Assembly (NCBI RefSeq): GCF_000430995.1
Contig: NZ_HF952018.1
Span: 359,938 to 423,937 of the forward strand
Length of the DNA: 64,000 nucleotides
DNA from: Thermobrachium celere DSM 8682
GTDB lineage: Bacteria; Bacillota; Clostridia; Clostridiales; Caloramatoraceae
Reading direction: 5' to 3'
The notes under the pieces were generated by a model. The model was not told the origin of the DNA, made no database searches, and saw only the letters and a program-made list of their open reading frames with translations. This document shows positions 1 through 64,000 of this stretch, piece by piece. Numbering within the stretch: the first letter of the stretch is position 1; each line of letters begins with the position of its first letter. A program made the position numbers and the translations under genes.

Positions 1-473
1 AATCTTATGAGGCAGCAGAAAAGTTAATAAATATATTAGGCTATAGTAAAGAAGATGTTAAACAAAACAGACTACAGGATATAGATGAAAGGCTTAAAAA
101 CTATGGAGAAGAAAAGATTGCAAAAGAGATAAACATAGGAATACCTACATTACAGGATATAGTAAAGGAACTTAAAAAGCCAGGTAGAGATATAAGAGAT
201 GAACTTGAAAAGCCTATATTTAGAAGTGATGTATTAAAGATGGAGGATTTAAAACCGGGTATGGTTTTAAAGGGAACAGTAAGAAATGTTGCTGACTTTG
301 GTGCTTTTGTTGATATAGGTGTTCATCAAGACGGATTAGTTCATAAATCAGAGATTTCCGACAGTTATGTGAAACATCCTGCGGATTTTGTTAAAGTTGG
401 ACAGATTGTAGATGTTAAGGTTTTAGATGTAGATTTAGAAAGAAAGAGGATAGCACTTACTATGAAAATATAA
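1..473 (+). CDS. tex: Tex-like RNA-binding transcription accessory protein, C-terminal part
   Basis: Reading frame is open from base 3 with no start, so the gene is cut by the left edge of the window. The visible 157 residues hold a helical segment ([32 protein letters not shown]) typical of the region before the Tex S1 domain, followed by a complete C-terminal S1 domain ([21 protein letters not shown], then [12 protein letters not shown]). Tex is a cytoplasmic nucleic-acid-binding protein of transcription and RNA metabolism, usually about 720 residues. The downstream amidohydrolase begins 13 bases after the stop, so the two are probably cotranscribed. The internal ATG at base 240 is not a real start. 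Confidence 0.93.
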
Positions 474-486
474 GGGGGTTGTAAAA

Positions 487-1641
487 TTGATTTTAATAAA
501 GAACGGAACTGTCTTGACTATGGCAGGTAGGGTTATAGAAAATGGTTGTGTACTTGTTGAGGATTCAAAGATAAAGTATGTAGGAGAAGAGAAGGATTTT
601 GAAGGTGTTTCAGAGATTATAGATGCAGAGGGCGGCTATATTATGCCTGGTATGATAGATGCCCACTGCCACCTTGGTTTGTGGGAGGATGGAGTAGGAT
701 TTGAAGGTGCAGATGGAAATGAAGCAACAGATCCAATAACTCCACACCTAAGAGCAATTGATGGTATAAATCCAATGGACAGAACATTTAAAGAGGCCTA
801 TGAAAATGGTATCACTTGTGTATGTACAGGTCCTGGAAGTGCAAATGTTATAGCAGGAAGTTTTGCTGTAATAAAGACATATGGTAAGAGAATAGATAAT
901 ATGATTATAAAAAACCCTGCTGCTATAAAGGTAGCGTTTGGTGAAAATCCAAAATCAACTTATCATGAAAAACATGAAATGCCAACAACAAGAATGGGGA
1001 TAGCAGCACTTTTAAGAGAAACATTATACAAGGCACAGGAGTATATGAATAAAAAGGAAAATGCTGAAGAAGACGATGATAAGCCAGACTTTGACATGAA
1101 GTATGAAAGTTTAATACCGGTTTTAAAGAGGGAGATACCTTTAAAGGTTCATGCCCATAGAGCAGATGATATGTTTACAGCAATTAGAATAGCAAAGGAA
1201 TTTAATTTAGATTTAACTTTAGACCACTGTACAGAAGGTCACTTAATAGCTGATGAACTTAAGGAAGAAGGATATCCTCTTATAGTTGGTCCAAGTTTAT
1301 CAGAAAGAAGTAAAGTTGAATTAAGGGAACTAACCTTTGAAACAGCAGGAATACTAAGCAAAAAGGGGATAGATATTGCCATTATGACAGACCATGGGGT
1401 TATTCCAATACAGTATCTTCCTCTTTGTGCAGCCCTTGCAGTAAAACATGGAATGGATGAGATGGAGGCACTAAAGGCTATAACTATAAATCCAGCAAAG
1501 ATATTAAAGATAGATGATAGAGTAGGTTCACTTGAAGTTGGCAAGGATGCAGATATAGTTGTTTTGGATAAGTTTCCACTAGATGTTATGGCAAAGACAA
1601 AATATGTTCTAATAGATGGAAAGGTTGTTTTTAGAAGATAA
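487..1641 (+). CDS. amidohydrolase, imidazolonepropionase-like
   Basis: A 384-residue metal-dependent hydrolase of the amidohydrolase superfamily (COG1228-like). It starts at TTG 487 behind a strong AGGGGG Shine-Dalgarno. Metal-site signatures appear in the expected order: DAHCHLG (HxH) near residue 60, KVHAHRADD near 225, LDHCTEGH near 248, and MTDHGVIP near 302, with the amino-terminal and carboxy-terminal beta-sandwich pieces typical of the family (MPGMIDAH; VGSLEVGKDADIVVLD). No signal peptide, so cytoplasmic. The substrate cannot be told from sequence; no histidine-utilisation genes lie nearby. It follows tex closely and ends before a strong terminator. Confidence 0.9.
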   Translation: MILIKNGTVLTMAGRVIENGCVLVEDSKIKYVGEEKDFEGVSEIIDAEGGYIMPGMIDAHCHLGLWEDGVGFEGADGNEATDPITPHLRAIDGINPMDRTFKEAYENGITCVCTGPGSANVIAGSFAVIKTYGKRIDNMIIKNPAAIKVAFGENPKSTYHEKHEMPTTRMGIAALLRETLYKAQEYMNKKENAEEDDDKPDFDMKYESLIPVLKREIPLKVHAHRADDMFTAIRIAKEFNLDLTLDHCTEGHLIADELKEEGYPLIVGPSLSERSKVELRELTFETAGILSKKGIDIAIMTDHGVIPIQYLPLCAALAVKHGMDEMEALKAITINPAKILKIDDRVGSLEVGKDADIVVLDKFPLDVMAKTKYVLIDGKVVFRR

Positions 1642-1677
1642 ATGAGATAATCTGTTTTAGTAGAAGAGTTTTATTTT

Positions 1678-1726
1678 AAAAAGCTCCATACAAGGACTAT
1701 GAAGGGTGCCTTGTATGGAGCTTTTT
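1678..1726 (+). terminator. Rho-independent terminator after the amidohydrolase gene
   Basis: A 15-bp perfect stem (AAGCTCCATACAAGG pairing with CCTTGTATGGAGCTT) with a 13-nt loop is followed by a T-run. It closes the tex-amidohydrolase unit. Confidence 0.88.
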
Positions 1727-1887
1727 ATACCTTTTATAGCTAGAGCAAGTTATATTATAGAAGAGGAATAATGTTAAATAAATCAAAAATATTTTTTAAT
1801 TATTGATAAAAACAAACTAAATTATTTTTTATAATGTACGATATTATAAGTAAAGTTATCCTAAAACATATTAAAAGGAGTGGGATT

Positions 1888-2574
1888 GTGGCAAGGGAAT
1901 TGTACGATAGGATATTAAATACGCATCACAGAAGGCACTTTTATGATATAGAGTCAACAGTTAACAAGTTTTATGACATGTTTGGCAATGACTTTAAAAA
2001 GATATTATATTTAAAGGGAGAGTATATAGAGGCTGAAAATGTTAAGGACAAGTTCTTCTTTTTAGAAAGAGGAAAAATAGCAATTAAGCACGATAATTAT
2101 ATGGGAAAGGATATGATATGTAGTTTTGTTTTTCCAGGAGAGTTTTTTAACTTTTCAGTGTTCTCTAATGAAACAACATTTAAATATGAGGCTGCTATAA
2201 ATAGCTGTGTTTATTATGTTGAGAAGGATAAAATATTAAAGTATTTAAATGAAAATAATGAATTTAGAGGATATATTCATAATTTAATTATAAAAAGTAT
2301 GGATCTACAGATGATAAGACAGGGATATACAAGCTCAGGTAACCACAGACATTCCTTTGTGAGCTTCGTACTTGAATATTTTAATGGAGCAAGTAGCTTT
2401 AAGGATGGACAAGTTGAAATTGAACTTGATGTAAATTATCAAGAAATAGCATACTTGTTAAATATGACAAGAGAAACCCTTTCACGTATAGTTAATGAGC
2501 TAAAGGATAAGGGAGTAATTGAATCAGGAAGAAGATATTTAAAGATTATAGATTTAGAAGAATTTTGTAGTTGA
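1888..2574 (+). CDS. Crp/Fnr-family transcriptional regulator
   Basis: About 228 residues: a cyclic-nucleotide-binding-like beta-roll (residues ~15-125) then a Crp-type winged helix (QEIAYLLNMTRETLSRIVNELKDKGVIE) at the C terminus. No Fnr-type cysteine cluster is seen and no cAMP-binding Arg-Ser motif is obvious, so the signal is unknown. The open frame extends to ATG 1834, but that ATG coincides with a TATAAT-like sequence and has no ribosome site. GTG 1888 has AAAAGGAG seven bases upstream and is the preferred start. The gene sits alone just upstream of the FMN riboswitch, with no obvious terminator between them. Confidence 0.82.
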   Translation: MARELYDRILNTHHRRHFYDIESTVNKFYDMFGNDFKKILYLKGEYIEAENVKDKFFFLERGKIAIKHDNYMGKDMICSFVFPGEFFNFSVFSNETTFKYEAAINSCVYYVEKDKILKYLNENNEFRGYIHNLIIKSMDLQMIRQGYTSSGNHRHSFVSFVLEYFNGASSFKDGQVEIELDVNYQEIAYLLNMTRETLSRIVNELKDKGVIESGRRYLKIIDLEEFCS

Positions 2575-2578
2575 TATA

Positions 2579-2607
2579 TTGAATTTTAATGGAAAAAGAA
2601 GTATAAT
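2579..2607 (+). promoter_or_regulatory. sigma-A-type promoter of the ribU leader
   Basis: TTGAAT at 2579 and TATAAT at 2602 are separated by 17 bp, placing the transcript start near 2614, about 20 nt before the FMN aptamer. Confidence 0.6.
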
Positions 2608-2631
2608 GATAAAAAAGAATATAATTTAAAA

Positions 2632-2740
2632 AATCTTCAGGGCAGGGTGAAATTCCCGACCGGCGGTATAGCCCGCGAGCCGAAAGGCATGACTCGGTGA
2701 AATTCCGAGGCCGACAGTATAGTCTGGATGGGAGAAGATT
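2632..2740 (+). promoter_or_regulatory. FMN riboswitch (RFN element)
   Basis: Canonical RFN element: closing helix P1 (AATCTTC at 2632-2638 with GAAGATT at 2734-2740), and the conserved blocks CAGGGCAGGGTGAAATTCCC, GACCGGCGGTA, AGCCCGCGAGCC, GGTGAAATTCCGAGGCCGAC and AGTCTGGATGGGAGAAGA. It lies directly upstream of ribU and is followed by a terminator, so FMN binding is expected to shut off riboflavin uptake by premature termination. A second GAAGATT inside the terminator may serve as the antiterminator partner. Confidence 0.97.
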
Positions 2741-2752
2741 TATGTTTTTTTG

Positions 2753-2776
2753 CCTCTGAAGATTCAGAGGTTTTTT
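2753..2776 (+). terminator. riboswitch expression-platform terminator
   Basis: Stem CCTCTGAA / TTCAGAGG with a two-base apex followed by six T, located 12 bases after the aptamer. GAAGATT at 2758-2764 within it repeats the 3' strand of riboswitch helix P1. Confidence 0.85.
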
Positions 2777-2815
2777 ATTTTCTCCCCGCCCTGAGAAAAA
2801 AAGGGAGGGTTTATT

Positions 2816-3394
2816 ATGTCAAAAACACAAAAACTAACCAAAATCTCAATTTTAGCAGCAGCGGCCTATTTAATTATGTTTATTGAATTTCCACTGCCTC
2901 TGTTTCCAGATTTTCTAAAGATTGATTTAAGTGATGTACCTGCATTATTTTCAGCCTTTGCCTTTGGACCTATATTTGGTGTTGTTGTAGAAGCAATGAA
3001 GAACATTCTACACCTTATTACAAAGGGTAGCACATCAGGTATAGGTGAGCTTGCCAACTTTATTGTAGGTTCAAGTTTGGTATATACTGCTGGTGCACTT
3101 TATAAAAGGGATAAAACCAAAAAGGGTGCAGTGATTTCTTTGATTGCCGGTGTACTTGTTATGGCAGTTGTAGCTTCAGTTACAAACTACTATATTTTCT
3201 TGCCACTATATGAGAAAGTTCTAGGATTTCCAATAAAGGCTGTTGTTGAGATAACTTCTAAAGTAAACAAGGCAGTTGTTGATTTAAATACACTGATTGT
3301 TTACAGTATAATGCCATTTAATTTGATTAAGGGAACTGTAGCTTCAGTTGTAACATTTGCACTTTATAAAAAGCTACATTCAATAATTAAATAG
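2816..3394 (+). CDS. ribU: riboflavin ECF transporter S-component RibU
   Basis: 192-residue hydrophobic protein with about six membrane helices. The N-terminal block (EFPLPLFPDFLKIDLSDVPA, FGPIFGVVVEAMKNILHLIT) is characteristic of RibU, the substrate-capture subunit that binds riboflavin and joins the shared ECF energising module encoded elsewhere. The FMN riboswitch upstream independently supports the substrate. Start ATG 2816 follows an AGGGAGGG ribosome site. A symmetrical terminator follows immediately, so the gene is monocistronic. Confidence 0.96.
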   Translation: MSKTQKLTKISILAAAAYLIMFIEFPLPLFPDFLKIDLSDVPALFSAFAFGPIFGVVVEAMKNILHLITKGSTSGIGELANFIVGSSLVYTAGALYKRDKTKKGAVISLIAGVLVMAVVASVTNYYIFLPLYEKVLGFPIKAVVEITSKVNKAVVDLNTLIVYSIMPFNLIKGTVASVVTFALYKKLHSIIK

Positions 3395-3402
3395 TAAAAA
3401 TT

Positions 3403-3424
3403 AAGCCCCAATGTTTTGGGGCTT
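3403..3424. terminator. bidirectional terminator between ribU and the HD-GYP gene
   Basis: Stem AAGCCCCAA / TTGGGGCTT with loop TGTT. It lies between the stops of two convergent genes. Confidence 0.8.
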
Positions 3425-3426
3425 AT

Positions 3427-4668
3427 TTAAATCTCTGATAGTGCTTGTTTTACTATGTTAAATGCTCTCATGCAGAGTTCACCTGTATCAACCATTGTTT
3501 GAATTATATTAAAGGCATCGTTTCTGTTCATTCCTTTTCTATAAGGCCTATCTGCAGTTAATGCCTCATATATGTCACATATAGACATAATTCTTGATTC
3601 AAGAGATAGTTCTTCAGCATTAAGCCCAAAAGGATATCCCTTTCCATTTAGCTTTTCATGGTGATTTGCGGCCCAATCTGTAATCTCTTCAAAACCATCA
3701 ATTTTAGAAAGTATAAGCCTAGTATAGTAGGTGTGGGAACGCATAATTTGCATTTCGTCCGCTGTTAATTTACCATTTTTATCAAGTATAGAATTTGGAA
3801 TTGACAGTTTACCTATATCGTGAAGTAGAGCTGCTATTTCCATTTTTAAAGTTTTATTTTTATCATAGCCTAAGTAGTTACATACCTTTTTTACATATTT
3901 AGCTAGATTGGTTGAGTGGGTATAGGTAAAATGACTTTTGTGGTCTATAATGTATGCAAAAACTTCAGCAATTTTCTTTATATCATCTAATGTAACAGGA
4001 ATTTTTATGTCGGGTATAATTTTATCTAATATAGATGTATTATGGGCAATATTTTCGATATCAAGCCAAAAAGCATCAATAGACTGTACTTTGTTAAATA
4101 CTTCCACCAGATCAGGATCAAAAATAGTGTTTTTATGTTCATTAATCCATTCACATATTCTTTCACGTTGAGTAAAATTAGGCTTTGTTTCATCATATAG
4201 TATTTCAAATATGTCAGCAAGTCTTATTATTCTAGAGATAAAAGGTATGTCTTCTCCTTTTAATTTAAAAAGGCCTGTTCCATTGAAGTTTTCGTGGTGA
4301 TATTTTATTATAGTTGATAGTTCTTTATCTATTGGAAGTCTTAAAATCAATTCTTCTCCCAATTTAGAATGTTCAAGTATAATGTCAAAGTTAGAGTGTG
4401 CACTGTCTATATCCTTCTTTATTCCAATATCATGAAGGGCAGTGGATAGAAAGACTTTACTTAAGAAACTATCATTAGAATTTATATTTTGTGCAATTTT
4501 TAACGCCACATAGGTTGCCCTTCTTGCGTGGTTTAAAAATTTGTGTTTAGAAAGGTTTAAGTCTGCAGTATAGTCTTTAAATTCACTATCGGCTATTACA
4601 CTTGTTTCAGCTAGGTCTACTGAAAAGGCTAAAGATGCAACAACTTGATGTAGATCAAGTCTTTCCAT
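3427..4668 (-). CDS. tandem HD-domain protein with C-terminal HD-GYP phosphodiesterase domain
   Basis: 413 residues with two HD-superfamily modules. The N-terminal one has HDIGIK and HHENFNGTGLF, a degenerate GYP loop. The C-terminal one has the full set HDIGK, HHEKLNGKGYPFG and DIYEALTADRPYR typical of HD-GYP domains that hydrolyse cyclic di-GMP or related cyclic dinucleotides. No membrane or receiver domain is present, so it is a cytoplasmic enzyme. Two in-frame ATGs exist; the one at 4668 has GGAGG five bases upstream and is preferred over 4680. It is divergent from the H-NOX chemoreceptor gene. The first HD domain may be regulatory or act on another nucleotide. Confidence 0.88.
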   Translation of the reverse strand: MERLDLHQVVASLAFSVDLAETSVIADSEFKDYTADLNLSKHKFLNHARRATYVALKIAQNINSNDSFLSKVFLSTALHDIGIKKDIDSAHSNFDIILEHSKLGEELILRLPIDKELSTIIKYHHENFNGTGLFKLKGEDIPFISRIIRLADIFEILYDETKPNFTQRERICEWINEHKNTIFDPDLVEVFNKVQSIDAFWLDIENIAHNTSILDKIIPDIKIPVTLDDIKKIAEVFAYIIDHKSHFTYTHSTNLAKYVKKVCNYLGYDKNKTLKMEIAALLHDIGKLSIPNSILDKNGKLTADEMQIMRSHTYYTRLILSKIDGFEEITDWAANHHEKLNGKGYPFGLNAEELSLESRIMSICDIYEALTADRPYRKGMNRNDAFNIIQTMVDTGELCMRAFNIVKQALSEI

Positions 4669-4772
4669 AAAAACCTCCATAAATTTTTTTAGAATTATTT
4701 CGATATAAATATTATAAAACAGAATTCGTTAAATTTCTACATAAATGATAACTGAAATTAGTATTAATAGAA

Positions 4773-4801
4773 TTGAATTATCCGTAGAAATTGGTTAAAA
4801 T
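4773..4801 (+). promoter_or_regulatory. promoter of the H-NOX chemoreceptor gene
   Basis: TTGAAT at 4773 and TAAAAT at 4796 have a 17-bp spacer. The ribosome site GGAGGTG follows within a dozen bases, implying a very short leader. A 9-bp inverted repeat (AATTTCTAC 4732-4740, GTAGAAATT 4784-4792) flanks and overlaps this region, shared with the divergent gene. Confidence 0.5.
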
Positions 4802-4819
4802 AGAAGTGGAGGTGTAAAG

Positions 4820-6613
4820 ATGAAGGGAACAGTAGTGTCAACTTGGATTAAAACATGTAGAAAATTATACGGAGATGGTGTAGTAGATAGAGCATTAGAG
4901 TATGCAGGCTTTAGTAGTAATAGGATGTTTACTCCAATTGAAGATGTACAAGACGAAAAGGTCTACTCAATTATGAGCTTTATTTCAAAGGAGAAAGGAA
5001 TAACAGTTTCGGATCTTTGGAGAAGTATAGGTAGGGATAATATAAAGACTTTTAGCATGGATTACCCAGCATTTTTTAAACATGATAGTCTATATGGATT
5101 TTTAAAGTCTATGTATGATGTACATGTTATTGTTGTAAAAAGAATACCGGGTGCAAAGCCTCCTATATTAGAGTTAAAACCAATTTCAAAGCGTGAAGCT
5201 GTATTTAAATATTTTTCAAAAAGAGGAATGTTTGATTACTTTTTAGGTCTAATTGAAGGTGCAGCTGAGTTTTTTAAAGAAAAGCTTGAAATTAAGGAAA
5301 TTTCAAAGTCAGCAGATACTTTAGAATTAAAGTTAACCTTTGAAAAGGATATATATGTAACAGAAAAATACAGGATAAATAAAGCGTTAGGATTTGTAAA
5401 AGATATAGAGTTAAAAACTGCTGTAGTATCTACTATTATATTTTTAATTTTAGAAATACCAACTCTTTTAATTTCAAAACAAGCTGGAGTTTATGCATCT
5501 TTTATATATGCTTTAGTATCTACATTATTAGGTGCTAAGTTGATTAATAGGCCTCTATATAGAATTATTAAAGAAATGAAGAGGATTAAGGGACATGATT
5601 ATGTAGAGGATGGTAGAATAGAAACAGCAGACTATTATGAAAAGATATTTGATGCTCTAAATGAATATAAGGATGTAGTAAGAAAGGATTTTGTAGGATT
5701 TAAAGGAATTACAGATGAGATGAATACATTTAGTAACACACTTACAACAATTGCAGATAAGATGAAATATACATCAGATGAAATATCAGGAGTAGTTGAG
5801 CAGGTAGCAGAAGCAGCCATGACTCAAGCAGAAGAGACAGAAACTTCTGTAGCTCTATTAAATGATAATGTAGAAGCAATAAAGCATGTGGTTGAGATAG
5901 AGATGCAAAATAAAGAGGAACTTGAAAGAGCGGTAGACAAGATAGAAACAAGCTTTAAATATGTTGATATGACATCACAAAAATTAAACGAGCTTTTAAA
6001 GAACTTTGAAATGGTTAAAAATAGAAGTTTTGAAATAAAGGAGCAAGCAAAAGGAATAACAGAGGTTGTGGAGCTTGTTTCACAAATTGCAGCCCAAACA
6101 AACCTTCTTGCCCTTAATGCTTCCATTGAAGCAGCACGTGCAGGAGAGGCTGGACGTGGTTTTGCTGTTGTTGCAGATGAAGTAAGAAAGCTTGCAGAAC
6201 AGTCAAAACATGCTGTAGATGATATAAACAATAGGCTTTTAGACTTTGTTGCTCAAATTGAAGCTCAGGTTAATTCTGTAGCAGAGCAGTTTGAAGTATT
6301 AAATGATGAAAACAAAAAGCTTAATACAGCAGTTCACTCAAGTAGTGAAGCAAAGGATACAATAAAGCAGGTAGCAGACAAGCTAATTGAGACTTCAAAT
6401 AAACTACAATCAGAGACAGAATCAATTATAAAGGTGTATGAAAAGATTGAATCCCTTGCAGCAATAGCAGAGGAAAATTCAGCATCTTCAGAGGAGGTTG
6501 CTGCAAACGTTCAAAGCTATACAGAAGAAATTAAGAAGCTTATCGACAGCATATCAGACTTTAAAAAGATTACAGAGCAGTTTGCACAGGATATAGATAT
6601 TTATAAAATATAA
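4820..6613 (+). CDS. methyl-accepting chemotaxis protein with N-terminal H-NOX (heme gas sensor) domain
   Basis: 597 residues. Residues 1-~185 form an H-NOX domain: proximal heme ligand His102 (DVHVIVVK) and the propionate-binding Y131-x-S133-x-R135 motif. The distal-pocket residues Trp9, Asn74 and Tyr140, which stabilise bound O2 in the Caldanaerobacter protein, are all present in register. Two membrane helices follow (~199-219 and ~223-243), then a linker and a complete chemoreceptor signalling domain with the conserved hairpin tip ([20 protein letters not shown]). The sensor is therefore cytoplasmic with a membrane-anchored signalling rod. It should report O2 or NO to CheA/CheW. It stands alone; no che genes are adjacent. 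Confidence 0.95.
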
Positions 6614-6644
6614 AGGAGTTGGTATAAACAACTCCTTTATTTTG
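6612..6644. terminator. terminator between the convergent chemoreceptor and SNF2 genes
   Basis: Stem AAAGGAGTTG / CAACTCCTTT with a 7-nt loop, followed on the plus strand by ATTTTG. It begins at the chemoreceptor stop codon and abuts the SNF2 gene stop. Confidence 0.75.
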
Positions 6645-9212
6645 TTATTGAAGTATTTCAAGTATTTCTTTTTCAGTTAATGAATTAATAAATACTTCAC
6701 CATTTTTAATAACCGAATCAATAAGTTCTTTTTTCTTAATTTGAAGCTCATATATTTTTTCTTCAATTGATCCCTTGGTTATCATTTTAAAAACTTGTAC
6801 AACATTTTTTTGCCCAATTCTATGGGCTCTATCAGCAGCTTGTTCTTCAACTGCTGGATTCCACCAAGGGTCTAAAAGTATTACAGTGTCAGCTGTTGTA
6901 AGGTTTAACCCAGTACCTCCTGCCTTTAAAGAAATTAGAAAAACATCTGTTTTACCATTATTAAACTCATCAACTATTTGCATTCTTTTAGAGACATTAG
7001 TCGAACCATCTAAGTATGAGTATTTTATTTTTTTATTATCAAGCATTCCTTTAGTTATATGCAACAGTGAGGTAAACTGTGAAAATATTAGTACCTTATG
7101 GTTTCCTTCAATTAATTCTTCTAACAACTCTTCAAGTTGATTTAGTTTACCACTATCTCCATCGTAATTTTCTAAAAACATAGAAGGGTGGCAGGAAATT
7201 TGTCTAAGTCGAGTTAGTAGCTTTAAAATCTGCATTTTACTTGTTTCGAATTCTCCTTTTGCTATCATATCTTCAACATCTTTACGAGCTCTTGATAAAT
7301 AAGCCTTATATATGTCATTTTGTTTCTTTGTCATTTCACAAATAAGCTTTGTTTCAATCTTATCTGGTAGTTCTAACAATACGTCTGCTTTCTTTCTTCT
7401 TAATATAAAAGGTGCTATCGCCTTTTTTAATTCTTCTAAAACTTGTCTATCCTTTTCTTTGGTTATAGGTCTTTCATATTTTTCAATAAATTTGTTTTTA
7501 GAGTAAAGATGTCCTGGTAATATAAAATCAAATATTGACCAAAGTTCAATTAAATTATTTTCCATTGGAGTTCCGGTTAATGCAAATCTTGTTCTACTTT
7601 TTATTTTTTTAGTTGATTTAGCATTTAGTGACTCAGGATTTTTAATATGCTGTGCTTCATCAAGTACACAGAGATTAAAGGTGTAATTTTCATAAAACTC
7701 AATATCCCTTCTTAAAAGTGGATAAGATGTTATAATAACATCGTTATTTTCAATTTCTTGTATTAATTCTTTTCTTTTGTTTTTGTCACCGTGTACCAAT
7801 AGCACTTTTATATCAGGGGCAAATTTTTTAAATTCACTTTGCCAGTTAAAAAGTAAAGAAGATGGTGCAACTATTAATGTCTTTCCATGGTCTTTCTCTA
7901 CTGAAATTAAAGATATTGTTTGCAAGGTTTTACCTAACCCCATGTCATCAGCAAGTATACCACCTAAATCAAGATTGGATAAAATTTTGAGCCATTTAAA
8001 GCCTGTAATTTGGTAGTCTCTTAAAATAGTTTTTAGATTAGCTGGTACTTCAATATTTTGTTCTTTTGAATTGTTTAGTTTATTAATAAAATCATCAACT
8101 AATTCTCTATTTTCTATTTTTATATCCTTATTTAACTTATTAAAAACAGTTATTGCTCTAGATTTAGGGAGAATAAATTTATTATCTATTATTTCATTCT
8201 CTTCGAATTCATCTAGTACATCTAACACACTAGTTACATCATCTATATCTTTTGATTCTAATGAGATTATTTCACCAGTTTTTAGTTTATAGAACTTTTT
8301 TCTTTCTTTAATTGATTTTAATATGTTTATTATTTCTTTTTTATCTATATCATCTATGTTAAATTCCAATGATATTAAATTTGATGCAAAAAGCTTTAAA
8401 TCCATGCTGATGCATATACTTTTATTTTTATAAATTTTATTTATGCCTTCAGAAAAGTAAATTTCAGAGTAATTTTGTAAGGTTGGAACAGTATTTTTAA
8501 AAAAGTCATAAATTCTCTCATCGTCTTCTAAATAATAAAAGTCATCTGCATTTTTAAACTTTGACTGTTTTAGTAAATTTAATATTTTATTTTCCTTAGA
8601 TAATTCTCTTTTTATTAACGGATTTAACTTTTTTGGATTATTAGGTCTAATTTCAATTTCACCATACTTAAAAATTACATCTAATTTTATTCCTTGTTTG
8701 TAGGTGTCAATATAAATTTCACTTTTTAAATTGTGGTTTATTAATTCATTTTTAAATATATCTTTAATCTGAAGACTTTTTTCTTTAATAGTTTCAGGAA
8801 GTGAATTTGATAAATCATTACTATTGTTTTGATTAGTTAGATTTAAATCATCTGTTTTGTTAATTGCTTTAGGACATGGTCCATAAATATTGTTATCTGG
8901 GTAACTATCTTTAAGAAGTAAAAATAAAAAGTATATATTACCAATAAAAGGTATAGCATTAATTAGTATCCAAAATCCACTTTTATTAATGTCATGCAGT
9001 CTTCTTACAGTAATAGCTAAAGTAGGAACTAATATAAAAAAAGGATATAGGATAAACATTAGTGTATAAATCCAATTTTGTGTATATCCTGATAGTAATA
9101 AAATTGAGAAATGAGTTATTAAGCTATTTAGAATAAAAAGAAAATATTCTCTTCTACCAGTTCTTCCCTTAAAATCTTTAAATTTTTTCAATGCGTTAAT
9201 GTATGAATGCAT
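6645..9212 (-). CDS. SNF2-family DNA translocase/helicase fused to an N-terminal DUF805 membrane domain
   Basis: 855 residues in one uninterrupted frame. Residues ~8-115 match the DUF805 membrane family (FKGRTGRREYF, three hydrophobic helices, LAITVRRLHDINKSGFW, NIYGPCPK). An acidic linker and an SNF2-associated region follow (to ~400), then a complete SNF2 ATPase: LRDYQITGFKWL, Walker A ADDMGLGKT (~425), DEAQHIKN (~519), LTGTPMEN, FSQFTS, GGTGLNLTTAD and RAHRIGQ (~796). All seven helicase motifs look intact. The start ATG has GGAGG seven bases upstream, so the membrane domain is translated as part of the protein. Bacterial SNF2 proteins are normally soluble; this one would be tethered to the membrane. 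Convergent with the chemoreceptor gene. Confidence 0.92.
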   Translation of the reverse strand: MHSYINALKKFKDFKGRTGRREYFLFILNSLITHFSILLLSGYTQNWIYTLMFILYPFFILVPTLAITVRRLHDINKSGFWILINAIPFIGNIYFLFLLLKDSYPDNNIYGPCPKAINKTDDLNLTNQNNSNDLSNSLPETIKEKSLQIKDIFKNELINHNLKSEIYIDTYKQGIKLDVIFKYGEIEIRPNNPKKLNPLIKRELSKENKILNLLKQSKFKNADDFYYLEDDERIYDFFKNTVPTLQNYSEIYFSEGINKIYKNKSICISMDLKLFASNLISLEFNIDDIDKKEIINILKSIKERKKFYKLKTGEIISLESKDIDDVTSVLDVLDEFEENEIIDNKFILPKSRAITVFNKLNKDIKIENRELVDDFINKLNNSKEQNIEVPANLKTILRDYQITGFKWLKILSNLDLGGILADDMGLGKTLQTISLISVEKDHGKTLIVAPSSLLFNWQSEFKKFAPDIKVLLVHGDKNKRKELIQEIENNDVIITSYPLLRRDIEFYENYTFNLCVLDEAQHIKNPESLNAKSTKKIKSRTRFALTGTPMENNLIELWSIFDFILPGHLYSKNKFIEKYERPITKEKDRQVLEELKKAIAPFILRRKKADVLLELPDKIETKLICEMTKKQNDIYKAYLSRARKDVEDMIAKGEFETSKMQILKLLTRLRQISCHPSMFLENYDGDSGKLNQLEELLEELIEGNHKVLIFSQFTSLLHITKGMLDNKKIKYSYLDGSTNVSKRMQIVDEFNNGKTDVFLISLKAGGTGLNLTTADTVILLDPWWNPAVEEQAADRAHRIGQKNVVQVFKMITKGSIEEKIYELQIKKKELIDSVIKNGEVFINSLTEKEILEILQ

Positions 9213-9410
9213 TTAATTACCTCCAAATAAAGTTTTTATAAATTTATTAAACATATATAAACTGTTTTTAAATTTATGTAAATAACACTGTTTAATTTTA
9301 TTATGAAAGAAAGAGGTTAACTATGACAATAAAAAAATGCTGGTAATAATAAAAAAATATGTAATACATAATATATACGTTATTCGAAAAGGCCTAATTT
9401 TGAATAATAA

Positions 9411-9439
9411 TTGATGATTTCACATTTATGGTATAAAAT
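9411..9439 (+). promoter_or_regulatory. promoter of the tsaE-tsaB-rimI operon
   Basis: TTGATG at 9411 and TAAAAT at 9434 with a 17-bp spacer, about 40 bp before tsaE. The rest of the 9213-9480 gap is A+T-rich and shows no gene. Confidence 0.5.
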
Positions 9440-9480
9440 AGATTTATGCCAAAAGAAAAATAATAAGGTTGGTGTAGTAG

Positions 9481-9909
9481 ATGAAGACAGTTGTTACAAA
9501 CAGTGAGAGAGAAACATTTGAATTAGGATATAAAATTGGTAGTATTTTAAAAAAAGGAGATGTAATTTCATTAAATGGTGATCTAGGTGCAGGGAAAACT
9601 CACCTTACAAAGGGAATTGCAGCAGGACTTGGTGTTGAGGATTATATTACAAGCCCAACATTTACAATAGTAAATGAATATATGGGCAGGCTTCCACTTT
9701 ACCATTTTGATGTATACAGGATTGATGATATTTATGAGATGTATGAAATAGGATTTGAAGAGTATCTATATGGAGATGGTGTGTGTGTAGTTGAATGGGG
9801 AGATATGGTAGAGGAACTTCTCCCAAAGGATAAAATATATATCTACATAAAGAAATTAGATGATAATGTGAGGGAAGTGCAAATAGAAGGATTGGAAGGT
9901 GAATTTTGA
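9481..9909 (+). CDS. tsaE: tRNA threonylcarbamoyladenosine biosynthesis ATPase TsaE
   Basis: 142 residues, the usual family length. Walker A GDLGAGKTHLTKG (residues ~34-46), SPTFTIVNEY and the DVYRI and EWGD motifs identify TsaE (YjeE), the ATPase that works with TsaB and TsaD in making t6A37 on ANN-decoding tRNAs. Its stop overlaps the tsaB start (TGATG), indicating translational coupling. Confidence 0.96.
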   Translation: MKTVVTNSERETFELGYKIGSILKKGDVISLNGDLGAGKTHLTKGIAAGLGVEDYITSPTFTIVNEYMGRLPLYHFDVYRIDDIYEMYEIGFEEYLYGDGVCVVEWGDMVEELLPKDKIYIYIKKLDDNVREVQIEGLEGEF

Positions 9910-10619
9910 TGAAGGTTTTAGCAATGGATACATCATCAAGTGTTGCAACAGTTTCTATTGTTTCAGATGAAAAGGTTGAGGGGGAAATATATTTAAACCA
10001 TAAAATGCAGCATTCAGTTATACTTTTTCCTATGATTGAAAAGCTTTTAGATATAACAGAAAATAAGCTTGATGATATAGATATAATAGCTGTATCAGGC
10101 GGACCAGGTTCCTTTACAGGACTTAGAATTGGTGTTGCAGCTGCAAAAGGTATAGTTCAGGGTGCAAATAAGATATTTATTACAGTATCAAGCCTTGAGG
10201 CTATGGCATATCAGCAGGGAGATTTTGAAGGTGTAATTTGTCCTATTATGGATGCGTTGAGGGATAATGTATATACTGCTCTTTATCAATTTAAAGAGGG
10301 TGAATTAACTAATATAATGTCTATAGATGCACTACATATAGATGAGCTTCTAGATAAGTTAGAAGCGTATGATAGAGTTTTATTCTGTGGAGATGCTGTT
10401 TCAATTCATATAGGAAGAATAAAGGATAGGTTAAAGGAGAGGGCATATTTTTCAACACAGAATAATATGTTACCTAGAGCATCAAGCATAGGAGAGATTG
10501 CACTTAAAAAATATAGAAAAGGTGAGGTTTCAGATATATATACATTCAGTCCTTTATATATTAGAAAATCTCAAGCAGAGAGGGAATATGAAAAGAGGAC
10601 AGGTGAGAAACTTGAATGA
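9909..10619 (+). CDS. tsaB: tRNA threonylcarbamoyladenosine biosynthesis protein TsaB
   Basis: 236 residues of the ASKHA fold. MKVLAMDTSSSVATVSI and the hallmark SGGPGSFTGLRIGVAAAKG (residues ~60-80) identify TsaB, the non-catalytic partner that scaffolds TsaD and TsaE. The start is ATG 9909, overlapping the tsaE stop; a TTG just before it is less likely. tsaD is not in this window. Confidence 0.96.
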   Translation: MKVLAMDTSSSVATVSIVSDEKVEGEIYLNHKMQHSVILFPMIEKLLDITENKLDDIDIIAVSGGPGSFTGLRIGVAAAKGIVQGANKIFITVSSLEAMAYQQGDFEGVICPIMDALRDNVYTALYQFKEGELTNIMSIDALHIDELLDKLEAYDRVLFCGDAVSIHIGRIKDRLKERAYFSTQNNMLPRASSIGEIALKKYRKGEVSDIYTFSPLYIRKSQAEREYEKRTGEKLE

Positions 10620-11064
10620 TTATGTTATTGAAGATATGAAGATAGAAGATATAGATGATGTATATGAGGTTGAGGTTTTAAGCTTTAAAACTCCATGGAG
10701 TAAGGAGGCTTTTCATACTGAACTTACTCGAAACAGCTGTGCTGTTTATAAGGTTTTAAGATATAAAGGAAAAGTTATAGGCTATGCAGGAATGTGGTGC
10801 ATGATTGATGAAGGGCATATTACAAATATAGCAGTTCATCCAGAGTTTAGGGGTTTAGGGCTTGGTGAAAAGTTGGTAGATGCTTTAATCGATGAGGCAA
10901 AAAAGAGGAGTATAAATGCAATGACTCTTGAAGTTAGAGTATCAAATTTACCTGCTATTAACTTATATAAGAAAAAGGGATTTGTGTGTGTTGCAACGAG
11001 GAAGGGATACTATCAAGATACAGGTGAAGATGCTTATATTATGTGGAAATATGGTATAAATTAG
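10612..11064 (+). CDS. rimI: ribosomal-protein-alanine N-acetyltransferase RimI
   Basis: GNAT acetyltransferase with the acetyl-CoA site (HITNIAVHPEFRGLGLGEKLVDAL) and the RimI-type tail (LEVRVSNLPAINLYKKKGF, YYQDTGEDAYIMW). It N-acetylates ribosomal protein S18 in the model organism and is commonly clustered with tsaB and tsaE. The frame runs far back into tsaB. I place the start at TTG 10612, because AGGTGAG lies five bases upstream and the 150-residue product matches family length. GTG 10603 and ATG 10588 are alternatives. The coding region overlaps the tsaB end by 8 bases. Confidence 0.92.
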   Translation: MNDYVIEDMKIEDIDDVYEVEVLSFKTPWSKEAFHTELTRNSCAVYKVLRYKGKVIGYAGMWCMIDEGHITNIAVHPEFRGLGLGEKLVDALIDEAKKRSINAMTLEVRVSNLPAINLYKKKGFVCVATRKGYYQDTGEDAYIMWKYGIN

Positions 11065-11120
11065 TAGAATTATTTAGAGAGTTATAGTATAATTAAAAAA
11101 AGCCTTTAAGGAGGGGTTAT

Positions 11121-11741
11121 ATGTTATTAAGGGCACTTCTTGTTCCATTAAGTGAGCTTATCGTTGCAGCACCAGAGGATACGTTAGAGGATGCATTAGA
11201 TAAGATTAATTCAGAAAACTTTTTATCAATACCAGTAGTAGATGATAAAAGGTTTGTAGGGGTTATTTCAAAGGAGAGAATATTTAGTACATACTTTGAA
11301 CTTGGGGGAGACAGAGAAGAATTTTTAAAAAACAACAGGGTGGCTGATTTAGTAAGAACTGATATACCAATTTTAAGTGTATATGACGATATAGAAAAGG
11401 CAGCACATACATTAGAAACATACGGCATTCCTTTTGTTGCTGTTATGGATGAGAATGGCGAATTTGCAGGTATAATTACTCATCATGCAATATTTAAGAC
11501 CTTTGTTGAAATATTTGGTATGAACAAAGGACATAAGATATCTGTGATTGCATATGATATACCCGGTCAAATTGAGAAGCTTACTGACATTATAACTAAA
11601 ATGGGAGGAAATATTATAAGTTTTGTTGTTTTAGATCCAAAGGTTAAGACAGATGTAAAGGAGATAGTAATTAGGATAGATACAGATAGATTTGTTGAAA
11701 CAGTTGATGCTATAAGAGATGCAGGGTTTAGAGTACAATGA
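11121..11741 (+). CDS. CBS-pair protein with C-terminal ACT domain
   Basis: 206 residues. Two CBS motifs occupy residues ~1-130 (SIPVVDDKRFVGVISKERIF; GIPFVAVMDENGEFAGIITHHAIF), followed by an ACT-like ligand domain (ISVIAYDIPGQIEKLTDIITKMGGNIISFVV) to the end. Such proteins bind adenine nucleotides through the CBS pair and small ligands such as amino acids through ACT; the regulated target is unknown. ATG 11121 has an AAGGAGGGG ribosome site. It follows rimI by 56 bases and ends at a terminator. Confidence 0.88.
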   Translation: MLLRALLVPLSELIVAAPEDTLEDALDKINSENFLSIPVVDDKRFVGVISKERIFSTYFELGGDREEFLKNNRVADLVRTDIPILSVYDDIEKAAHTLETYGIPFVAVMDENGEFAGIITHHAIFKTFVEIFGMNKGHKISVIAYDIPGQIEKLTDIITKMGGNIISFVVLDPKVKTDVKEIVIRIDTDRFVETVDAIRDAGFRVQ

Positions 11742-11748
11742 GGGTATA

Positions 11749-11773
11749 AAATGGGGTAGCAAGCCCCATTTTT
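11749..11773 (+). terminator. terminator after the CBS-ACT gene
   Basis: Stem AAATGGGG / CCCCATTT with a 7-base loop and a T-run, immediately before the epimerase ribosome site. Confidence 0.75.
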
Positions 11774-11804
11774 GTATATACTAAATAAAACGGAGGGGGA
11801 TAAT

Positions 11805-12881
11805 ATGAAAATAGTTGGAATAGATTTAAAACCATTAGAGGTTTCTTTAGAAAAGCCCTTTAAAACAGCCTTAAGAGAAGTAACTAATCTAAAAACATAT
11901 ATTGTCGAACTTTATACAGATGACGGAAGTGTAGGATACGGTGAGGCTGCTTCAACTCCTGTTATAACAGGTGACTTAGAAGGAAATATAAAGGATGCTA
12001 TATTAAATTACATATTCCCTGCTATAAAGGGCATGGAAATAGAAGAAATAGAAAATATCATGAATAAAATAAATAAGTGCATTATAAAGAACACAAGTGC
12101 AAAGGCAGCAGTTGATATGGCTGTTTATGATTTGTTTGCAAAGATGTGTAATAAGCCTTTATATGTACTGTTAGGAGGAGCAAGGGAAGAAATAGAAACA
12201 GACATTACAGTAAGTGTAAAGGATCCATATGATATGGCAAGAGATGCAAAGGAATATGTAGATAGAGGCTTTAATACACTAAAGATAAAAGTAGGTATAG
12301 ATAGTGAACTTGATATAAAAAGAGTAAAAACAATAAGAGATGCTATTCCAAAGGAAGTTAAAATTAGGCTTGATGCAAATCAAGGATGGAATGCTAAAGA
12401 GGCAGTTAGAACAATAAAAAGAATGGAGGACATGGGGTTAGATATAGAACTTATTGAGCAGCCCGTTCCTTACTATGACATAGAGGGGTTAAAATATGTA
12501 ACAGATAATACTTATATTCCAATAATGGCAGATGAGTCACTGTTTTCAATACAGGATGCTGTAAAACTTTTATCAATTAGAGCCTGTGACATAATAAATA
12601 TAAAGCTTATGAAGTGTGGAGGCCTATATAATGCTCAAAAGATAATATCAATTGCTGAGGCCTTTGGAGTAGAGTGTATGATAGGAAGTATGATGGAAAG
12701 TGGTGTAGGTATATCATTTGCGGCATCTCTTGCGTGTGGAAGGCTTGGAATTAAGAAATTTGATTTAGATGCAGCTCTACTTCTTAAAGAAAATAAGGTA
12801 GATGGCGGAATAATTTATGAGAAAAACAAAATTAAAATATCAAAGGATATTGGAGTAGGAATAAAAGGAATAAGATACTAA
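11805..12881 (+). CDS. dipeptide epimerase (L-Ala-D/L-Glu epimerase type), enolase superfamily
   Basis: 358 residues with the muconate-lactonizing subgroup layout: an N-terminal capping domain and a TIM barrel bearing LKIKVGID (catalytic Lys pair), RLDANQGW (first metal Asp), ELIEQP, ADES (metal) and NIKLMKCGG with the second catalytic Lys, then GSMMESGVG. This set is typical of Ala-Glu epimerases that recycle murein peptides. ATG 11805 with CGGAGGGGG is preferred over the extended frame from 11772. It sits just upstream of aroA, an unusual partner. Confidence 0.9.
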   Translation: MKIVGIDLKPLEVSLEKPFKTALREVTNLKTYIVELYTDDGSVGYGEAASTPVITGDLEGNIKDAILNYIFPAIKGMEIEEIENIMNKINKCIIKNTSAKAAVDMAVYDLFAKMCNKPLYVLLGGAREEIETDITVSVKDPYDMARDAKEYVDRGFNTLKIKVGIDSELDIKRVKTIRDAIPKEVKIRLDANQGWNAKEAVRTIKRMEDMGLDIELIEQPVPYYDIEGLKYVTDNTYIPIMADESLFSIQDAVKLLSIRACDIINIKLMKCGGLYNAQKIISIAEAFGVECMIGSMMESGVGISFAASLACGRLGIKKFDLDAALLLKENKVDGGIIYEKNKIKISKDIGVGIKGIRY

Positions 12882-12898
12882 AACTTGAGGTGAATTTG

Positions 12899-14176
12899 GT
12901 GAATAGTATAAAAATTATCCCAAGAAAATTAAAAGGAGTAGTAGATATACCTCCTTCTAAGAGTATAAGCCATAGGGCTATTATATGTGCTGGACTTTCA
13001 GAAGGAAAAAGTATTATTGAAAATATGATATTTTCTGATGATATATCTGCAACAATTGAAGGAATTAAGTCCTTTGGAGTAGATTTGGAATTTAAAAAGG
13101 CAAAAGAAACATATGATGTTTTAGTAAATGGCAAAGGAAAAGTTGATTTAATAAACGATATAATTGATTGTAGAGAATCTGGCTCTACATTGAGGTTTCT
13201 AATTCCTATTGCCCTTATGCAGAATAAGGAGGTTACTTTTGTAGGTAGAGGCAAGCTTTGTGAAAGGCCACTTGATGTATATTATAAATTATTTAAACAA
13301 AAAGGAATAGAATTCAGAAATGAAAATGGAAGGCTTCCACTTAAGGTTAAAGGTCCTATTATGAGTGGTACATATGAGGTTGAAGGAAATATTAGTTCAC
13401 AATTTATAACAGGACTTTTATTTGTCCTTCCTCTATTAGATGGAGATTCAAAAATAATTATAACAACTAATCTTGAATCAAAGGGATATGTTGATTTAAC
13501 ATTGGATGTTCTTAAAAGTTTTGGTATAGAGATTGTAAATGATAATTACAGACAGTTTTTAATAAAAGGAAATCAAAGATATAAAGCTACTCATTTTAAG
13601 GTTGAGGGCGATTATTCACAGGCAGCCTTTTGGCTTACTGCAGGAGTGCTTGGAGAAGAGGTTGTATGTAGAAATTTAAATTTAAATTCACTTCAAGGAG
13701 ATAGAGTTATTATAGATATTATAAAAGCAATGGGTGGAAATATTACAATAGAAGGCCAATCTTTAATATCTAATACTTCAAATTCAAAAGGAATAGTTGT
13801 TGATGTATCTCAATGCCCAGATTTAACACCAATAATTACTGTACTTGCAGCATTAAGCAATGGAACTACAAGGATTGTAAATGCCAGAAGGCTAAGAATT
13901 AAAGAATCAGATAGATTAAAGGCTATTGCAACAGAACTAAATAAGTTAGGTGCTGAAGTTTTAGAATTTGAGGATGGCCTTGTTATAAATGGTAAAGAAA
14001 TGCTAGATGGTGGAGTTGTAGATAGTTGGAATGATCACAGAATAGCAATGGCCTTAGCTATTGCCTCAATCAGATGTAAAAAACCAGTTATTATTCAAAA
14101 CTATGACTGTGTAAAAAAATCCTATCCTAACTTCTTTGAGCATTTTAAAGAGTTAGGCGGTGAAGTTTATGAGTAG
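12899..14176 (+). CDS. aroA: 3-phosphoshikimate 1-carboxyvinyltransferase (EPSP synthase)
   Basis: 425 residues. Shikimate-3-phosphate and PEP-binding signatures are intact: PPSKSISHRAI near the N terminus, RESGSTLRFLIPIAL, FVGRGKLCERPLD, and the C-terminal RLRIKESDRLKAI and WNDHRIAMALAIA. It catalyses the sixth step of chorismate synthesis. The start is GTG 12899 with AGGTG six bases upstream; GTG 12890 in the same frame lacks a ribosome site. It overlaps aroC by 8 bases. Confidence 0.96.
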   Translation: MNSIKIIPRKLKGVVDIPPSKSISHRAIICAGLSEGKSIIENMIFSDDISATIEGIKSFGVDLEFKKAKETYDVLVNGKGKVDLINDIIDCRESGSTLRFLIPIALMQNKEVTFVGRGKLCERPLDVYYKLFKQKGIEFRNENGRLPLKVKGPIMSGTYEVEGNISSQFITGLLFVLPLLDGDSKIIITTNLESKGYVDLTLDVLKSFGIEIVNDNYRQFLIKGNQRYKATHFKVEGDYSQAAFWLTAGVLGEEVVCRNLNLNSLQGDRVIIDIIKAMGGNITIEGQSLISNTSNSKGIVVDVSQCPDLTPIITVLAALSNGTTRIVNARRLRIKESDRLKAIATELNKLGAEVLEFEDGLVINGKEMLDGGVVDSWNDHRIAMALAIASIRCKKPVIIQNYDCVKKSYPNFFEHFKELGGEVYE

Positions 14177-15269
14177 TACTTGGGGGAAAAATATAAAGAT
14201 TTCTCTATTTGGAGAATCCCATGGAGAAGCAGTGGGAGTTGTAATTGATGGACTTCCAGCAGGGGTTGAATTAGATTATGATTTTATAAGAGAAGAAATG
14301 AAAAGAAGGGCACCAGGAAGAAGCTCTATTTCAACTCCAAGAAAGGAAGATGACGAAGTAAACATAATAAGTGGAGTATTTAACGGAAGGACAACAGGAA
14401 CGCCTTTATGCTGTGTTATTAAAAATAAAAATAAAATATCTAAGGACTATGAAAAAATAAGATACGTATTAAGACCAGGTCATGCGGATTATACAGGATA
14501 CATTAAATATAGGGGATATAATGATTATAGAGGTGGAGGACATTTTTCAGGAAGACTTACAGCACCTCTTGTTTTTGCAGGAGCAGTAGCAAAAATTATT
14601 TTAAGTAAAAAGAATATTTTTATAGGAGCACATATAAAGAGTATAAAGAATATACAGGATTTGGGATTTGATTTTTGTAACGTTGATGAAGGTACGTTAA
14701 TTAAGTTAAGGCAGATGGATTTTCCTGTTCTAAATGATTGTATAGAAGATGAGATGAAAAGGGTAATAAAAGAGGCAAAAGAAGATGGGGATTCAGTAGG
14801 TGGAGTTATAGAGGTTGCTGTTATAAATGTTGAGGAAGGATTAGGTTCCCCCTTCTTTGATTCTATAGAGAGTAGGCTGTCACATCTTTTATTTTCAATA
14901 CCTGCAGTTAAGGGAGTAGAGTTTGGAGAGGGATTTAATATTACAAATATGTTGGGCTCTGATGCAAACGATGAGTTTTATATAGAAAATGGTAAAATAA
15001 AGACAAGGACAAATTATAATGGTGGTATTTTAGGAGGCATATCAAATGGTATGCCAATAATATTTAGAGTTGCCATAAAGCCCACGCCTTCTATTTTAAA
15101 GAGACAGAAAACAGTTAATATAAGTCTAATGGAAGAAGTTGAATTACAGGTGGAAGGAAGGCATGATGCATGTATTGTGCCTCGTGCTGTTCCTGTAGTT
15201 GAAGCTGTAACTTCTATAGGAATATTAGATATGCTGATTGAGAGGGAAGGATATTCATGGATAAAATAA
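14169..15269 (+). CDS. aroC: chorismate synthase
   Basis: 366 residues. FGESHGEAVGVVIDGLPAG, the RRAPGRSSISTPRKEDDEV block, RPGHADYTGYIKY, GRLTAPLVFAG and RHDACIVPRAVPVVEA are family signatures. The FMN-dependent enzyme makes chorismate from EPSP. ATG 14169 gives the canonical MSSTWG-like N terminus and overlaps the aroA stop, as expected for coupled translation. Confidence 0.97.
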   Translation: MSSTWGKNIKISLFGESHGEAVGVVIDGLPAGVELDYDFIREEMKRRAPGRSSISTPRKEDDEVNIISGVFNGRTTGTPLCCVIKNKNKISKDYEKIRYVLRPGHADYTGYIKYRGYNDYRGGGHFSGRLTAPLVFAGAVAKIILSKKNIFIGAHIKSIKNIQDLGFDFCNVDEGTLIKLRQMDFPVLNDCIEDEMKRVIKEAKEDGDSVGGVIEVAVINVEEGLGSPFFDSIESRLSHLLFSIPAVKGVEFGEGFNITNMLGSDANDEFYIENGKIKTRTNYNGGILGGISNGMPIIFRVAIKPTPSILKRQKTVNISLMEEVELQVEGRHDACIVPRAVPVVEAVTSIGILDMLIEREGYSWIK

Positions 15270-16075
15270 AAAATATTTATGGACTTATAGGAGAAAAGCT
15301 ATCGCATAGTTTTTCTCCATTTATTCATAATGAGATTTTAAAGAGAGTAGGTTTAGCTGGTGAATATAATTTATATGAGGTTGATAGAGAAAATCTTAAG
15401 AGTAAAATATTAAATCTAAAAAAGTATGTTAAAGGATTAAATGTAACAATACCATATAAGGTTGATGTAATAGATTTTTTAGATGAAGTTTCTGATGAAG
15501 TTAAAAAAATTGGTGCTGTTAATACTATTTCTTTTTTAGATGAATTAATAATAGGATATAACACAGATTATTTTGGTTTTGGTATAATGCTTGACATAAA
15601 TAAAATAGATGTAAAGAATAAAAAGGCTGTAATACTTGGCACAGGTGGTGCAGCAAAGTCGGTAGTACATTATTTAATTGATAATGAAATTTCAGATGTT
15701 ATTTTAGTAAGTAGGGATAAAGTCTTTGCACAAGAAAAATTTAAAGAAATAAAATGTATAGACTACGATGAATTAGATAAAGTAAGAAGCTATGATTTAA
15801 TAATAAATTGTACGCCTTGTGGAATGTATCCAAATATTGATGTATCTCCAGTCAATAAAGATATATTAACTAACTTTAGTATAGCAATTGATCTTATTTA
15901 TAATCCTAGAAAGACACTATATTTAAAATGGGCAGAAGAGCTAGGATTAATTTCAATAAATGGACTTTATATGTTAATTGCTCAGGCGGTAAAATCTCAG
16001 GAGATTTGGAACAGTATTAATATAGATTTTAAAGTTATTGATGATATTTATGATATTATTTCAAAAGAACAATAA
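15257..16075 (+). CDS. aroE: shikimate dehydrogenase
   Basis: 272 residues. Substrate half: LIGEKLSHSFSPFIHN and the catalytic Lys in NVTIPYK. NADP half: ILGTGGAAKSVVHYL. It reduces 3-dehydroshikimate to shikimate. The gene overlaps aroC by 13 bases and ends the epimerase-aroA-aroC-aroE operon before a terminator. The other shikimate genes (aroF/G, aroB, aroD, aroK) are not in the window. Confidence 0.95.
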   Translation: MDKIKNIYGLIGEKLSHSFSPFIHNEILKRVGLAGEYNLYEVDRENLKSKILNLKKYVKGLNVTIPYKVDVIDFLDEVSDEVKKIGAVNTISFLDELIIGYNTDYFGFGIMLDINKIDVKNKKAVILGTGGAAKSVVHYLIDNEISDVILVSRDKVFAQEKFKEIKCIDYDELDKVRSYDLIINCTPCGMYPNIDVSPVNKDILTNFSIAIDLIYNPRKTLYLKWAEELGLISINGLYMLIAQAVKSQEIWNSINIDFKVIDDIYDIISKEQ

Positions 16076-16108
16076 TTATGAAAAAATAAGCAAGTTTAAG
16101 AAATACTG

Positions 16109-16160
16109 ATGCCACTAACAACAAATCTAATTGATAGTTGTTGGTGGTATTATTTTGTTT
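16109..16160 (+). terminator. terminator of the aro operon
   Basis: A 14-bp stem (ATGCCACTAACAAC with GTTGTTGGTGGTAT, two G-T pairs) is followed by TATTTTGTTTT. The remaining sequence up to 16354 carries a promoter and no gene. Confidence 0.75.
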
Positions 16161-16255
16161 TAATAAAAATGAAATATTCATAATATAAACTTGCATATTT
16201 AAAATCCCAGTAATAAAATTATTTTGATAATCAAAAAAATATTTGTGCACAATAC

Positions 16256-16284
16256 TTGATTTTATGCATATAATTAAATAATAT
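16256..16284 (+). promoter_or_regulatory. promoter of nfnAB with an adjacent palindrome
   Basis: TTGATT at 16256 and TAATAT at 16279 are spaced 17 bp. A 10-bp perfect palindrome TTGTGCACAA (16243-16252) lies just upstream of the -35 and could be a regulator site. Confidence 0.4.
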
Positions 16285-16354
16285 ATAATTGAAAGTTGAA
16301 GTTGAAAAATGAAACTATCGTATTTTTAAATTGCAAATGTATGGAGGTAGTAAA

Positions 16355-17209
16355 ATGTATAAGATAATTGAGAAAAATTTTTTAGCAGAAAATATAGTTA
16401 TGTTTAAGATAAAGGCACCAATGGTTGCAAAATCTGCAAAACCAGGACAGTTTGTTATAGTTAGAATAGATGAAAAGGGAGAGAGAATACCCCTTACAAT
16501 ATGTGATTATGACAGGAGTTTAGGAACTGTATCTATTGTTGTACAGGTAGTAGGAGCTTCAACTTGTAAAATGGCAAAGTTAAATCAGGGAGATTATATA
16601 CTTGATTTTGCAGGTCCACTTGGAAATGCTTCAGAGTTTGTAAATTTAAATGAAGAAGAGCTGAAAAATAAAAAATATCTATTTGTAGCAGGAGGAGTAG
16701 GTGCAGCTCCTATTTATCCTCAAGTAAAATATTTAAGACAATTGGGAGTTTACTGTGATGTTATAATTGGAGCAAGAAGTAAGGAGCTAGTTATATTAAA
16801 GGAGGATATTGAAAAGTTAGGATGTAGAGTTTACATTAGTACAGACGATGGAAGTCTTGGTATAAGAGGAAGAGTTACAGATCTTGTTAAAAAGTTAGTT
16901 GAAGAAGGTAATACATATGATGAGGTTGTAGCAATAGGTCCTGTTGTTATGATGAAGTTTGTTTCTATGCTTACAAAGGAATTAAACATTAAAACTACAG
17001 TAAGTTTAAACTCTATTATGGTTGATGGAACAGGTATGTGTGGTGCCTGCAGGGTGACAGTTGGAGGACAGACTAAATTTACTTGTACAGATGGTCCGGA
17101 GTTTGATGGGCATCTTGTGGATTATGATGAAGTAATAAAGAGACAGAATATGTTTAGAGATGAAGAAGTAAGAAGAATGCATCATACAAGCGAATGTAGT
17201 TGTTTTTAG
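16355..17209 (+). CDS. nfnA: NfnA, FAD/[2Fe-2S] subunit of NADH-dependent reduced ferredoxin:NADP+ oxidoreductase
   Basis: 284 residues with the PyrK/ferredoxin-NADP reductase fold: FAD-binding GERIPLTICDYD, NAD-binding VAGGVGAAPIYPQ, and a C-terminal [2Fe-2S] cysteine set (DGTGMCGACRVTVGG, FTCTDGPEFDGH). With the next gene it forms NfnAB, a flavin-based electron-bifurcating transhydrogenase linking NADH, NADPH and ferredoxin in anaerobes. ATG 16355 with GGAGGTAG is the start, not the extended frame from 16331. The older name is sulfide dehydrogenase subunit SudB. Confidence 0.92.
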   Translation: MYKIIEKNFLAENIVMFKIKAPMVAKSAKPGQFVIVRIDEKGERIPLTICDYDRSLGTVSIVVQVVGASTCKMAKLNQGDYILDFAGPLGNASEFVNLNEEELKNKKYLFVAGGVGAAPIYPQVKYLRQLGVYCDVIIGARSKELVILKEDIEKLGCRVYISTDDGSLGIRGRVTDLVKKLVEEGNTYDEVVAIGPVVMMKFVSMLTKELNIKTTVSLNSIMVDGTGMCGACRVTVGGQTKFTCTDGPEFDGHLVDYDEVIKRQNMFRDEEVRRMHHTSECSCF

Positions 17210-17221
17210 TGGAGGTGGATT

Positions 17222-18601
17222 ATGAGGGTTCCTGTTAAAGAACTTAAGGTGGAGGAAAGAATAAAATGTTTTGATGAAGTGTGTTTAGGTTATAGTGAAG
17301 AGGAAGCAGTTTTGGAGGCTTCAAGGTGTTTAAATTGTAAAAGTGCTAATTGTGTTAAAAAATGTCCTGTAGGTGTTGATATACCAAAGTTTATTGAATA
17401 TATAAAGAAAAGGGAGTTTGAAAAGGCAGCAGAAATAATATTTAAATATAACAGTCTTCCTTCAATATGTGGTAGAGTTTGTCCACAGGAAATACAGTGT
17501 GAGGGTGGTTGTGTACTTGGTAAAAAGGGCGAAGCTGTTGCAATAGGTAAGTTAGAGAGGTTTATAGGAGATTATGTATTAAACAATGATATTGATGTAT
17601 TTAAAAAAGAACCCAAAAAAAATAAAAAGGTTGCTGTTGTAGGGAGTGGACCAGCAGGTCTTTCATGTGCATCCACCCTTGCAATTTTAGGGTATGATGT
17701 AACGATATTTGAAGCACTTCATGAGGCTGGTGGAGTATTAGTTTATGGAATACCAGAGTTTAGACTTCCTAAAGAAAAAATAGTAAAGAAGGAAATAGAA
17801 AATTTACTTAAACTAGGTGTTGAAATAAAGACAAATGTTATAGTAGGTAGAACCGTTACATTAAATCAACTATTTGATGAGCTAGGATATGAAGCTGTAT
17901 TCATTGGAACAGGTGCAGGGCTTCCAAAATTTATGGGTATAAAAGGTGAAAATGCTAATGGAGTTTACTCTGCAAATGAGTTTTTAACAAGAGCAAATTT
18001 AATGAGGGCCTTTTTAGATGAATATGATACTCCTCTTAAAATTGGTAAAAGGGTTGCTGTGATAGGCGGCGGAAATGTTGCAATGGATGCAGCAAGGACA
18101 GCTGTAAGACTAGGTGCTGAAGTTCATATTATATACAGAAGAACTGAAGATGAGATGCCAGCAAGGTTAGAGGAAATACATCATGCAAAGGAAGAAGGAG
18201 TAATTTTTGATGTTTTGACAAATCCAGTTGAGATACTAGCGGATGAAAATGGATGGGTAAAGGGAATGGTTTTAAGAAAAATGGAGCTTAAAGGTGTAGA
18301 TGAAAGCGGTAGAAGAATACCAGTTGAGGTTGAAGGTTCAGACTATGTTGAAGAATTTGATACAGTTATTATGGCAATAGGAACAGTACCTAATCCTATA
18401 ATTAGCTATACAACTAGTGAGATTAAGATAAATAACAAAAGATGCATAGTTGTGGAGGAGGATACAGGCAAGACAACAATGGAAGGTGTTTATGCCGGAG
18501 GGGATGCAGTAACAGGTGCAGCCACAGTAATACTTGCAATGGGAGCAGGCAAAAGAGCAGCGTATGCAATTGATCATTATTTAAGTAATAATAACAACTA
18601 A
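17222..18601 (+). CDS. nfnB: NfnB, FAD/[4Fe-4S] subunit of the bifurcating transhydrogenase
   Basis: 459 residues, glutamate-synthase small-chain fold. N-terminal cysteines for two [4Fe-4S] clusters (CLNCKSANCVKKCP; CGRVCPQEIQCEGGCV), FAD-binding VAVVGSGPAGLSCA, NADP-binding VAVIGGGNVAMDAARTA, and C-terminal YAGGDAVTGAATVILAMGAGK. The absence of a GltA large subunit and the position 12 bases after nfnA argue for NfnB rather than glutamate synthase. A strong terminator follows. Confidence 0.92.
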   Translation: MRVPVKELKVEERIKCFDEVCLGYSEEEAVLEASRCLNCKSANCVKKCPVGVDIPKFIEYIKKREFEKAAEIIFKYNSLPSICGRVCPQEIQCEGGCVLGKKGEAVAIGKLERFIGDYVLNNDIDVFKKEPKKNKKVAVVGSGPAGLSCASTLAILGYDVTIFEALHEAGGVLVYGIPEFRLPKEKIVKKEIENLLKLGVEIKTNVIVGRTVTLNQLFDELGYEAVFIGTGAGLPKFMGIKGENANGVYSANEFLTRANLMRAFLDEYDTPLKIGKRVAVIGGGNVAMDAARTAVRLGAEVHIIYRRTEDEMPARLEEIHHAKEEGVIFDVLTNPVEILADENGWVKGMVLRKMELKGVDESGRRIPVEVEGSDYVEEFDTVIMAIGTVPNPIISYTTSEIKINNKRCIVVEEDTGKTTMEGVYAGGDAVTGAATVILAMGAGKRAAYAIDHYLSNNNN

Positions 18602-18615
18602 AATTATATTTTATA

Positions 18616-18657
18616 AAAACCTCCTAGATGGACTTTAGTCCAACTAGGAGGTTTTTT
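18616..18657 (+). terminator. terminator of nfnAB
   Basis: Two-tier hairpin: outer stem CCTCCTAG / CTAGGAGG and inner stem TGGACT / AGTCCA, followed by a run of six T. Confidence 0.9.
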
Positions 18658-18822
18658 ATAAGAATATTTACCAAATAATGCTACAAAGAGTAATGCTTAT
18701 TTGTTAAAACAATGTAATAGGTAATTATAATAGAAAATCATTATTTATTACAACTATCTATTTAACAAACATAGTATAAATATTTTATACTTAACTTAGA
18801 ACATTTAAAAAGGGGGATTAAA

Positions 18823-19908
18823 ATGGGAGACAAAAAATTAATTATTATCAATGGACTTATTGTAGGATTTTTATCAGCTCTGCTTGTTAAATTTGGTAAT
18901 CCTATCAATATGGGTATCTGTGTAGCATGTTTTATTAGGGATACTGTAGGAGGTTTAGGATTACATAGAGCTGAACTTGTACAGTATGTTAGACCTGAAA
19001 TAATAGGAATTGTACTTGGAGCCTTTTTAATGTCCTATGGTAAAAGAGATTTTCAGACAAGAGGAGGTTCATCTCCGCTAACAAGGTTTGTTTTAGGATT
19101 TATAGTTATGATTGGAGCATTGATGTTTTTAGGATGTCCTCTAAGAATGGTTTTAAGACTTGCTGGTGGAGATTTAAATGCATTGTTTGGAATAGTAGGA
19201 TTTGCCTTTGGAATTTTTATAGGTATTAAGTTTCTAAATAAGGGATTTACATTAAAGAGAACATATAATTTAAACAAGGCAGAAGGATATATATTCCCAA
19301 TTATAAATTTAATTTTACTTGTATTATTGATTTCAGGTTCAACACTTCTTATATTCAGCCAAAAAGGACCAGGTTCACAACATGCTCCAATATTATTAGC
19401 CCTTTTAGTTGGTTTAGTTGTAGGTGCCTTTGCACAAAGAACAAGACTTTGTATGGTTGGTGGAATTAGAGATTTAATCTTATTTAAGGATTGGTATTTG
19501 TTATCTGGCTTTATAGCAATATTTATAGCAGCTCTACTAGGTAACATAGCATTTGGTGTGTTTAATTTAGGTTTTGTAAAGCAGCCAGTTGCACATACAG
19601 ATGGACTTTGGAACTTTTTAGGTATGGCTCTTGCGGGTTTTGGTTCTGTGTTACTTGGAGGATGTCCAATGAGACAATTGATACTAGCAGGAGAAGGAAA
19701 TATAGACTCTGTAATTTCTATTTTAGGTATGGCAACAGGAGCAGCCTTTGCACATAATTTTAAGCTTGCTTCAAGTCCACAGGGACCAACTGTTAATGGG
19801 AAAATAGCAGTTATTATTGGTTTTATAGTTGTTGCTTTAATTGGATATTTTAATATAGAAAAGAATTTAACTTTTAAGGTGAAGGGGGATGTCAAGGTTG
19901 AAGGCTAA
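18823..19908 (+). CDS. YeeE/YedE-family membrane transporter (selenium or thiosulfate type)
   Basis: 361 residues with about ten membrane helices in two similar halves. Each half has the family cysteine motifs: GICVACF and FLGCPLRM in the first, TRLCMVGGIRD and LGGCPMRQLILAGEGN in the second. The family includes YeeE, shown to import thiosulfate with a TusA partner, and the YedE branch tied by context to selenium metabolism. The following tusA-like and DUF3343 genes fit the YedE arrangement. No selD or selA is in view, so the cargo element stays open. It overlaps the TusA gene by 20 bases. Confidence 0.88.
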   Translation: MGDKKLIIINGLIVGFLSALLVKFGNPINMGICVACFIRDTVGGLGLHRAELVQYVRPEIIGIVLGAFLMSYGKRDFQTRGGSSPLTRFVLGFIVMIGALMFLGCPLRMVLRLAGGDLNALFGIVGFAFGIFIGIKFLNKGFTLKRTYNLNKAEGYIFPIINLILLVLLISGSTLLIFSQKGPGSQHAPILLALLVGLVVGAFAQRTRLCMVGGIRDLILFKDWYLLSGFIAIFIAALLGNIAFGVFNLGFVKQPVAHTDGLWNFLGMALAGFGSVLLGGCPMRQLILAGEGNIDSVISILGMATGAAFAHNFKLASSPQGPTVNGKIAVIIGFIVVALIGYFNIEKNLTFKVKGDVKVEG

Positions 19909-20113
19909 TGTGGTTGATGCAAGAGGAAGAGCATGTCCAGAACCAGTTTTATTAACGAAAAAGGCACTGGAAGTTTATAAAGAAGGTGTTGACGTAGTAG
20001 TTGACAATGTAACTGCTAGAGAAAATATAAAAAGGTTTGCTAAAAATTCAGGATACAATGTTGATGTTAAAGAAGAAAATGGGGATATAATATTAATAAT
20101 AAGAAAAGAGTGA
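19889..20113 (+). CDS. TusA/YedF-family sulfur-carrier protein
   Basis: 74 residues. VVDARGRACPEPVLLTKKAL holds the single conserved CPxP cysteine that carries persulfide (or possibly selenide) in TusA proteins. It lacks the extra C-terminal domain of longer YedF proteins. It overlaps the transporter gene and precedes DUF3343 by 4 bases. Its likely job is to accept the imported chalcogen from the transporter at the membrane. Confidence 0.9.
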   Translation: MSRLKANVVDARGRACPEPVLLTKKALEVYKEGVDVVVDNVTARENIKRFAKNSGYNVDVKEENGDIILIIRKE

Positions 20114-20117
20114 TGAT

Positions 20118-20339
20118 ATGTATATAGTAACTTTTCATACACAGTCGGCAGCATTTATGTATAAAAGGCTTCTAGAACAAAATGGTATAAAAGTTGAGCT
20201 TATGCCAACACCAAGAAAAATAAGCTCAAGCTGTGGGATATCAGCAAGAATATTTGAAGAAAGTGCAATGAAATATGTTATAGATGATTTAGATGCAATA
20301 TATGATGAAGAGTTTAATTTAATATTTAAAAATGCTTAA
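20118..20339 (+). CDS. DUF3343 small protein, putative Se/S carrier
   Basis: 73 residues. It matches the DUF3343 pattern (VTFHTQSAAFMYKRLLEQNGI, LMPTPRKISSSCGISARI). The single conserved Cys in SSSCG resembles a chalcogen-carrying residue. The family is recurrently found next to YedE and TusA/YedF in Clostridia. Function is inferred from context only. Confidence 0.85.
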   Translation: MYIVTFHTQSAAFMYKRLLEQNGIKVELMPTPRKISSSCGISARIFEESAMKYVIDDLDAIYDEEFNLIFKNA

Positions 20340-20363
20340 TAAATTCCATTAACCACACCAAAG

Positions 20364-20413
20364 GGCTGTGAATAATTTGGAAGTGTTTAGATCTTCTAAA
20401 TTATTTCACAGCC
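20364..20413 (+). repeat. long imperfect hairpin after the YedE cassette
   Basis: GGCTGTGAATAATTTGGAAG pairs with CTTC, TAAATTATTTC and ACAGCC downstream across a 9-nt loop, giving about 20 pairs with one bulge. No T-run follows, so it may be an RNA 3'-end structure or processing site rather than a standard terminator. Confidence 0.55.
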
Positions 20414-20481
20414 TATAATATTGAATTACCATAATTTTTGCTGTTATAATAACCTTTGGAACTTTTTATGGAGGTGTTAAA

Positions 20482-20727
20482 ATGTACAGCTATAAACCAA
20501 TAAGCGTATGTGCTGATGAAATTTTATTTGATATAAAAGATAATAAAATAACTAATGTTGAGTTTGTGGGTGGATGTCCAGGGAATGCCATAGGGATTGC
20601 AAGTTTGCTTGAGGGAATGGAAGTAGAAGAGGCTATAAAAAGATTAAAAGGTATAAAGTGTGGTTCTAAAAATACTTCCTGTCCAGATCAATTTGCTAAA
20701 GCCCTTGAGGAGATTATAAATAGATAA
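20482..20727 (+). CDS. TSCPD-domain protein (TIGR03905-like)
   Basis: 81 residues. It contains the domain's name-giving TSCPD tetrapeptide near the C terminus (KCGSKNTSCPDQFAKAL) and an upstream VEFVGGCPGNAIGI block. Three conserved cysteines suggest metal or redox binding; related domains occur at the C terminus of some ribonucleotide reductases. ATG 20482 has TGGAGGTG. It stands alone between two hairpins. Confidence 0.88.
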   Translation: MYSYKPISVCADEILFDIKDNKITNVEFVGGCPGNAIGIASLLEGMEVEEAIKRLKGIKCGSKNTSCPDQFAKALEEIINR

Positions 20728-20741
20728 AAAGCTATTTATTT

Positions 20742-20800
20742 GCCCATGTAAGTATTTTATGTACTTTTATAACAAATAAAAAACTTACATGGGCTGTTTT
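20742..20800 (+). terminator. terminator after the TSCPD gene
   Basis: 12-bp stem GCCCATGTAAGT / ACTTACATGGGC with a long 29-nt loop, followed by TGTTTTC. Confidence 0.6.
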
Positions 20801-20828
20801 CTACGTATAATCAATCATAAAATTTGTG

Positions 20829-21131
20829 TTATACTTCATAATCTACAACAACACGAGCCTCTCTAACTTTTGATATAAATTCTGCTACTTTTACATGTTC
20901 AGGGTGATTTTGGTAGGATTCTAGATCACTGTAGTTTTCAAACTCTGAAATTAAAACTACATCGTAAGCCTGAGGATCATTAAATGAGTTGATTCCAATT
21001 TCAATGTATTTAATTTCCTTTATCTTATCTTTTAAACCTTCAACACTTTCCTTTATTATTCTAGCATTTTCTAATTTATTTTTTCCTTCTGCAAAATCTT
21101 TAAGTTTCCACATAACGATATGTTTAATCAT
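20829..21131 (-). CDS. Dabb-family (stress-responsive A/B barrel) protein
   Basis: 100 residues. MIKHIVMWKLKD at the N terminus, the central DVVLISEFENYSDLESYQNHPEH, and the overall length match the dimeric alpha+beta barrel Dabb family. Bacterial members are mostly uncharacterised. The start has a GGGGGG ribosome site. It is divergent from the sdpR-like gene, sharing a 121-bp intergenic region. Confidence 0.9.
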   Translation of the reverse strand: MIKHIVMWKLKDFAEGKNKLENARIIKESVEGLKDKIKEIKYIEIGINSFNDPQAYDVVLISEFENYSDLESYQNHPEHVKVAEFISKVREARVVVDYEV

Positions 21132-21174
21132 ATTAATCCCCCCCTAAAAATATATCTAATTTTATTATATTTAC

Positions 21175-21238
21175 TTGCACATAAATTAGAAAGAGTAATA
21201 TAATAGTAGTAGATATTTAGAAAATTGTCTAAATATCT
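21175..21238 (+). promoter_or_regulatory. sdpR-sdpI promoter with a palindromic operator
   Basis: TTGCAC at 21175 and TATAAT at 21199 (18-bp spacer) are followed by a perfect 11-bp inverted repeat, AGATATTTAGA (21211-21221) and TCTAAATATCT (21228-21238), with a 6-nt centre. It covers the transcription start and ends just before the ribosome site. This is where an ArsR-type autorepressor would be expected to bind. Confidence 0.75.
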
Positions 21239-21252
21239 AAGGAGGTGAAAGT

Positions 21253-21540
21253 ATGAATTTACCATTTAAGGCCTTAGCAGATCCAACAAGAAGAAAAATT
21301 ATAATGCTTTTAAAGGAGAGGGATTTAACAGCGGGAGAGATTGCAGAACACTTTAATATGACAAAGCCTAGTATCTCCCATCACCTTAGCATACTCAAGC
21401 AGGCAGATTTGGTTTCTGATGAAAGAAAGGGCCAAAATATATATTATTCTTTAAATACAACTGTTTTTCAAGAACTCATAAACTGGTTTTTTGAAATCAT
21501 AGATTATAATGAAGGGGTGAAGAATAATGAGGATAAGTGA
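21253..21540 (+). CDS. ArsR/SdpR-family transcriptional repressor
   Basis: 95 residues. Winged helix: LADPTRRKIIMLLKERDLTAGEIAEHFNMTKPSISHHLSILKQADLV. No metal-binding cysteine set, as in the SdpR branch. The gene overlaps the SdpI gene by 14 bases and has a palindrome at its promoter, so autoregulation relieved through the membrane partner, as in Bacillus SdpR-SdpI, is likely. The toxin genes sdpABC are absent here. Confidence 0.9.
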   Translation: MNLPFKALADPTRRKIIMLLKERDLTAGEIAEHFNMTKPSISHHLSILKQADLVSDERKGQNIYYSLNTTVFQELINWFFEIIDYNEGVKNNEDK

Positions 21541-22180
21541 TAGGATAAAAAAAGATTGGCCAATATTATCTTTAATGTTGTTTGTTTTTATTATAAGCAT
21601 TGTTTTATATCCTTACTTACCAGATAAAGTACCAAGTCACTGGAATATAAAAGGTGAAGTTGATGCCTATTCAGGTAAATTGTTTGGAGTACTTGGGTTA
21701 AATTTAATAAATATAGGAGTTTACTTTATGTTTTTAATACTTCCAAATTTGGATCCTAGAAAGGAGAATTATGCAAAATTCTCATCAGCCTATAACATAA
21801 TAAGATATGTTTTTCATGTATTCTTTGTTTTAATGCAAATAATGATTTTAATGGCTGCTTTGGGATATAGAGTTGATGTAGGCTTTGTTGTTACTCTTTC
21901 AACTGGAATAATGTTTATACTGTTTGGAAATGTTATGGGTAAAATAAAACACAATTACTTTGTAGGAATAAGGACACCATGGACATTGGCAGATGAAGGA
22001 GTATGGGTTAAGACCCATAGATTTGCAGCACCACTTTGGGTAATGTCAGGTTTTATAATGCTTGCAGTATCCTTTATTGGTGGAATGACTGCTTTTGTTG
22101 TTCTTATGTTTGTAGTTTTTATAATTTCAGTAGTACCAATTATATATAGCTATATGATATATAAAAATATCAAAAACTAG
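21527..22180 (+). CDS. SdpI-family membrane protein with N-terminal DUF1648 domain
   Basis: 217 residues with six membrane helices. The N-terminal part (YPYLPDKVPSHWNIKGEVDAY) is a DUF1648 segment, and the SdpI signature NYFVGIRTPWTLADEGVWVKTHR follows near residue 145. In Bacillus SdpI gives immunity to a cannibalism toxin and sequesters SdpR; orphans like this one may respond to other membrane stress. Translation is coupled to the repressor. Confidence 0.9.
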   Translation: MRISDRIKKDWPILSLMLFVFIISIVLYPYLPDKVPSHWNIKGEVDAYSGKLFGVLGLNLINIGVYFMFLILPNLDPRKENYAKFSSAYNIIRYVFHVFFVLMQIMILMAALGYRVDVGFVVTLSTGIMFILFGNVMGKIKHNYFVGIRTPWTLADEGVWVKTHRFAAPLWVMSGFIMLAVSFIGGMTAFVVLMFVVFIISVVPIIYSYMIYKNIKN

Positions 22181-22201
22181 TGATTATTTTATCTAAGAAT
22201 A

Positions 22202-22246
22202 AAAAAAGCCTCATGAATGCATTTTAAGGCATCATGGGGCTTAATT
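22202..22246. terminator. bidirectional terminator between sdpI and the LiaF-like gene
   Basis: Two-tier hairpin: outer AAGCCTCATG / CATGGGGCTT, inner ATGC / GCAT, flanked by an A-run and TTAATTG. Confidence 0.75.
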
Positions 22247-22261
22247 GTTGTAATAAAGCTT

Positions 22262-22924
22262 TTAATTCTTTATTTCTATTCCACCTAAAATGGCAGTGCA
22301 TTTAATGTATAGTGTTTTTGTATATTCATAAGGTGTATTAGTCTTATTCTCCCAGCCTCCAAGTATAGGGATGCCGGTTACAACTACTCTCCAGTCCCTT
22401 GGCAATTTTATTTCTATTCCACCCATAATTGCTGTTAGAATAAGCTGTGCAGATTCAATTTGCATATTGCATTGTGATAAGTCTACTTCTGCACCACCCA
22501 TAATAGCTGTTATACTTCCACCTCTAAAATCATTTGATACATTAACAGTATCAAGGGATGAAAGTATTGCAAAGTAATCTAGGTATCTATCCTCTCTATA
22601 GTTGTTTTTTTTTGAAGTAACATTTTGAGTAAATATAAGTGATATTCCAATTATGATCAATATTGTAGGCCATAGGTATTGTTTAAACTGTCCAGGTAGC
22701 AGGTCTAGATGCCAAAGTTGTACTATTAATCCAATTATTACAAAAGAAAGACCAGCTGATGTAATCCTTCTTTGTTCTATGCAGATGTATATACCATAAA
22801 TTGCAATTAGCGATGGCCAGTATACTTTAATTAAAGAATTGAAATCAATAAGTTTCATTTGAGATAAAATCAATAAAATACCCATAATTATAAGTATTAG
22901 ACCCATTTTCCTTCTACCATTCAT
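22262..22924 (-). CDS. LiaF/DUF5668-type membrane protein
   Basis: 220 residues. Four N-terminal membrane helices in the two-by-two hairpin layout of DUF5668 (IMGILLILSQ, WPSLIAIYGIYI; FVIIGLIVQL, WPTILIIIGISLIF), then a soluble beta-repeat region with three GG-containing turns (TAIMGGAEVDLS, TAIMGGIEIKLP, TAILGGIEIKN) as in the LiaF/YvqF C terminus. LiaF restrains the LiaRS cell-envelope stress system, but no histidine kinase or response regulator is adjacent. Start ATG has GGGGGTGGAG. Confidence 0.85.
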   Translation of the reverse strand: MNGRRKMGLILIIMGILLILSQMKLIDFNSLIKVYWPSLIAIYGIYICIEQRRITSAGLSFVIIGLIVQLWHLDLLPGQFKQYLWPTILIIIGISLIFTQNVTSKKNNYREDRYLDYFAILSSLDTVNVSNDFRGGSITAIMGGAEVDLSQCNMQIESAQLILTAIMGGIEIKLPRDWRVVVTGIPILGGWENKTNTPYEYTKTLYIKCTAILGGIEIKN

Positions 22925-23027
22925 TTTTCTCCACCCCCTTTATTTAATATTATACTATAGAATTAAAATAATTAGTTACAAACTTTGTAAAAAATTATTT
23001 GTAATAAAAATGAAATATTTCAATAAA

Positions 23028-23056
23028 TGGACAAACCATATAAATTTATATATAAT
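23028..23056 (+). promoter_or_regulatory. promoter of the 73-residue orphan gene
   Basis: TGGACA at 23028 and TATAAT at 23051 with a 17-bp spacer. Confidence 0.55.
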
Positions 23057-23090
23057 ATTACTTAGAAATTCTAAAACATGAGGTGTGAGT

Positions 23091-23312
23091 ATGATACCTA
23101 CAGTTTCAAATGTTCAATTTACTAGCAATTTAAGGTATTTAGGAAATGCATCTCAGGATTTTTTAAATATAGAGCTTGTATTAAAGGTATCTAAATCTTT
23201 AGAAGTGGCAGTAGAAGAGTTTATAATGACATATGACCCAAAGAAGTTTTACAGAGGGATACAGGGGATATCCACTAAGACTATTGGACTTAATATTAAT
23301 ACATATGCATAA
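23091..23312 (+). CDS. small protein of unknown function
   Basis: 73 residues starting at ATG 23091 with GAGGTG five bases upstream (GTG 23085 in frame is less likely). No membrane segment or recognised motif. The sequence is mixed charged/hydrophobic (LRYLGNASQDFLNIELVLKVS; EEFIMTYDPKKFYRGIQG). Good promoter, ribosome site and terminator argue that it is expressed. I do not recognise the family. Confidence 0.65.
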   Translation: MIPTVSNVQFTSNLRYLGNASQDFLNIELVLKVSKSLEVAVEEFIMTYDPKKFYRGIQGISTKTIGLNINTYA

Positions 23313-23360
23313 GTGGATTTTATTTATATCACCTTATATATTAAATAAAATAGTTTGTGA

Positions 23361-23421
23361 AAAAAGCCCCATGAATTGATTTTGCAGCATAAAATAGGCT
23401 TAAAATCAATCATGGGGTTTT
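23361..23421. terminator. bidirectional terminator
   Basis: Long stem: CCCCATGAATTGATTTT (23367-23383) with AAAATCAATCATGGGG (23402-23417), one bulge, flanked by A-run and TTTTATATTTG. It separates the small gene from the convergent MFS gene. Confidence 0.82.
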
Positions 23422-23435
23422 ATATTTGTTTTAGA

Positions 23436-24704
23436 CTATTGATTGTTTTTTAAATTGGTTGATTTTCTTAATAAAATACCTCCAATTATAAAAAGAATAA
23501 TTACACTGAAGACTCCATTTTTGGTTTCACCAGTAAGTTGAGCAACAAGTCCTACTAAAAATGGTCCCATTATTGCTGCAAACTTTCCAAATATGTTGTA
23601 AAAACCAAAAAATTCATTAGAATTCTCTTTAGGTACGAGTTTGCCAAAATAGGATCGGCTTAAGGCTTGAATTCCACCTTGAGATGTTCCAACAAGCATA
23701 GCTAATATCCAAAAGTCTAAGGCTGTTTTTAAGAAGTAGGCATATATACAAATTATTGTGTATATTATTATTGCAACGTATAGCATTGTTTTAGTTGAAT
23801 ATTTTTCAGAAAGCCTTCCATATAGTATTGCAAATGGGAAAGCAACAAATTGTGTAAGAAGAAGTATGATTAGAAGACTTGTGGCACTTATACCTAAGTC
23901 TGAACCGTAGGATGTTGACATTTTTATAATTGTATCAACTCCATCGATGTAGAAGAAATATGCTATTAAGAATATAAAAAGTGATTTGTGCTGTTTTATG
24001 TTTTTAAAAGTCTTATAAATTCTTTTAAAACTTGATGTTACAGGATTTTTTTCTGGTTCTATATAGTATTTTTGCTTAACGTTTTTGATCATAGGAATTG
24101 TAAATATGCCCCACCAAATTGCAGTTATAATGAAAGATATCTTTGATGCTGTGTAAACGCTAATAGGTATTTTATTAAATTGGGCTAGTATAACAATTAT
24201 CATACATACTATAAAAGGAATTGTACTTCCTATATATCCTAGAGCATATCCCATTGTAGATACTCTATCCATTCGTTCTTCGCTTGTTACATCAACTAAA
24301 AAGGCATCGTAAAATATATTAGATCCTGAGAAACCTATTACAGTTAAAATATAAACAAACAGAAGTAATGGCCATGCACTGCTATTGGGCACAGAAAGTA
24401 GTGCAGTGGATATAATTCCTATCAAAAAGAATGATATAAAGAATTTCTTCTTATATCCTTTATAGTCTGCTATAGTTCCAAGAATTGGAGCTAATAGGGC
24501 AACAATAAAGGTAGCTATTGAATTTGCATATCCCCAATAGGCTGTTGAGGTTGATTTGTCAATAAGGGCAGAATCTGTTAGCATTTTAAAATAAAGAGGA
24601 AGTATAGTTGTTGTAACTGTCATTGAATAGGCTGAGTTTGCCCAATCATATAGAGCCCAGCTTTTCTCTTCTTTATTAAGTTTCATAAACCTACCCCATT
24701 TCAT
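23436..24704 (-). CDS. UMF1-type major facilitator superfamily transporter
   Basis: 422 residues with 12 predicted helices. The N-terminal EKSWALYDWANSAYSMTVTTTILPLYF is the signature of the UMF1/Atg22-like MFS branch, and GTSQGGIQALSRSYFGKLVPKENSNEFFGFYN is its second conserved block. Substrate unknown. ATG 24704 overlaps the upstream phosphodiesterase stop by ATGA; an in-frame ATG at 24686 follows a GGGGTAGG site and could be the true start. The coupling suggests that it moves the substrate or product of the phosphodiesterase. Confidence 0.88.
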   Translation of the reverse strand: MKWGRFMKLNKEEKSWALYDWANSAYSMTVTTTILPLYFKMLTDSALIDKSTSTAYWGYANSIATFIVALLAPILGTIADYKGYKKKFFISFFLIGIISTALLSVPNSSAWPLLLFVYILTVIGFSGSNIFYDAFLVDVTSEERMDRVSTMGYALGYIGSTIPFIVCMIIVILAQFNKIPISVYTASKISFIITAIWWGIFTIPMIKNVKQKYYIEPEKNPVTSSFKRIYKTFKNIKQHKSLFIFLIAYFFYIDGVDTIIKMSTSYGSDLGISATSLLIILLLTQFVAFPFAILYGRLSEKYSTKTMLYVAIIIYTIICIYAYFLKTALDFWILAMLVGTSQGGIQALSRSYFGKLVPKENSNEFFGFYNIFGKFAAIMGPFLVGLVAQLTGETKNGVFSVIILFIIGGILLRKSTNLKNNQ

Positions 24705-25873
24705 TTAATATTTAATAAATTTTCTAATATACCTTTTATTTGAGTTATTTTAATACTTTTTAAATCTGTTTTTGATGTATTTTTATCAAACACACAAAAT
24801 AAAGTTTTATGCTTGTGTGGTAATTGCCCATGTACAGCTTTGTATTTTGAAATTGCAATATAGTTTTCAATATATTTATCCGTAAAACAATATCCAAAGG
24901 AGGGTTCTAGCATAAACAGTGCTCTCTTGTCAAATCCTAATTTAGTTGAATTATCTTGGGTGAATATATATTCAATTGAGTCGGTATATTTTTTAAATTC
25001 CTCTAGAGCATAAAAAATCTTATTTTTTATACTACTTGAACCCTCCCTTCTTAAATAAATGTAGGCAGAACCATCGCAGGATTTGAAGTATATTTGATTT
25101 AATAAACCATTATCTTTAAAGTATGAGTTAATTGATATTGTGCTATGAACATCTAGGCTTCCATGATCACCTAAAATTGCTATTTTGTACTCTAAATCTT
25201 GAGCACATTCAAATATTCTTTTTAATCTTTCTTCATGTCTTAAAAGAGCTTCTTTTACTTGTGTTGACTTGGTACCATAAATATGCTTTTGGGTATCAAG
25301 ATCAGTAAAATGTACAAACATTAAATCGGGTTTTTTATTTTTAAGTGTGTATAATGTGCATTCTGTAACAAAATCATCAAGGTTAGGTTGTTTTATACCG
25401 TCTAAAAGATAGCTAAAGCTTCTAAAGAGCTTTAATTGATATAGTTTGCTTCCTGCAAATAATGAAACAATTATCTGGTTTTGCCAAGGCCTGTTTGCAA
25501 ATATTTCAGGCATGTTATAGTCAATTTTCGCTTCACCTGTTGTTGGCCAAAGAAGTGCACATGTTGTAAGTCCATTTTGTTTTGCTATGTCGTATAGTGT
25601 ATCGCACTTTATGTCACTTCTATACCAAAACCAATCTGGAGAACTTCGATTTGGCTGTATTTTTGTATTGTTTACAATTCCATGTTCATTTGGCATTTTG
25701 CCTGTTATTATGCTTGCATGGTTTGGGTATGTAAGTGTAGGATAGACAGGTTCAACATCAAGGGAGTATACTGAATTATTTAATATATGTTTAAATGTTG
25801 GTAAATTATATATTTGATTTAAATCATCCTTGCATAGAGCATCAAATGAAATAATTATAAGCTTTTTATTCAA
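24701..25873 (-). CDS. alkaline phosphatase superfamily / nucleotide pyrophosphatase-phosphodiesterase
   Basis: About 390 residues. The ENPP pattern is clear: metal Asp in IIISFDALCKDDL, nucleophile Thr in PVYPTLTYPNHASIITGKMPNEHGI, later metal sites LMFVHFTDLDTQKHIYG, ILGDHGSLD and a C-terminal HG in AVHGQLPHK. No signal peptide, so cytoplasmic, unlike secreted relatives. TTG 25873 with GAGGTG six bases upstream is the likely start; GTG 25882 is in frame. First gene of a two-gene unit with the MFS transporter. Substrate class (nucleotide, phospholipid or phosphonate diester) is open. Confidence 0.85.
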   Translation of the reverse strand: MNKKLIIISFDALCKDDLNQIYNLPTFKHILNNSVYSLDVEPVYPTLTYPNHASIITGKMPNEHGIVNNTKIQPNRSSPDWFWYRSDIKCDTLYDIAKQNGLTTCALLWPTTGEAKIDYNMPEIFANRPWQNQIIVSLFAGSKLYQLKLFRSFSYLLDGIKQPNLDDFVTECTLYTLKNKKPDLMFVHFTDLDTQKHIYGTKSTQVKEALLRHEERLKRIFECAQDLEYKIAILGDHGSLDVHSTISINSYFKDNGLLNQIYFKSCDGSAYIYLRREGSSSIKNKIFYALEEFKKYTDSIEYIFTQDNSTKLGFDKRALFMLEPSFGYCFTDKYIENYIAISKYKAVHGQLPHKHKTLFCVFDKNTSKTDLKSIKITQIKGILENLLNIK

Positions 25874-26087
25874 ATTTAACACCTCTTATCCATTATAGTA
25901 CAAATATATTAAATAAAATAGAAAATATTTCGAAAATATATGTTAAAACTGAAAATATATGAATAGAAAAAAATAATAAATTGCATTTAAAAAAGCAATA
26001 GTGCCTATTTTACTTAATTACTAGATGAATTTTTTGTACGTTTGTAATATTAATGTAAAGAATATTAAAAATATTGCAAAAAATTAA

Positions 26088-26116
26088 TTGTAAAAATTCA
26101 TTTATTATGATAGTAT
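26088..26116 (+). promoter_or_regulatory. possible promoter of the alanine symporter gene
   Basis: TTGTAA at 26088 and TAGTAT at 26111 with a 17-bp spacer. The rest of the 25874-26156 gap is A+T-rich and holds no gene I can support. Confidence 0.35.
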
Positions 26117-26156
26117 TTAAGTATAAAAATTCAAAATTAAATTAGGGGGGAATAAA

Positions 26157-27605
26157 ATGGCTCAATTTGTTGACTTTCTAAACAGTCTAGTTTGGAGTAA
26201 AGCACTTATCTATCTCTGCTTATTGGTTGGACTTTATTTTTCAATCAGAATGAGGTTCTTCCAGGTAAGACATATCAAAGATATGGTCAAGCTATTATTT
26301 GGTGGAAAAGATTCAGAGCAAGGTGTAACTTCCTTCCAAGCATTTGCAATGGCAGTTGCAGGACGTGTTGGTATAGGTAATATTGCAGGAGTTGCTACAG
26401 CAATTGCAATGGGTGGTCCTGGTGCAATTTTCTGGATGTGGGCAATAGCATTCTTAGGTGCAGGTTCAGCATACGTTGAATCAGTTCTTGCACAAATGTA
26501 TAAGGAAGAGAGAGATGGACAGTACAGAGGAGGTCCAGCTTACTATATTGAAAAGGGACTTGGAATGAGATGGTATGGAGTACTATTTGCAGCATCAACT
26601 GTTTTGGCATGTGGTGTATTACTTCCAGGAGTTCAAGCATACAACATTGGTGAAAGTATAAACAATGCCTTTGGAGTAAATCCAGCTGTTACTGGTGGAT
26701 TTGTAGTTGCACTACTTGGACTTATTATATTTGGTGGAGTTAAGAGAATTGGTAAGGCAGCAGAATTAATGGTACCATTTATGGCAATTGGATATATAGT
26801 AGTTGCATTAATTATAATAATCGTAAATATTAAGGCTCTTCCAGGAGTTATTGCTTTAATATTTAAGAATGCATTTGGACTTGATGCAGCATTTGGTGGT
26901 CTTTTAGGATCAGCTATCTCATGGGGAGTAAAGAGAGGAGTTTATTCAAACGAAGCAGGTCAAGGAACAGGACCTATGGCAGCTGCGGCAGCAGAAGTTT
27001 CCCACCCAGCAAAGCAAGGTTTAGTTCAAGCATTTTCAGTTTATGTTGACACATTATTTGTATGTTCAGCTACAGCATTTATGATTTTAATTACAGGAAA
27101 GTATAATGTTCATAAGCCAGGTGGAGGATTCTACGTAGAAAATCTTCCAGGTGTTCAATATGGACCAAAGTTTACACAATTAGCAGTTGAAACTTTAATT
27201 CCATCCTTTGGTGCAGCATTTGTTGCTATAGCTCTATTCTTCTTTGCATTCTCAACATTAATGGCATACTACTATTATTCAGAAACAAGCCTTGCATACC
27301 TAATAAATAATGAAAAATTAAGAAAGGTATTAATTAATATATTAAGAGTATTACTTCTAGTTTCATCTTTCTATGGAACAATAAGAACTGCTTCATTTGC
27401 TTGGGCACTTGGTGACTTAGGAGTAGGTTTAATGGCATGGCTAAATATAATTGCTATTGTTCTACTACAAAAACCAGCCCTTGCAACATTGAAGGATTAT
27501 GAAGAACAAAAGGCAAAGGGACTAGATCCTGTATTTGATCCAGAAAAGCTTGGTATTGAAAAGGCTGATTACTGGAAGGAAATAAAGAAAAAGTATCAAA
27601 AATAA
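26157..27605 (+). CDS. alanine/glycine:sodium symporter (AGCS family)
   Basis: 482 residues with about ten membrane helices. AGCS signatures: GRVGIGNIAGVATAIAMGGP, FWMWAIAFLGAGSAYVES, GGPAYYIEKGLG, and RGVYSNEAGQGTGPMAAAAA. Members take up alanine or glycine with Na+. ATG 26157 has a GGGGGG ribosome site. Monocistronic, closed by a strong terminator. Confidence 0.95.
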   Translation: MAQFVDFLNSLVWSKALIYLCLLVGLYFSIRMRFFQVRHIKDMVKLLFGGKDSEQGVTSFQAFAMAVAGRVGIGNIAGVATAIAMGGPGAIFWMWAIAFLGAGSAYVESVLAQMYKEERDGQYRGGPAYYIEKGLGMRWYGVLFAASTVLACGVLLPGVQAYNIGESINNAFGVNPAVTGGFVVALLGLIIFGGVKRIGKAAELMVPFMAIGYIVVALIIIIVNIKALPGVIALIFKNAFGLDAAFGGLLGSAISWGVKRGVYSNEAGQGTGPMAAAAAEVSHPAKQGLVQAFSVYVDTLFVCSATAFMILITGKYNVHKPGGGFYVENLPGVQYGPKFTQLAVETLIPSFGAAFVAIALFFFAFSTLMAYYYYSETSLAYLINNEKLRKVLINILRVLLLVSSFYGTIRTASFAWALGDLGVGLMAWLNIIAIVLLQKPALATLKDYEEQKAKGLDPVFDPEKLGIEKADYWKEIKKKYQK

Positions 27606-27630
27606 AGGGCATAATTGCCCTTTATTTTTT
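27604..27630. terminator. terminator of the symporter gene and of the convergent TetR operon
   Basis: Stem AAAGGGCA / TGCCCTTT with loop TAAT, followed by ATTTTTT. Confidence 0.88.
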
Positions 27631-28248
27631 GTATAACCCAAATTTTAATATATTTGATATTTCCTTCATATCATTTAGTATTTTTTCTTTATTCAATAGG
27701 ATATTCCCATTTTTATCTTTATTTTGTTTAATGTAGTTATTTGCATATCCTTCAAATACCCAAGATATAATTTGAACAGCATTTTTAATGTTAATTTCAT
27801 CTTTTAAATTTGAAAAATCAATGTTTTTAAAGATAGCGTCATACCCAAATCTTTGATATTCCATAAGGATTGGTGTAAGCTCTGAGGTAAGTTCCTTTGG
27901 AGTATCCAAAAACGCATCAGTTAGCATTTTAAATATACTTGGATACTTCTCCATAAGATTAAACTTAACTATATTCCACTTTATAATTCTTTCGAATATA
28001 TCTGTTTCGCTATAGTCTGCAATCTTAAAAAATTCTTCATACAAAAGGGGTATAGCGTATTTAATAGTTTCAATATATAATCCTTTTTTGCTTTTAAAGT
28101 AGTGAAAAAGTATGCCTTTAGAAATACCAGCAGCCTCTACAATTTTATTTGTAGAGGCATTTTTATACCCTTCCTTTGCAAACTCTTCAATTGCTGCAAT
28201 TAATATCTTTTCTTTTTTATCTTCTGAATAGTTAGTTCTTTTTTTCAA
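27622..28248 (-). CDS. TetR-family transcriptional regulator
   Basis: About 208 residues. N-terminal TetR helix-turn-helix: EKILIAAIEEFAKEGYKNASTNKIVEAAGISKGILFHYFKSKKGLY. Variable C-terminal ligand domain. Likely start TTG 28248, with GAGGTG six bases upstream; GTG 28257 is in frame. It is the last gene of the ABC exporter operon, about 20 bases after the permease, and the two palindromes at the operon promoter are its probable operators, so the operon would be self-regulated. Confidence 0.9.
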   Translation of the reverse strand: MKKRTNYSEDKKEKILIAAIEEFAKEGYKNASTNKIVEAAGISKGILFHYFKSKKGLYIETIKYAIPLLYEEFFKIADYSETDIFERIIKWNIVKFNLMEKYPSIFKMLTDAFLDTPKELTSELTPILMEYQRFGYDAIFKNIDFSNLKDEINIKNAVQIISWVFEGYANNYIKQNKDKNGNILLNKEKILNDMKEISNILKFGLYKK

Positions 28249-28268
28249 TTTATTCACCTCTAAATGTG

Positions 28269-30464
28269 TTATTCATTTTGAAGTTTAAGTATATCCACCA
28301 TTGAAATTTTAAATATTCTCTTTCTAGATATATATTTTGAAACTAAAAGCACAGTGTATATTATAGCAAATCCAAATAAAGAATAAATAGGATTGATCTC
28401 AATTGGTATAGCTAAATTAATATCCTTTAAAGATGTTTTAAGTATTGAATTTAAAAATCCTTTTACAAATGGTATTGATAGGACATATCCTAAAACACTT
28501 GGTAATAGCATAAAGGACAGCATGAGTGAATTTATTTCATTTTCATAATATCCTAATACCTTTAGCATTGAAATAGTGTATTTGTTTTCTTCTATGATTA
28601 GTGATGTTACTATATATACAACAATTAAGGCAATTATAAATGATAGTATTCCCATGGCTACTAGCATATATTTAACAGGCTCTAAAGCTATGTCGAAGGA
28701 CTTTAATGTTTCATCTATACTTTCATATTTTAAAATTAATTTACTATCTATATTTAGAGGTTGTTGAGAAAATATACCATTTATGCTGTTCCTCTCTTCA
28801 TTTATTATTTTATTTAGATCCTCAAGAGGCATATAGATTACATTTCCAGTGTACACATCAACTACATCATCAATTTTTAATTCTAATTCTTGATTGTTAA
28901 ATAGGTTTATAAGTTCTATATTATTTTTCTTATTTAATTTTTCATATAGTGAATTAGTAATGTAGATTTTATCTACTTTAACTTCTTCTTTACCTTTTTT
29001 TAGCTTTAAAGATTTTGTATTTTCTTCAAGTCCATAAACTATTATGTTTTCATTTGAATTTTTATCTTTAAAATAGGCAATTTTAAATCCTTCTTGATTA
29101 ATACTGTTTTTATTTATATTTTGATTTAAGTAATATACATATTTATAGTTTAATGTGTTTTTAATTGTTTTATTAATAAGGGCATCAATTGAACCCTTAG
29201 CAGCAAATCCAACAAGAAGTAGAGTAGATGCGGTAAAAATGCCAAAAATTAAAGTTAAAATCTTTGAAATACCCCTAATGGATTCTCTAATTTTAAATTT
29301 TTGATTAAATTTAAGCTTTTCAAGATTAAGGCCTGATAAAAAGGTCAATCTATCCTTAGATATTTTTCCACGAAGTAGTGTAGTAGGTGAATGTTTTAGA
29401 AGTGTTTGTGAAGCTGTATAGCTAGCCAATGATAATATAATAATTGATTCCAATAGTCCGTATAAAATAAATTTATATTTCACATCAGATTGTACAGGAA
29501 TATTAAAATAAAAAACATAATAGTTAGTCAAAGGTTTTTGTAATGTAATGGTAAATAGTGTTGCAAGAATAGATCCTATTATAGATATTATTAGTGGATA
29601 GAATAGGTAGTGTTTTTGTATTTCTAATTTAGTATAACCTAGAGCATATAATGTTCCTATTTCTTTTATTTCAAGTTTTATTATTCTTCTTAATAATATA
29701 AATAGGAGTATAAAGGTTAGTGTAAAGAATAATAAAGGAATTTTTACAGATAGCTGAGGAAGTTGCTCAATCTTTTTTTTGGCTAATACATACCTAAGAT
29801 TGTCCTGTATATCCTGCCACATTAATATTTTATAGTTTTCATCAATATATTTTTTAACCTTTTCTACATCTCCTTTAATGCTGTAGAAGTAGGTTAAATT
29901 GTTGTATTTTAGAATGTCTTTTGAAGTAATTATAGCAACTCCAAATTTAGTTGGATCAGCCATTAAATCACTTAAGGATTTAGTAGGATAAATATAATCA
30001 GGTATTGAAACAAATCCTGAAACCTTGTATTTAAATCCTTCTAATTCAATAAAATCACCAATCTTTATATTGTTTGCTTTAGCATAGGCAGGATTTAGAG
30101 CTATTTCTCCTTCTTTAATTAAATTGCCTTCAATCATAAGAGGTATATTTATTTTATTTGTAAGTTCAATAAGTCTAATTGTAGAGGACTTATAACTTAC
30201 ATCTACCTCATGTCTTTTTTCAATTTCTACATTAAATGTATTTTCGATATAATTAATATCCAAATCCTTTAAGGTAAGAAATTTTGCATCTTCAATGTTT
30301 GTAGTTCTACTATAATCTGAGGTTGCTTTGTTAAAATTAAAGGCTAAACTACTAAAGATAGTATATAAAGAAATAGATAGTGCGACTAAAAATATAAGTC
30401 CTATATATTGAGCTTTATTTAAAGTTATTACACGCTTAATTCTTTTATTTAATATCATTACCAT
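28269..30464 (-). CDS. ABC transporter permease, FtsX/MacB-like
   Basis: 731 residues. An N-terminal helix, a large extracellular domain (~40-245), three helices, a DNA-rich-looking but coding linker, a second extracellular domain (~430-600) and a final FtsX domain with three helices. The duplicated FtsX arrangement with about eight membrane helices marks an export or mechanotransmission-type permease (type VII ABC) rather than an importer. It overlaps the ATPase gene (ATG 30464 has GGAGG; ATG 30458 is the alternative). Substrate unknown; peptides, antibiotics or lipids are typical. Confidence 0.9.
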   Translation of the reverse strand: MVMILNKRIKRVITLNKAQYIGLIFLVALSISLYTIFSSLAFNFNKATSDYSRTTNIEDAKFLTLKDLDINYIENTFNVEIEKRHEVDVSYKSSTIRLIELTNKINIPLMIEGNLIKEGEIALNPAYAKANNIKIGDFIELEGFKYKVSGFVSIPDYIYPTKSLSDLMADPTKFGVAIITSKDILKYNNLTYFYSIKGDVEKVKKYIDENYKILMWQDIQDNLRYVLAKKKIEQLPQLSVKIPLLFFTLTFILLFILLRRIIKLEIKEIGTLYALGYTKLEIQKHYLFYPLIISIIGSILATLFTITLQKPLTNYYVFYFNIPVQSDVKYKFILYGLLESIIILSLASYTASQTLLKHSPTTLLRGKISKDRLTFLSGLNLEKLKFNQKFKIRESIRGISKILTLIFGIFTASTLLLVGFAAKGSIDALINKTIKNTLNYKYVYYLNQNINKNSINQEGFKIAYFKDKNSNENIIVYGLEENTKSLKLKKGKEEVKVDKIYITNSLYEKLNKKNNIELINLFNNQELELKIDDVVDVYTGNVIYMPLEDLNKIINEERNSINGIFSQQPLNIDSKLILKYESIDETLKSFDIALEPVKYMLVAMGILSFIIALIVVYIVTSLIIEENKYTISMLKVLGYYENEINSLMLSFMLLPSVLGYVLSIPFVKGFLNSILKTSLKDINLAIPIEINPIYSLFGFAIIYTVLLVSKYISRKRIFKISMVDILKLQNE

Positions 30465-31156
30465 TCAACCTCCTTAGGGGAGATTCTATTAATGTTTTCT
30501 TTAATCTCAATAATTTGGCCACTTCTTAGTCTAATTATCCTGTGACACATTGAAGCAATACTAGTATTATGGGTTACAATAAATATTGTTGTCTTGTATA
30601 TTTGATTGATTTTATCAATTAATTCAAGAACTTCTTTAGATGTTTTATAGTCTAAAGCACCTGTTGGTTCGTCACAAAGAAGTAGCTTAGGGCTCTTTAC
30701 TATTGCTCTTGCAATGGATACCCTTTGTTGTTCACCACCACTTAACTCTTGAGGGAATTTATCTTTTTTATCTAAAAGTCCCACAGCCTCTAAAACTTCA
30801 TCTATTTTAAGTGAATTTTTATTTAATTCTGCAGCAACTTCAACATTTTCATAGGCAGTTAAATTAGGTATAAGATTATAGAATTGAAAAACAAATCCAA
30901 CCTTATCACGTCTATATTTGGTAAGTTCCTTATCTGATAGCGCTGAAAGATTTAAGCCATCAAATATTATTTCTCCAGAAGTTGCTCTATCAAGTCCTCC
31001 AAGTAAATTGAGAAGAGTTGATTTTCCAGAACCAGAAGGTCCAACTATTGCTACTATTTCTCCTTCCTTTGCTTCAAAGGATATATTGTTTAATGCTAAA
31101 AATATATTTGATCCATTTTTATATTCTTTTGTTACACCTATAAATTGAATAGACAT
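30458..31156 (-). CDS. ABC transporter ATP-binding protein, LolD/MacB type
   Basis: 232 residues. Walker A GPSGSGKSTLLNLLGGLD, signature LSGGEQQRVSIARAI, Walker B LLLCDEPTGALD and the switch His in FIVTHN are all intact. ATG 31156 with GGAGG eight bases upstream is the start. Upstream in-frame ATGs would place the start inside the operators. It is the first gene of the operon, followed by the FtsX permease and TetR. Confidence 0.94.
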   Translation of the reverse strand: MSIQFIGVTKEYKNGSNIFLALNNISFEAKEGEIVAIVGPSGSGKSTLLNLLGGLDRATSGEIIFDGLNLSALSDKELTKYRRDKVGFVFQFYNLIPNLTAYENVEVAAELNKNSLKIDEVLEAVGLLDKKDKFPQELSGGEQQRVSIARAIVKSPKLLLCDEPTGALDYKTSKEVLELIDKINQIYKTTIFIVTHNTSIASMCHRIIRLRSGQIIEIKENINRISPKEVEW

Positions 31157-31169
31157 ATATATACCTCCT

Positions 31170-31227
31170 TTGACCATGTGGTCAATATCTTTAATTATAT
31201 TATAGTCTATATTGACCATGTGGTCAA
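31170..31227 (-). promoter_or_regulatory. promoter with two identical palindromic operators for the TetR-controlled ABC operon
   Basis: The palindrome TTGACCATGTGGTCAA occurs twice, at 31170-31185 and 31212-31227, 42 bp centre to centre. On the minus strand the distal copy supplies the -35 TTGACC, followed by a 17-bp spacer and TATAAT (31204-31199). The proximal copy lies between the transcript start and the ribosome site. Binding of a TetR dimer to either would block transcription. Confidence 0.85.
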
Positions 31228-31252
31228 TATGAAGCTCTTTTTATTTTTTTCA

Positions 31253-31281
31253 TCATAATTTAAATATAACCCCCATATTAT
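31253..31281 (+). promoter_or_regulatory. sigma-E/sigma-K-like sporulation promoter of prkA
   Basis: TCATAAT at 31253-31259 and CATATTAT at 31274-31281 with 14 bp between match the mother-cell sigma-E pattern (KMATAWW, 14-15 bp, CATACA-T). CATATTATA also fits the sigma-K -10 (CATANNNTA). It lies 33 bp before the prkA start. Inferred from a remembered consensus in an A+T-rich region. Confidence 0.5.
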
Positions 31282-31313
31282 AGTAATAAAATAAAGGGTA
31301 TTTGGAGGGTAAT

Positions 31314-33236
31314 ATGGATTTTAATCAATTGATAAAGAGCGATAGGGAAAAGAAAAATAAAGAAAAATTTGAAGGTACATTTTTAGATTATTTAGAGATA
31401 GTAAAGAATAATCCAGATGTTGCAAAACTAGCACATAAAAGGATGTATGACATAATTGTTAGCAAAGGTTTTGAGGTTTTAAAACCTGAGGAAAACCCAA
31501 GAGTAAGAAAAATATATGGAAATGAAGTTATTAAAAGGTACAACTTCTTTAAGGATGAGTTTTTTGGAATTGACAAGGTTTTAATGAAGATAGTTAACTA
31601 TTTCTATTCTGCTTCTATGAAGGGTGAAGAGTCAAGGCAGGTTTTATATCTAGTTGGTCCTGTAGGTGCTGGAAAATCATCAATTGTTGAGGCATTGAAA
31701 AGAGCCCTTGAACAATCTCCTCCAATATATTCATTAAAGGGCTGTCCAATGAGGGAAGAACCACTTCACCTAGTTCCAAATCACCTAAGACCAGAATTTG
31801 AGAAAATTCTAGGAGTTCAAATTGAAGGAGATCTTTGTCCGATTTGTAAATATAGACTTATGAATGAATATAACGGTGAATATGAAAAATTCCCAGTAGT
31901 TACAACAAATTTCTCAATAAGATCAAGGAAGGGAATAGGTGTTGTTCCTCCAGTTGATCCAAATAACCAAGACACATCCGTATTAACAGGTTCTATAGAC
32001 ATTTCAAAGATGGATTTATATCCAGAGGATGATCCAAGAATACTTTCATTAAATGGAGCCTTCAATGTTGGTAATAGAGGAATAGTTGAATTCATAGAAG
32101 TGTTCAAGAATGATGTAGAATATCTTCATACAATAATTACAGCAACACAAGAAAAGTCCATTCCATCTCCTGGAAAGGGGCCTATGATTTACTTTGATGG
32201 TATTATAATAGCTCATTCTAATGAGGCTGAATGGAATAAATTTAAATCTGACCATACAAACGAAGCTATACTTGATAGAATTGTTAAGATAGAAGTTCCG
32301 TACTGCTTAGAGCTTAACGAAGAGGTTAAGATTTATGAAAAGATATTGAAAAAGAGTAATTTTAAGGCTCATATCGCTCCACATACAATTGAAGTTGCAG
32401 CAATGTTTGCAATTCTTTCAAGACTTACTCCTTCAAATAAGGTTGATATTATGACTAAGTTAAAGCTCTATAATGGTGAAGATATATTAGAAAATGGAAC
32501 AACCAAGAAGATTGATATAAAGGAATTAAAGGAAGAGGCAGGACCAAGAGAAGGTATGACAGGTATTTCAACTAGATTTATTGTTAAGGCAATAGATAAT
32601 GCTCTATCTAATTCAGAACACAACTGTATAAATCCATTAAGTGTTATGGAAAGTATTCTAAAGTCAATTAAAGAGTTAGATGTAAGTGAAGATGATAAGA
32701 AAAAGTATACAGCATATATACAGGATGCAATTAGAAAAGAATACAACAAGATTTTGGAAAAAGAAATTACTAAGGCATTTATACATGGATTTAGAGAACA
32801 AGCAGAGAGCCTATTTAACAATTATATAGATAATGCAGAAGCATATGTTAACAAGACAAAGATTAAGGATAAGGCAACAGGTGAGGAATTAAATCCAGAT
32901 GAGGCATTTATGAGATCCATTGAGGAACAGATTGGTATTTCACCAAACTCAGCAAAGGGATTTAGAACTGATGTAACTTCATATATGTTCTATGTTATGA
33001 GGAATGGAGGAAAGATTGATTATACATGTTATGAACCACTTAAGGAGGCAATAGAAAAGAAGCTTATAGCTTCTGTAAAGGATTTAACAAGGATAATAAC
33101 TAAATCTAAGGTAAGGGATAAGGAGCAGGACGCTAAATACAATGCTATGGTAGAAAAGATGAAGGAGGACGGCTACTGTGACCACTGCTGTGACGTTATA
33201 TTAAAATATGCAGCAAACAATCTTTGGAAGGACTGA
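31314..33236 (+). CDS. prkA: PrkA family serine protein kinase / AAA+ protein
   Basis: 640 residues, the normal family length. Walker [18 protein letters not shown] near residue 120, a long AAA+ region, and the C-terminal PrkA domain. It keeps [13 protein letters not shown] and the ICKYR zinc-like motif. In Bacillus PrkA acts in sporulation; kinase and protease activities have both been proposed. ATG 31314 has GGAGGG; the TTG-initiated extension from 31302 is unlikely. First gene of prkA-yhbH-spoVR, coupled to yhbH by TGATG. Confidence 0.95.
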
Positions 33237-34414
33237 TGGATATGGCAATATTTCGTGATATGCATTCAGATCCTGTTGAGCATGATCGTTCAATAGAGGA
33301 TAGAAGAAGACATAAAAAGCTTGTTGAAAAGGCAATTAAGGATAATCTTGCTGATATTCTTTCAGAAGAGAGTATAATTGGTGAAAGTAAAAATAAGAAG
33401 GTTAAGATCCCAATAAGAGGACTTAAGGAATATCAATTTGTATATGGAAAAAACACAAAAGGAGTAGCATCAGGGGATGGGACAGAAAAAAGAGGAGATA
33501 GAATAGGAAGTGAGAAGAAGCAGGGAATGGGACAACAAGGAGCAGGCAATCAAGAGGGAGAAGAGATGTATGAACTTGAGATTACAATAGATGACATACT
33601 TGATTACCTATTTGAAGATTTAGAGCTACCTGACATGGATAGAAAGAAGACATCTGAAATACTGGTTGAAAGCAGTAGAAAAAGAGATGGATATCAAAAA
33701 TATGGAATAAGGCCAAGGTTAGCTAAAAAAAGAACTGTTATGGAAAAGATAAAGAGAAAACAGGCAAGAAAAAGGGCCCTAAAGGAGATGAATTTACCTG
33801 TAGAAATAGATAGATTCCCATTTGTTGAGGATGACTTAAGGTATTTTAAAATCAAGAAAAAATTTAGACGAGAGAGCAATGCTGCAATTATATGTATTAT
33901 GGATATCTCAGGTTCAATGGATAATACAAAAAAGTTTATGGCTAGAACCTTCTTCTACGTTCTTTCAAGATTTATTAGAAAGAAATATAAAAATGTACAA
34001 GTTGCCTTTATAGCCCACACAACAACTGCAGAGGAGGTAAATGAATATCAATTTTTCCACAGAGTTGAATCTGGAGGTACCTATATTTCTAGTGGTTTAA
34101 ATAAAGCTTTGGATATTATAAATACAAGATTTAATCCAGAAAGTTGGAATATATATGCCTTCTATGTTAGTGATGGAGACAACTGGAGTGAGGATGATGA
34201 GAGAACAATAAAAGCAGCTAAAGAACTCTGCAGGATATGTAACCTGTTTGCCTATGCAGAGGTTATGCCAAATAGTTATAGTATGACAATTAAAGGAAAG
34301 CTAACAAAGGAAATAAAGGAGAAAAACTTTATAGCTGTCTCTGTCAGCCATAAAAATGAACTGTGGGATGCCTTAAAAACAATGCTTAAAAAGAAGGAGA
34401 AGGGGGGATACTGA
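33236..34414 (+). CDS. yhbH: YhbH/DUF444 family protein with VWA-like domain
   Basis: 392 residues. N-terminal [21 protein letters not shown] block, a basic and Gly/Gln-rich linker, then a von Willebrand A-like domain with the MIDAS motif [12 protein letters not shown]. This is the DUF444 family, always linked to prkA and spoVR. The start is ATG 33236, overlapping the prkA stop; ATG 33242 is possible. Likely a partner or scaffold of the PrkA complex in the mother cell. Confidence 0.92.
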
Positions 34415-35694
34415 TGGATTATTCAATAAGAGAGCTAATGGAATGGAATGAAAAGATAGAGAAGATAGCAAGGGATTATGGACTAGATTTTTATGAACAG
34501 GAGTTTGAAATTGTAAGTTATGAAGAGATGCTCTCCTATGAAGCATATATAGGTATGCCATCAAGGTACCCCCACTGGAGTTTTGGAAAGGCATATGAAA
34601 GGACAAAGACATTATATAGGTACAACTTGACTGGACTTCCCTATGAAATGGTAATAAATTCAAATCCTTGTCTTGCATATTTAATGAAGGATAACACCCT
34701 TCTTCTACAAATATTAACAATGGCCCATGTATATGGGCACAATGACTTTTTTAAAAATAATAGGCTCTTTAAGGAAGGAACTAATGCAGACTACACAATA
34801 GAAATGTTTAAGAGGCATGCTGATCAAATAAGAGAGTATATAAAAAACCCAGCTATTGGATATGATGAGGTTGAAAAAGTTATAGATGCAGCCCATGCAC
34901 TAAAACTTCAGGTAAATAGAACAATCTATAAGTGTAAAGGCGAACAAGAACAACAAGAAGGCAAATATAAGCTTCCAGAGGAGGATCTACTGTTATTTAT
35001 AATTAAATATAGTGATATTGAAGACTATAAAAAAACAATAGTTGAGATGATACGTGAAGAGGCCCTCTATTTTATACCTCAAATTGAAACTAAGATAATG
35101 AATGAAGGTTGGGCAAGTTTTTGGCATTATAAGATATTAAATGCTCTAAATCTTCCTCCATCCCTTCACTTTGAATTTATCAAAAGGCATAATGATGTTG
35201 TTTCACCACGTGTTGGTGGTCTCAATCCATATTATGTTGGATATAAGATCTTTGAGGATTTAGAGCAAAAATATGGACTTAAAAAGATATTTGAGGTTAG
35301 AGAGGTGGATAGAGATAGTTCTTTTATAAGAAGATATTTAACATTGGAACTTTGTCAAGAGATGAACTTGTTTGAATATGTAAAGAGGGATAGTGAGTAT
35401 ATCATAAAGGAAGTATCAGATGAAGAAGGTTGGAAGGAGATTAGAGATACTTTAAGCAACAACTGTGGTATGGGCCTTGTTCCTTATATTCAGGTGGTAG
35501 ATGTAGAAAGAGATAGGACTCTAATATTAGAGCACGTATTTGATGGACGTGAGTTGCTTTTAGAGTATGCAGAGGCTACCTTAAAGCACTTTGTTGAACT
35601 TTGGGGACACCCAGTACTGTTAAAAACACAGTTTTCAGGCAAGGAGTACAAAATATATTGTGATGAGAAAAAATGTATAAAGAGGGGAGTATAA
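34414..35694 (+). CDS. spoVR: SpoVR family stage V sporulation protein
   Basis: 426 residues. Family signatures include YEEMLSYEAYIGMPSRYPHWSFGKAYE, MAHVYGHNDFFKNN and EGWASFWHYKI, plus the histidine-rich pattern. In Bacillus SpoVR affects spore cortex formation. The start ATG overlaps the yhbH stop (TGATG). Last gene of the conserved triad. Confidence 0.96.
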   Translation: MDYSIRELMEWNEKIEKIARDYGLDFYEQEFEIVSYEEMLSYEAYIGMPSRYPHWSFGKAYERTKTLYRYNLTGLPYEMVINSNPCLAYLMKDNTLLLQILTMAHVYGHNDFFKNNRLFKEGTNADYTIEMFKRHADQIREYIKNPAIGYDEVEKVIDAAHALKLQVNRTIYKCKGEQEQQEGKYKLPEEDLLLFIIKYSDIEDYKKTIVEMIREEALYFIPQIETKIMNEGWASFWHYKILNALNLPPSLHFEFIKRHNDVVSPRVGGLNPYYVGYKIFEDLEQKYGLKKIFEVREVDRDSSFIRRYLTLELCQEMNLFEYVKRDSEYIIKEVSDEEGWKEIRDTLSNNCGMGLVPYIQVVDVERDRTLILEHVFDGRELLLEYAEATLKHFVELWGHPVLLKTQFSGKEYKIYCDEKKCIKRGV

Positions 35695-35700
35695 AAAATA

Positions 35701-35731
35701 TTGACAAACTATAAAATTTTAGAGATATAAT
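35701..35731 (+). promoter_or_regulatory. promoter of the sucrose operon
   Basis: Consensus TTGACA at 35701 and TATAAT at 35726 with a 19-bp spacer; GATATA two bases earlier gives 17. It lies immediately after the spoVR stop and ahead of the antiterminator gene. Confidence 0.55.
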
Positions 35732-35767
35732 TTATTAGGAACACAAAAGATGGCTTAGGAGGATAAA

Positions 35768-36601
35768 ATGAAGATTAAGAAAATTCTTAACAATAATACT
35801 CTCCTTGTAAATGATAAAGGTGTAGAAAAGATTGTAATAGGTTCTGGAATAGGATTTCAAAAAAGAGTAAATGATATTGTTGATAAAACAAAGATAGAAA
35901 AAGTTTTTGTAATGGAAGATAAGAGTGAATATGAAAAATTTGAAGAAATAGTAAAAAGCTATCCTCAGGAATATGTAGATGTCGCAGAAAATATAATCCA
36001 TTATGCTGAACAAAAGCTAAATGTTGAGCTTAATCCTCATATTTATATAGCATTAACAGATCATTTAGCCTTTGCATTTGAAAGATTAAAAAAGGGAATA
36101 GTAGTACAGAACAAGCTTCTAGAAGAAATTAGATCATTATATTTTGATGAGTTTAAGATAGGAATTTGGGCAAAGGATTATATAAAACAAAAATTAAATA
36201 TTGAAATTCCTGATGATGAGATAGGATTTATTGCACTCCATATCCATACTGCTAAAAATAATTATAGAGATATATCCGTTACTATGGATATAGCCTCAAT
36301 CATTAAGGATATGACTAAGATAATAGAAGCAAGCTTAAATATAAAAATTGATGAGGCATCTGTTTCATATCAGAGATTAAAGACACACTTTCATTTTGCA
36401 TTAAAAAGAATTATTAAAAATGAAAGAACCTTTGGAATAGATATGGAGCTGTTTGAAGTTATAAAGAATAAATATTCTAAGGCATATAACATAGCAAAAA
36501 ATATTCAAAAACACATATACGAAGAGTATGATTATACTATGCCAGATGAAGAACTTGCATATATATCTTTACACATACAGAGAATAATAAATTCTGCTTG
36601 A
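35768..36601 (+). CDS. sacT: BglG/SacT-family transcription antiterminator
   Basis: 277 residues: a CAT RNA-binding domain (residues 1-~57; KKILNNNTLLVNDKGVEKIVIGSGIGFQ) and two PTS regulation domains with conserved histidines (PRD1: LTDHLAFAFER, IALHIHTA; PRD2: HFHFALKR, ISLHIQR). Phosphorylation by PTS proteins controls dimerisation. A RAT site and terminator follow directly, ahead of the sucrose PTS gene, so the target is clear and the symbol follows from context. licT-like naming would be equally defensible. Confidence 0.92.
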   Translation: MKIKKILNNNTLLVNDKGVEKIVIGSGIGFQKRVNDIVDKTKIEKVFVMEDKSEYEKFEEIVKSYPQEYVDVAENIIHYAEQKLNVELNPHIYIALTDHLAFAFERLKKGIVVQNKLLEEIRSLYFDEFKIGIWAKDYIKQKLNIEIPDDEIGFIALHIHTAKNNYRDISVTMDIASIIKDMTKIIEASLNIKIDEASVSYQRLKTHFHFALKRIIKNERTFGIDMELFEVIKNKYSKAYNIAKNIQKHIYEEYDYTMPDEELAYISLHIQRIINSA

Positions 36602-36649
36602 CAAGTAAAAAAATATTTTATATTATAAAAATACAATAAAATAATTTAG

Positions 36650-36678
36650 GGATTGTTACTGGTAATGCAGGCAAGACC
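36650..36678 (+). promoter_or_regulatory. RAT (ribonucleic antiterminator) site
   Basis: The 29-nt element from GGATTGTTACTG through GCAGGCAAGACC matches the BglG/LicT/SacT RNA target. Its 3' end overlaps the 5' arm of the terminator, so binding of the antiterminator excludes the terminator fold. Confidence 0.93.
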
Positions 36679-36725
36679 CAAAGTAACGGTAGATTTATCT
36701 ACTGATACTTTGGGTCTTTTTTGTT
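36672..36725 (+). terminator. leader terminator controlled by the RAT
   Basis: Outer stem AGACCCAAAGTA / TACTTTGGGTCT with an inner GTAGAT / ATCTAC hairpin, followed by TTTTTTG. Confidence 0.93.
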
Positions 36726-36739
36726 TTGTAACAATAACC

Positions 36740-36764
36740 AAATTTAGTGCCCGGGACTAAATTT
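36740..36764 (+). repeat. 25-bp palindrome in the scrA leader
   Basis: Arms AAATTTAGT and ACTAAATTT flank GCCCGGG. It lies between the RAT terminator and the scrA ribosome site. Its right half contains GGGACTAAATT, also present in the fba operator. It could be a repressor site or a small leader hairpin. Confidence 0.6.
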
Positions 36765-36803
36765 AAGTTTTAAAAGTCAATATAAAATTAAGGAGGGACA
36801 AAT

Positions 36804-38177
36804 ATGGATCATAGAGAATATGCTCAAAAGATAATAGAACTTGTTGGTGGAAAGGATAATATAATAAGTGCAGCCCATTGTGCAACAAGGCTTAGAATGG
36901 TACTAAAGGATGAATCAAAGGCAAACATTGAGGAGCTTGAAAAATTAGAAGAGGTTAAAGGAGTATTCTCAAATACAGGACAATTTCAAATTATACTTGG
37001 ACAAGGTTTTGTAAATAAGGTATATAAAGAATTTGTAAAGCTAGCTGATCTTAAGGAATCCTCAACTAGTGATTTAAAGAAGGATGCAATGCAGAAGATG
37101 AACCCAATTCAGAGATTAGCCAGAATTTTATCTAATATATTTGTTCCGATAATTCCTGCAATAGTAGCCAGTGGACTTTTAATGGGACTTCTTGGTATGT
37201 TTAAAACCTTTAATTTAGTAAATCCTGATAGTGGATTATTTATACTAGTTGATATGTTCTCAAATGCAGCCTTTGTATTTTTACCAATATTAGTTGCCTT
37301 TAGTGCTGCAAAGGAGTTTGGTGCTAATCCATTCTTAGCAGCGGCACTTGGTGGTATAATGATACATCCAGCTCTACAAAATGCTTGGACAATAGGTGGA
37401 GGAATTGAAAAGACAATAAATGTGTTCGGATTAAATGTTGCAATGGTAGGATACCAAGGAACAGTATTACCAATACTTATAGCAGTATGGATACTTGGTA
37501 TAGTTGAAAGAAATGTAAGAAAGATAGTTCCTGAGGTTTTAGATATATTATTAACTCCATTTTTAACAATAATGATTACAGGATTTATATCATTAACTGT
37601 AATTGGTCCAGTTGGTAGACTAATAGGTGAAGGAATTTCATTTACATTGAACTTTGCTTATAACAAAATAGGTGCATTAGCAGGATTAATATTTGGAGGA
37701 TTATATTCAACAATAGTAATAACTGGAATTCACCATAGCTTCCATGCAATTGAAGCAGAACTTATAAAGAATGTTGGAGCTAATTTACTATTACCAATAT
37801 GGTCAATGGCAAACGTAGCACAAGGTGGAGCAGCCTTTGCAGTATACTTTAAAACTAAAAATGCTAAGATGAAGTCAGTTGCACTTCCAGCAGCTACATC
37901 ATGTCTTTTAGGAATTACAGAAGCAGCTATATTTGGGGTTAATTTAAGACTTATGAAGCCATTTATTGCAGCAGCAATTGGAGGTGCTTTAGGAGGAGCA
38001 TATGTTGTGGCTACTAAGGTTGCAATGACAGCAGTTGGTGTTACAGGTATTCCTGGTACTGCTATTGTTCAAACTGCTTCTATGGTTAATTATTTACTTG
38101 GAATGGTTATTGCTTTTGCTTCAGCTTTTGTTGCTACTTATGTTCTAGGTTTTGAAGAAAAGCAGACAGAAATGTAA
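36804..38177 (+). CDS. scrA: sucrose-type PTS transporter EIIBC
   Basis: 457 residues. N-terminal EIIB domain with the phosphocysteine Cys26 in AHCATRLRM, then an EIIC domain of about ten helices with GITGIHHSFHAIEAELI. There is no EIIA domain, so a glucose-type EIIA encoded elsewhere must supply phosphate, as is usual for sucrose permeases. Uptake would yield sucrose 6-phosphate. The fructokinase and GH-J genes that follow support the substrate; trehalose is a less likely alternative. Confidence 0.92.
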   Translation: MDHREYAQKIIELVGGKDNIISAAHCATRLRMVLKDESKANIEELEKLEEVKGVFSNTGQFQIILGQGFVNKVYKEFVKLADLKESSTSDLKKDAMQKMNPIQRLARILSNIFVPIIPAIVASGLLMGLLGMFKTFNLVNPDSGLFILVDMFSNAAFVFLPILVAFSAAKEFGANPFLAAALGGIMIHPALQNAWTIGGGIEKTINVFGLNVAMVGYQGTVLPILIAVWILGIVERNVRKIVPEVLDILLTPFLTIMITGFISLTVIGPVGRLIGEGISFTLNFAYNKIGALAGLIFGGLYSTIVITGIHHSFHAIEAELIKNVGANLLLPIWSMANVAQGGAAFAVYFKTKNAKMKSVALPAATSCLLGITEAAIFGVNLRLMKPFIAAAIGGALGGAYVVATKVAMTAVGVTGIPGTAIVQTASMVNYLLGMVIAFASAFVATYVLGFEEKQTEM

Positions 38178-38191
38178 AAGTAGGTGATAAA

Positions 38192-39133
38192 ATGAAGGGT
38201 GTTTTAACACTTGGTGAAGTATTAATTGATTTTATACCTATAGATGATAATATGACATATAGAAAAAATCCAGGTGGTGCCCCAGCAAATGTTGCAGCTG
38301 GGGTTTCAAGACTTGGAGGTAAGTCGGGATTTATTGGAAAAGTTGGAGATGATGCATTAGGAAGGTATTTAAAGAATGTTCTTGATGATTTTAACGTATC
38401 TACTGAAAATATGATTTTTACAAAAGAGGCACATACAGGTATTGTACTAGTTACACTAGATGAAAATGGAGAGAGAAGTTTTGAGTTTTATGTTAATCCT
38501 AGTGCAGACAGTCTATTAAAAGAGGATGAAATAAAAGAAGAAATGTTTGAAGGGTATGGAATACTTCATTTTGGAACTATATCAATGATAAATGAATGTT
38601 CAAAGAGAGCCACAATAAAGGCGGTGCAAATTGCTAAAGAAAAAGGAATGTATATATCCTTTGACCCTAATTTAAGATTAAATTTGTGGGAGTCTGAAGA
38701 AAAGGCCAAAAACACTGTATTTGAAATGTTAAAATACGTTGATATTTTAAAGGTATCAGATGAAGAGATTATTTTCTTAACAGGAAAGAGTGAAATAGAA
38801 GAGGGATTGAAGGATTTAATTAATTATGGAATTAAGTTAATACTTGTAACTTTGGGTAAAGAGGGTGTTTTATTAAGCTATAAAGGAGGAATAGAAAAGG
38901 TTGAAGGTTTTAAGGCTGAGGTTGTTGATACAACTGGTGCTGGGGATGCCTTTGTATCTGGTATGCTTTATTCAATTGCAAGCTGTGGAAAAAACTTTGA
39001 AGATATTACACTAGACGATATTAAATATTTTGCTAAGATTGCTAATGTATGTGGAGCTTGTGCTGTTTCAAAAAAAGGAGCTATGTCAGCACTACCTACG
39101 TTAGATGAAGTACTAGACATACTAAAGAGGTGA
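38192..39133 (+). CDS. scrK: fructokinase, PfkB family
   Basis: 313 residues. LTLGEVLIDFIP and GGAPANVAAGVSRLGGKSGFIGKVGDD at the N terminus and the catalytic anion hole VVDTTGAGDAFVSGML near residue 250. It phosphorylates the fructose released from sucrose 6-phosphate, feeding fructose 6-phosphate to glycolysis. Overlaps the following hydrolase frame only through an unused GTG; the hydrolase ATG is six bases after the stop. Confidence 0.94.
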   Translation: MKGVLTLGEVLIDFIPIDDNMTYRKNPGGAPANVAAGVSRLGGKSGFIGKVGDDALGRYLKNVLDDFNVSTENMIFTKEAHTGIVLVTLDENGERSFEFYVNPSADSLLKEDEIKEEMFEGYGILHFGTISMINECSKRATIKAVQIAKEKGMYISFDPNLRLNLWESEEKAKNTVFEMLKYVDILKVSDEEIIFLTGKSEIEEGLKDLINYGIKLILVTLGKEGVLLSYKGGIEKVEGFKAEVVDTTGAGDAFVSGMLYSIASCGKNFEDITLDDIKYFAKIANVCGACAVSKKGAMSALPTLDEVLDILKR

Positions 39134-39138
39134 AAAAT

Positions 39139-40149
39139 ATGAATCTGTATGCACCAGAAGGAAAATTTTTATGGGATTTTTGGATATATGAAGAGGATGG
39201 AATATATCATTTATTTCATTTAGAAGCTCCGTTAAGTGATGATTCACATAGTAGACATAGAAATTCCTCTGTGGGATATGCTATATCAAAGGATTTAATA
39301 AATTGGGAATATAAAGGAACGGTACTTAAAGCTTCGGATTTAGAGGATGATTGGGATAGTGTTTCAATTTGGACAGGATGTACTATTAAAAAGGACGATA
39401 CTTACTACATGTTTTATACATCAAGATGTAAAAGGGATGTAGCAGAGGACGGATATGTTGGACATACTCAAAGGATTGGAGTTGCAACTTCAAAGGATTT
39501 AATAAATTGGGAAAAGTATAGGGGAAATCCTATTATAGTAGCAGATGAAAGGTATTATGAAAAGCAAATGGATGCATATAACAAGCACGAGGGATGTAGG
39601 GATCCATTTGTTGTATATGATGAAGATGAAAAGATGTACTATGCGTTTTTTACAGCGAGGGATAAAAATGGACATCCTAAATATAGAGGGTGTATAGGTA
39701 GAGCAAGGTCAAAGGATTTAATTAATTGGGAAGTTATGCCTCCTGCAGCTTCACCTCATATATTCACTGATATGGAGGTACCCTCACTTCATAAGCATAA
39801 TGGTAAGTGGTATATGATTTTTGCTGTAAAAAAAGAATGGTATAGTCCAGAGTATATTGAAAAAATCTATCCAATGAAGCCACAAACAGGAGTACTTTAC
39901 TTTGTTTCGGATAGTTTATCAGGGGAATTTAAACCTCTTTCAGATGATATTGTATTATGTGGTAATGAAAGTGGACTATATACTGGAAGAATAATAAAAT
40001 CACCTCAAGGCGAAGATGTATTTTTATCATGGCATGTTGGGGATGATGAGGGGTTTGAGAGAAACGATAAATCTTATAGATTATCCTTGCCTATTAAAGT
40101 TGAATATGATTTATATGGAAGGATGAGGTTGCAAACTGCTTTGGATTAA
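39139..40149 (+). CDS. short clan GH-J-type glycoside hydrolase (GH32-like), probable sucrose-6-phosphate hydrolase
   Basis: 336 residues, a five-bladed propeller only, against about 480 for classical ScrB with its C-terminal beta-sandwich. Catalytic candidates in register: Asp13 in FLWDFWI (nucleophile; the usual NDPNG is absent), Asp155 in CRDPF (transition-state stabiliser) and Glu213 in DMEVPSL (acid/base). SKDLINWE recurs three times, at residues ~50, 118 and 191, marking blades. It is the only hydrolase in the operon, so it should cleave sucrose 6-phosphate. ATG 39139 follows AGAGGTG. Family number is uncertain. Confidence 0.8.
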   Translation: MNLYAPEGKFLWDFWIYEEDGIYHLFHLEAPLSDDSHSRHRNSSVGYAISKDLINWEYKGTVLKASDLEDDWDSVSIWTGCTIKKDDTYYMFYTSRCKRDVAEDGYVGHTQRIGVATSKDLINWEKYRGNPIIVADERYYEKQMDAYNKHEGCRDPFVVYDEDEKMYYAFFTARDKNGHPKYRGCIGRARSKDLINWEVMPPAASPHIFTDMEVPSLHKHNGKWYMIFAVKKEWYSPEYIEKIYPMKPQTGVLYFVSDSLSGEFKPLSDDIVLCGNESGLYTGRIIKSPQGEDVFLSWHVGDDEGFERNDKSYRLSLPIKVEYDLYGRMRLQTALD

Positions 40150-40166
40150 TTCCAGAGCAGTTTTTT
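40134..40166 (+). terminator. terminator of the sucrose operon
   Basis: Stem AACTGCTTTGGA / TTCCAGAGCAGTT with the hydrolase stop codon in the loop, followed by TTTTTT. Confidence 0.88.
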
Positions 40167-40267
40167 ATATAAAAATATGTTCAAGTTCTAATTAAAACAT
40201 ACGATAATATAAATGTCAAAACTTGTAGTAAATTGTCGTACAATTTTGAGTATTAGGAGGGGACTCC

Positions 40268-43159
40268 ATGTATATAAAGAGGAAACTTCCAATATTTATT
40301 GTTCTTTTAGTATCCATTCCTTTAATAGTTCTTACAGTTACAATTTATAACTATTCATCAAAACAACTTATAGAAATAAATAAAAATAAAATAAATGAAA
40401 TAGTTACTGTAGAGGCAGAAAATATATCTGTTATATTAAGCATATTTTCTAGCGACATTGAGGAGATGGCAAGTAATTATAGGGTTAAAAATTATATTTT
40501 AAAAAGGGATGAAGTTTCAAAAAAAGAAGCATTTGAATTTATAAAGAATAGAAGTGAACTTTCAAATGCCCAATATTTCAATTTGTTCAATTATAATACC
40601 AAGAAAAACAATTTAAAATTCAGAACTGTTATTTTGGATACTGAAGGAAATATTTTGATTGATACAGAAAATGATCAAACGACAAAAAGTTTATATGATA
40701 GATTAATTTTAAATAAGGTATTGGAAGGCAAAATATTTATGAAGCCTATTTATAGCGATAGAAATGAGTCAAAATTATTAATAGCTGTTCCAATAATGTC
40801 TATTACCAATGACAGAATAATAGGTGTATATGCAGCATATTTTGATATGAATAAAATAGGCTTTAAATTCTTTAACTATGAGATAGGTAAAAATAGATAT
40901 ACTTATATTATCGATCTTGATGGTACAATATTGCATCACCCAGATAGAGAACGAATTGGTACCAAGGTTGAAAATGAACTAGTAAATAATATTATAAATA
41001 GGATATCTAAGGGTGAAAGGATAGTAGAAACAAGTGGTATATATGAATATAGAGGAACTAAAAAGTATATGGCCTGTAAATTAATGGAGTCAACAGGTTG
41101 GATTATAGTTGTTGCACAGGATTTAAATGAAGTACTGTCTGTTTCTAAAAACATTACTGTAATATCAATTATACTGCTATTTATTTTTATATTTGTTTCT
41201 ATTCGATTTGCTATATATTTTTCATCAACTATAACAACTCCTCTTACTAACTTAATGAATGCAATGAAGGCTGTTGAAGAAGGAAAGCTTGAGCAACAAT
41301 TTATATATAATAGGGATGATGAATTTGGAAACTTAAGCAGGGCATATAACAGCATGATAAATAGGTTGAAAAGTAATTATACAGAGCTTGAGGCACTTTA
41401 TGAGGAACTTGCTGCAACTGAAGAGGAATTAAGGGCTCAATATGATATATTAATGCAGTCTGAAGAACAGTTAAGAATAAGTGAAGAAAGATATAGAATT
41501 GCCCTTGAGGCGGGAAAAAATGGTATATTTGAATGGAATATAGATGATGATACTTTATTTTTATCAGAGCAATTTAAATCAATGTTGGGATATAATTTTA
41601 AGGATATAAAAATGAGTGAGTTAATGGAAAAGATAGTATTGGATGAGGACAAGGAGCCATTACGCAGAGCCTATCGTGAGCACTTAGTTGGTTATAAAAA
41701 CTGCGTAGAATGTGAGATAAGGGTTAAAACAGGATATGGACTTGTAAGATGGATGTTTGTAAAGGGTAAAATTATAAGTGGAGTTAGAGGTGCTACCAAG
41801 ATTTTAGCTGGGGCTATTATGGATATAACAGAAAGAAAGGAATATGAAGAAGATATAAAATATTTGGCATATTATGATACACTTACAGATTTACCTAACA
41901 GAAGATATTTTATAGAAGAGCTTGAGAAGGAATTAAATAATATAAAAGACAAAAAGATTGCTGTATTTTTACTTGATCTAGATAACTTTAAAAAGGTTAA
42001 TGACACATTAGGACATGATAAAGGTGACGCCCTATTGAGAAAAGTAGCATCAATTCTAAAGAAATATGAAAGCCAAGAGGTATTTATTGCAAGGTTTGGT
42101 GGAGATGAATTTTTAATACTTGTAAGAAATATACATGACATTAAATATTTAAAGAGGCTTGCAAAGGCAATAATTGATGATCTTAAGGAAGGAATAGATG
42201 TATTAGGTAAAAATATATATACAACAACCAGCATAGGAATTACTGTTGTTCCAGATGATGGCGATAATGTAAGAGATATAATTAAAAATGCTGATACAGC
42301 AATGTATAAAGCCAAGGCTGAAGGAAGAAATACCTATATATTTTTTAGCAGTGAAATGGTGGAGGAACTTGAACAAAAACTAGAAGTAGAAAAATTACTG
42401 TTAGAATGCGTAAAAAATAGAGGATTTAAACTACTATATCAACCACAGGTTTGTTCAAGGACAGGTAGAGTACACTCCTTTGAGGCTTTAATTAGAATTA
42501 AGGATAGTAATATCTCTCCAGCAAAATTTATACCAATAGCAGAAGAGTCTGGTATGATAATTGATATAGGATATTTTGTATTAGAGGAGGCTGTAAAGCA
42601 AATAAGAGATTGGATTGATAGAAATGTTGATGTAAAACCAATTGGGGTAAATGTATCAGCAGTACAGCTTAGGGATGAGAATTTTACAAGAAGGGTTATA
42701 GAGATAATTAACAAATATAACATAGATCCAAGTTTAATAAAACTTGAAATAACAGAAAGTGCACTAATGGAGGATAAGGAAAGAAATATAGAAATAATAA
42801 AGGGATTAAAGGAAAAGGGAATTCAAATAGCTATAGATGACTTTGGTACAGGATATTCATCCCTTAATTATCTGACCTTTATTCCTGCAGATTATATTAA
42901 AATAGACAAGTCCTTTATCGATAAAATGTTTGCAGACGAAGGTAAAAAGCAAGTTTTAGATGGTGTTACCTTCTTAGCACATAAGCTGAACTTAAAGGTT
43001 GTAGTAGAGGGGATAGAGGATAGAGAACAGTTTAAATACCTAAAGTCAATGGGATGTGACTTTATGCAGGGTTACCTATTTAGTAAACCTGTTGAAAAGG
43101 AAGAAGCAGAAAAACTATGTAGCTACATCTTCAAAGAGTGCCACCCAAGTGAAATGTGA
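40268..43159 (+). CDS. membrane sensor diguanylate cyclase/phosphodiesterase (Cache-HAMP-PAS-GGDEF-EAL)
   Basis: 963 residues. Helix at ~8-28, an extracellular double-Cache domain to ~295, helix ~297-318, HAMP, a Glu-rich coiled coil (ELEALYEELAATEEELRAQY), a PAS domain (~405-530), GGDEF with intact RFGGDEF near 610, and EAL with SFEALIRI near 738, ITESALM, IDDFGTGYSSL and VVEGIED. Both catalytic sites look complete, so it may make and degrade cyclic di-GMP under control of the external ligand. ATG 40268 follows AGGAGGGG. Monocistronic. Confidence 0.94.
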   Translation: MYIKRKLPIFIVLLVSIPLIVLTVTIYNYSSKQLIEINKNKINEIVTVEAENISVILSIFSSDIEEMASNYRVKNYILKRDEVSKKEAFEFIKNRSELSNAQYFNLFNYNTKKNNLKFRTVILDTEGNILIDTENDQTTKSLYDRLILNKVLEGKIFMKPIYSDRNESKLLIAVPIMSITNDRIIGVYAAYFDMNKIGFKFFNYEIGKNRYTYIIDLDGTILHHPDRERIGTKVENELVNNIINRISKGERIVETSGIYEYRGTKKYMACKLMESTGWIIVVAQDLNEVLSVSKNITVISIILLFIFIFVSIRFAIYFSSTITTPLTNLMNAMKAVEEGKLEQQFIYNRDDEFGNLSRAYNSMINRLKSNYTELEALYEELAATEEELRAQYDILMQSEEQLRISEERYRIALEAGKNGIFEWNIDDDTLFLSEQFKSMLGYNFKDIKMSELMEKIVLDEDKEPLRRAYREHLVGYKNCVECEIRVKTGYGLVRWMFVKGKIISGVRGATKILAGAIMDITERKEYEEDIKYLAYYDTLTDLPNRRYFIEELEKELNNIKDKKIAVFLLDLDNFKKVNDTLGHDKGDALLRKVASILKKYESQEVFIARFGGDEFLILVRNIHDIKYLKRLAKAIIDDLKEGIDVLGKNIYTTTSIGITVVPDDGDNVRDIIKNADTAMYKAKAEGRNTYIFFSSEMVEELEQKLEVEKLLLECVKNRGFKLLYQPQVCSRTGRVHSFEALIRIKDSNISPAKFIPIAEESGMIIDIGYFVLEEAVKQIRDWIDRNVDVKPIGVNVSAVQLRDENFTRRVIEIINKYNIDPSLIKLEITESALMEDKERNIEIIKGLKEKGIQIAIDDFGTGYSSLNYLTFIPADYIKIDKSFIDKMFADEGKKQVLDGVTFLAHKLNLKVVVEGIEDREQFKYLKSMGCDFMQGYLFSKPVEKEEAEKLCSYIFKECHPSEM

Positions 43160-43197
43160 CATTATCCATTTTATGGATACACATTTCACTTTTTTTA
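43148..43197 (+). terminator. terminator of the GGDEF-EAL gene
   Basis: Stem AGTGAAATGTG / CACATTTCACT with an inner ATCC / GGAT pairing, overlapping the stop codon and followed by seven T. Confidence 0.88.
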
Positions 43198-43284
43198 TAC
43201 AAAAACAGGTTTTCTTGCTATGACTGTGTTTCCGTATAATTGTATTTATTCTAATGTTAAAAAGTATGCTGGGACAAAACAAAT

Positions 43285-43311
43285 AAGGCCTAATCTTTCG
43301 ATTAGGCCTTA
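43285..43311 (-). terminator. terminator of the tRNA-Trp transcript
   Basis: Stem AAGGCCTAAT / ATTAGGCCTT with loop CTTTCG adjoining the tRNA 3' end; the minus strand continues TTATTTGTTTTG. Confidence 0.85.
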
Positions 43312-43387
<76 letters not shown>

Positions 43388-43399
43388 TCGACATGTTTT

Positions 43400-43428
43400 A
43401 TTCTATAATATATTTTGGTTTTTGTCAA
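43400..43428 (-). promoter_or_regulatory. promoter of tRNA-Trp
   Basis: Minus strand TTGACA (43428-43423), 17-bp spacer, TAGAAT (43405-43400), 13 bp before the tRNA 5' end. Confidence 0.8.
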
Positions 43429-43448
43429 CACTAAATTTTAAAATTTTT

Positions 43449-43477
43449 AAAGCCATGCTCAAAATTTAGCATGGCTT
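43449..43477 (-). terminator. terminator of the helD operon
   Basis: Stem AAAGCCATGCT / AGCATGGCTTT with an 8-nt loop, downstream of the small membrane protein gene. Confidence 0.7.
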
Positions 43478-43496
43478 TATTTACGTATAGTCATTA

Positions 43497-43787
43497 CTAG
43501 TATTGCTTTTTATCATCCAGTCTACTCATAGCTTCGTCAAACAGAGCCTGAACCATTTGTGCAAATTGATCAGGGGTAATTACAGCCTTAACAAAAGCAG
43601 GCAATTTATCATATTGTGAAACTACGTAATAGAATTTCTTTTTTCCTTCATAGAGTGCCATTTCTTCTGCTTTCTTTTCTGCGTATAGCATAAACTCTAA
43701 AGCCAGTTTTTTAGCATATTCCCTGTTAATAAAGTAGTAGATAATTATTATAGCAATAACTGTAAAAATTCCCCAAAGTTCAGGCAT
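43497..43787 (-). CDS. small membrane protein resembling LLH-type phage holins
   Basis: 96 residues: one N-terminal membrane helix (LWGIFTVIAIIIIYYFI), then a soluble helical tail (EYAKKLALEFMLYAEKKAEEM, KKKFYYVVSQYDKLPAFVKAVITPDQFAQMVQALFDEAMSRL). The EAEKKA...GKKKFEYV...VT-QF...ALFDEA pattern resembles the LLH holin family, but no phage genes surround it. It is the last gene after helD and the zinc-ribbon gene. Function unknown; the resemblance is tentative. Confidence 0.7.
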   Translation of the reverse strand: MPELWGIFTVIAIIIIYYFINREYAKKLALEFMLYAEKKAEEMALYEGKKKFYYVVSQYDKLPAFVKAVITPDQFAQMVQALFDEAMSRLDDKKQY

Positions 43788-43842
43788 AGAACCCCCTCCT
43801 TTTTATTACATTATATGAGGGAGTTATCAAGAAAGTGCCTTT

Positions 43843-44217
43843 TTAGTGCAATTTTGTTCCACAGTATGGGCAAAATTCAAAGCTAGGATGTATTAAATTT
43901 TTGCAGTTAGGACAAACACCTTCATTGTACCCCATATTGATTTCTATTAAATCTTTTTCTTCAATATCATTTTGAAGTCCTTTTTCTATATTCTTACCTA
44001 TGCTATGTGGTACTTCAAATAGTCTATTACAGCATCTAGATACTGCATAATAGTTTTCATTAAATTTGAAAAGTTTAATAAAGAAAAAATGAAAGTAAGA
44101 ATATGTTTTATAAAGTCTATATGTTGTATACTGACCACATGATTTACATATTTTAGCATTAATATCCCTTATATGTTCTTCCTTATTTTCGATGCCGAAT
44201 ATTCCTATAAAGAACAT
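43843..44217 (-). CDS. zinc-ribbon protein
   Basis: 124 residues. Two cysteine sets: CKSCG near residue 24 with CC near 63, and a C-terminal CPNCKNLIHPSFEFCPYCGTKL zinc ribbon. The middle is aromatic-rich (YKTYSYFHFFFIKLFKF). It starts 12 bases after the helD stop with GGGGGAAGG, so it is cotranscribed with helD. Possible nucleic-acid or RNA-polymerase association is inference from position only. Confidence 0.8.
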   Translation of the reverse strand: MFFIGIFGIENKEEHIRDINAKICKSCGQYTTYRLYKTYSYFHFFFIKLFKFNENYYAVSRCCNRLFEVPHSIGKNIEKGLQNDIEEKDLIEINMGYNEGVCPNCKNLIHPSFEFCPYCGTKLH

Positions 44218-44229
44218 AATCCTTCCCCC

Positions 44230-46509
44230 TTAATTACAGCTTACAAACTTAAGCATATCACAAACTTCGCCTATTGAGTAGATACAAAGTTTATGAAGTG
44301 GTCTTGTCAATGCTACATAAAGGAGTTTTATATCTAGTTCATTATTTTGATATAAAGAAGAGCTTGCATTAGGAATATATACAGCATCAAATTCTAATCC
44401 CTTGGATAAATATGAAGGTACGACAACAAGTTTAGAAGAATAATCCTTTTCGTTTCCTGTAATTAGACTAAACTTGTATCCTTTAATTTTAAGCATTTTG
44501 TGTATTTCCTTGCATTCTTCTAGTGTTTTACCTATTATAGCGATACTTTTTATATTGGAATTTTTTAATGCTTCTAGATCAGAAGCTATATTTTCTACAA
44601 CATCTTTATATGAATTTACTTTTTTAATTTGAACCTTATCTCCATGTCTTATAACAGGTTTGGCCAACTGAATTTCTGATTCTTTTAAATATGATATAAC
44701 TTTGTTAGCCACATCCATAATTTCAATACTTGTTCTATATGTCTGTTCTAGGGTTAGATAGTTAGCAGTATTATTAAAGACCAATTCCTTTATATCATTC
44801 CAATTTCTAACTCCTCTGTAGTAGTGTATCCCTTGATTTAAGTCACCTAGTATTGTAAAGGAGCTGTCTTTAATTATATTTTTAAGCACATGAAGTTGAA
44901 GCACACTAAAATCCTGTGCCTCATCAATGACAATATGTTTAACTTTGATTTTTTCACTTAGCCCTAATGTTTTATATTTTATATATAATAGAGGTGCCAA
45001 ATCTTCATATTCGAATAAGTCGGATTTTTTATTTTCAATATAGGTACTAATTAAATATTCATAGGCATCATTACTAATATAATTTAGTGCATTCTCTTTA
45101 AACATATCACTTAATAAAAATTCATCGTAATATTCAAAGGCGGTTTTGATCTTAATGTGTTTTATATAATTGGATGCTCCTGATTTTACAAAATCATTTA
45201 CTTTTCCAATTAGTTCATCCCTTTTGTTATAGGTTTCAGTAATTTTAGCTTGACGTTCTTTTAGATCTAAAATACTATTTTTTATTTTACTAATTTCAAC
45301 ATCGCATATTTTATTTAACTTTTCAATCAGCTCATCCTTTTTTAATTTTGCTCTGTTTTGTAGATGCTTCTTAATTTCATTAAGTCTTTTTGCAAATGGT
45401 AGGTCAGAATAGTTTTTAAGGAAAAGCTCATTAATTTCATTATGAGAAAAGAGTTCGATTTTACCTATTTTAAAGGATTCATCTGGTATTAAATTATATT
45501 CTACTTGCTTTAAATATTTATCAAGTATATCCCAAAACTCCTTTGATGTTTTAAATTTTAATGCCTCTACAATTATATTTTTTTGTTTTTCATCTTTTAA
45601 ATTTACTAATAGAGATAATGTATTGTTAACATCCTTAAGTTTTATTTTCCTTTCTAGTACCTCAAATGCAAATTCTTCGAATGTAGTTTGCTTAACTCTG
45701 TTTACACCAAGTTCAGGTAAAACCTCTGATATATAATTTAAAAACAATTTATTTGGTGCAATAATCATGTAGTTTTCTGGAACAAAGTCTTTATCGTAGT
45801 TGTAGATTAGATAAGCAATTCTATGAAGGGCTATTGTTGTCTTACCACTTCCTGCAACTCCCTGTACAATTAGAGGCTTCCACATATCGGCACGAATTAT
45901 CCTGTTTTGTTCCACTTGAATAGTAGATACAATGTCTTTTAGTCTATTGTCTGCATTAGCACTTAAAAAGGCCTGAAGGAACTCATCGTTTGTGGTTATA
46001 TCTATATCCAATATATTACGAAGCTTTCCTTCTTCAATGGTGTACTGCCTTTTTAGATGTATTTCTCCATAAATTTTTCCATCAGGACAAACATAGTGGG
46101 CTTTCCCAAGGCGACCTTCATAGTATAAGTTGGCAATTGGAGCTCTCCAGTCAATTATATATGGTTTAAAATTTTTATCATCAAGAACGCACATTTTTCC
46201 AATATAAAGCTTTTCTCTATTTTTTGAACCATCTTCTGTAAAATCAACTCTTGCAAAGTAAGGTTTTTTATGGGCATGTTCTATCTTCTCAAGTTTTTCT
46301 TCTAGTGTATCGGAGAGCTGAGTATTTATAAGCATACTTATATAGGGATCACTACTGTCATCCTTTGGATCACCTATTCCTTTAGAGAGTTCTTTGGTTA
46401 AAATAGCCTTTGTAGCAAGTAGTCTTTTATGATGTATTTTAAGGAAGGAAAGAATAAAGTCTAAATATTTTAATTCTTCTTGAAAATCTGGATGTTTTTC
46501 TATAGGCAT
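44230..46509 (-). CDS. helD: HelD-like RNA polymerase recycling ATPase (UvrD/Rep superfamily)
   Basis: 759 residues. N-terminal coiled-coil arm (residues 1-~90), then YIGKMCVLDDKNFKPYIIDWRAPIANLYYEGRLG typical of HelD, Walker A GVAGSGKTTIALHRIAYLI, a long helical insertion, Walker B HIVIDEAQDFS, and C-terminal motif VI VALTRPLHKL. HelD removes RNA polymerase from stalled complexes and recycles it. The ribosome site AGGAGGTG is contained in a 7-bp inverted repeat. First gene of a three-gene operon. Confidence 0.92.
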   Translation of the reverse strand: MPIEKHPDFQEELKYLDFILSFLKIHHKRLLATKAILTKELSKGIGDPKDDSSDPYISMLINTQLSDTLEEKLEKIEHAHKKPYFARVDFTEDGSKNREKLYIGKMCVLDDKNFKPYIIDWRAPIANLYYEGRLGKAHYVCPDGKIYGEIHLKRQYTIEEGKLRNILDIDITTNDEFLQAFLSANADNRLKDIVSTIQVEQNRIIRADMWKPLIVQGVAGSGKTTIALHRIAYLIYNYDKDFVPENYMIIAPNKLFLNYISEVLPELGVNRVKQTTFEEFAFEVLERKIKLKDVNNTLSLLVNLKDEKQKNIIVEALKFKTSKEFWDILDKYLKQVEYNLIPDESFKIGKIELFSHNEINELFLKNYSDLPFAKRLNEIKKHLQNRAKLKKDELIEKLNKICDVEISKIKNSILDLKERQAKITETYNKRDELIGKVNDFVKSGASNYIKHIKIKTAFEYYDEFLLSDMFKENALNYISNDAYEYLISTYIENKKSDLFEYEDLAPLLYIKYKTLGLSEKIKVKHIVIDEAQDFSVLQLHVLKNIIKDSSFTILGDLNQGIHYYRGVRNWNDIKELVFNNTANYLTLEQTYRTSIEIMDVANKVISYLKESEIQLAKPVIRHGDKVQIKKVNSYKDVVENIASDLEALKNSNIKSIAIIGKTLEECKEIHKMLKIKGYKFSLITGNEKDYSSKLVVVPSYLSKGLEFDAVYIPNASSSLYQNNELDIKLLYVALTRPLHKLCIYSIGEVCDMLKFVSCN

Positions 46510-46515
46510 AAAAAC

Positions 46516-46540
46516 ACCTCCTTGGATTTTTATAGGAGGT
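46516..46540 (-). promoter_or_regulatory. hairpin covering the helD Shine-Dalgarno
   Basis: On the minus strand ACCTCCT (46540-46534) precedes AGGAGGT (46522-46516) by an 11-nt loop; the second arm is the helD ribosome-binding site, seven bases before ATG 46509. Pairing would hide the site. Confidence 0.6.
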
Positions 46541-46617
46541 CCTTGAAAACCACGTAGTATTATTCTAATTTATTTTTAATTATAAGTAAATATCATTTCC
46601 TGGGAAATATTCTTATT

Positions 46618-46788
46618 TTATGGCGAAAAAATAGGTTGAGAAGCTATGTACATGAATAACATAAAAGTTGCAAATATAGAAAACTGAACAATAGTTAAAC
46701 ATAATTTGACTTTTCTATCATCCAGTTTTAATTTAAGTATTTGAAAAATACATATAAATGTCAAGAAAAATAAAATCAAATTACTCAT
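46618..46788 (-). CDS. 56-residue membrane protein
   Basis: ATG 46788 follows GGGGTGGG and opens a 56-codon frame ending in TAA. Two hydrophobic stretches (residues ~3-18, LILFFLTFICIFQIL; ~30-50, LCLTIVQFSIFATFMLFMYI) separated by a charged KLDDRKVK turn suggest a two-helix hairpin in the membrane. Product ends SQPIFSP. It lies between helD and the divergent propeller gene. I do not recognise it; small toxin-like or regulatory membrane peptides have this form. Confidence 0.6.
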   Translation of the reverse strand: MSNLILFFLTFICIFQILKLKLDDRKVKLCLTIVQFSIFATFMLFMYIASQPIFSP

Positions 46789-46976
46789 GTTACCCACCCC
46801 TTTATTTTCAAATATATTAAAAGTATAGTCTAAGTATTTAAATTTTATTCTTTAAATTGTTTAAAATTTATATTTTTGATTTGAGATTTTATACATATCT
46901 ATAATTTTTTAATAATTTCTTAACGTAAATATTTGGATTTTATTATAATATGTGTAATAGATGAAGGAGGTGGGTT

Positions 46977-48818
46977 ATGGAAAATAAAGGGAAGGGGATT
47001 GAGAAGGTTTATTATATTGCTGCGATACTTTTGATTATAGTTTTTTTATTTAGCTTTTTTATAAGGGATTTGTCTTCATATTTTGGACCAAAGGTAAGAA
47101 AGGCTATGGAGGTTATAAAATTTAATGTCCTAAATGTAGAAGAATATTATTCAAGTTTAGAAAAAAAGGAAGTTATGGTAGGAGATACAATTTACTTTTC
47201 ACCAAGAGGTTTTACAGATAACTTTTCACTTTATGCATATAATACAGTGAATAAAAAATTAGATAGAATTACAGATGATTGGGTTAATAGAGTTGAAAGC
47301 TATAAGGACAGTATTTACTTTTTAGATGCCAAAAATATGCTATTTAGAATAAAAATCAAAGATAAAATAATTGAAAAAATTTTAGATAACTGTAGGGATT
47401 TTCAAATAAGCAATGATAAGATTGTATATATTGATACCCAGACTTTAAATGTAAATATATATAATTTAGAGGATAAAACAAAAATTGACTTAAAAATTCA
47501 ACCTCAAGGATTTTTATTTATGAATGATTTTATCTACTATTTTTACTTTTCATCAGGTGATAAAAATTCAATATTTAAACTTGATATAAATACTAGAAAA
47601 TATGATGTATATACTGTAAATGGTAATATATTAGGGTTGATGTATTATAATGGAAAATTTTATGCACAACATGGAACTGATAGGATTGCATGTTATGATG
47701 ATAAATTTGAAAAGATTTGGGAAGTAGGTACACAAGGTGAGTATAAGTTACTATCAAAAATTATTAAAGATAAAATTTATTTTTATGCTGAATCTAATGG
47801 GTTACAGGGGTCAGTTCTTATGAGTATAGATTTAAATGGTAAAAATATAAAAAAGGAGATGATCGTAAAAAACAACTCCTTTAGTAATTTTGAATATGTT
47901 TGTGAAAATAATAAAAATTATATTTTTGATATAAAAACTAACAAAAGATATGAATTACCTGATATTAAATCACATGTATTTTATTTTCCAATTAAGAAGC
48001 AGATAAATGCATTGCAGGGCTACAAAATGGTTAAAACAGGAAATAAATTTTATTATATAGATAGTGGTATAAATTTTAATCAAGGCAGTTTGGTTGAGTA
48101 CGATTTTGCTAATAAAACTAACAATGTATACAATACCAACTTATATCTTAATGATATTAAGTTTATAGAAGGTAACTTATTTGTAACAGCAGGAAAGCTA
48201 TATAATTTTGACCTAGAGGAGAAAAAGACAAAACTAATTTCAAATGTATTTGTAGATAAGATATTTACAAATGGAGATAACATATATGTTTCAACATTTG
48301 AAAACTTATATAAAGTTGATGATAGAGAATTAATAAAGATATTGGATAAAGTTAGAATTGTATTTTTTAATGAAAATAAAATATATTTTTATCCAAAAAT
48401 AGGAGATGTGTATGATGTTACAAAATTAAAAATTTTAGATCTTAATACAAATAAAACAAGTGAATTAAGTATTGATATAGATCTATTTAATTTAATTTAT
48501 ATAGATGACGAATATGCAATATATACACAGGGGAATGATATACTTGCTTATGATTTAAAAAAAGGGGTAAATAAAATATTGTATAAAGGAGCCGTTTTTA
48601 TTGAAGGATATCTTTTAAGCAAAGATAAACTCTTTTTAAAAATAACAGATGATCAGGGTAAAAATAGTATAAACTGTATCTATTTAGACTCGATAAGTTG
48701 TAAAACTTTAGTTAGGGAAATTGGATACATTAATTCATATTTATATGATGAAGATCATAATAAAATATATTATACTATTTCAAATTATCTAGATGTTCTA
48801 GAAGTAAAATTAAAATAA
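46977..48818 (+). CDS. membrane-anchored beta-propeller-like protein (paralog 1)
   Basis: 613 residues. A short cytoplasmic N terminus, one membrane helix (VYYIAAILLIIVFLFSFFI, ~11-29), then a long extracellular region of recurring short beta units with aromatic-Asp strands (DSIYFLDAKNMLFRI, NGKFYAQHGTDRIACY, DNIYVSTFENLYKVD), as in DUF5050 or other propellers. No enzyme motif. Clear full-length relative of the protein at 49856. ATG follows GGAGGTGG. The pair flanks a serine hydrolase gene, suggesting a shared cell-surface or envelope role. Confidence 0.8.
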   Translation: MENKGKGIEKVYYIAAILLIIVFLFSFFIRDLSSYFGPKVRKAMEVIKFNVLNVEEYYSSLEKKEVMVGDTIYFSPRGFTDNFSLYAYNTVNKKLDRITDDWVNRVESYKDSIYFLDAKNMLFRIKIKDKIIEKILDNCRDFQISNDKIVYIDTQTLNVNIYNLEDKTKIDLKIQPQGFLFMNDFIYYFYFSSGDKNSIFKLDINTRKYDVYTVNGNILGLMYYNGKFYAQHGTDRIACYDDKFEKIWEVGTQGEYKLLSKIIKDKIYFYAESNGLQGSVLMSIDLNGKNIKKEMIVKNNSFSNFEYVCENNKNYIFDIKTNKRYELPDIKSHVFYFPIKKQINALQGYKMVKTGNKFYYIDSGINFNQGSLVEYDFANKTNNVYNTNLYLNDIKFIEGNLFVTAGKLYNFDLEEKKTKLISNVFVDKIFTNGDNIYVSTFENLYKVDDRELIKILDKVRIVFFNENKIYFYPKIGDVYDVTKLKILDLNTNKTSELSIDIDLFNLIYIDDEYAIYTQGNDILAYDLKKGVNKILYKGAVFIEGYLLSKDKLFLKITDDQGKNSINCIYLDSISCKTLVREIGYINSYLYDEDHNKIYYTISNYLDVLEVKLK

Positions 48819-48874
48819 AGCCTATGAGAGGATTTCAAAAGTTAAATTACTTATGAAATCCTCCATAGGGCTTT
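48817..48874. terminator. bidirectional terminator
   Basis: Long stem AAAGCCTATG-AGAGGATTTCA with TGAAATCCTC-CATAGGGCTTT, one mismatch region, T-rich on both strands. It closes propeller gene 1 and the convergent small gene. Confidence 0.82.
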
Positions 48875-48882
48875 TAAATGAT

Positions 48883-49014
48883 TTAATCCTCATCAATTTT
48901 TCCTTCAGCCTTTAATTTTTCCTTTATAAAATCAATTCCAGCACCAATTCTATATCTTTTAGACATTGTAGGAAGAGCCTTGCCTACTATACCTTTTCTA
49001 CTTTTTCTTACCAT
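48883..49014 (-). CDS. 43-residue basic protein of unknown function
   Basis: ATG 49014 with GGGAGG eight bases upstream (an ATG two codons earlier is also possible). The product begins MVRKSRKGIVGKALPTMSKR and ends KLKAEGKIDED: basic N-terminal half, amphipathic acidic tail, no membrane segment. It has its own ribosome site and ends ahead of a terminator, so it looks like a true gene. Family not recognised. Confidence 0.6.
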   Translation of the reverse strand: MVRKSRKGIVGKALPTMSKRYRIGAGIDFIKEKLKAEGKIDED

Positions 49015-49092
49015 AAACATAGCCTCCCTTCTACTTATATTTTGAGTTAAAATATTAATAATATAACTGAAATAATTGGAAGAGGTGGTTTT

Positions 49093-49866
49093 ATGAAGAA
49101 TGTTTTAGATTATATAGATAGATTAAACTGTTCTGTTGGGGTTTATTATAAGGAGTTAGAAACACAGTATATGTTTGAATATAATAGCGATAAAATTTTT
49201 CCTTCTGCAAGTACTATAAAGGTTCCTATTCTTTTAGCTCTGTTTAACAAGGTATTGAAGGGAGAGATAGATTTAAATAAAAGAATTAAGATCCAAAAAG
49301 ACTATACTGTCTCTGGAGCAGGAATTGTATATTTATTAGATGAAAACAACACATATACATTACTTGATTTAGCTAAGTTAATGATTGTTTTAAGTGACAA
49401 TACCGCAACAAATATAATAATTGATTTATTAGGATTTGAATATATAAACAAATACTTTAAAGAAATAGGACTTAATGAAACTATACTTCAAAGAAAAATG
49501 ATGGATTTTGACAGAAAAAGGTTAGGATTTGATAACTTTACAAGTGCAAGGGATTTAGGATTAACCTTTTATAAGTTATGTAAAAAAGAAGTACTAAACC
49601 CATATTACTGCAACTTGGCAATAGAAATTCTAAAGGAGCAGAAATTAAAGGGTGGACTTGATAGATATTTAGGCAATAAATATGAAATAGCACATAAAAC
49701 AGGGGAGCTTAACAATTTAGAACATGATTGTGGTATAGTGTTTAAAGACCATAAAACATTTATAGTTGTGATTTTAACAGAAGGAGAGGAAAATTACATT
49801 TTAAAGGATGTTATCGGTAATATAACATCAAAATTAATAAAAGGAAGTGATTTAAATGAAAAATAA
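49093..49866 (+). CDS. serine hydrolase of the class A beta-lactamase fold
   Basis: 257 residues. The three active-site elements are present: Ser40-x-x-Lys43 (SASTIKVP), Ser101-Asp-Asn (VLSDNTATN) and Lys202-Thr-Gly (HKTGEL). The omega-loop glutamate of true beta-lactamases is missing (MMDFDRKRLGFDNFTS instead), so penicillin hydrolysis is doubtful; it may be a peptidase or esterase. No signal peptide is visible, which is unusual for the fold. ATG follows AGAGGTGG. Overlaps the next gene by 11 bases. Confidence 0.88.
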   Translation: MKNVLDYIDRLNCSVGVYYKELETQYMFEYNSDKIFPSASTIKVPILLALFNKVLKGEIDLNKRIKIQKDYTVSGAGIVYLLDENNTYTLLDLAKLMIVLSDNTATNIIIDLLGFEYINKYFKEIGLNETILQRKMMDFDRKRLGFDNFTSARDLGLTFYKLCKKEVLNPYYCNLAIEILKEQKLKGGLDRYLGNKYEIAHKTGELNNLEHDCGIVFKDHKTFIVVILTEGEENYILKDVIGNITSKLIKGSDLNEK

Positions 49867-51628
49867 TAGCACTTCGAAAAAGTTTGAAAGAGTTTATTTA
49901 GTATTTGCAATAATTTTGGTTTTAGTTTTTGGAGTTAGCTTGTTTTGGTCAAATTTAAAAAGGATTTTTAGACCTAAAACTATAGATTTTATATCAAGTA
50001 GTGATAATTTATCAGTATATACAAAAGATAGTATTTATATGAATACAATACTTTTTTCCGATATTGTTGGACTCTATAAAATAAACACATCTACAGGTGA
50101 TACAAAGGAGCTTGAATTAGATAATGCATATAATATATTTAAAAGTGGCAACAACATTTATTATCTAAGCCAAAAAACTTTATATAGATTAGATGAAATA
50201 ACAAAAAAGAAAGAAAAACTTTTAGACTATGGAATAGAAAGCTTTAAGCTATGTGGAGAAACTATAATATATAAGGATGAATTAAATAGACTTTACAAAT
50301 ACGACATTAAAAACAAAAAGTCAGAATATATAATTTCTGCACCCAATTTATATGTGGTAGACAATAAGCTTTATATGTACTATACAACAAAACAAATAGT
50401 TGAAAGGGACTTAGAGACAGATCAGATTAAAACATACAATTTAAATTTCCCAATAAGGCTATTAAGCTATTATAAAGGATACTTCTATGTTATAAACGAA
50501 GAAAAATCTCAAATTGTAAAATTAGATAGGGAGTTTAAAGTTATAAAGGAGTTGCTTACAGATCCAAATTTAATAGAGTTTTTAATAATAGATGAAAGGA
50601 TATTTACATTAGATTTTGAAAAACCCGATGTATGTACATTATATAGCTATGATTTAGATGGTAATGATAAAAGGCTAGAAAAAGATAATGTTTATATGAA
50701 AATATTTGATAAGTTTATAATAGAAATTAAAGGCAATAACCAATATTCACTATATGATTTAAAGAAAAAACAAAATATAGATCTAAAGGGTTTAAAGGAG
50801 AGAATTTATACTAAGTTTGAAATTAAAAACTCAAGAAACATTAATGGTTTTCAAATGACTAAAGTTAATGATGTTTATTATTATAGAAGTCATGATGAAC
50901 TTTTTAGCTACGATTTAAAAAGTGATAAAGTAAATAAGAGTATAGCTAAGGGTGTTGAATTTATTAATGGTTTTTATGGTAATGTTTTTTACAACAAAAA
51001 TGGTTTATTATACTTCTATGATGGGTCTGAAAAGATTTTTGCAAATCTAAATATATCAGATATAGATGTTGAAGGTAAAAATATGTTATTAAGGACATCA
51101 AGGGGTATATATTTATACAACATCGAAACAGGTCAACTTAAAAAGATAGATGACTCTATAATATTTGCAGAACTAGAGGATGATAAAATATATTATATTA
51201 AATTCAATTCATATGTAGTTTTATATGAGTATGATATAAAATTAAACAAATTAAACGAATATAGATTAAACGTAAAAAACTTAATGATAGATAGCTTTAG
51301 AATTTATAAAGGAAATATGATATATTTTGAATATGATAAGTTGTATAGGTATGATATAAAATCTAATAAAAAATTTTTAGTAGCATCTCTAACAGATGTT
51401 GTACCAGCCTATGTTGAGAATGATAAACTATATTTATACACAATAGGAGGTTTAAATACAAAAATTTACGAATTGAGTTTATCTAATTTTAAACTAAAGG
51501 ATTTATGTACCATAAATAAAGCAGACATGAAGGGTATAGAAGGATTTATATATGATAGAGATATCAACAAGTTGGTAGTTAAGTATTTTGGAGAAGATAA
51601 ATTAAGCTTCATTGATATAAAAGAATAA
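49856..51628 (+). CDS. membrane-anchored beta-propeller-like protein (paralog 2)
   Basis: 590 residues. One membrane helix (VYLVFAIILVLVFGVSLFW, ~14-32) followed by repeated propeller-like beta units (NNIYYLSQKTLYRLDE, NKLYMYYTTKQIVERD, DKIYYIKFNSYVVLYEYD). Same topology, length and motif spacing as the 46977 protein; conserved landmarks include the NGFQM/QGYKM-K-NxxYY block in mid-protein. Translation is coupled to the serine hydrolase, so they probably act together. Confidence 0.8.
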   Translation: MKNNSTSKKFERVYLVFAIILVLVFGVSLFWSNLKRIFRPKTIDFISSSDNLSVYTKDSIYMNTILFSDIVGLYKINTSTGDTKELELDNAYNIFKSGNNIYYLSQKTLYRLDEITKKKEKLLDYGIESFKLCGETIIYKDELNRLYKYDIKNKKSEYIISAPNLYVVDNKLYMYYTTKQIVERDLETDQIKTYNLNFPIRLLSYYKGYFYVINEEKSQIVKLDREFKVIKELLTDPNLIEFLIIDERIFTLDFEKPDVCTLYSYDLDGNDKRLEKDNVYMKIFDKFIIEIKGNNQYSLYDLKKKQNIDLKGLKERIYTKFEIKNSRNINGFQMTKVNDVYYYRSHDELFSYDLKSDKVNKSIAKGVEFINGFYGNVFYNKNGLLYFYDGSEKIFANLNISDIDVEGKNMLLRTSRGIYLYNIETGQLKKIDDSIIFAELEDDKIYYIKFNSYVVLYEYDIKLNKLNEYRLNVKNLMIDSFRIYKGNMIYFEYDKLYRYDIKSNKKFLVASLTDVVPAYVENDKLYLYTIGGLNTKIYELSLSNFKLKDLCTINKADMKGIEGFIYDRDINKLVVKYFGEDKLSFIDIKE

Positions 51629-51649
51629 ACCAAAATAATTTATGAAAAT

Positions 51650-51692
51650 AAAAATGCCCCGTAAATAAAAAGTTTCATGGGGCATTTTTATT
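51650..51692. terminator. bidirectional terminator
   Basis: Stem AATAAAAATGCCCC / GGGGCATTTTTATT with an 18-nt loop; T-rich on both strands. Confidence 0.88.
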
Positions 51693-51700
51693 TTTATAAA

Positions 51701-52126
51701 TCATATTTTTTCCTTTCTATTTTTAAGTACCAACAAATGTCCTTTTGATGAATCTCTTAGCTTTTTAAATACCTCTTGAACATCTTCAGGAAGACTATGG
51801 GATAAAAACCTTTCATACATTTCAATGTTTTCAATTTCTGCATGAATTCCATATTCAAGAGCCTCATCTAATGAAGAGGGCATTTTAAGAAATTCATATG
51901 ATCTATCTTCTGGAATTGGAATATTATATTTTTGAAGGAGTTCCTTTAACCAATTTATATGATGAACTTCTGAGTTAATAATGCTATTGAAGGGTTTTTC
52001 ATCTCCTAATGATTTAAGTGCAAGCTCATATTCTGTTCTTGCAAGGTACTCATCTTCTATAGCATAAATTAGCATCTTTTCAAGTGTTAAATCGTTATCT
52101 AGCTTTGATCTTATTGCTCCATACAT
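51701..52126 (-). CDS. ferritin-like / DUF2202-type diiron protein
   Basis: 141 residues, four-helix ferritin-like fold. Candidate metal ligands: Glu in IEDEYLARTEY, ExxH in SEVHHINWL, Glu in HAEIENIEMYERF, and His in KGHLLVLKN. This resembles DUF2202 and rubrerythrin-like domains but lacks the rubredoxin part. Possible role in peroxide or iron handling in an anaerobe. The start ATG has AAGGAGCG. Monocistronic. Confidence 0.82.
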   Translation of the reverse strand: MYGAIRSKLDNDLTLEKMLIYAIEDEYLARTEYELALKSLGDEKPFNSIINSEVHHINWLKELLQKYNIPIPEDRSYEFLKMPSSLDEALEYGIHAEIENIEMYERFLSHSLPEDVQEVFKKLRDSSKGHLLVLKNRKEKI

Positions 52127-52254
52127 AATATCACGCTCCTTGTGTTTAATTATATAAATTATATAAAATTTTGTAAATTTATATTGTAAAAGAAATTTTG
52201 TTATGTTTTTTTAACAACAAATATGATAAATTATATATTGAAGGGAGTGATAAG

Positions 52255-52677
52255 ATGAAGGCACAATTTAGAGTAAGATATAAAGAAACTGATAGAATGG
52301 GAATTGTATATCATTCCAATTATGTAGTTTGGTTTGATGTTGGGAGAACCGAGCTTTTAAGAAGTCTTGGATTTAACTATAGGCATTTAGAGGAAATAGG
52401 CTTGATGTTACCTGTAATTGAAGTAGAGGTTAAATATAAAAGCCCTGCCTATTATGATGATTTGATCCAGATTGAAACATGCATTTTGGAAGTTTCTAGA
52501 GTAAAGGTAAAGTTTGGATATAGGGTATATAGGGATGAAAAAATTTTAGCAGAAGGCTATACAGTACATGGTTTTACAGATAGCAATTTAAAACCAATTG
52601 CATTAAACAAATTTAATCCTGAGCTATATAATATTTTATTAAATAATGTAGTAAGTAATTGGGAGGATAAGAGATGA
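52255..52677 (+). CDS. acyl-CoA thioesterase, 4HBT/YbgC family
   Basis: 140 residues, hotdog fold. FRVRYKETDRMGIVYHSNYVVWFDVGRTELLR contains the catalytic Asp and Tyr-His region of the 4-hydroxybenzoyl-CoA thioesterase family. ATG 52255 has AAGGGAG seven bases upstream; the frame before it is not coding. It overlaps the AEC transporter gene by 4 bases. Confidence 0.92.
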   Translation: MKAQFRVRYKETDRMGIVYHSNYVVWFDVGRTELLRSLGFNYRHLEEIGLMLPVIEVEVKYKSPAYYDDLIQIETCILEVSRVKVKFGYRVYRDEKILAEGYTVHGFTDSNLKPIALNKFNPELYNILLNNVVSNWEDKR

Positions 52678-53576
52678 ATGTAATTGTGACTCAGGTTATG
52701 GTTCTTTTCTTAATTATGGTTGTTGGATATATATCAAGAAAAAAGGGATTTCTAAATAAGCAAGTAAATAGGAGTTTATCAGAGCTATTGATAAATGTTA
52801 CTCTGCCTTTTATGATTATTTCTTCATTTAACTTTAACTTTTCAAGTGATATGTTAAATATAGGTGTTAGGTTATTTCTTACTTCAATTATTATACATGG
52901 TGTGCTTTTTGTTTTAGGAAGGTTTATTTATAAAAAATTTGAAGAGGATGAGGCTAAGGTTCTTTGGTTTATTACAGTGTTTTCAAACTGTGGATTTATG
53001 GGATATCCAGTTGTTGAGAGTATATATGGTAAAATAGGGATGTTTTACGCAGCATTATTCAACATACCCTTTAATGTACTCATGTGGACAGCAGGAGTAT
53101 TTATATTTTCAGGAAGAGGCGATAAAAACAGCTTAAAAAAGGCTCTTTTAAACCCAGGAATTGTTTCAGTTTTAATTGGGCTTATGATTTTTATTTTTTC
53201 AATAAAACTACCTCTTCCAATAATAAAAACTCTAGAATTAGTAGGTTCAATGACCACTCCTCTTTCAATGATTATAATAGGTTCTACATTAGCTGATGCT
53301 AAAGTGAAATCAATATTTGAAGGACACTCAGTCTATGTTGGTACAGTTGTTAGGTTGATTTTAATTCCACTTGTAGTTCTTTTCATTTTAAAAGGGGTTG
53401 GAGTAAAGGAGTTTTATTTAAGTATACCTGTAATAATTACCTCGATGCCAGCAGCTGCAAATACAGTTATTATGGCAGAAAAGTATGGAGGAAATTCAGA
53501 ATATGCTTCTAAGGTTGTATTTTTATCAACTATAATTTCTGTTATAACCATTCCTTTAATCTTAATGCTTTTATAG
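52674..53576 (+). CDS. AEC-family (auxin efflux carrier-like) transporter
   Basis: 300 residues with about ten helices. Family landmarks: GYISRKKGFLNKQVNRSLSELLINVTLPFMII, FSNCGFMGYPVVESIYG, GSMTTPLSMIIIGSTLA and MPAAANTVIMAEKYGG. Bacterial members move small organic acids or are uncharacterised. Coupled to the thioesterase by ATGA. Its end overlaps the convergent CYTH gene by 6 bases. Confidence 0.92.
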   Translation: MNVIVTQVMVLFLIMVVGYISRKKGFLNKQVNRSLSELLINVTLPFMIISSFNFNFSSDMLNIGVRLFLTSIIIHGVLFVLGRFIYKKFEEDEAKVLWFITVFSNCGFMGYPVVESIYGKIGMFYAALFNIPFNVLMWTAGVFIFSGRGDKNSLKKALLNPGIVSVLIGLMIFIFSIKLPLPIIKTLELVGSMTTPLSMIIIGSTLADAKVKSIFEGHSVYVGTVVRLILIPLVVLFILKGVGVKEFYLSIPVIITSMPAAANTVIMAEKYGGNSEYASKVVFLSTIISVITIPLILMLL

Positions 53577-54095
53577 TATTCCTAAGTCCCTTTTAATTTC
53601 TAAAAGTCCCTTTGAAGTTATGTTTTCTTTTGGTATTTCAAGTAATCCTGTTATTCTTTCTAAAGCCTCAATATTTGGGGCTTCTATTTCTATATAAGGA
53701 TATGGAAATACAGATTTATCCCAAGTGTCAAATTCAATTAATACATCTTCTAAAATATAGCTTTCTCTATATTTATCCTCTCTTTTATAGTCTTTAAATC
53801 CAAGTTCTTTTAAAAATAATAGACATTCATTAAAATCTGAAACCTCAAATTCGTGTTCAATGTTTTGACGAACATTTTGTAATTTAAATATCTTTTTTAT
53901 ACATAGTGTAATTTTTTTTCTATTGTTTATAAGGTCTTCAATAACTCTTATTCGCACATATCCATTTTCTTCCTTGAGGCTAAAGAAATAGTTTTGCTGA
54001 TTTTCCTGCTTTATTTTTTTTGCACCTAGTTTACCTAGTTTTTTCTTTACCATATCAAAATCAATATTTAGTACTTTTACTTCTATCTCCTTCAA
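53571..54095 (-). CDS. CYTH-domain protein (class IV adenylate cyclase / triphosphate tunnel family)
   Basis: 174 residues. N-terminal ExExK motif in KEIEVKV, charged strand set (YVRIRVIEDL, KKITLCIKK, EHEFEVSD, YRESYILEDVLIEFDTWD) and PYIEIEAPN. The family hydrolyses triphosphates or makes cAMP; which applies is unknown. The start is TTG 54095 with GGAGG ten bases upstream. Confidence 0.88.
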   Translation of the reverse strand: MKEIEVKVLNIDFDMVKKKLGKLGAKKIKQENQQNYFFSLKEENGYVRIRVIEDLINNRKKITLCIKKIFKLQNVRQNIEHEFEVSDFNECLLFLKELGFKDYKREDKYRESYILEDVLIEFDTWDKSVFPYPYIEIEAPNIEALERITGLLEIPKENITSKGLLEIKRDLGIL

Positions 54096-54192
54096 TTTTT
54101 TATACCTCCTAAAATGAATATGGAATTTTTTTTAATAATGATGTAAAATAATATTAATATTTTTAATAATTATTTAGTAAGGGTGCAGAGAT

Positions 54193-54684
54193 ATGAAGAA
54201 AAAGATTTATTTTTCATTATTAACAGGATTTATAATTTCATTAACATTATTAATATCGCAAAAGATAGAATTATTTTCAAGTATGAATTTATTGTTTGTT
54301 TTTATAGCAACTTTTATTGTCTCTGTTCCATTAAAAAGATTGGGAGTAAGTTATGGATTTATAAGCTATTTTTTTGCATTAGTTTTGCTCTATTTATTTA
54401 ACTTTGATAAAAAGTATTGGCTAATATATAGTTTTGTTGGCATATATCCTATTATAAACTATTTTATTGAATTTTTTACCTTAACCATAAGCGGTAAAAA
54501 GGTTTTTAAATTCATATGGTTTGATTCAATTATTATTTTAATATATTTGTTATATGGAAATGTATTAAATTTAAATGTTACGAAAAACAGTAAAATTATT
54601 ACAATATTTTTATTTATGTGCATACAAATTTTGTTCTATTTATATGATATAATATTTACTAAGATTGTTAAGTTGGGGAGGTAA
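54193..54684 (+). CDS. polytopic membrane protein of unknown function
   Basis: 163 residues with five or six hydrophobic helices and few charged loops; basic N terminus MKKK. Two helix-turn-helix pairs (FSLLTGFIISLTLLI; LLFVFIATFIVSV; YFFALVLLYLF; LIYSFVGIYPIINYF; FDSIIILIYLLYG; IITIFLFMCIQILFYLY). No recognised family. The ribosome site is weak (GCAGAG). It lies 4 bases before the next gene, which shares a membrane theme. Confidence 0.7.
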   Translation: MKKKIYFSLLTGFIISLTLLISQKIELFSSMNLLFVFIATFIVSVPLKRLGVSYGFISYFFALVLLYLFNFDKKYWLIYSFVGIYPIINYFIEFFTLTISGKKVFKFIWFDSIIILIYLLYGNVLNLNVTKNSKIITIFLFMCIQILFYLYDIIFTKIVKLGR

Positions 54685-54688
54685 ATAT

Positions 54689-55183
54689 ATGGACAAATTT
54701 TATGAACAGCTTTTGGGAACAACAATAAGTAGTACCTATAAGTTACTAAATATATTGATGTATGTTTTAATAATTATTGGGGCTTTATTGTTTGTTTTAG
54801 CAACCCTTACTTTTAATTTTAAGGTGTTTGCATTAGTTTTGCTTGTATTTGCAGGTGCTTATTTAGTTATGATTTTAAGGGACAAGCAATATAGTGAATA
54901 TGAATATATATTTACAAATGGAAATCTTCAAATAGATGTTATATATAATCAAAAAAGAAGAAAAACCCTACTTGATTTAGATGTAAAGGAATTTGAAAGT
55001 TTTGGAAAAGAAGGAGACATAAAAATACCTCAAGGGGCACAAATAGATGTGTATATTCCTTGGGATTACAAAGAAGATAGATATGTATTTTTATATAATG
55101 GAGGTAAAAGGGCAGCTTTTATTTCTCCAAATGAGGAGATGTTGAAATTAATAAATCTATATTTTAGGGGGAAAAGAGTATGA
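54689..55183 (+). CDS. DUF6106-like membrane protein
   Basis: 164 residues. Two N-terminal helices (ILMYVLIIIGALLFVLATL, VFALVLLVFAGAYLVMIL) then a soluble beta-rich domain (YSEYEYIFTNGNLQIDVIYNQKRRK, LDLDVKEFESFG, YVFLYNGGKRAAFISPNEEML) resembling bacterial PH-like domains. I place it near DUF6106 from memory. ATG 54689 with GGGGAGG is the start. Overlaps the GH13 gene by 4 bases. Confidence 0.75.
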   Translation: MDKFYEQLLGTTISSTYKLLNILMYVLIIIGALLFVLATLTFNFKVFALVLLVFAGAYLVMILRDKQYSEYEYIFTNGNLQIDVIYNQKRRKTLLDLDVKEFESFGKEGDIKIPQGAQIDVYIPWDYKEDRYVFLYNGGKRAAFISPNEEMLKLINLYFRGKRV

Positions 55184-56718
55184 AAAGGAGAATATGGTTA
55201 TTTATATTGACATTAATAACCCTTATATTTAGTGTGGGTTGTTTTTTTGACAAAGAGCAAACGATTGCACCAAGAAAGAAACAAGATGGACTTGTTGTGT
55301 ACCAGATATTTGTAAGGTCATTTTATGATTCAGATGGAGATGGTATAGGTGATTTAAATGGAGTTACCAAAAAACTTGATTATATTAAAAGCTTAGGAGT
55401 AAACGCTATATGGTTAAATCCAATTTATCCATCTCCAAGTTATCATGGATATGATGTAACAGATTATAAAGATATAAATAAAGAATTTGGAACAATGCAG
55501 GATTTTGAAAATCTAATAAATAAGGCACATGAAAATGGAATAAAAGTCATTCTTGATTTTGTTCCAAATCATACAAGCAGCAAACATCCTTGGTTTGAGA
55601 AGGCATTAAAAGGTGATAGGAAATATAAGAATTATTATATATGGTCTAATAAGGATACAAATTTAAAGGAGCTGTCAGGAATAGGACAGAAGGCTTGGCA
55701 TACAAAAGATGGACAAAACTATTATTATGCTACCTTCTGGTCTGAAATGCCGGACTTAAACTATGATAATAAAAAGGTTAGAAAGGAAATAAAAGAAATA
55801 GCAAAGTTTTGGTTGGATAAAGGAATTGACGGATTTAGAATAGATGCAGCACTTCATGTTTACGAAGGCAAAAGATATAAGGATACAGTAGCATGGTGGC
55901 AGGAGTTTGCAAACTATGTACGTAGTATAAAAAATGACGTATATATTGTTGGTGAAGTTTGGGATTCAGAAGGTAAGATTGCACCATTCTTTACTGCTTT
56001 TGATTCATGTTTTAACTTCAATTTAGCAGAAAAAATTATAGAAGCAGTTAATACAGGATTTTCAACTAAACTTTCCCCAAGAATTAAAAACTGCTATGAT
56101 ACTTATAAGGCTGAATATAAAGATTATGTTGATGCACCTTTTTTAACAAATCATGATATTGATAGAGTTATGTCTAGATTAGATAGTGTAGAAAAAAATA
56201 AAGCAGCTGCAGTAATATATTTAAGTTTACCAGGAAATCCTTTTATATATTATGGTGAAGAAATTGGTATGAAGGGTTATAAACCAGATGAGGAAATTAG
56301 GGAACCTTTTAAATGGTATAGGGTTTCAGGTGAAGGGCAAACAAAATGGGAAATGATAAAGCATAATGTAGGGGAGTACTCTCCATCGGTAGAGGAACAG
56401 GATAAGGATGAAAATTCACTTTTAAACTTCTATAGAGATTTTATAAAATTTAGATTAAATGATGAAGTAATGAAGCATGGAGACATAGTTCCTTTTGATA
56501 TAAATCCACTTGTTGCATCATTTATAAGAGAATATAATGGAGAAAAGAGACTTATTATAGTCAACATCAGAGAGGAAAATATAACTATAGATAAGGATTT
56601 ATTATCTAAGAATGGTTTTGAAAAGATTATAAAGGGTAAAGCTGAAGATGTAGTAGAAAATGGAATACAGAAGTATCAAATAAAACCATACGAATATATA
56701 ATATTATCCAATAAGTAA
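55180..56718 (+). CDS. GH13 alpha-amylase family lipoprotein
   Basis: 512 residues. Lipoprotein signal with lipobox FSVGC near residue 21, so anchored on the outer face of the membrane. GH13 regions: DFVPNHTS, GFRIDAALH (catalytic Asp), VGEVWD (catalytic Glu) and FLTNHDIDR (Asp). The N-terminal VYQIFVRSFYDSDGDGIGDLNG carries the calcium-binding Asp repeat. Probable alpha-glucan degradation (amylase, cyclomaltodextrinase or neopullulanase-like). Coupled to the membrane protein upstream; followed by two terminators. Confidence 0.94.
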   Translation: MKRRIWLFILTLITLIFSVGCFFDKEQTIAPRKKQDGLVVYQIFVRSFYDSDGDGIGDLNGVTKKLDYIKSLGVNAIWLNPIYPSPSYHGYDVTDYKDINKEFGTMQDFENLINKAHENGIKVILDFVPNHTSSKHPWFEKALKGDRKYKNYYIWSNKDTNLKELSGIGQKAWHTKDGQNYYYATFWSEMPDLNYDNKKVRKEIKEIAKFWLDKGIDGFRIDAALHVYEGKRYKDTVAWWQEFANYVRSIKNDVYIVGEVWDSEGKIAPFFTAFDSCFNFNLAEKIIEAVNTGFSTKLSPRIKNCYDTYKAEYKDYVDAPFLTNHDIDRVMSRLDSVEKNKAAAVIYLSLPGNPFIYYGEEIGMKGYKPDEEIREPFKWYRVSGEGQTKWEMIKHNVGEYSPSVEEQDKDENSLLNFYRDFIKFRLNDEVMKHGDIVPFDINPLVASFIREYNGEKRLIIVNIREENITIDKDLLSKNGFEKIIKGKAEDVVENGIQKYQIKPYEYIILSNK

Positions 56719-56757
56719 AAGTATATGTAAAAACATATAGGTTAGTTTTAGTTTTAA

Positions 56758-56804
56758 AAAGCCCCATGAAAGAATGATATCAAAATTCTTTTATGGGGCT
56801 TTAC
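56758..56804 (+). terminator. terminator of the GH13 unit
   Basis: Stem AAAGCCCCATGAAAGAAT / ATTCTTTTATGGGGCTTT with a 9-nt loop, then TTACT. Confidence 0.85.
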
Positions 56805-56812
56805 TAAATAGA

Positions 56813-56836
56813 AGTAGGCCTAAAAGCCTACTTTTT
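56813..56836 (+). terminator. second tandem terminator
   Basis: Stem AGTAGGC / GCCTACT with a 6-nt loop followed by five T, 8 bp after the first terminator. Confidence 0.8.
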
Positions 56837-56840
56837 AATA

Positions 56841-56869
56841 TTGTATATGCTATTTCTTTATGGCATAAT
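56841..56869 (+). promoter_or_regulatory. promoter of the LCP gene
   Basis: TTGTAT at 56841 and CATAAT at 56864 with a 17-bp spacer. Confidence 0.5.
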
Positions 56870-56902
56870 ATATAAGTACAGCTATGTTCAGAGGAGGTAA
56901 AT

Positions 56903-58204
56903 ATGAAAAGGTTAAAGTATATATTAATTCCATTGGTGATCATAATTAGTTTAGCGTTAGGGGTATTCTACTACATTAATGACACCATACATGTTCCAAC
57001 TCCAAAGGATTTTTTTAGTTCAGAAGAAGAAAGACAGCAGATTAATTTTCAGGAAGAGCAGGGGTTTATTAATATATTATTGATTGGAATAGATGCAAGA
57101 GCAGAAGGAGAACCAGCAAGAACAGATTCCATAATACTTGCAACAATTGATACGAACAATAAAATAATAAAGCTTACATCCTTTATGAGGGATATGTATG
57201 TTCCAATACCAGGTTATAAACCTCATAAGATAAATACAGCATTTTTCTTAGGAGGTCCAGAACTTTTATTAAAGACATTAAATCAGGACTTTCAGGTAAA
57301 TGTTCAATATTATATTTCAATTGATTTTAATGCTTTTCAAGATGTAATAGATGCACTTGGTGGGATTGAAGTTGAAGTTAAAGATTATGAAGTAGACGAG
57401 ATAAATAAGTATATAAAAGAGGTTAATGGAAAGAATTCAACATTACTAACAGCACCAGGATATCAAAAACTAAATGGCCAACAGGCTCTATCCTATTGTA
57501 GAATTAGAAAAGTTGGTAATGGTGATTATGAAAGAACTGAAAGGCAAAGAAGGGTTTTAGGATTATTAATAGATAAAGTAAGAGGAGTAAGCTTTTTTAA
57601 ACTTCCTGAGCTAGCAAAAGCAGTGCTTCCATACATTAAAACAAATATACCAACTACTAAGCTTATGAATATTGCATATACTGCATATAAGTTTGGAAAT
57701 ACCCCAGTTGAAACAGCAAGGGTTCCATTTGATAATACCTTTGAAGAAACATATGTAAATGGAATGAGTGTGTTGCTTCCTGATTTTCAAAAGAATGTTG
57801 TAATGCTTGAAAAGTTTTTATATTCATCATCAGGATCATCATCAAATGCACCAATTTATATGGTTAATGATTATCATTCTAAAGACAAGCCTATTGATAA
57901 AAGAGGCAAAAAAGCTCCAGTTATAAAGCTAGAGATACCTAAGGAAGAAAAGAAGAAAATCGACAAAGAAGAAAATAAATATAAAGAGAAGGATAGTAAA
58001 TCTCAAAATACCAATGAGTCAACTAATACAACAAATGATGATGGATCAAATAATGGAGAAGTAAAACAGAATGAAGGACAAGAAAATCCAAACCAAAATC
58101 CCAATAATCAAGGTAATAATGTAAATACTGGTACAATTGAAAATACTAATAGTAATAGCAGTTCTAGTAATGAAAGTAATGGAGGAGAAGTTAAAAATAA
58201 TTAA
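56903..58204 (+). CDS. LytR-CpsA-Psr (LCP) family cell-wall ligase
   Basis: 433 residues. One N-terminal membrane helix (YILIPLVIIISLALGVFYYI), then an extracellular LCP domain: LLIGIDARA, RTDSIILATID, TSFMRDMYVPIPG with the conserved arginine, KINTAF, and CRIRKVGNGDYERTERQRRVL. LCP enzymes move undecaprenyl-linked glycopolymers onto peptidoglycan. Beyond ~320 the protein ends in a Lys-rich then Asn/Ser/Gln-rich disordered tail. GAGGAGG ribosome site. Flanked by terminators, so monocistronic. Confidence 0.95.
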   Translation: MKRLKYILIPLVIIISLALGVFYYINDTIHVPTPKDFFSSEEERQQINFQEEQGFINILLIGIDARAEGEPARTDSIILATIDTNNKIIKLTSFMRDMYVPIPGYKPHKINTAFFLGGPELLLKTLNQDFQVNVQYYISIDFNAFQDVIDALGGIEVEVKDYEVDEINKYIKEVNGKNSTLLTAPGYQKLNGQQALSYCRIRKVGNGDYERTERQRRVLGLLIDKVRGVSFFKLPELAKAVLPYIKTNIPTTKLMNIAYTAYKFGNTPVETARVPFDNTFEETYVNGMSVLLPDFQKNVVMLEKFLYSSSGSSSNAPIYMVNDYHSKDKPIDKRGKKAPVIKLEIPKEEKKKIDKEENKYKEKDSKSQNTNESTNTTNDDGSNNGEVKQNEGQENPNQNPNNQGNNVNTGTIENTNSNSSSSNESNGGEVKNN

Positions 58205-58231
58205 AAATGCCCAGAATATCTGGGCATTTTA
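58203..58231. terminator. bidirectional terminator
   Basis: Stem AAAATGCCCAGA / TCTGGGCATTTT with loop ATA, between the convergent LCP and repeat-protein genes. Confidence 0.9.
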
Positions 58232-58234
58232 TCT

Positions 58235-59104
58235 TTATACAGATAATTTATTAGCTTTAACTTTGTAATTGCCGTTTGGTACATCTGTGAATAGATACAT
58301 ACCTTGAGCGTTTGTTCTTGTAAATTTGATAGGTGTAAGTTTTCCATCAGATTCAACTCTATATAAAGTTACAACCGCATTGGCAACAGGTTGGTTATTG
58401 TCATCTTTAATATATCCAGAAATAGTACCCTTTGCAGCGTTTGGATCAACGCTTAGAGTAATTACAAGTTTACCAATCATTCTATTTCTATCTATTAGTA
58501 TTGTAGAAGTATCTGAAACATATCCAAATTTACTTGTTCTAACTCTATAGGTTCCTTGATCAACATCCATGAACAAGAATTGTCCTGTTTGGTTAGTAAA
58601 GGTTGTTCCTATAAGTGTTTCTGTTTGGTCAGGATTTACTTTAAATAGCTGAACGGTTGCATCTTGTATAGGTTCATTTGTTGTTGTAAATACATCACCA
58701 GCTATAATAGAAAGATTTGCTTTAGGGTCTGAGGCAAGTGTAATGTCAATTTGAATTTGTTGTTTTGGTTGTAGTGCAAAGAGTTGAAGTGGAGAGAATA
58801 TAAATCCTGGAGCAATTGATGAAATATAATATTGTGTTCCTGGTGGGAAAGGTGAGAAGGTGTAGTTACCTTGTGCGTCTGAAAATGTGTGGGCAATAGG
58901 GTTACCTTGAGCATCAAATATTTTAATTACAGCACCAGGTATAGGATTACCATTTTCATCCTTAATAGTACCTATGATTGTACCGCAATTAGTACGAGGG
59001 TTTGGTTGTAAATCAAGGTCTATTCTAATTTCTTGTCCTATGCCTGTAAGTTCTTTAGCAACAGATTGTCCTAAAACATAAAGATCACAAGTCTGAATTG
59101 TCAT
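58235..59104 (-). CDS. protein with three carboxypeptidase-regulatory-like beta-sandwich repeats
   Basis: 289 residues. A short N-terminal piece (MTIQTCDLYVLGQSVAKELTG) is followed by three ~80-residue units beginning GTIIGTIKDENGNPIPGAVI, SIIAGDVFTTTNEPIQDATV and GTISGYIKDDNNQPVANAVV, each with a GTT/DAQG-Y-F and PxGxY core. No signal peptide, sortase motif or anchor. Such cytoplasm-made repeat proteins could be spore-coat or other assembled surface components, which is inference. Relative of the frameshifted gene at 59598. ATG has GGGGGG upstream. Confidence 0.85.
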   Translation of the reverse strand: MTIQTCDLYVLGQSVAKELTGIGQEIRIDLDLQPNPRTNCGTIIGTIKDENGNPIPGAVIKIFDAQGNPIAHTFSDAQGNYTFSPFPPGTQYYISSIAPGFIFSPLQLFALQPKQQIQIDITLASDPKANLSIIAGDVFTTTNEPIQDATVQLFKVNPDQTETLIGTTFTNQTGQFLFMDVDQGTYRVRTSKFGYVSDTSTILIDRNRMIGKLVITLSVDPNAAKGTISGYIKDDNNQPVANAVVTLYRVESDGKLTPIKFTRTNAQGMYLFTDVPNGNYKVKANKLSV

Positions 59105-59115
59105 TAATATCCCCC

Positions 59116-59508
59116 CTAAATAGTAGTGTATATTAATGTTATGGATGCATTACTACAGCCATTTTCAATTTTTGCTGTAGCAGGTAGATTATATTTAAGC
59201 AATATTCCACATGTAAGATTAATTTGTAGAGTTGGTTGTTCTTTAGTTATGACAAATATTATATATGATAATCCAAAGTTTAACTTAATTTCACAGATAG
59301 GATTATCATCAAAAGTTGAAGAAACAATTATATCTTTTATAATAATATTTTGATTATTAGGCTTTATTATTACGGTTTCTTCTTTTGATATGTTTTTAGT
59401 TACAATTTCACAAGTAGAAAAAGAATTGTTTAAGTTTTCGAGTTTGTTGTATATTAAATTAAATTTTTCTTCAAAATATAACAAGATTTTTCTAATATCA
59501 ATTGGCAT
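59116..59508 (-). CDS. protein of unknown function in the repeat-protein cluster
   Basis: 130 residues. N-terminal amphipathic helix (RKILLYFEEKFNLIYNKLENLN) then a beta-rich region (IIIKDIIVSST, CEIKLNFGLSYIIFVITKE, TLQINLTCGILLKYNLPATAKI, NASITLIYTTI) that looks like a small beta-sandwich domain. Three cysteines. It precedes the repeat-protein gene by 11 bases and is cotranscribed. AAAAGGAG ribosome site. Not recognised. Confidence 0.65.
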   Translation of the reverse strand: MPIDIRKILLYFEEKFNLIYNKLENLNNSFSTCEIVTKNISKEETVIIKPNNQNIIIKDIIVSSTFDDNPICEIKLNFGLSYIIFVITKEQPTLQINLTCGILLKYNLPATAKIENGCSNASITLIYTTI

Positions 59509-59536
59509 ATATAAGACTCCTTTTCCTTTCCTGTAT

Positions 59537-59565
59537 TATAATATGACAAAAAAATGAAAGTTGTG
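59537..59565 (-). promoter_or_regulatory. possible sigma-K-type promoter of the repeat-protein unit
   Basis: Minus strand CACA (59565-59562), 16 bp, then CATATTATA (59545-59537), fitting the late mother-cell pattern. Such matches are frequent in A+T-rich DNA. Confidence 0.3.
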
Positions 59566-59597
59566 AATAATATGTAGTAGGGAGGAGTGGTGGTTTT

Positions 59598-60367
59598 ATG
59601 GATAGTGAGATTAGAATTGATGGGAGGTTAGAAAAAGAAAAAATTCTTTAAAAATAATAGAAGGAAAAGTTATAAATATTAGTGGACAAGGTATATGTGG
59701 AGCGTGTGTAAAGGCACTGGATGTGTTTTCTAATCCTATAGCACATACAATAACTGATGTAAATGGTAATTATAAGATTATGATATTTGATTCAAGATCG
59801 TGTTTTAAGGTATTTGCAACATCTGAAGGATATAATACATCAGAATTTCAAAATGTTTTCATTTCAGATGGACAGAAAATATATCTTACATTTACATTAA
59901 ATAAATTATTAGACAAAATGTCATATGTTGTTGGACGGGTAATGTTTCAAGACAAACCTGTAGATATGTGTGTAGTTGAAATATATTCCTTTTATTACGG
60001 AATATTTACTTTATGTGAAAGAACAGTTACTGATAAGAATGGATTATTTTTTATTGATGGAATTTTAAGTGGAGTTTACATTATAAAATTAGAAAATAAT
60101 ATGTTTTACTATAAAAATAAAATATGTTTAAGATCAGGATTAAATAGTATTAATATAATTCCTTATATTAAGCCTTATATGATGTATGGTACAATAAGTG
60201 GAGTTATTGTAGATTGCGAGGGAAAAAGAGTAAAAGATGCATTGGTTGTGCTACAAAGGAAAGATGGAAAATTGGTGAAGTTTACAAGAACTAACTCTCA
60301 GGGTGAATATTTATTTTATAATGTAGAAAGAGGAGAATATTCTATAATTGCTTGTGCAAAAAATTAG
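59598..60367 (+). pseudogene. frameshifted carboxypeptidase-regulatory-like repeat protein
   Basis: ATG 59598 opens MDSEIRIDGRLEKEK and stops at 59649. A shift of one base back within the A-run at 59638-59643 joins it to the frame that continues IIEGKVINISGQGICGACVK, then FSNPIAHTITDVNGNYK and on to 60367. The joined product (about 257 residues) has three repeat units, the last (GTISGVIVDCEGKRVKDALV, FTRTNSQGEYLFYNV) matching the 58235 protein closely. The long frame has no start of its own before GTG 59723, which lies inside the first unit. It may be a disrupted gene, a slippage site or a sequencing error. Confidence 0.75.
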
Positions 60368-60400
60368 TATTCTTAAACAACTTTGTTGAAACATATTATA

Positions 60401-60431
60401 AAAATAGTAGACCGGTTAGGTCTACTATTTT
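60401..60431. terminator. bidirectional terminator
   Basis: 13-bp stem AAAATAGTAGACC / GGTCTACTATTTT with loop GGTTA, ending at the fba stop codon. Confidence 0.88.
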
Positions 60432-61359
60432 ATAGTCTATTTGCTGAACCTAATACATGTTCAATCTTATATTCAACAACCTTTTGTATAGCATCTCTTC
60501 CTGCTCCAAGATACTTTCTTGGGTCAAATTCAGCAGGATTTTCAGCAAATACCTTTCTTATTGCTGCTGTCATTGCAAGTCTTAAGTCAGTATCCATATT
60601 TATTTTACATACAGCCATTGAAGCTGCCTTTCTTAGCATTTCAACTGGAATTCCCTTAGCATTAGCTATATTTCCGCCATACTTGTTGCACATTTCAACA
60701 GTTTCTGGATCAACTGCTGAAGCACCATGTAAAACTATTGGGAAGTTTGGAAGTTTTCTTTGTATTTCTTCAAGTATATCAAATCTTAGTTGTGGCTCAT
60801 AGTCTGGTGGGAATTTAAAAGCACCGTGTGATGTACCAATTGCAATTGCTAATGAGTCACAACCAGTTCTTTCAACGAATTCAACAGCTTGATCTGGATC
60901 AGTGTAAACGTGTTCAGCTGCAACAACGTCATCCTCAACTCCAGCAAGTACACCAAGCTCAGCTTCAACAACAACACCATGTGCATGAGCGTATTCTACA
61001 ACTTCTTTTGTTCTTCTAACGTTTTCTTCAAAATCATAGTGTGATCCGTCAAACATTACTGAAGTAAATCCACTTGCTATTGCAAGCTTAACAGCTTCTA
61101 AATCTGGACCATGGTCTAGGTGAAGTGCTATATCAATTCCAGTCTCTTCAGCAGCAGCTTCAACCATAGCTCTTAGATACTTTGGTCCTGCATATTTTAA
61201 TGCACTAGTTGAACATTGTAATATTACAGGTGAGTTTTTAGCCTTTGCACCTCTTACAACACCTTGAAGAATTTCTAAGTTGTTAATGTTGAAAGCACCA
61301 ATTGCATATCCGCCTTCATAGGCCTTTTTAAACATTTCCTTAGTTGTAACAAGTGGCAT
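60430..61359 (-). CDS. fba: class II fructose-bisphosphate aldolase
   Basis: 309 residues. Zinc ligands and active-site blocks are complete: HLDHGPDLEAV, SVMFDGSHYDFEENV, VEAELGVLAG, IAIGTSHGAFKF, LHGASAV and KINMDTDLR. It cleaves fructose 1,6-bisphosphate in glycolysis. The codon choice is more biased than neighbouring genes, consistent with high expression. GGAGG ribosome site. The promoter carries a CggR-like operator, and the gene is monocistronic. Confidence 0.97.
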   Translation of the reverse strand: MPLVTTKEMFKKAYEGGYAIGAFNINNLEILQGVVRGAKAKNSPVILQCSTSALKYAGPKYLRAMVEAAAEETGIDIALHLDHGPDLEAVKLAIASGFTSVMFDGSHYDFEENVRRTKEVVEYAHAHGVVVEAELGVLAGVEDDVVAAEHVYTDPDQAVEFVERTGCDSLAIAIGTSHGAFKFPPDYEPQLRFDILEEIQRKLPNFPIVLHGASAVDPETVEMCNKYGGNIANAKGIPVEMLRKAASMAVCKINMDTDLRLAMTAAIRKVFAENPAEFDPRKYLGAGRDAIQKVVEYKIEHVLGSANRL

Positions 61360-61385
61360 GATGAATCCTCCTTTATATGTATTAT

Positions 61386-61433
61386 GGGACTAAATTAGTC
61401 CCTATGGGACAAATAAGCACTATGTATATTATA
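61386..61433 (-). promoter_or_regulatory. fba promoter with a CggR-like operator
   Basis: On the minus strand TATAAT (61433-61428) starts transcription near 61421. Just downstream, the plus strand reads TGGGAC, 6 bp, AGTC, 4 bp, TGGGAC, 6 bp, GCAC (61385-61420). This follows the CggR arrangement CGGGAC-N6-TGTC-N4-CGGGAC-N6-TGTC. The first part is also a perfect palindrome GGGACTAAATTAGTCCC (61386-61402). Confidence 0.6.
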
Positions 61434-61463
61434 GTACATTTTTAGATTTAAGAAAATAACTTT

Positions 61464-61868
61464 TTAAAAAATATTTTCAATACATAGTTTATCCATTTCG
61501 GGTATGTGTTCTATGTATTTCTTAAGAACTGATAAATGGCTCAATGAATTAGTTTTATCCTTCTCCTTTATATATTCTGTTAAAAGTTCAAGGTTTTCTG
61601 ATATTTTGTCTATCTCATCATGGTGTATTAGTGCACTCCAAACTCTTTCTATTGTCTTCCATTCTTCTTTTAGTTTCACAATTTCAATATATGATATATC
61701 CCAATTATTATATTCTATATTAAATTGTATAACATAAATTGAATTTAATAAAGATTTTGATGTATTATTTAAAAAAATATTTACCAATATTCCAGCTGAA
61801 ATTATTAAAGAAAAAAGTAAAATTATAAAAAAGCAAGTTTTTAAGTTACTTTTTGTTCTCCTCTTCAT
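61464..61868 (-). CDS. DUF4363 family protein
   Basis: 134 residues. One N-terminal membrane helix (CFFIILLFSLIISAGILVNIFL) after a basic start, then a helical extracytoplasmic domain (WDISYIEIVKLKEEWKTIERVWSALIHHDEIDKISENLELLTEYI) typical of DUF4363. It overlaps the DUF421 gene by 23 bases, the usual clostridial pairing. Role unknown, perhaps envelope or spore-related. Confidence 0.82.
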   Translation of the reverse strand: MKRRTKSNLKTCFFIILLFSLIISAGILVNIFLNNTSKSLLNSIYVIQFNIEYNNWDISYIEIVKLKEEWKTIERVWSALIHHDEIDKISENLELLTEYIKEKDKTNSLSHLSVLKKYIEHIPEMDKLCIENIF

Positions 61869-62541
61869 CCCTATCCCTCCTTTGTATAAAAAGGTTACCT
61901 TTTGAATCTATCATTGCAATAAATACATCCTTTATATCGTTAATTCCCTTACTTCTTAGGTTTTCCATAAGCCAGTTTAGATCGTGTCCAGTTATTGCAA
62001 GATTTTTCTTATTTAATACCCCATCCAATATAATGCTTACTGGAAGTTTTGTTGCTTGAGGTCTAAGGTTTAAATCCTCCTTGGTTACAGGTGATTTTTC
62101 TGCTTTAGGAATAATGCTTAATTTTCCACTTGTTTCAAGTATTGCATATTCAATATCCGATATATCTAAGTACCCACTCATTCTAAGTTCTTCAATTAGG
62201 TCATCTAAATTAAAGCGTTGGCGCCTTAATTCTTCTTCAGAAACCTTTCCATGTTTTATTAAAATATCAGGTGTACCACAGAAAACTTTTCTTAAAAACT
62301 CTATTTTTAATGTTAAAAATGATATGAGAATTTCAAGGGACATCAATGTGAGAATAGGTATAATTCCATGTATTAGAGGAATAGCTGTATCCTGCATAGG
62401 AAGTGTAGCTAGTTCAGATAACATTAGAGCAACCACAAGTTCAAAGGGTTGAAGTTCACCAATTTGCCTTTTCCCCATTAGCCTCATGGCTAAAGTTACA
62501 AAAATGTATAGTATAATTGTTCTAACAAATACGATCATCAT
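61846..62541 (-). CDS. DUF421 (YetF/YdfR-type) membrane protein
   Basis: 231 residues. Three N-terminal helices containing the DUF421 signature LMGKRQIGELQPFELVVALMLSELATLPMQD, then a soluble C-terminal domain with CGTPDILIKHGKVSEEELRRQRFNLDDLIEELRMSGYLDISDIEYAILETSGKLS. A family of conserved spore-former membrane proteins of unknown mechanism. Divergent from the SUKH-TPR gene. Confidence 0.92.
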   Translation of the reverse strand: MMIVFVRTIILYIFVTLAMRLMGKRQIGELQPFELVVALMLSELATLPMQDTAIPLIHGIIPILTLMSLEILISFLTLKIEFLRKVFCGTPDILIKHGKVSEEELRRQRFNLDDLIEELRMSGYLDISDIEYAILETSGKLSIIPKAEKSPVTKEDLNLRPQATKLPVSIILDGVLNKKNLAITGHDLNWLMENLRSKGINDIKDVFIAMIDSKGNLFIQRRDRDEEENKK

Positions 62542-62631
62542 TACACCTCCTTAGCAGTAGTATTTGAAGTTTAATTATTTTTAAACATATTAGATATAAT
62601 GAAGCAATAAGTTTTATAAATTTTAAATTAC

Positions 62632-62660
62632 TTGTAAATTTTTAGAATAATTAATATAAT
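62632..62660 (+). promoter_or_regulatory. promoter of the SUKH-TPR and gltX genes
   Basis: TTGTAA at 62632 and TATAAT at 62655 with a 17-bp spacer. Confidence 0.55.
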
Positions 62661-62694
62661 TTAATTAGCACATTAAATAGAAAGGAATTAAGTT

Positions 62695-64000
<1,306 letters not shown>

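Follow-up and report, generated by a model that had tools for sequence, protein, structure and literature searches.

What would a SNF2 DNA motor do with a membrane domain at its N-terminus, and how did it come by one? The question is raised by a gene on the minus strand (6645..9212) of the window, the 64,000-nucleotide stretch of Thermobrachium celere DNA that we analysed, which encodes a DUF805 domain and a SNF2 translocase together. The parts are ordinary and their combination is unusual.

One reading frame with two domains

The gene is an ATG frame of 855 codons with no internal stop, and a Shine-Dalgarno sequence, GGAGGT (9219..9224, minus strand), lies 6 nt ahead of its ATG. The DUF805 domain (PF05656) occupies residues 13-112 (8877..9176, minus strand), with a Pfam E-value of 5.5e-24 and 85 bits against a cut-off of 25.7, covering positions 3-111 of the 111-position profile. 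It carries the family signature, RRLHDINKSGFW...NxYGP, and keeps the invariant residues RR.HDINKSGFW, P and G, with P88 and G91 in the middle of the third helix. The domain shows hydropathy peaks, and an AlphaFold2 model of modest confidence (mean pLDDT 70.5) predicts three long helices, at residues 20-44, 47-72 and 79-100; a fold search with this model gave no significant match. The SNF2 translocase portion comprises residues 107-855: an N-terminally truncated SNF2_assoc domain (PF08455, residues 107-390, 8043..8894, minus strand; E 8.5e-51, profile positions 89-373 of 373), the SNF2-related ATPase lobe 1 (residues 400-678, 7179..8015, minus strand; E 6.6e-75) and the Helicase_C lobe 2 (residues 689-800, 6813..7148, minus strand; E 2e-31). 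All motor motifs are present, namely DDMGLGKT, DEAQ and LTGTP in lobe 1 and GGTGLNL and DRAHRIGQ in lobe 2.

The junction lies at residues 112-120 (8853..8879, minus strand), between the end of DUF805 and the start of likeness to a full-length paralog. The E-values, together with the conserved signatures to either side of it, rule out both chance and an overlooked frame break. The single uninterrupted frame, the ribosome site before the DUF805 part and a junction near 8860 had all been put forward in an earlier sequence-only reading of this DNA, and all three hold. A terminator-like, bidirectional hairpin (6610..6640) separates the gene from the converging gene for a methyl-accepting chemotaxis protein (MCP).

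Origin and history of the parts

Where did the SNF2 part come from? The genome encodes one other SNF2_assoc protein, a 1067-residue paralog on the same contig at a distance of about 70 kb, with a SWIM finger at residues 72-97 (CDCPFFKKYKHICKH), a complete SNF2_assoc domain (profile 1-373) and a SNF2 motor. From its residue 120 onward the fusion is 66-67% identical to this paralog, and the join comes directly after the NxYGP end of DUF805. A motif check found no SWIM zinc finger of the form CxCx(n)CxH in the fusion, and its SNF2_assoc domain is incomplete, beginning at profile position 89; in effect, some 330 N-terminal residues of the paralog, holding the SWIM finger and the first quarter of SNF2_assoc, have been exchanged for about 112 residues of DUF805. 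Sequence comparison, then, makes the fusion a second, diverged copy of a YwqA-like SWIM-SNF2_assoc-SNF2 protein. We take the paralog to be the inherited version because it shares neighbouring genes with the copy in a congener (G012). The stretch directly behind the paralog gene, L057:9187-11395, has two frames (9187-9642 and 9941-11395) with one and the same protein start, MYVQVRMEWNEVSKFANDVKELLEYVGGKEN.

In a maximum-likelihood tree the SNF2 part of the fusion is sister to the pair formed by the paralog and the G012 protein (support 100), with similar branch lengths (0.20/0.19/0.17). This position implies that the fusion copy split off before the compared members of the genus diverged; either a duplication or a transfer from a close relative may have given rise to it. 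The dN/dS between fusion and paralog is 0.16 over the whole SNF2 part and 0.10 over the motor, values that are rough given the high dS of 1.5 and that lie close to those between the paralog and the G012 protein (0.18 and 0.11); the residual SNF2_assoc piece is looser, at 0.29. In nine of ten relative-rate tests chi2 was below 2.5; the tenth was significant, with the paralog evolving faster. With purifying selection, no clear acceleration and every motif present, the SNF2 part is not a decaying pseudogene, although that selection may at least partly predate the fusion.

The DUF805 part has a different history. No DUF805 was found in 16 further genomes of the family, nor a second one in the genome itself, and the nearest free-standing DUF805 that we met (45% identity) belongs to another family of the same order. 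Because the family offers no counterpart and the nearest one lies in another, the domain probably came in from elsewhere.

How unusual is the combination? Our DUF805 search took in about 1,230 genomes of the phylum, sampled from the family, the order, the class and the phylum as a whole, with two more orders added. Among the matches listed there was no second DUF805 in a SNF2 frame; the longest other DUF805 frame among them had 557 residues and scored below the curated cut-off. In plasmid, phage and viral collections no fusion was found, the plasmid and phage matches being separate DUF805 or separate SNF2 proteins, and in a scan of bacterial contigs with the first 200 residues of the fusion the close relatives matched the DUF805 part only. 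A literature search returned no paper combining DUF805 and SNF2, and we know of no earlier report of a bacterial SNF2 motor with a covalent membrane anchor. The fusion was found in one species only. The assumption that DUF805 is normally free-standing stands for most of its occurrences, which are frames of 110-250 residues alone, but it is not a rule: some genomes encode repeated or tandem DUF805 proteins, and one (G271, L064:1590-2969) a Ser/Thr kinase with a C-terminal DUF805, which suggests that the domain can be used as an exchangeable membrane module. By eye, a kinase-like frame lies on each side of this kinase gene, and one of the two continues into a subtilase-like stretch.

The site of the gene also varies within the genus. 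The MCP and tsaE genes adjoin without it in three congeners (G012, G014 and G015), the missing segment corresponding approximately to 6614..9406. Insertion in the lineage of the fusion is the simplest explanation, with loss in the congeners as the alternative. What, then, brought the segment in? At its borders there are no convincing terminal repeats and no transposase, and we rejected insertion by a mobile element. The junction is plain in G014; in the other two congeners it holds an intergenic repeat of about 240 bases (L061:7690-7990 in G012, and the matching site in L063 of G015). This repeat, possibly a MITE-like element, matches no Rfam family, is very abundant in the genus (44 matches in G012, 41 in G015 and 28 in G013) and is nearly missing from the genome with the fusion, where it occurs as short fragments only. 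It too was rejected as the source of the insertion, since only its last 26 bases match and these are part of the conserved promoter side of tsaE. The G015 assembly (a single contig, 74% complete) has many broken frames where congener genes are intact, probably through uncorrected sequencing errors.

Presumed membrane topology and competing explanations

We lean, with some reserve, towards the explanation that the protein is a membrane-tethered accessory SNF2 translocase of double-stranded DNA whose N-terminal module has been replaced by DUF805. A membrane tether would be the most economical reading of the fusion, and the predicted helices and hydropathy suggest a membrane location. Inserted into the cytoplasmic membrane, the DUF805 helices would keep the ATP-driven motor on the inner side, and there the motor would track along DNA and clear away or shift the proteins bound to it, possibly controlled by whatever DUF805 senses or binds; the cytoplasmic orientation, the enzymatic activity and the substrate are all presumed here. 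Its B. subtilis relatives YwqA and HepA are described as poorly characterised Swi2/Snf2 translocases that interact with RNA polymerase, which they drive backwards or displace (PMC7385302), and the fusion might do likewise near the membrane. The partial loss of SNF2_assoc may leave the motor misregulated.

This arrangement constrains the topology. With three full crossings, and with the positively charged N-terminus and the RRLHD loop inside, the motor would end up outside the cell. The tether therefore needs an even number of crossings, or else an N-out start; the chain might cross a fourth time, or its third segment might be re-entrant. A re-entrant or hairpin third segment at P88/G91 would solve the problem, and it would also fit the kinase fusion, in which the enzyme lies on the other side of DUF805. 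A broader and more tentative possibility is that DUF805 serves generally as a module for membrane docking, and perhaps sensing, that has its two ends in the cytoplasm and can be added to soluble enzymes; here it would anchor a SNF2 motor beside its soluble twin. Should the motor prove active and tethered, the genome holds a natural experiment on the membrane anchoring of a SNF2 translocase, with the soluble paralog as its built-in control, and the large, uncharacterised DUF805 family would have its topology established, with the C-terminus inside.

Could the fusion instead be a lineage-specific accident, a second SNF2 copy joined by chance to a horizontally acquired DUF805, with no membrane role, tolerated or lightly used and later lost? 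Its restriction to one species, the 16 family genomes without DUF805, its uniqueness among the matches listed from about 1,230 genomes and the gene-free site in three congeners would all fit, but 855 unbroken codons, intact SNF2 motifs and DUF805 signature, the lack of clear acceleration and a good ribosome site speak against it, and we regard it as possible though rather doubtful. It is unlikely that the two parts end up as separate products, with a soluble mature motor that is either cut free by a protease or translated from an internal start. The junction is polar and Asn-rich and could, by its sequence, be cut; however, a scan for ATG, GTG and TTG found no start at codons 53-269, and the later candidates at codons 270, 282 and 329 have no ribosome site and would cut into SNF2_assoc. 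Of the pair of observations that the sequence-only reading had set against itself, copies without DUF805 do exist, as the paralog and in the congener, but the internal start is absent from codons 53-269.

That the fusion is known from a single genome could also indicate an assembly or binning artefact in which a foreign DUF805 gene was joined to a SNF2 gene. We consider this very improbable: the gene is embedded in a contig of 1.98 Mb and flanked by conserved, collinear neighbours on either side, the join is in frame at the end of DUF805, the genome holds no second DUF805 to misjoin, and G+C is similarly low in the two parts (24.7 and 26.6%) and in the paralog (25.2%). Does the fusion belong to defence? 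In Zorya a SNF2 protein is coupled to a membrane motor; here a motor of the Zorya or DISARM type might unite both functions, and the SNF2 lobes do score against the ZorD and DpdE models, as any SNF2 would. Yet the neighbourhood contains neither ZorA/B nor a nuclease nor any other defence gene, and the scores of 269 bits against 1500 (ZorD) and 112.5 against 950 (DrmD) fall far below the NCBIfam cut-offs, which makes a defence motor highly unlikely. The neighbours encode a CRP-like regulator, an ECF transporter component, an HD-domain protein, the MCP, TsaE, a TsaD-family protein (TsaB-like) and an acetyltransferase. None of ten neighbouring genes matched PADLOC, and a defence island was rejected. 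The proposal that the motor acts in uptake, segregation or defence finds no backing in these neighbours, which are housekeeping or sensory. The MCP gene (4820-6613) joins a haem-NO-binding (HNOB) domain to a methyl-accepting chemotaxis signalling domain.

Relation to known systems

Zorya ZorD and DISARM DrmD have the SNF2 core in common with the fusion, which differs in having no companion genes and no nuclease and in its low scores. Another group is formed by the SWIM-SNF2_assoc-SNF2 proteins of Firmicutes, which include Bacillus subtilis YwqA and the NCBIfam family NF053675, 'pilus_reg_Snf2'; the model of that family matches residues 157-854 of the fusion with 591 bits, below its cut-off of 1100. 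The fusion resembles these proteins in its whole SNF2 motor and in the last three quarters of SNF2_assoc, but has DUF805 in place of the SWIM zinc finger and the first quarter of SNF2_assoc. With DUF805 proteins such as E. coli YhaH it shares the whole domain, including the RRLHDxxxSGFW and NxYGP signatures; those proteins mostly consist of 110-250 residues standing alone, whereas here the domain forms the N-terminal part of an 855-residue enzyme. The Ser/Thr kinase of G271 likewise has DUF805 attached to a soluble enzyme, although that enzyme lies N-terminal of the domain and is a kinase rather than a DNA motor.
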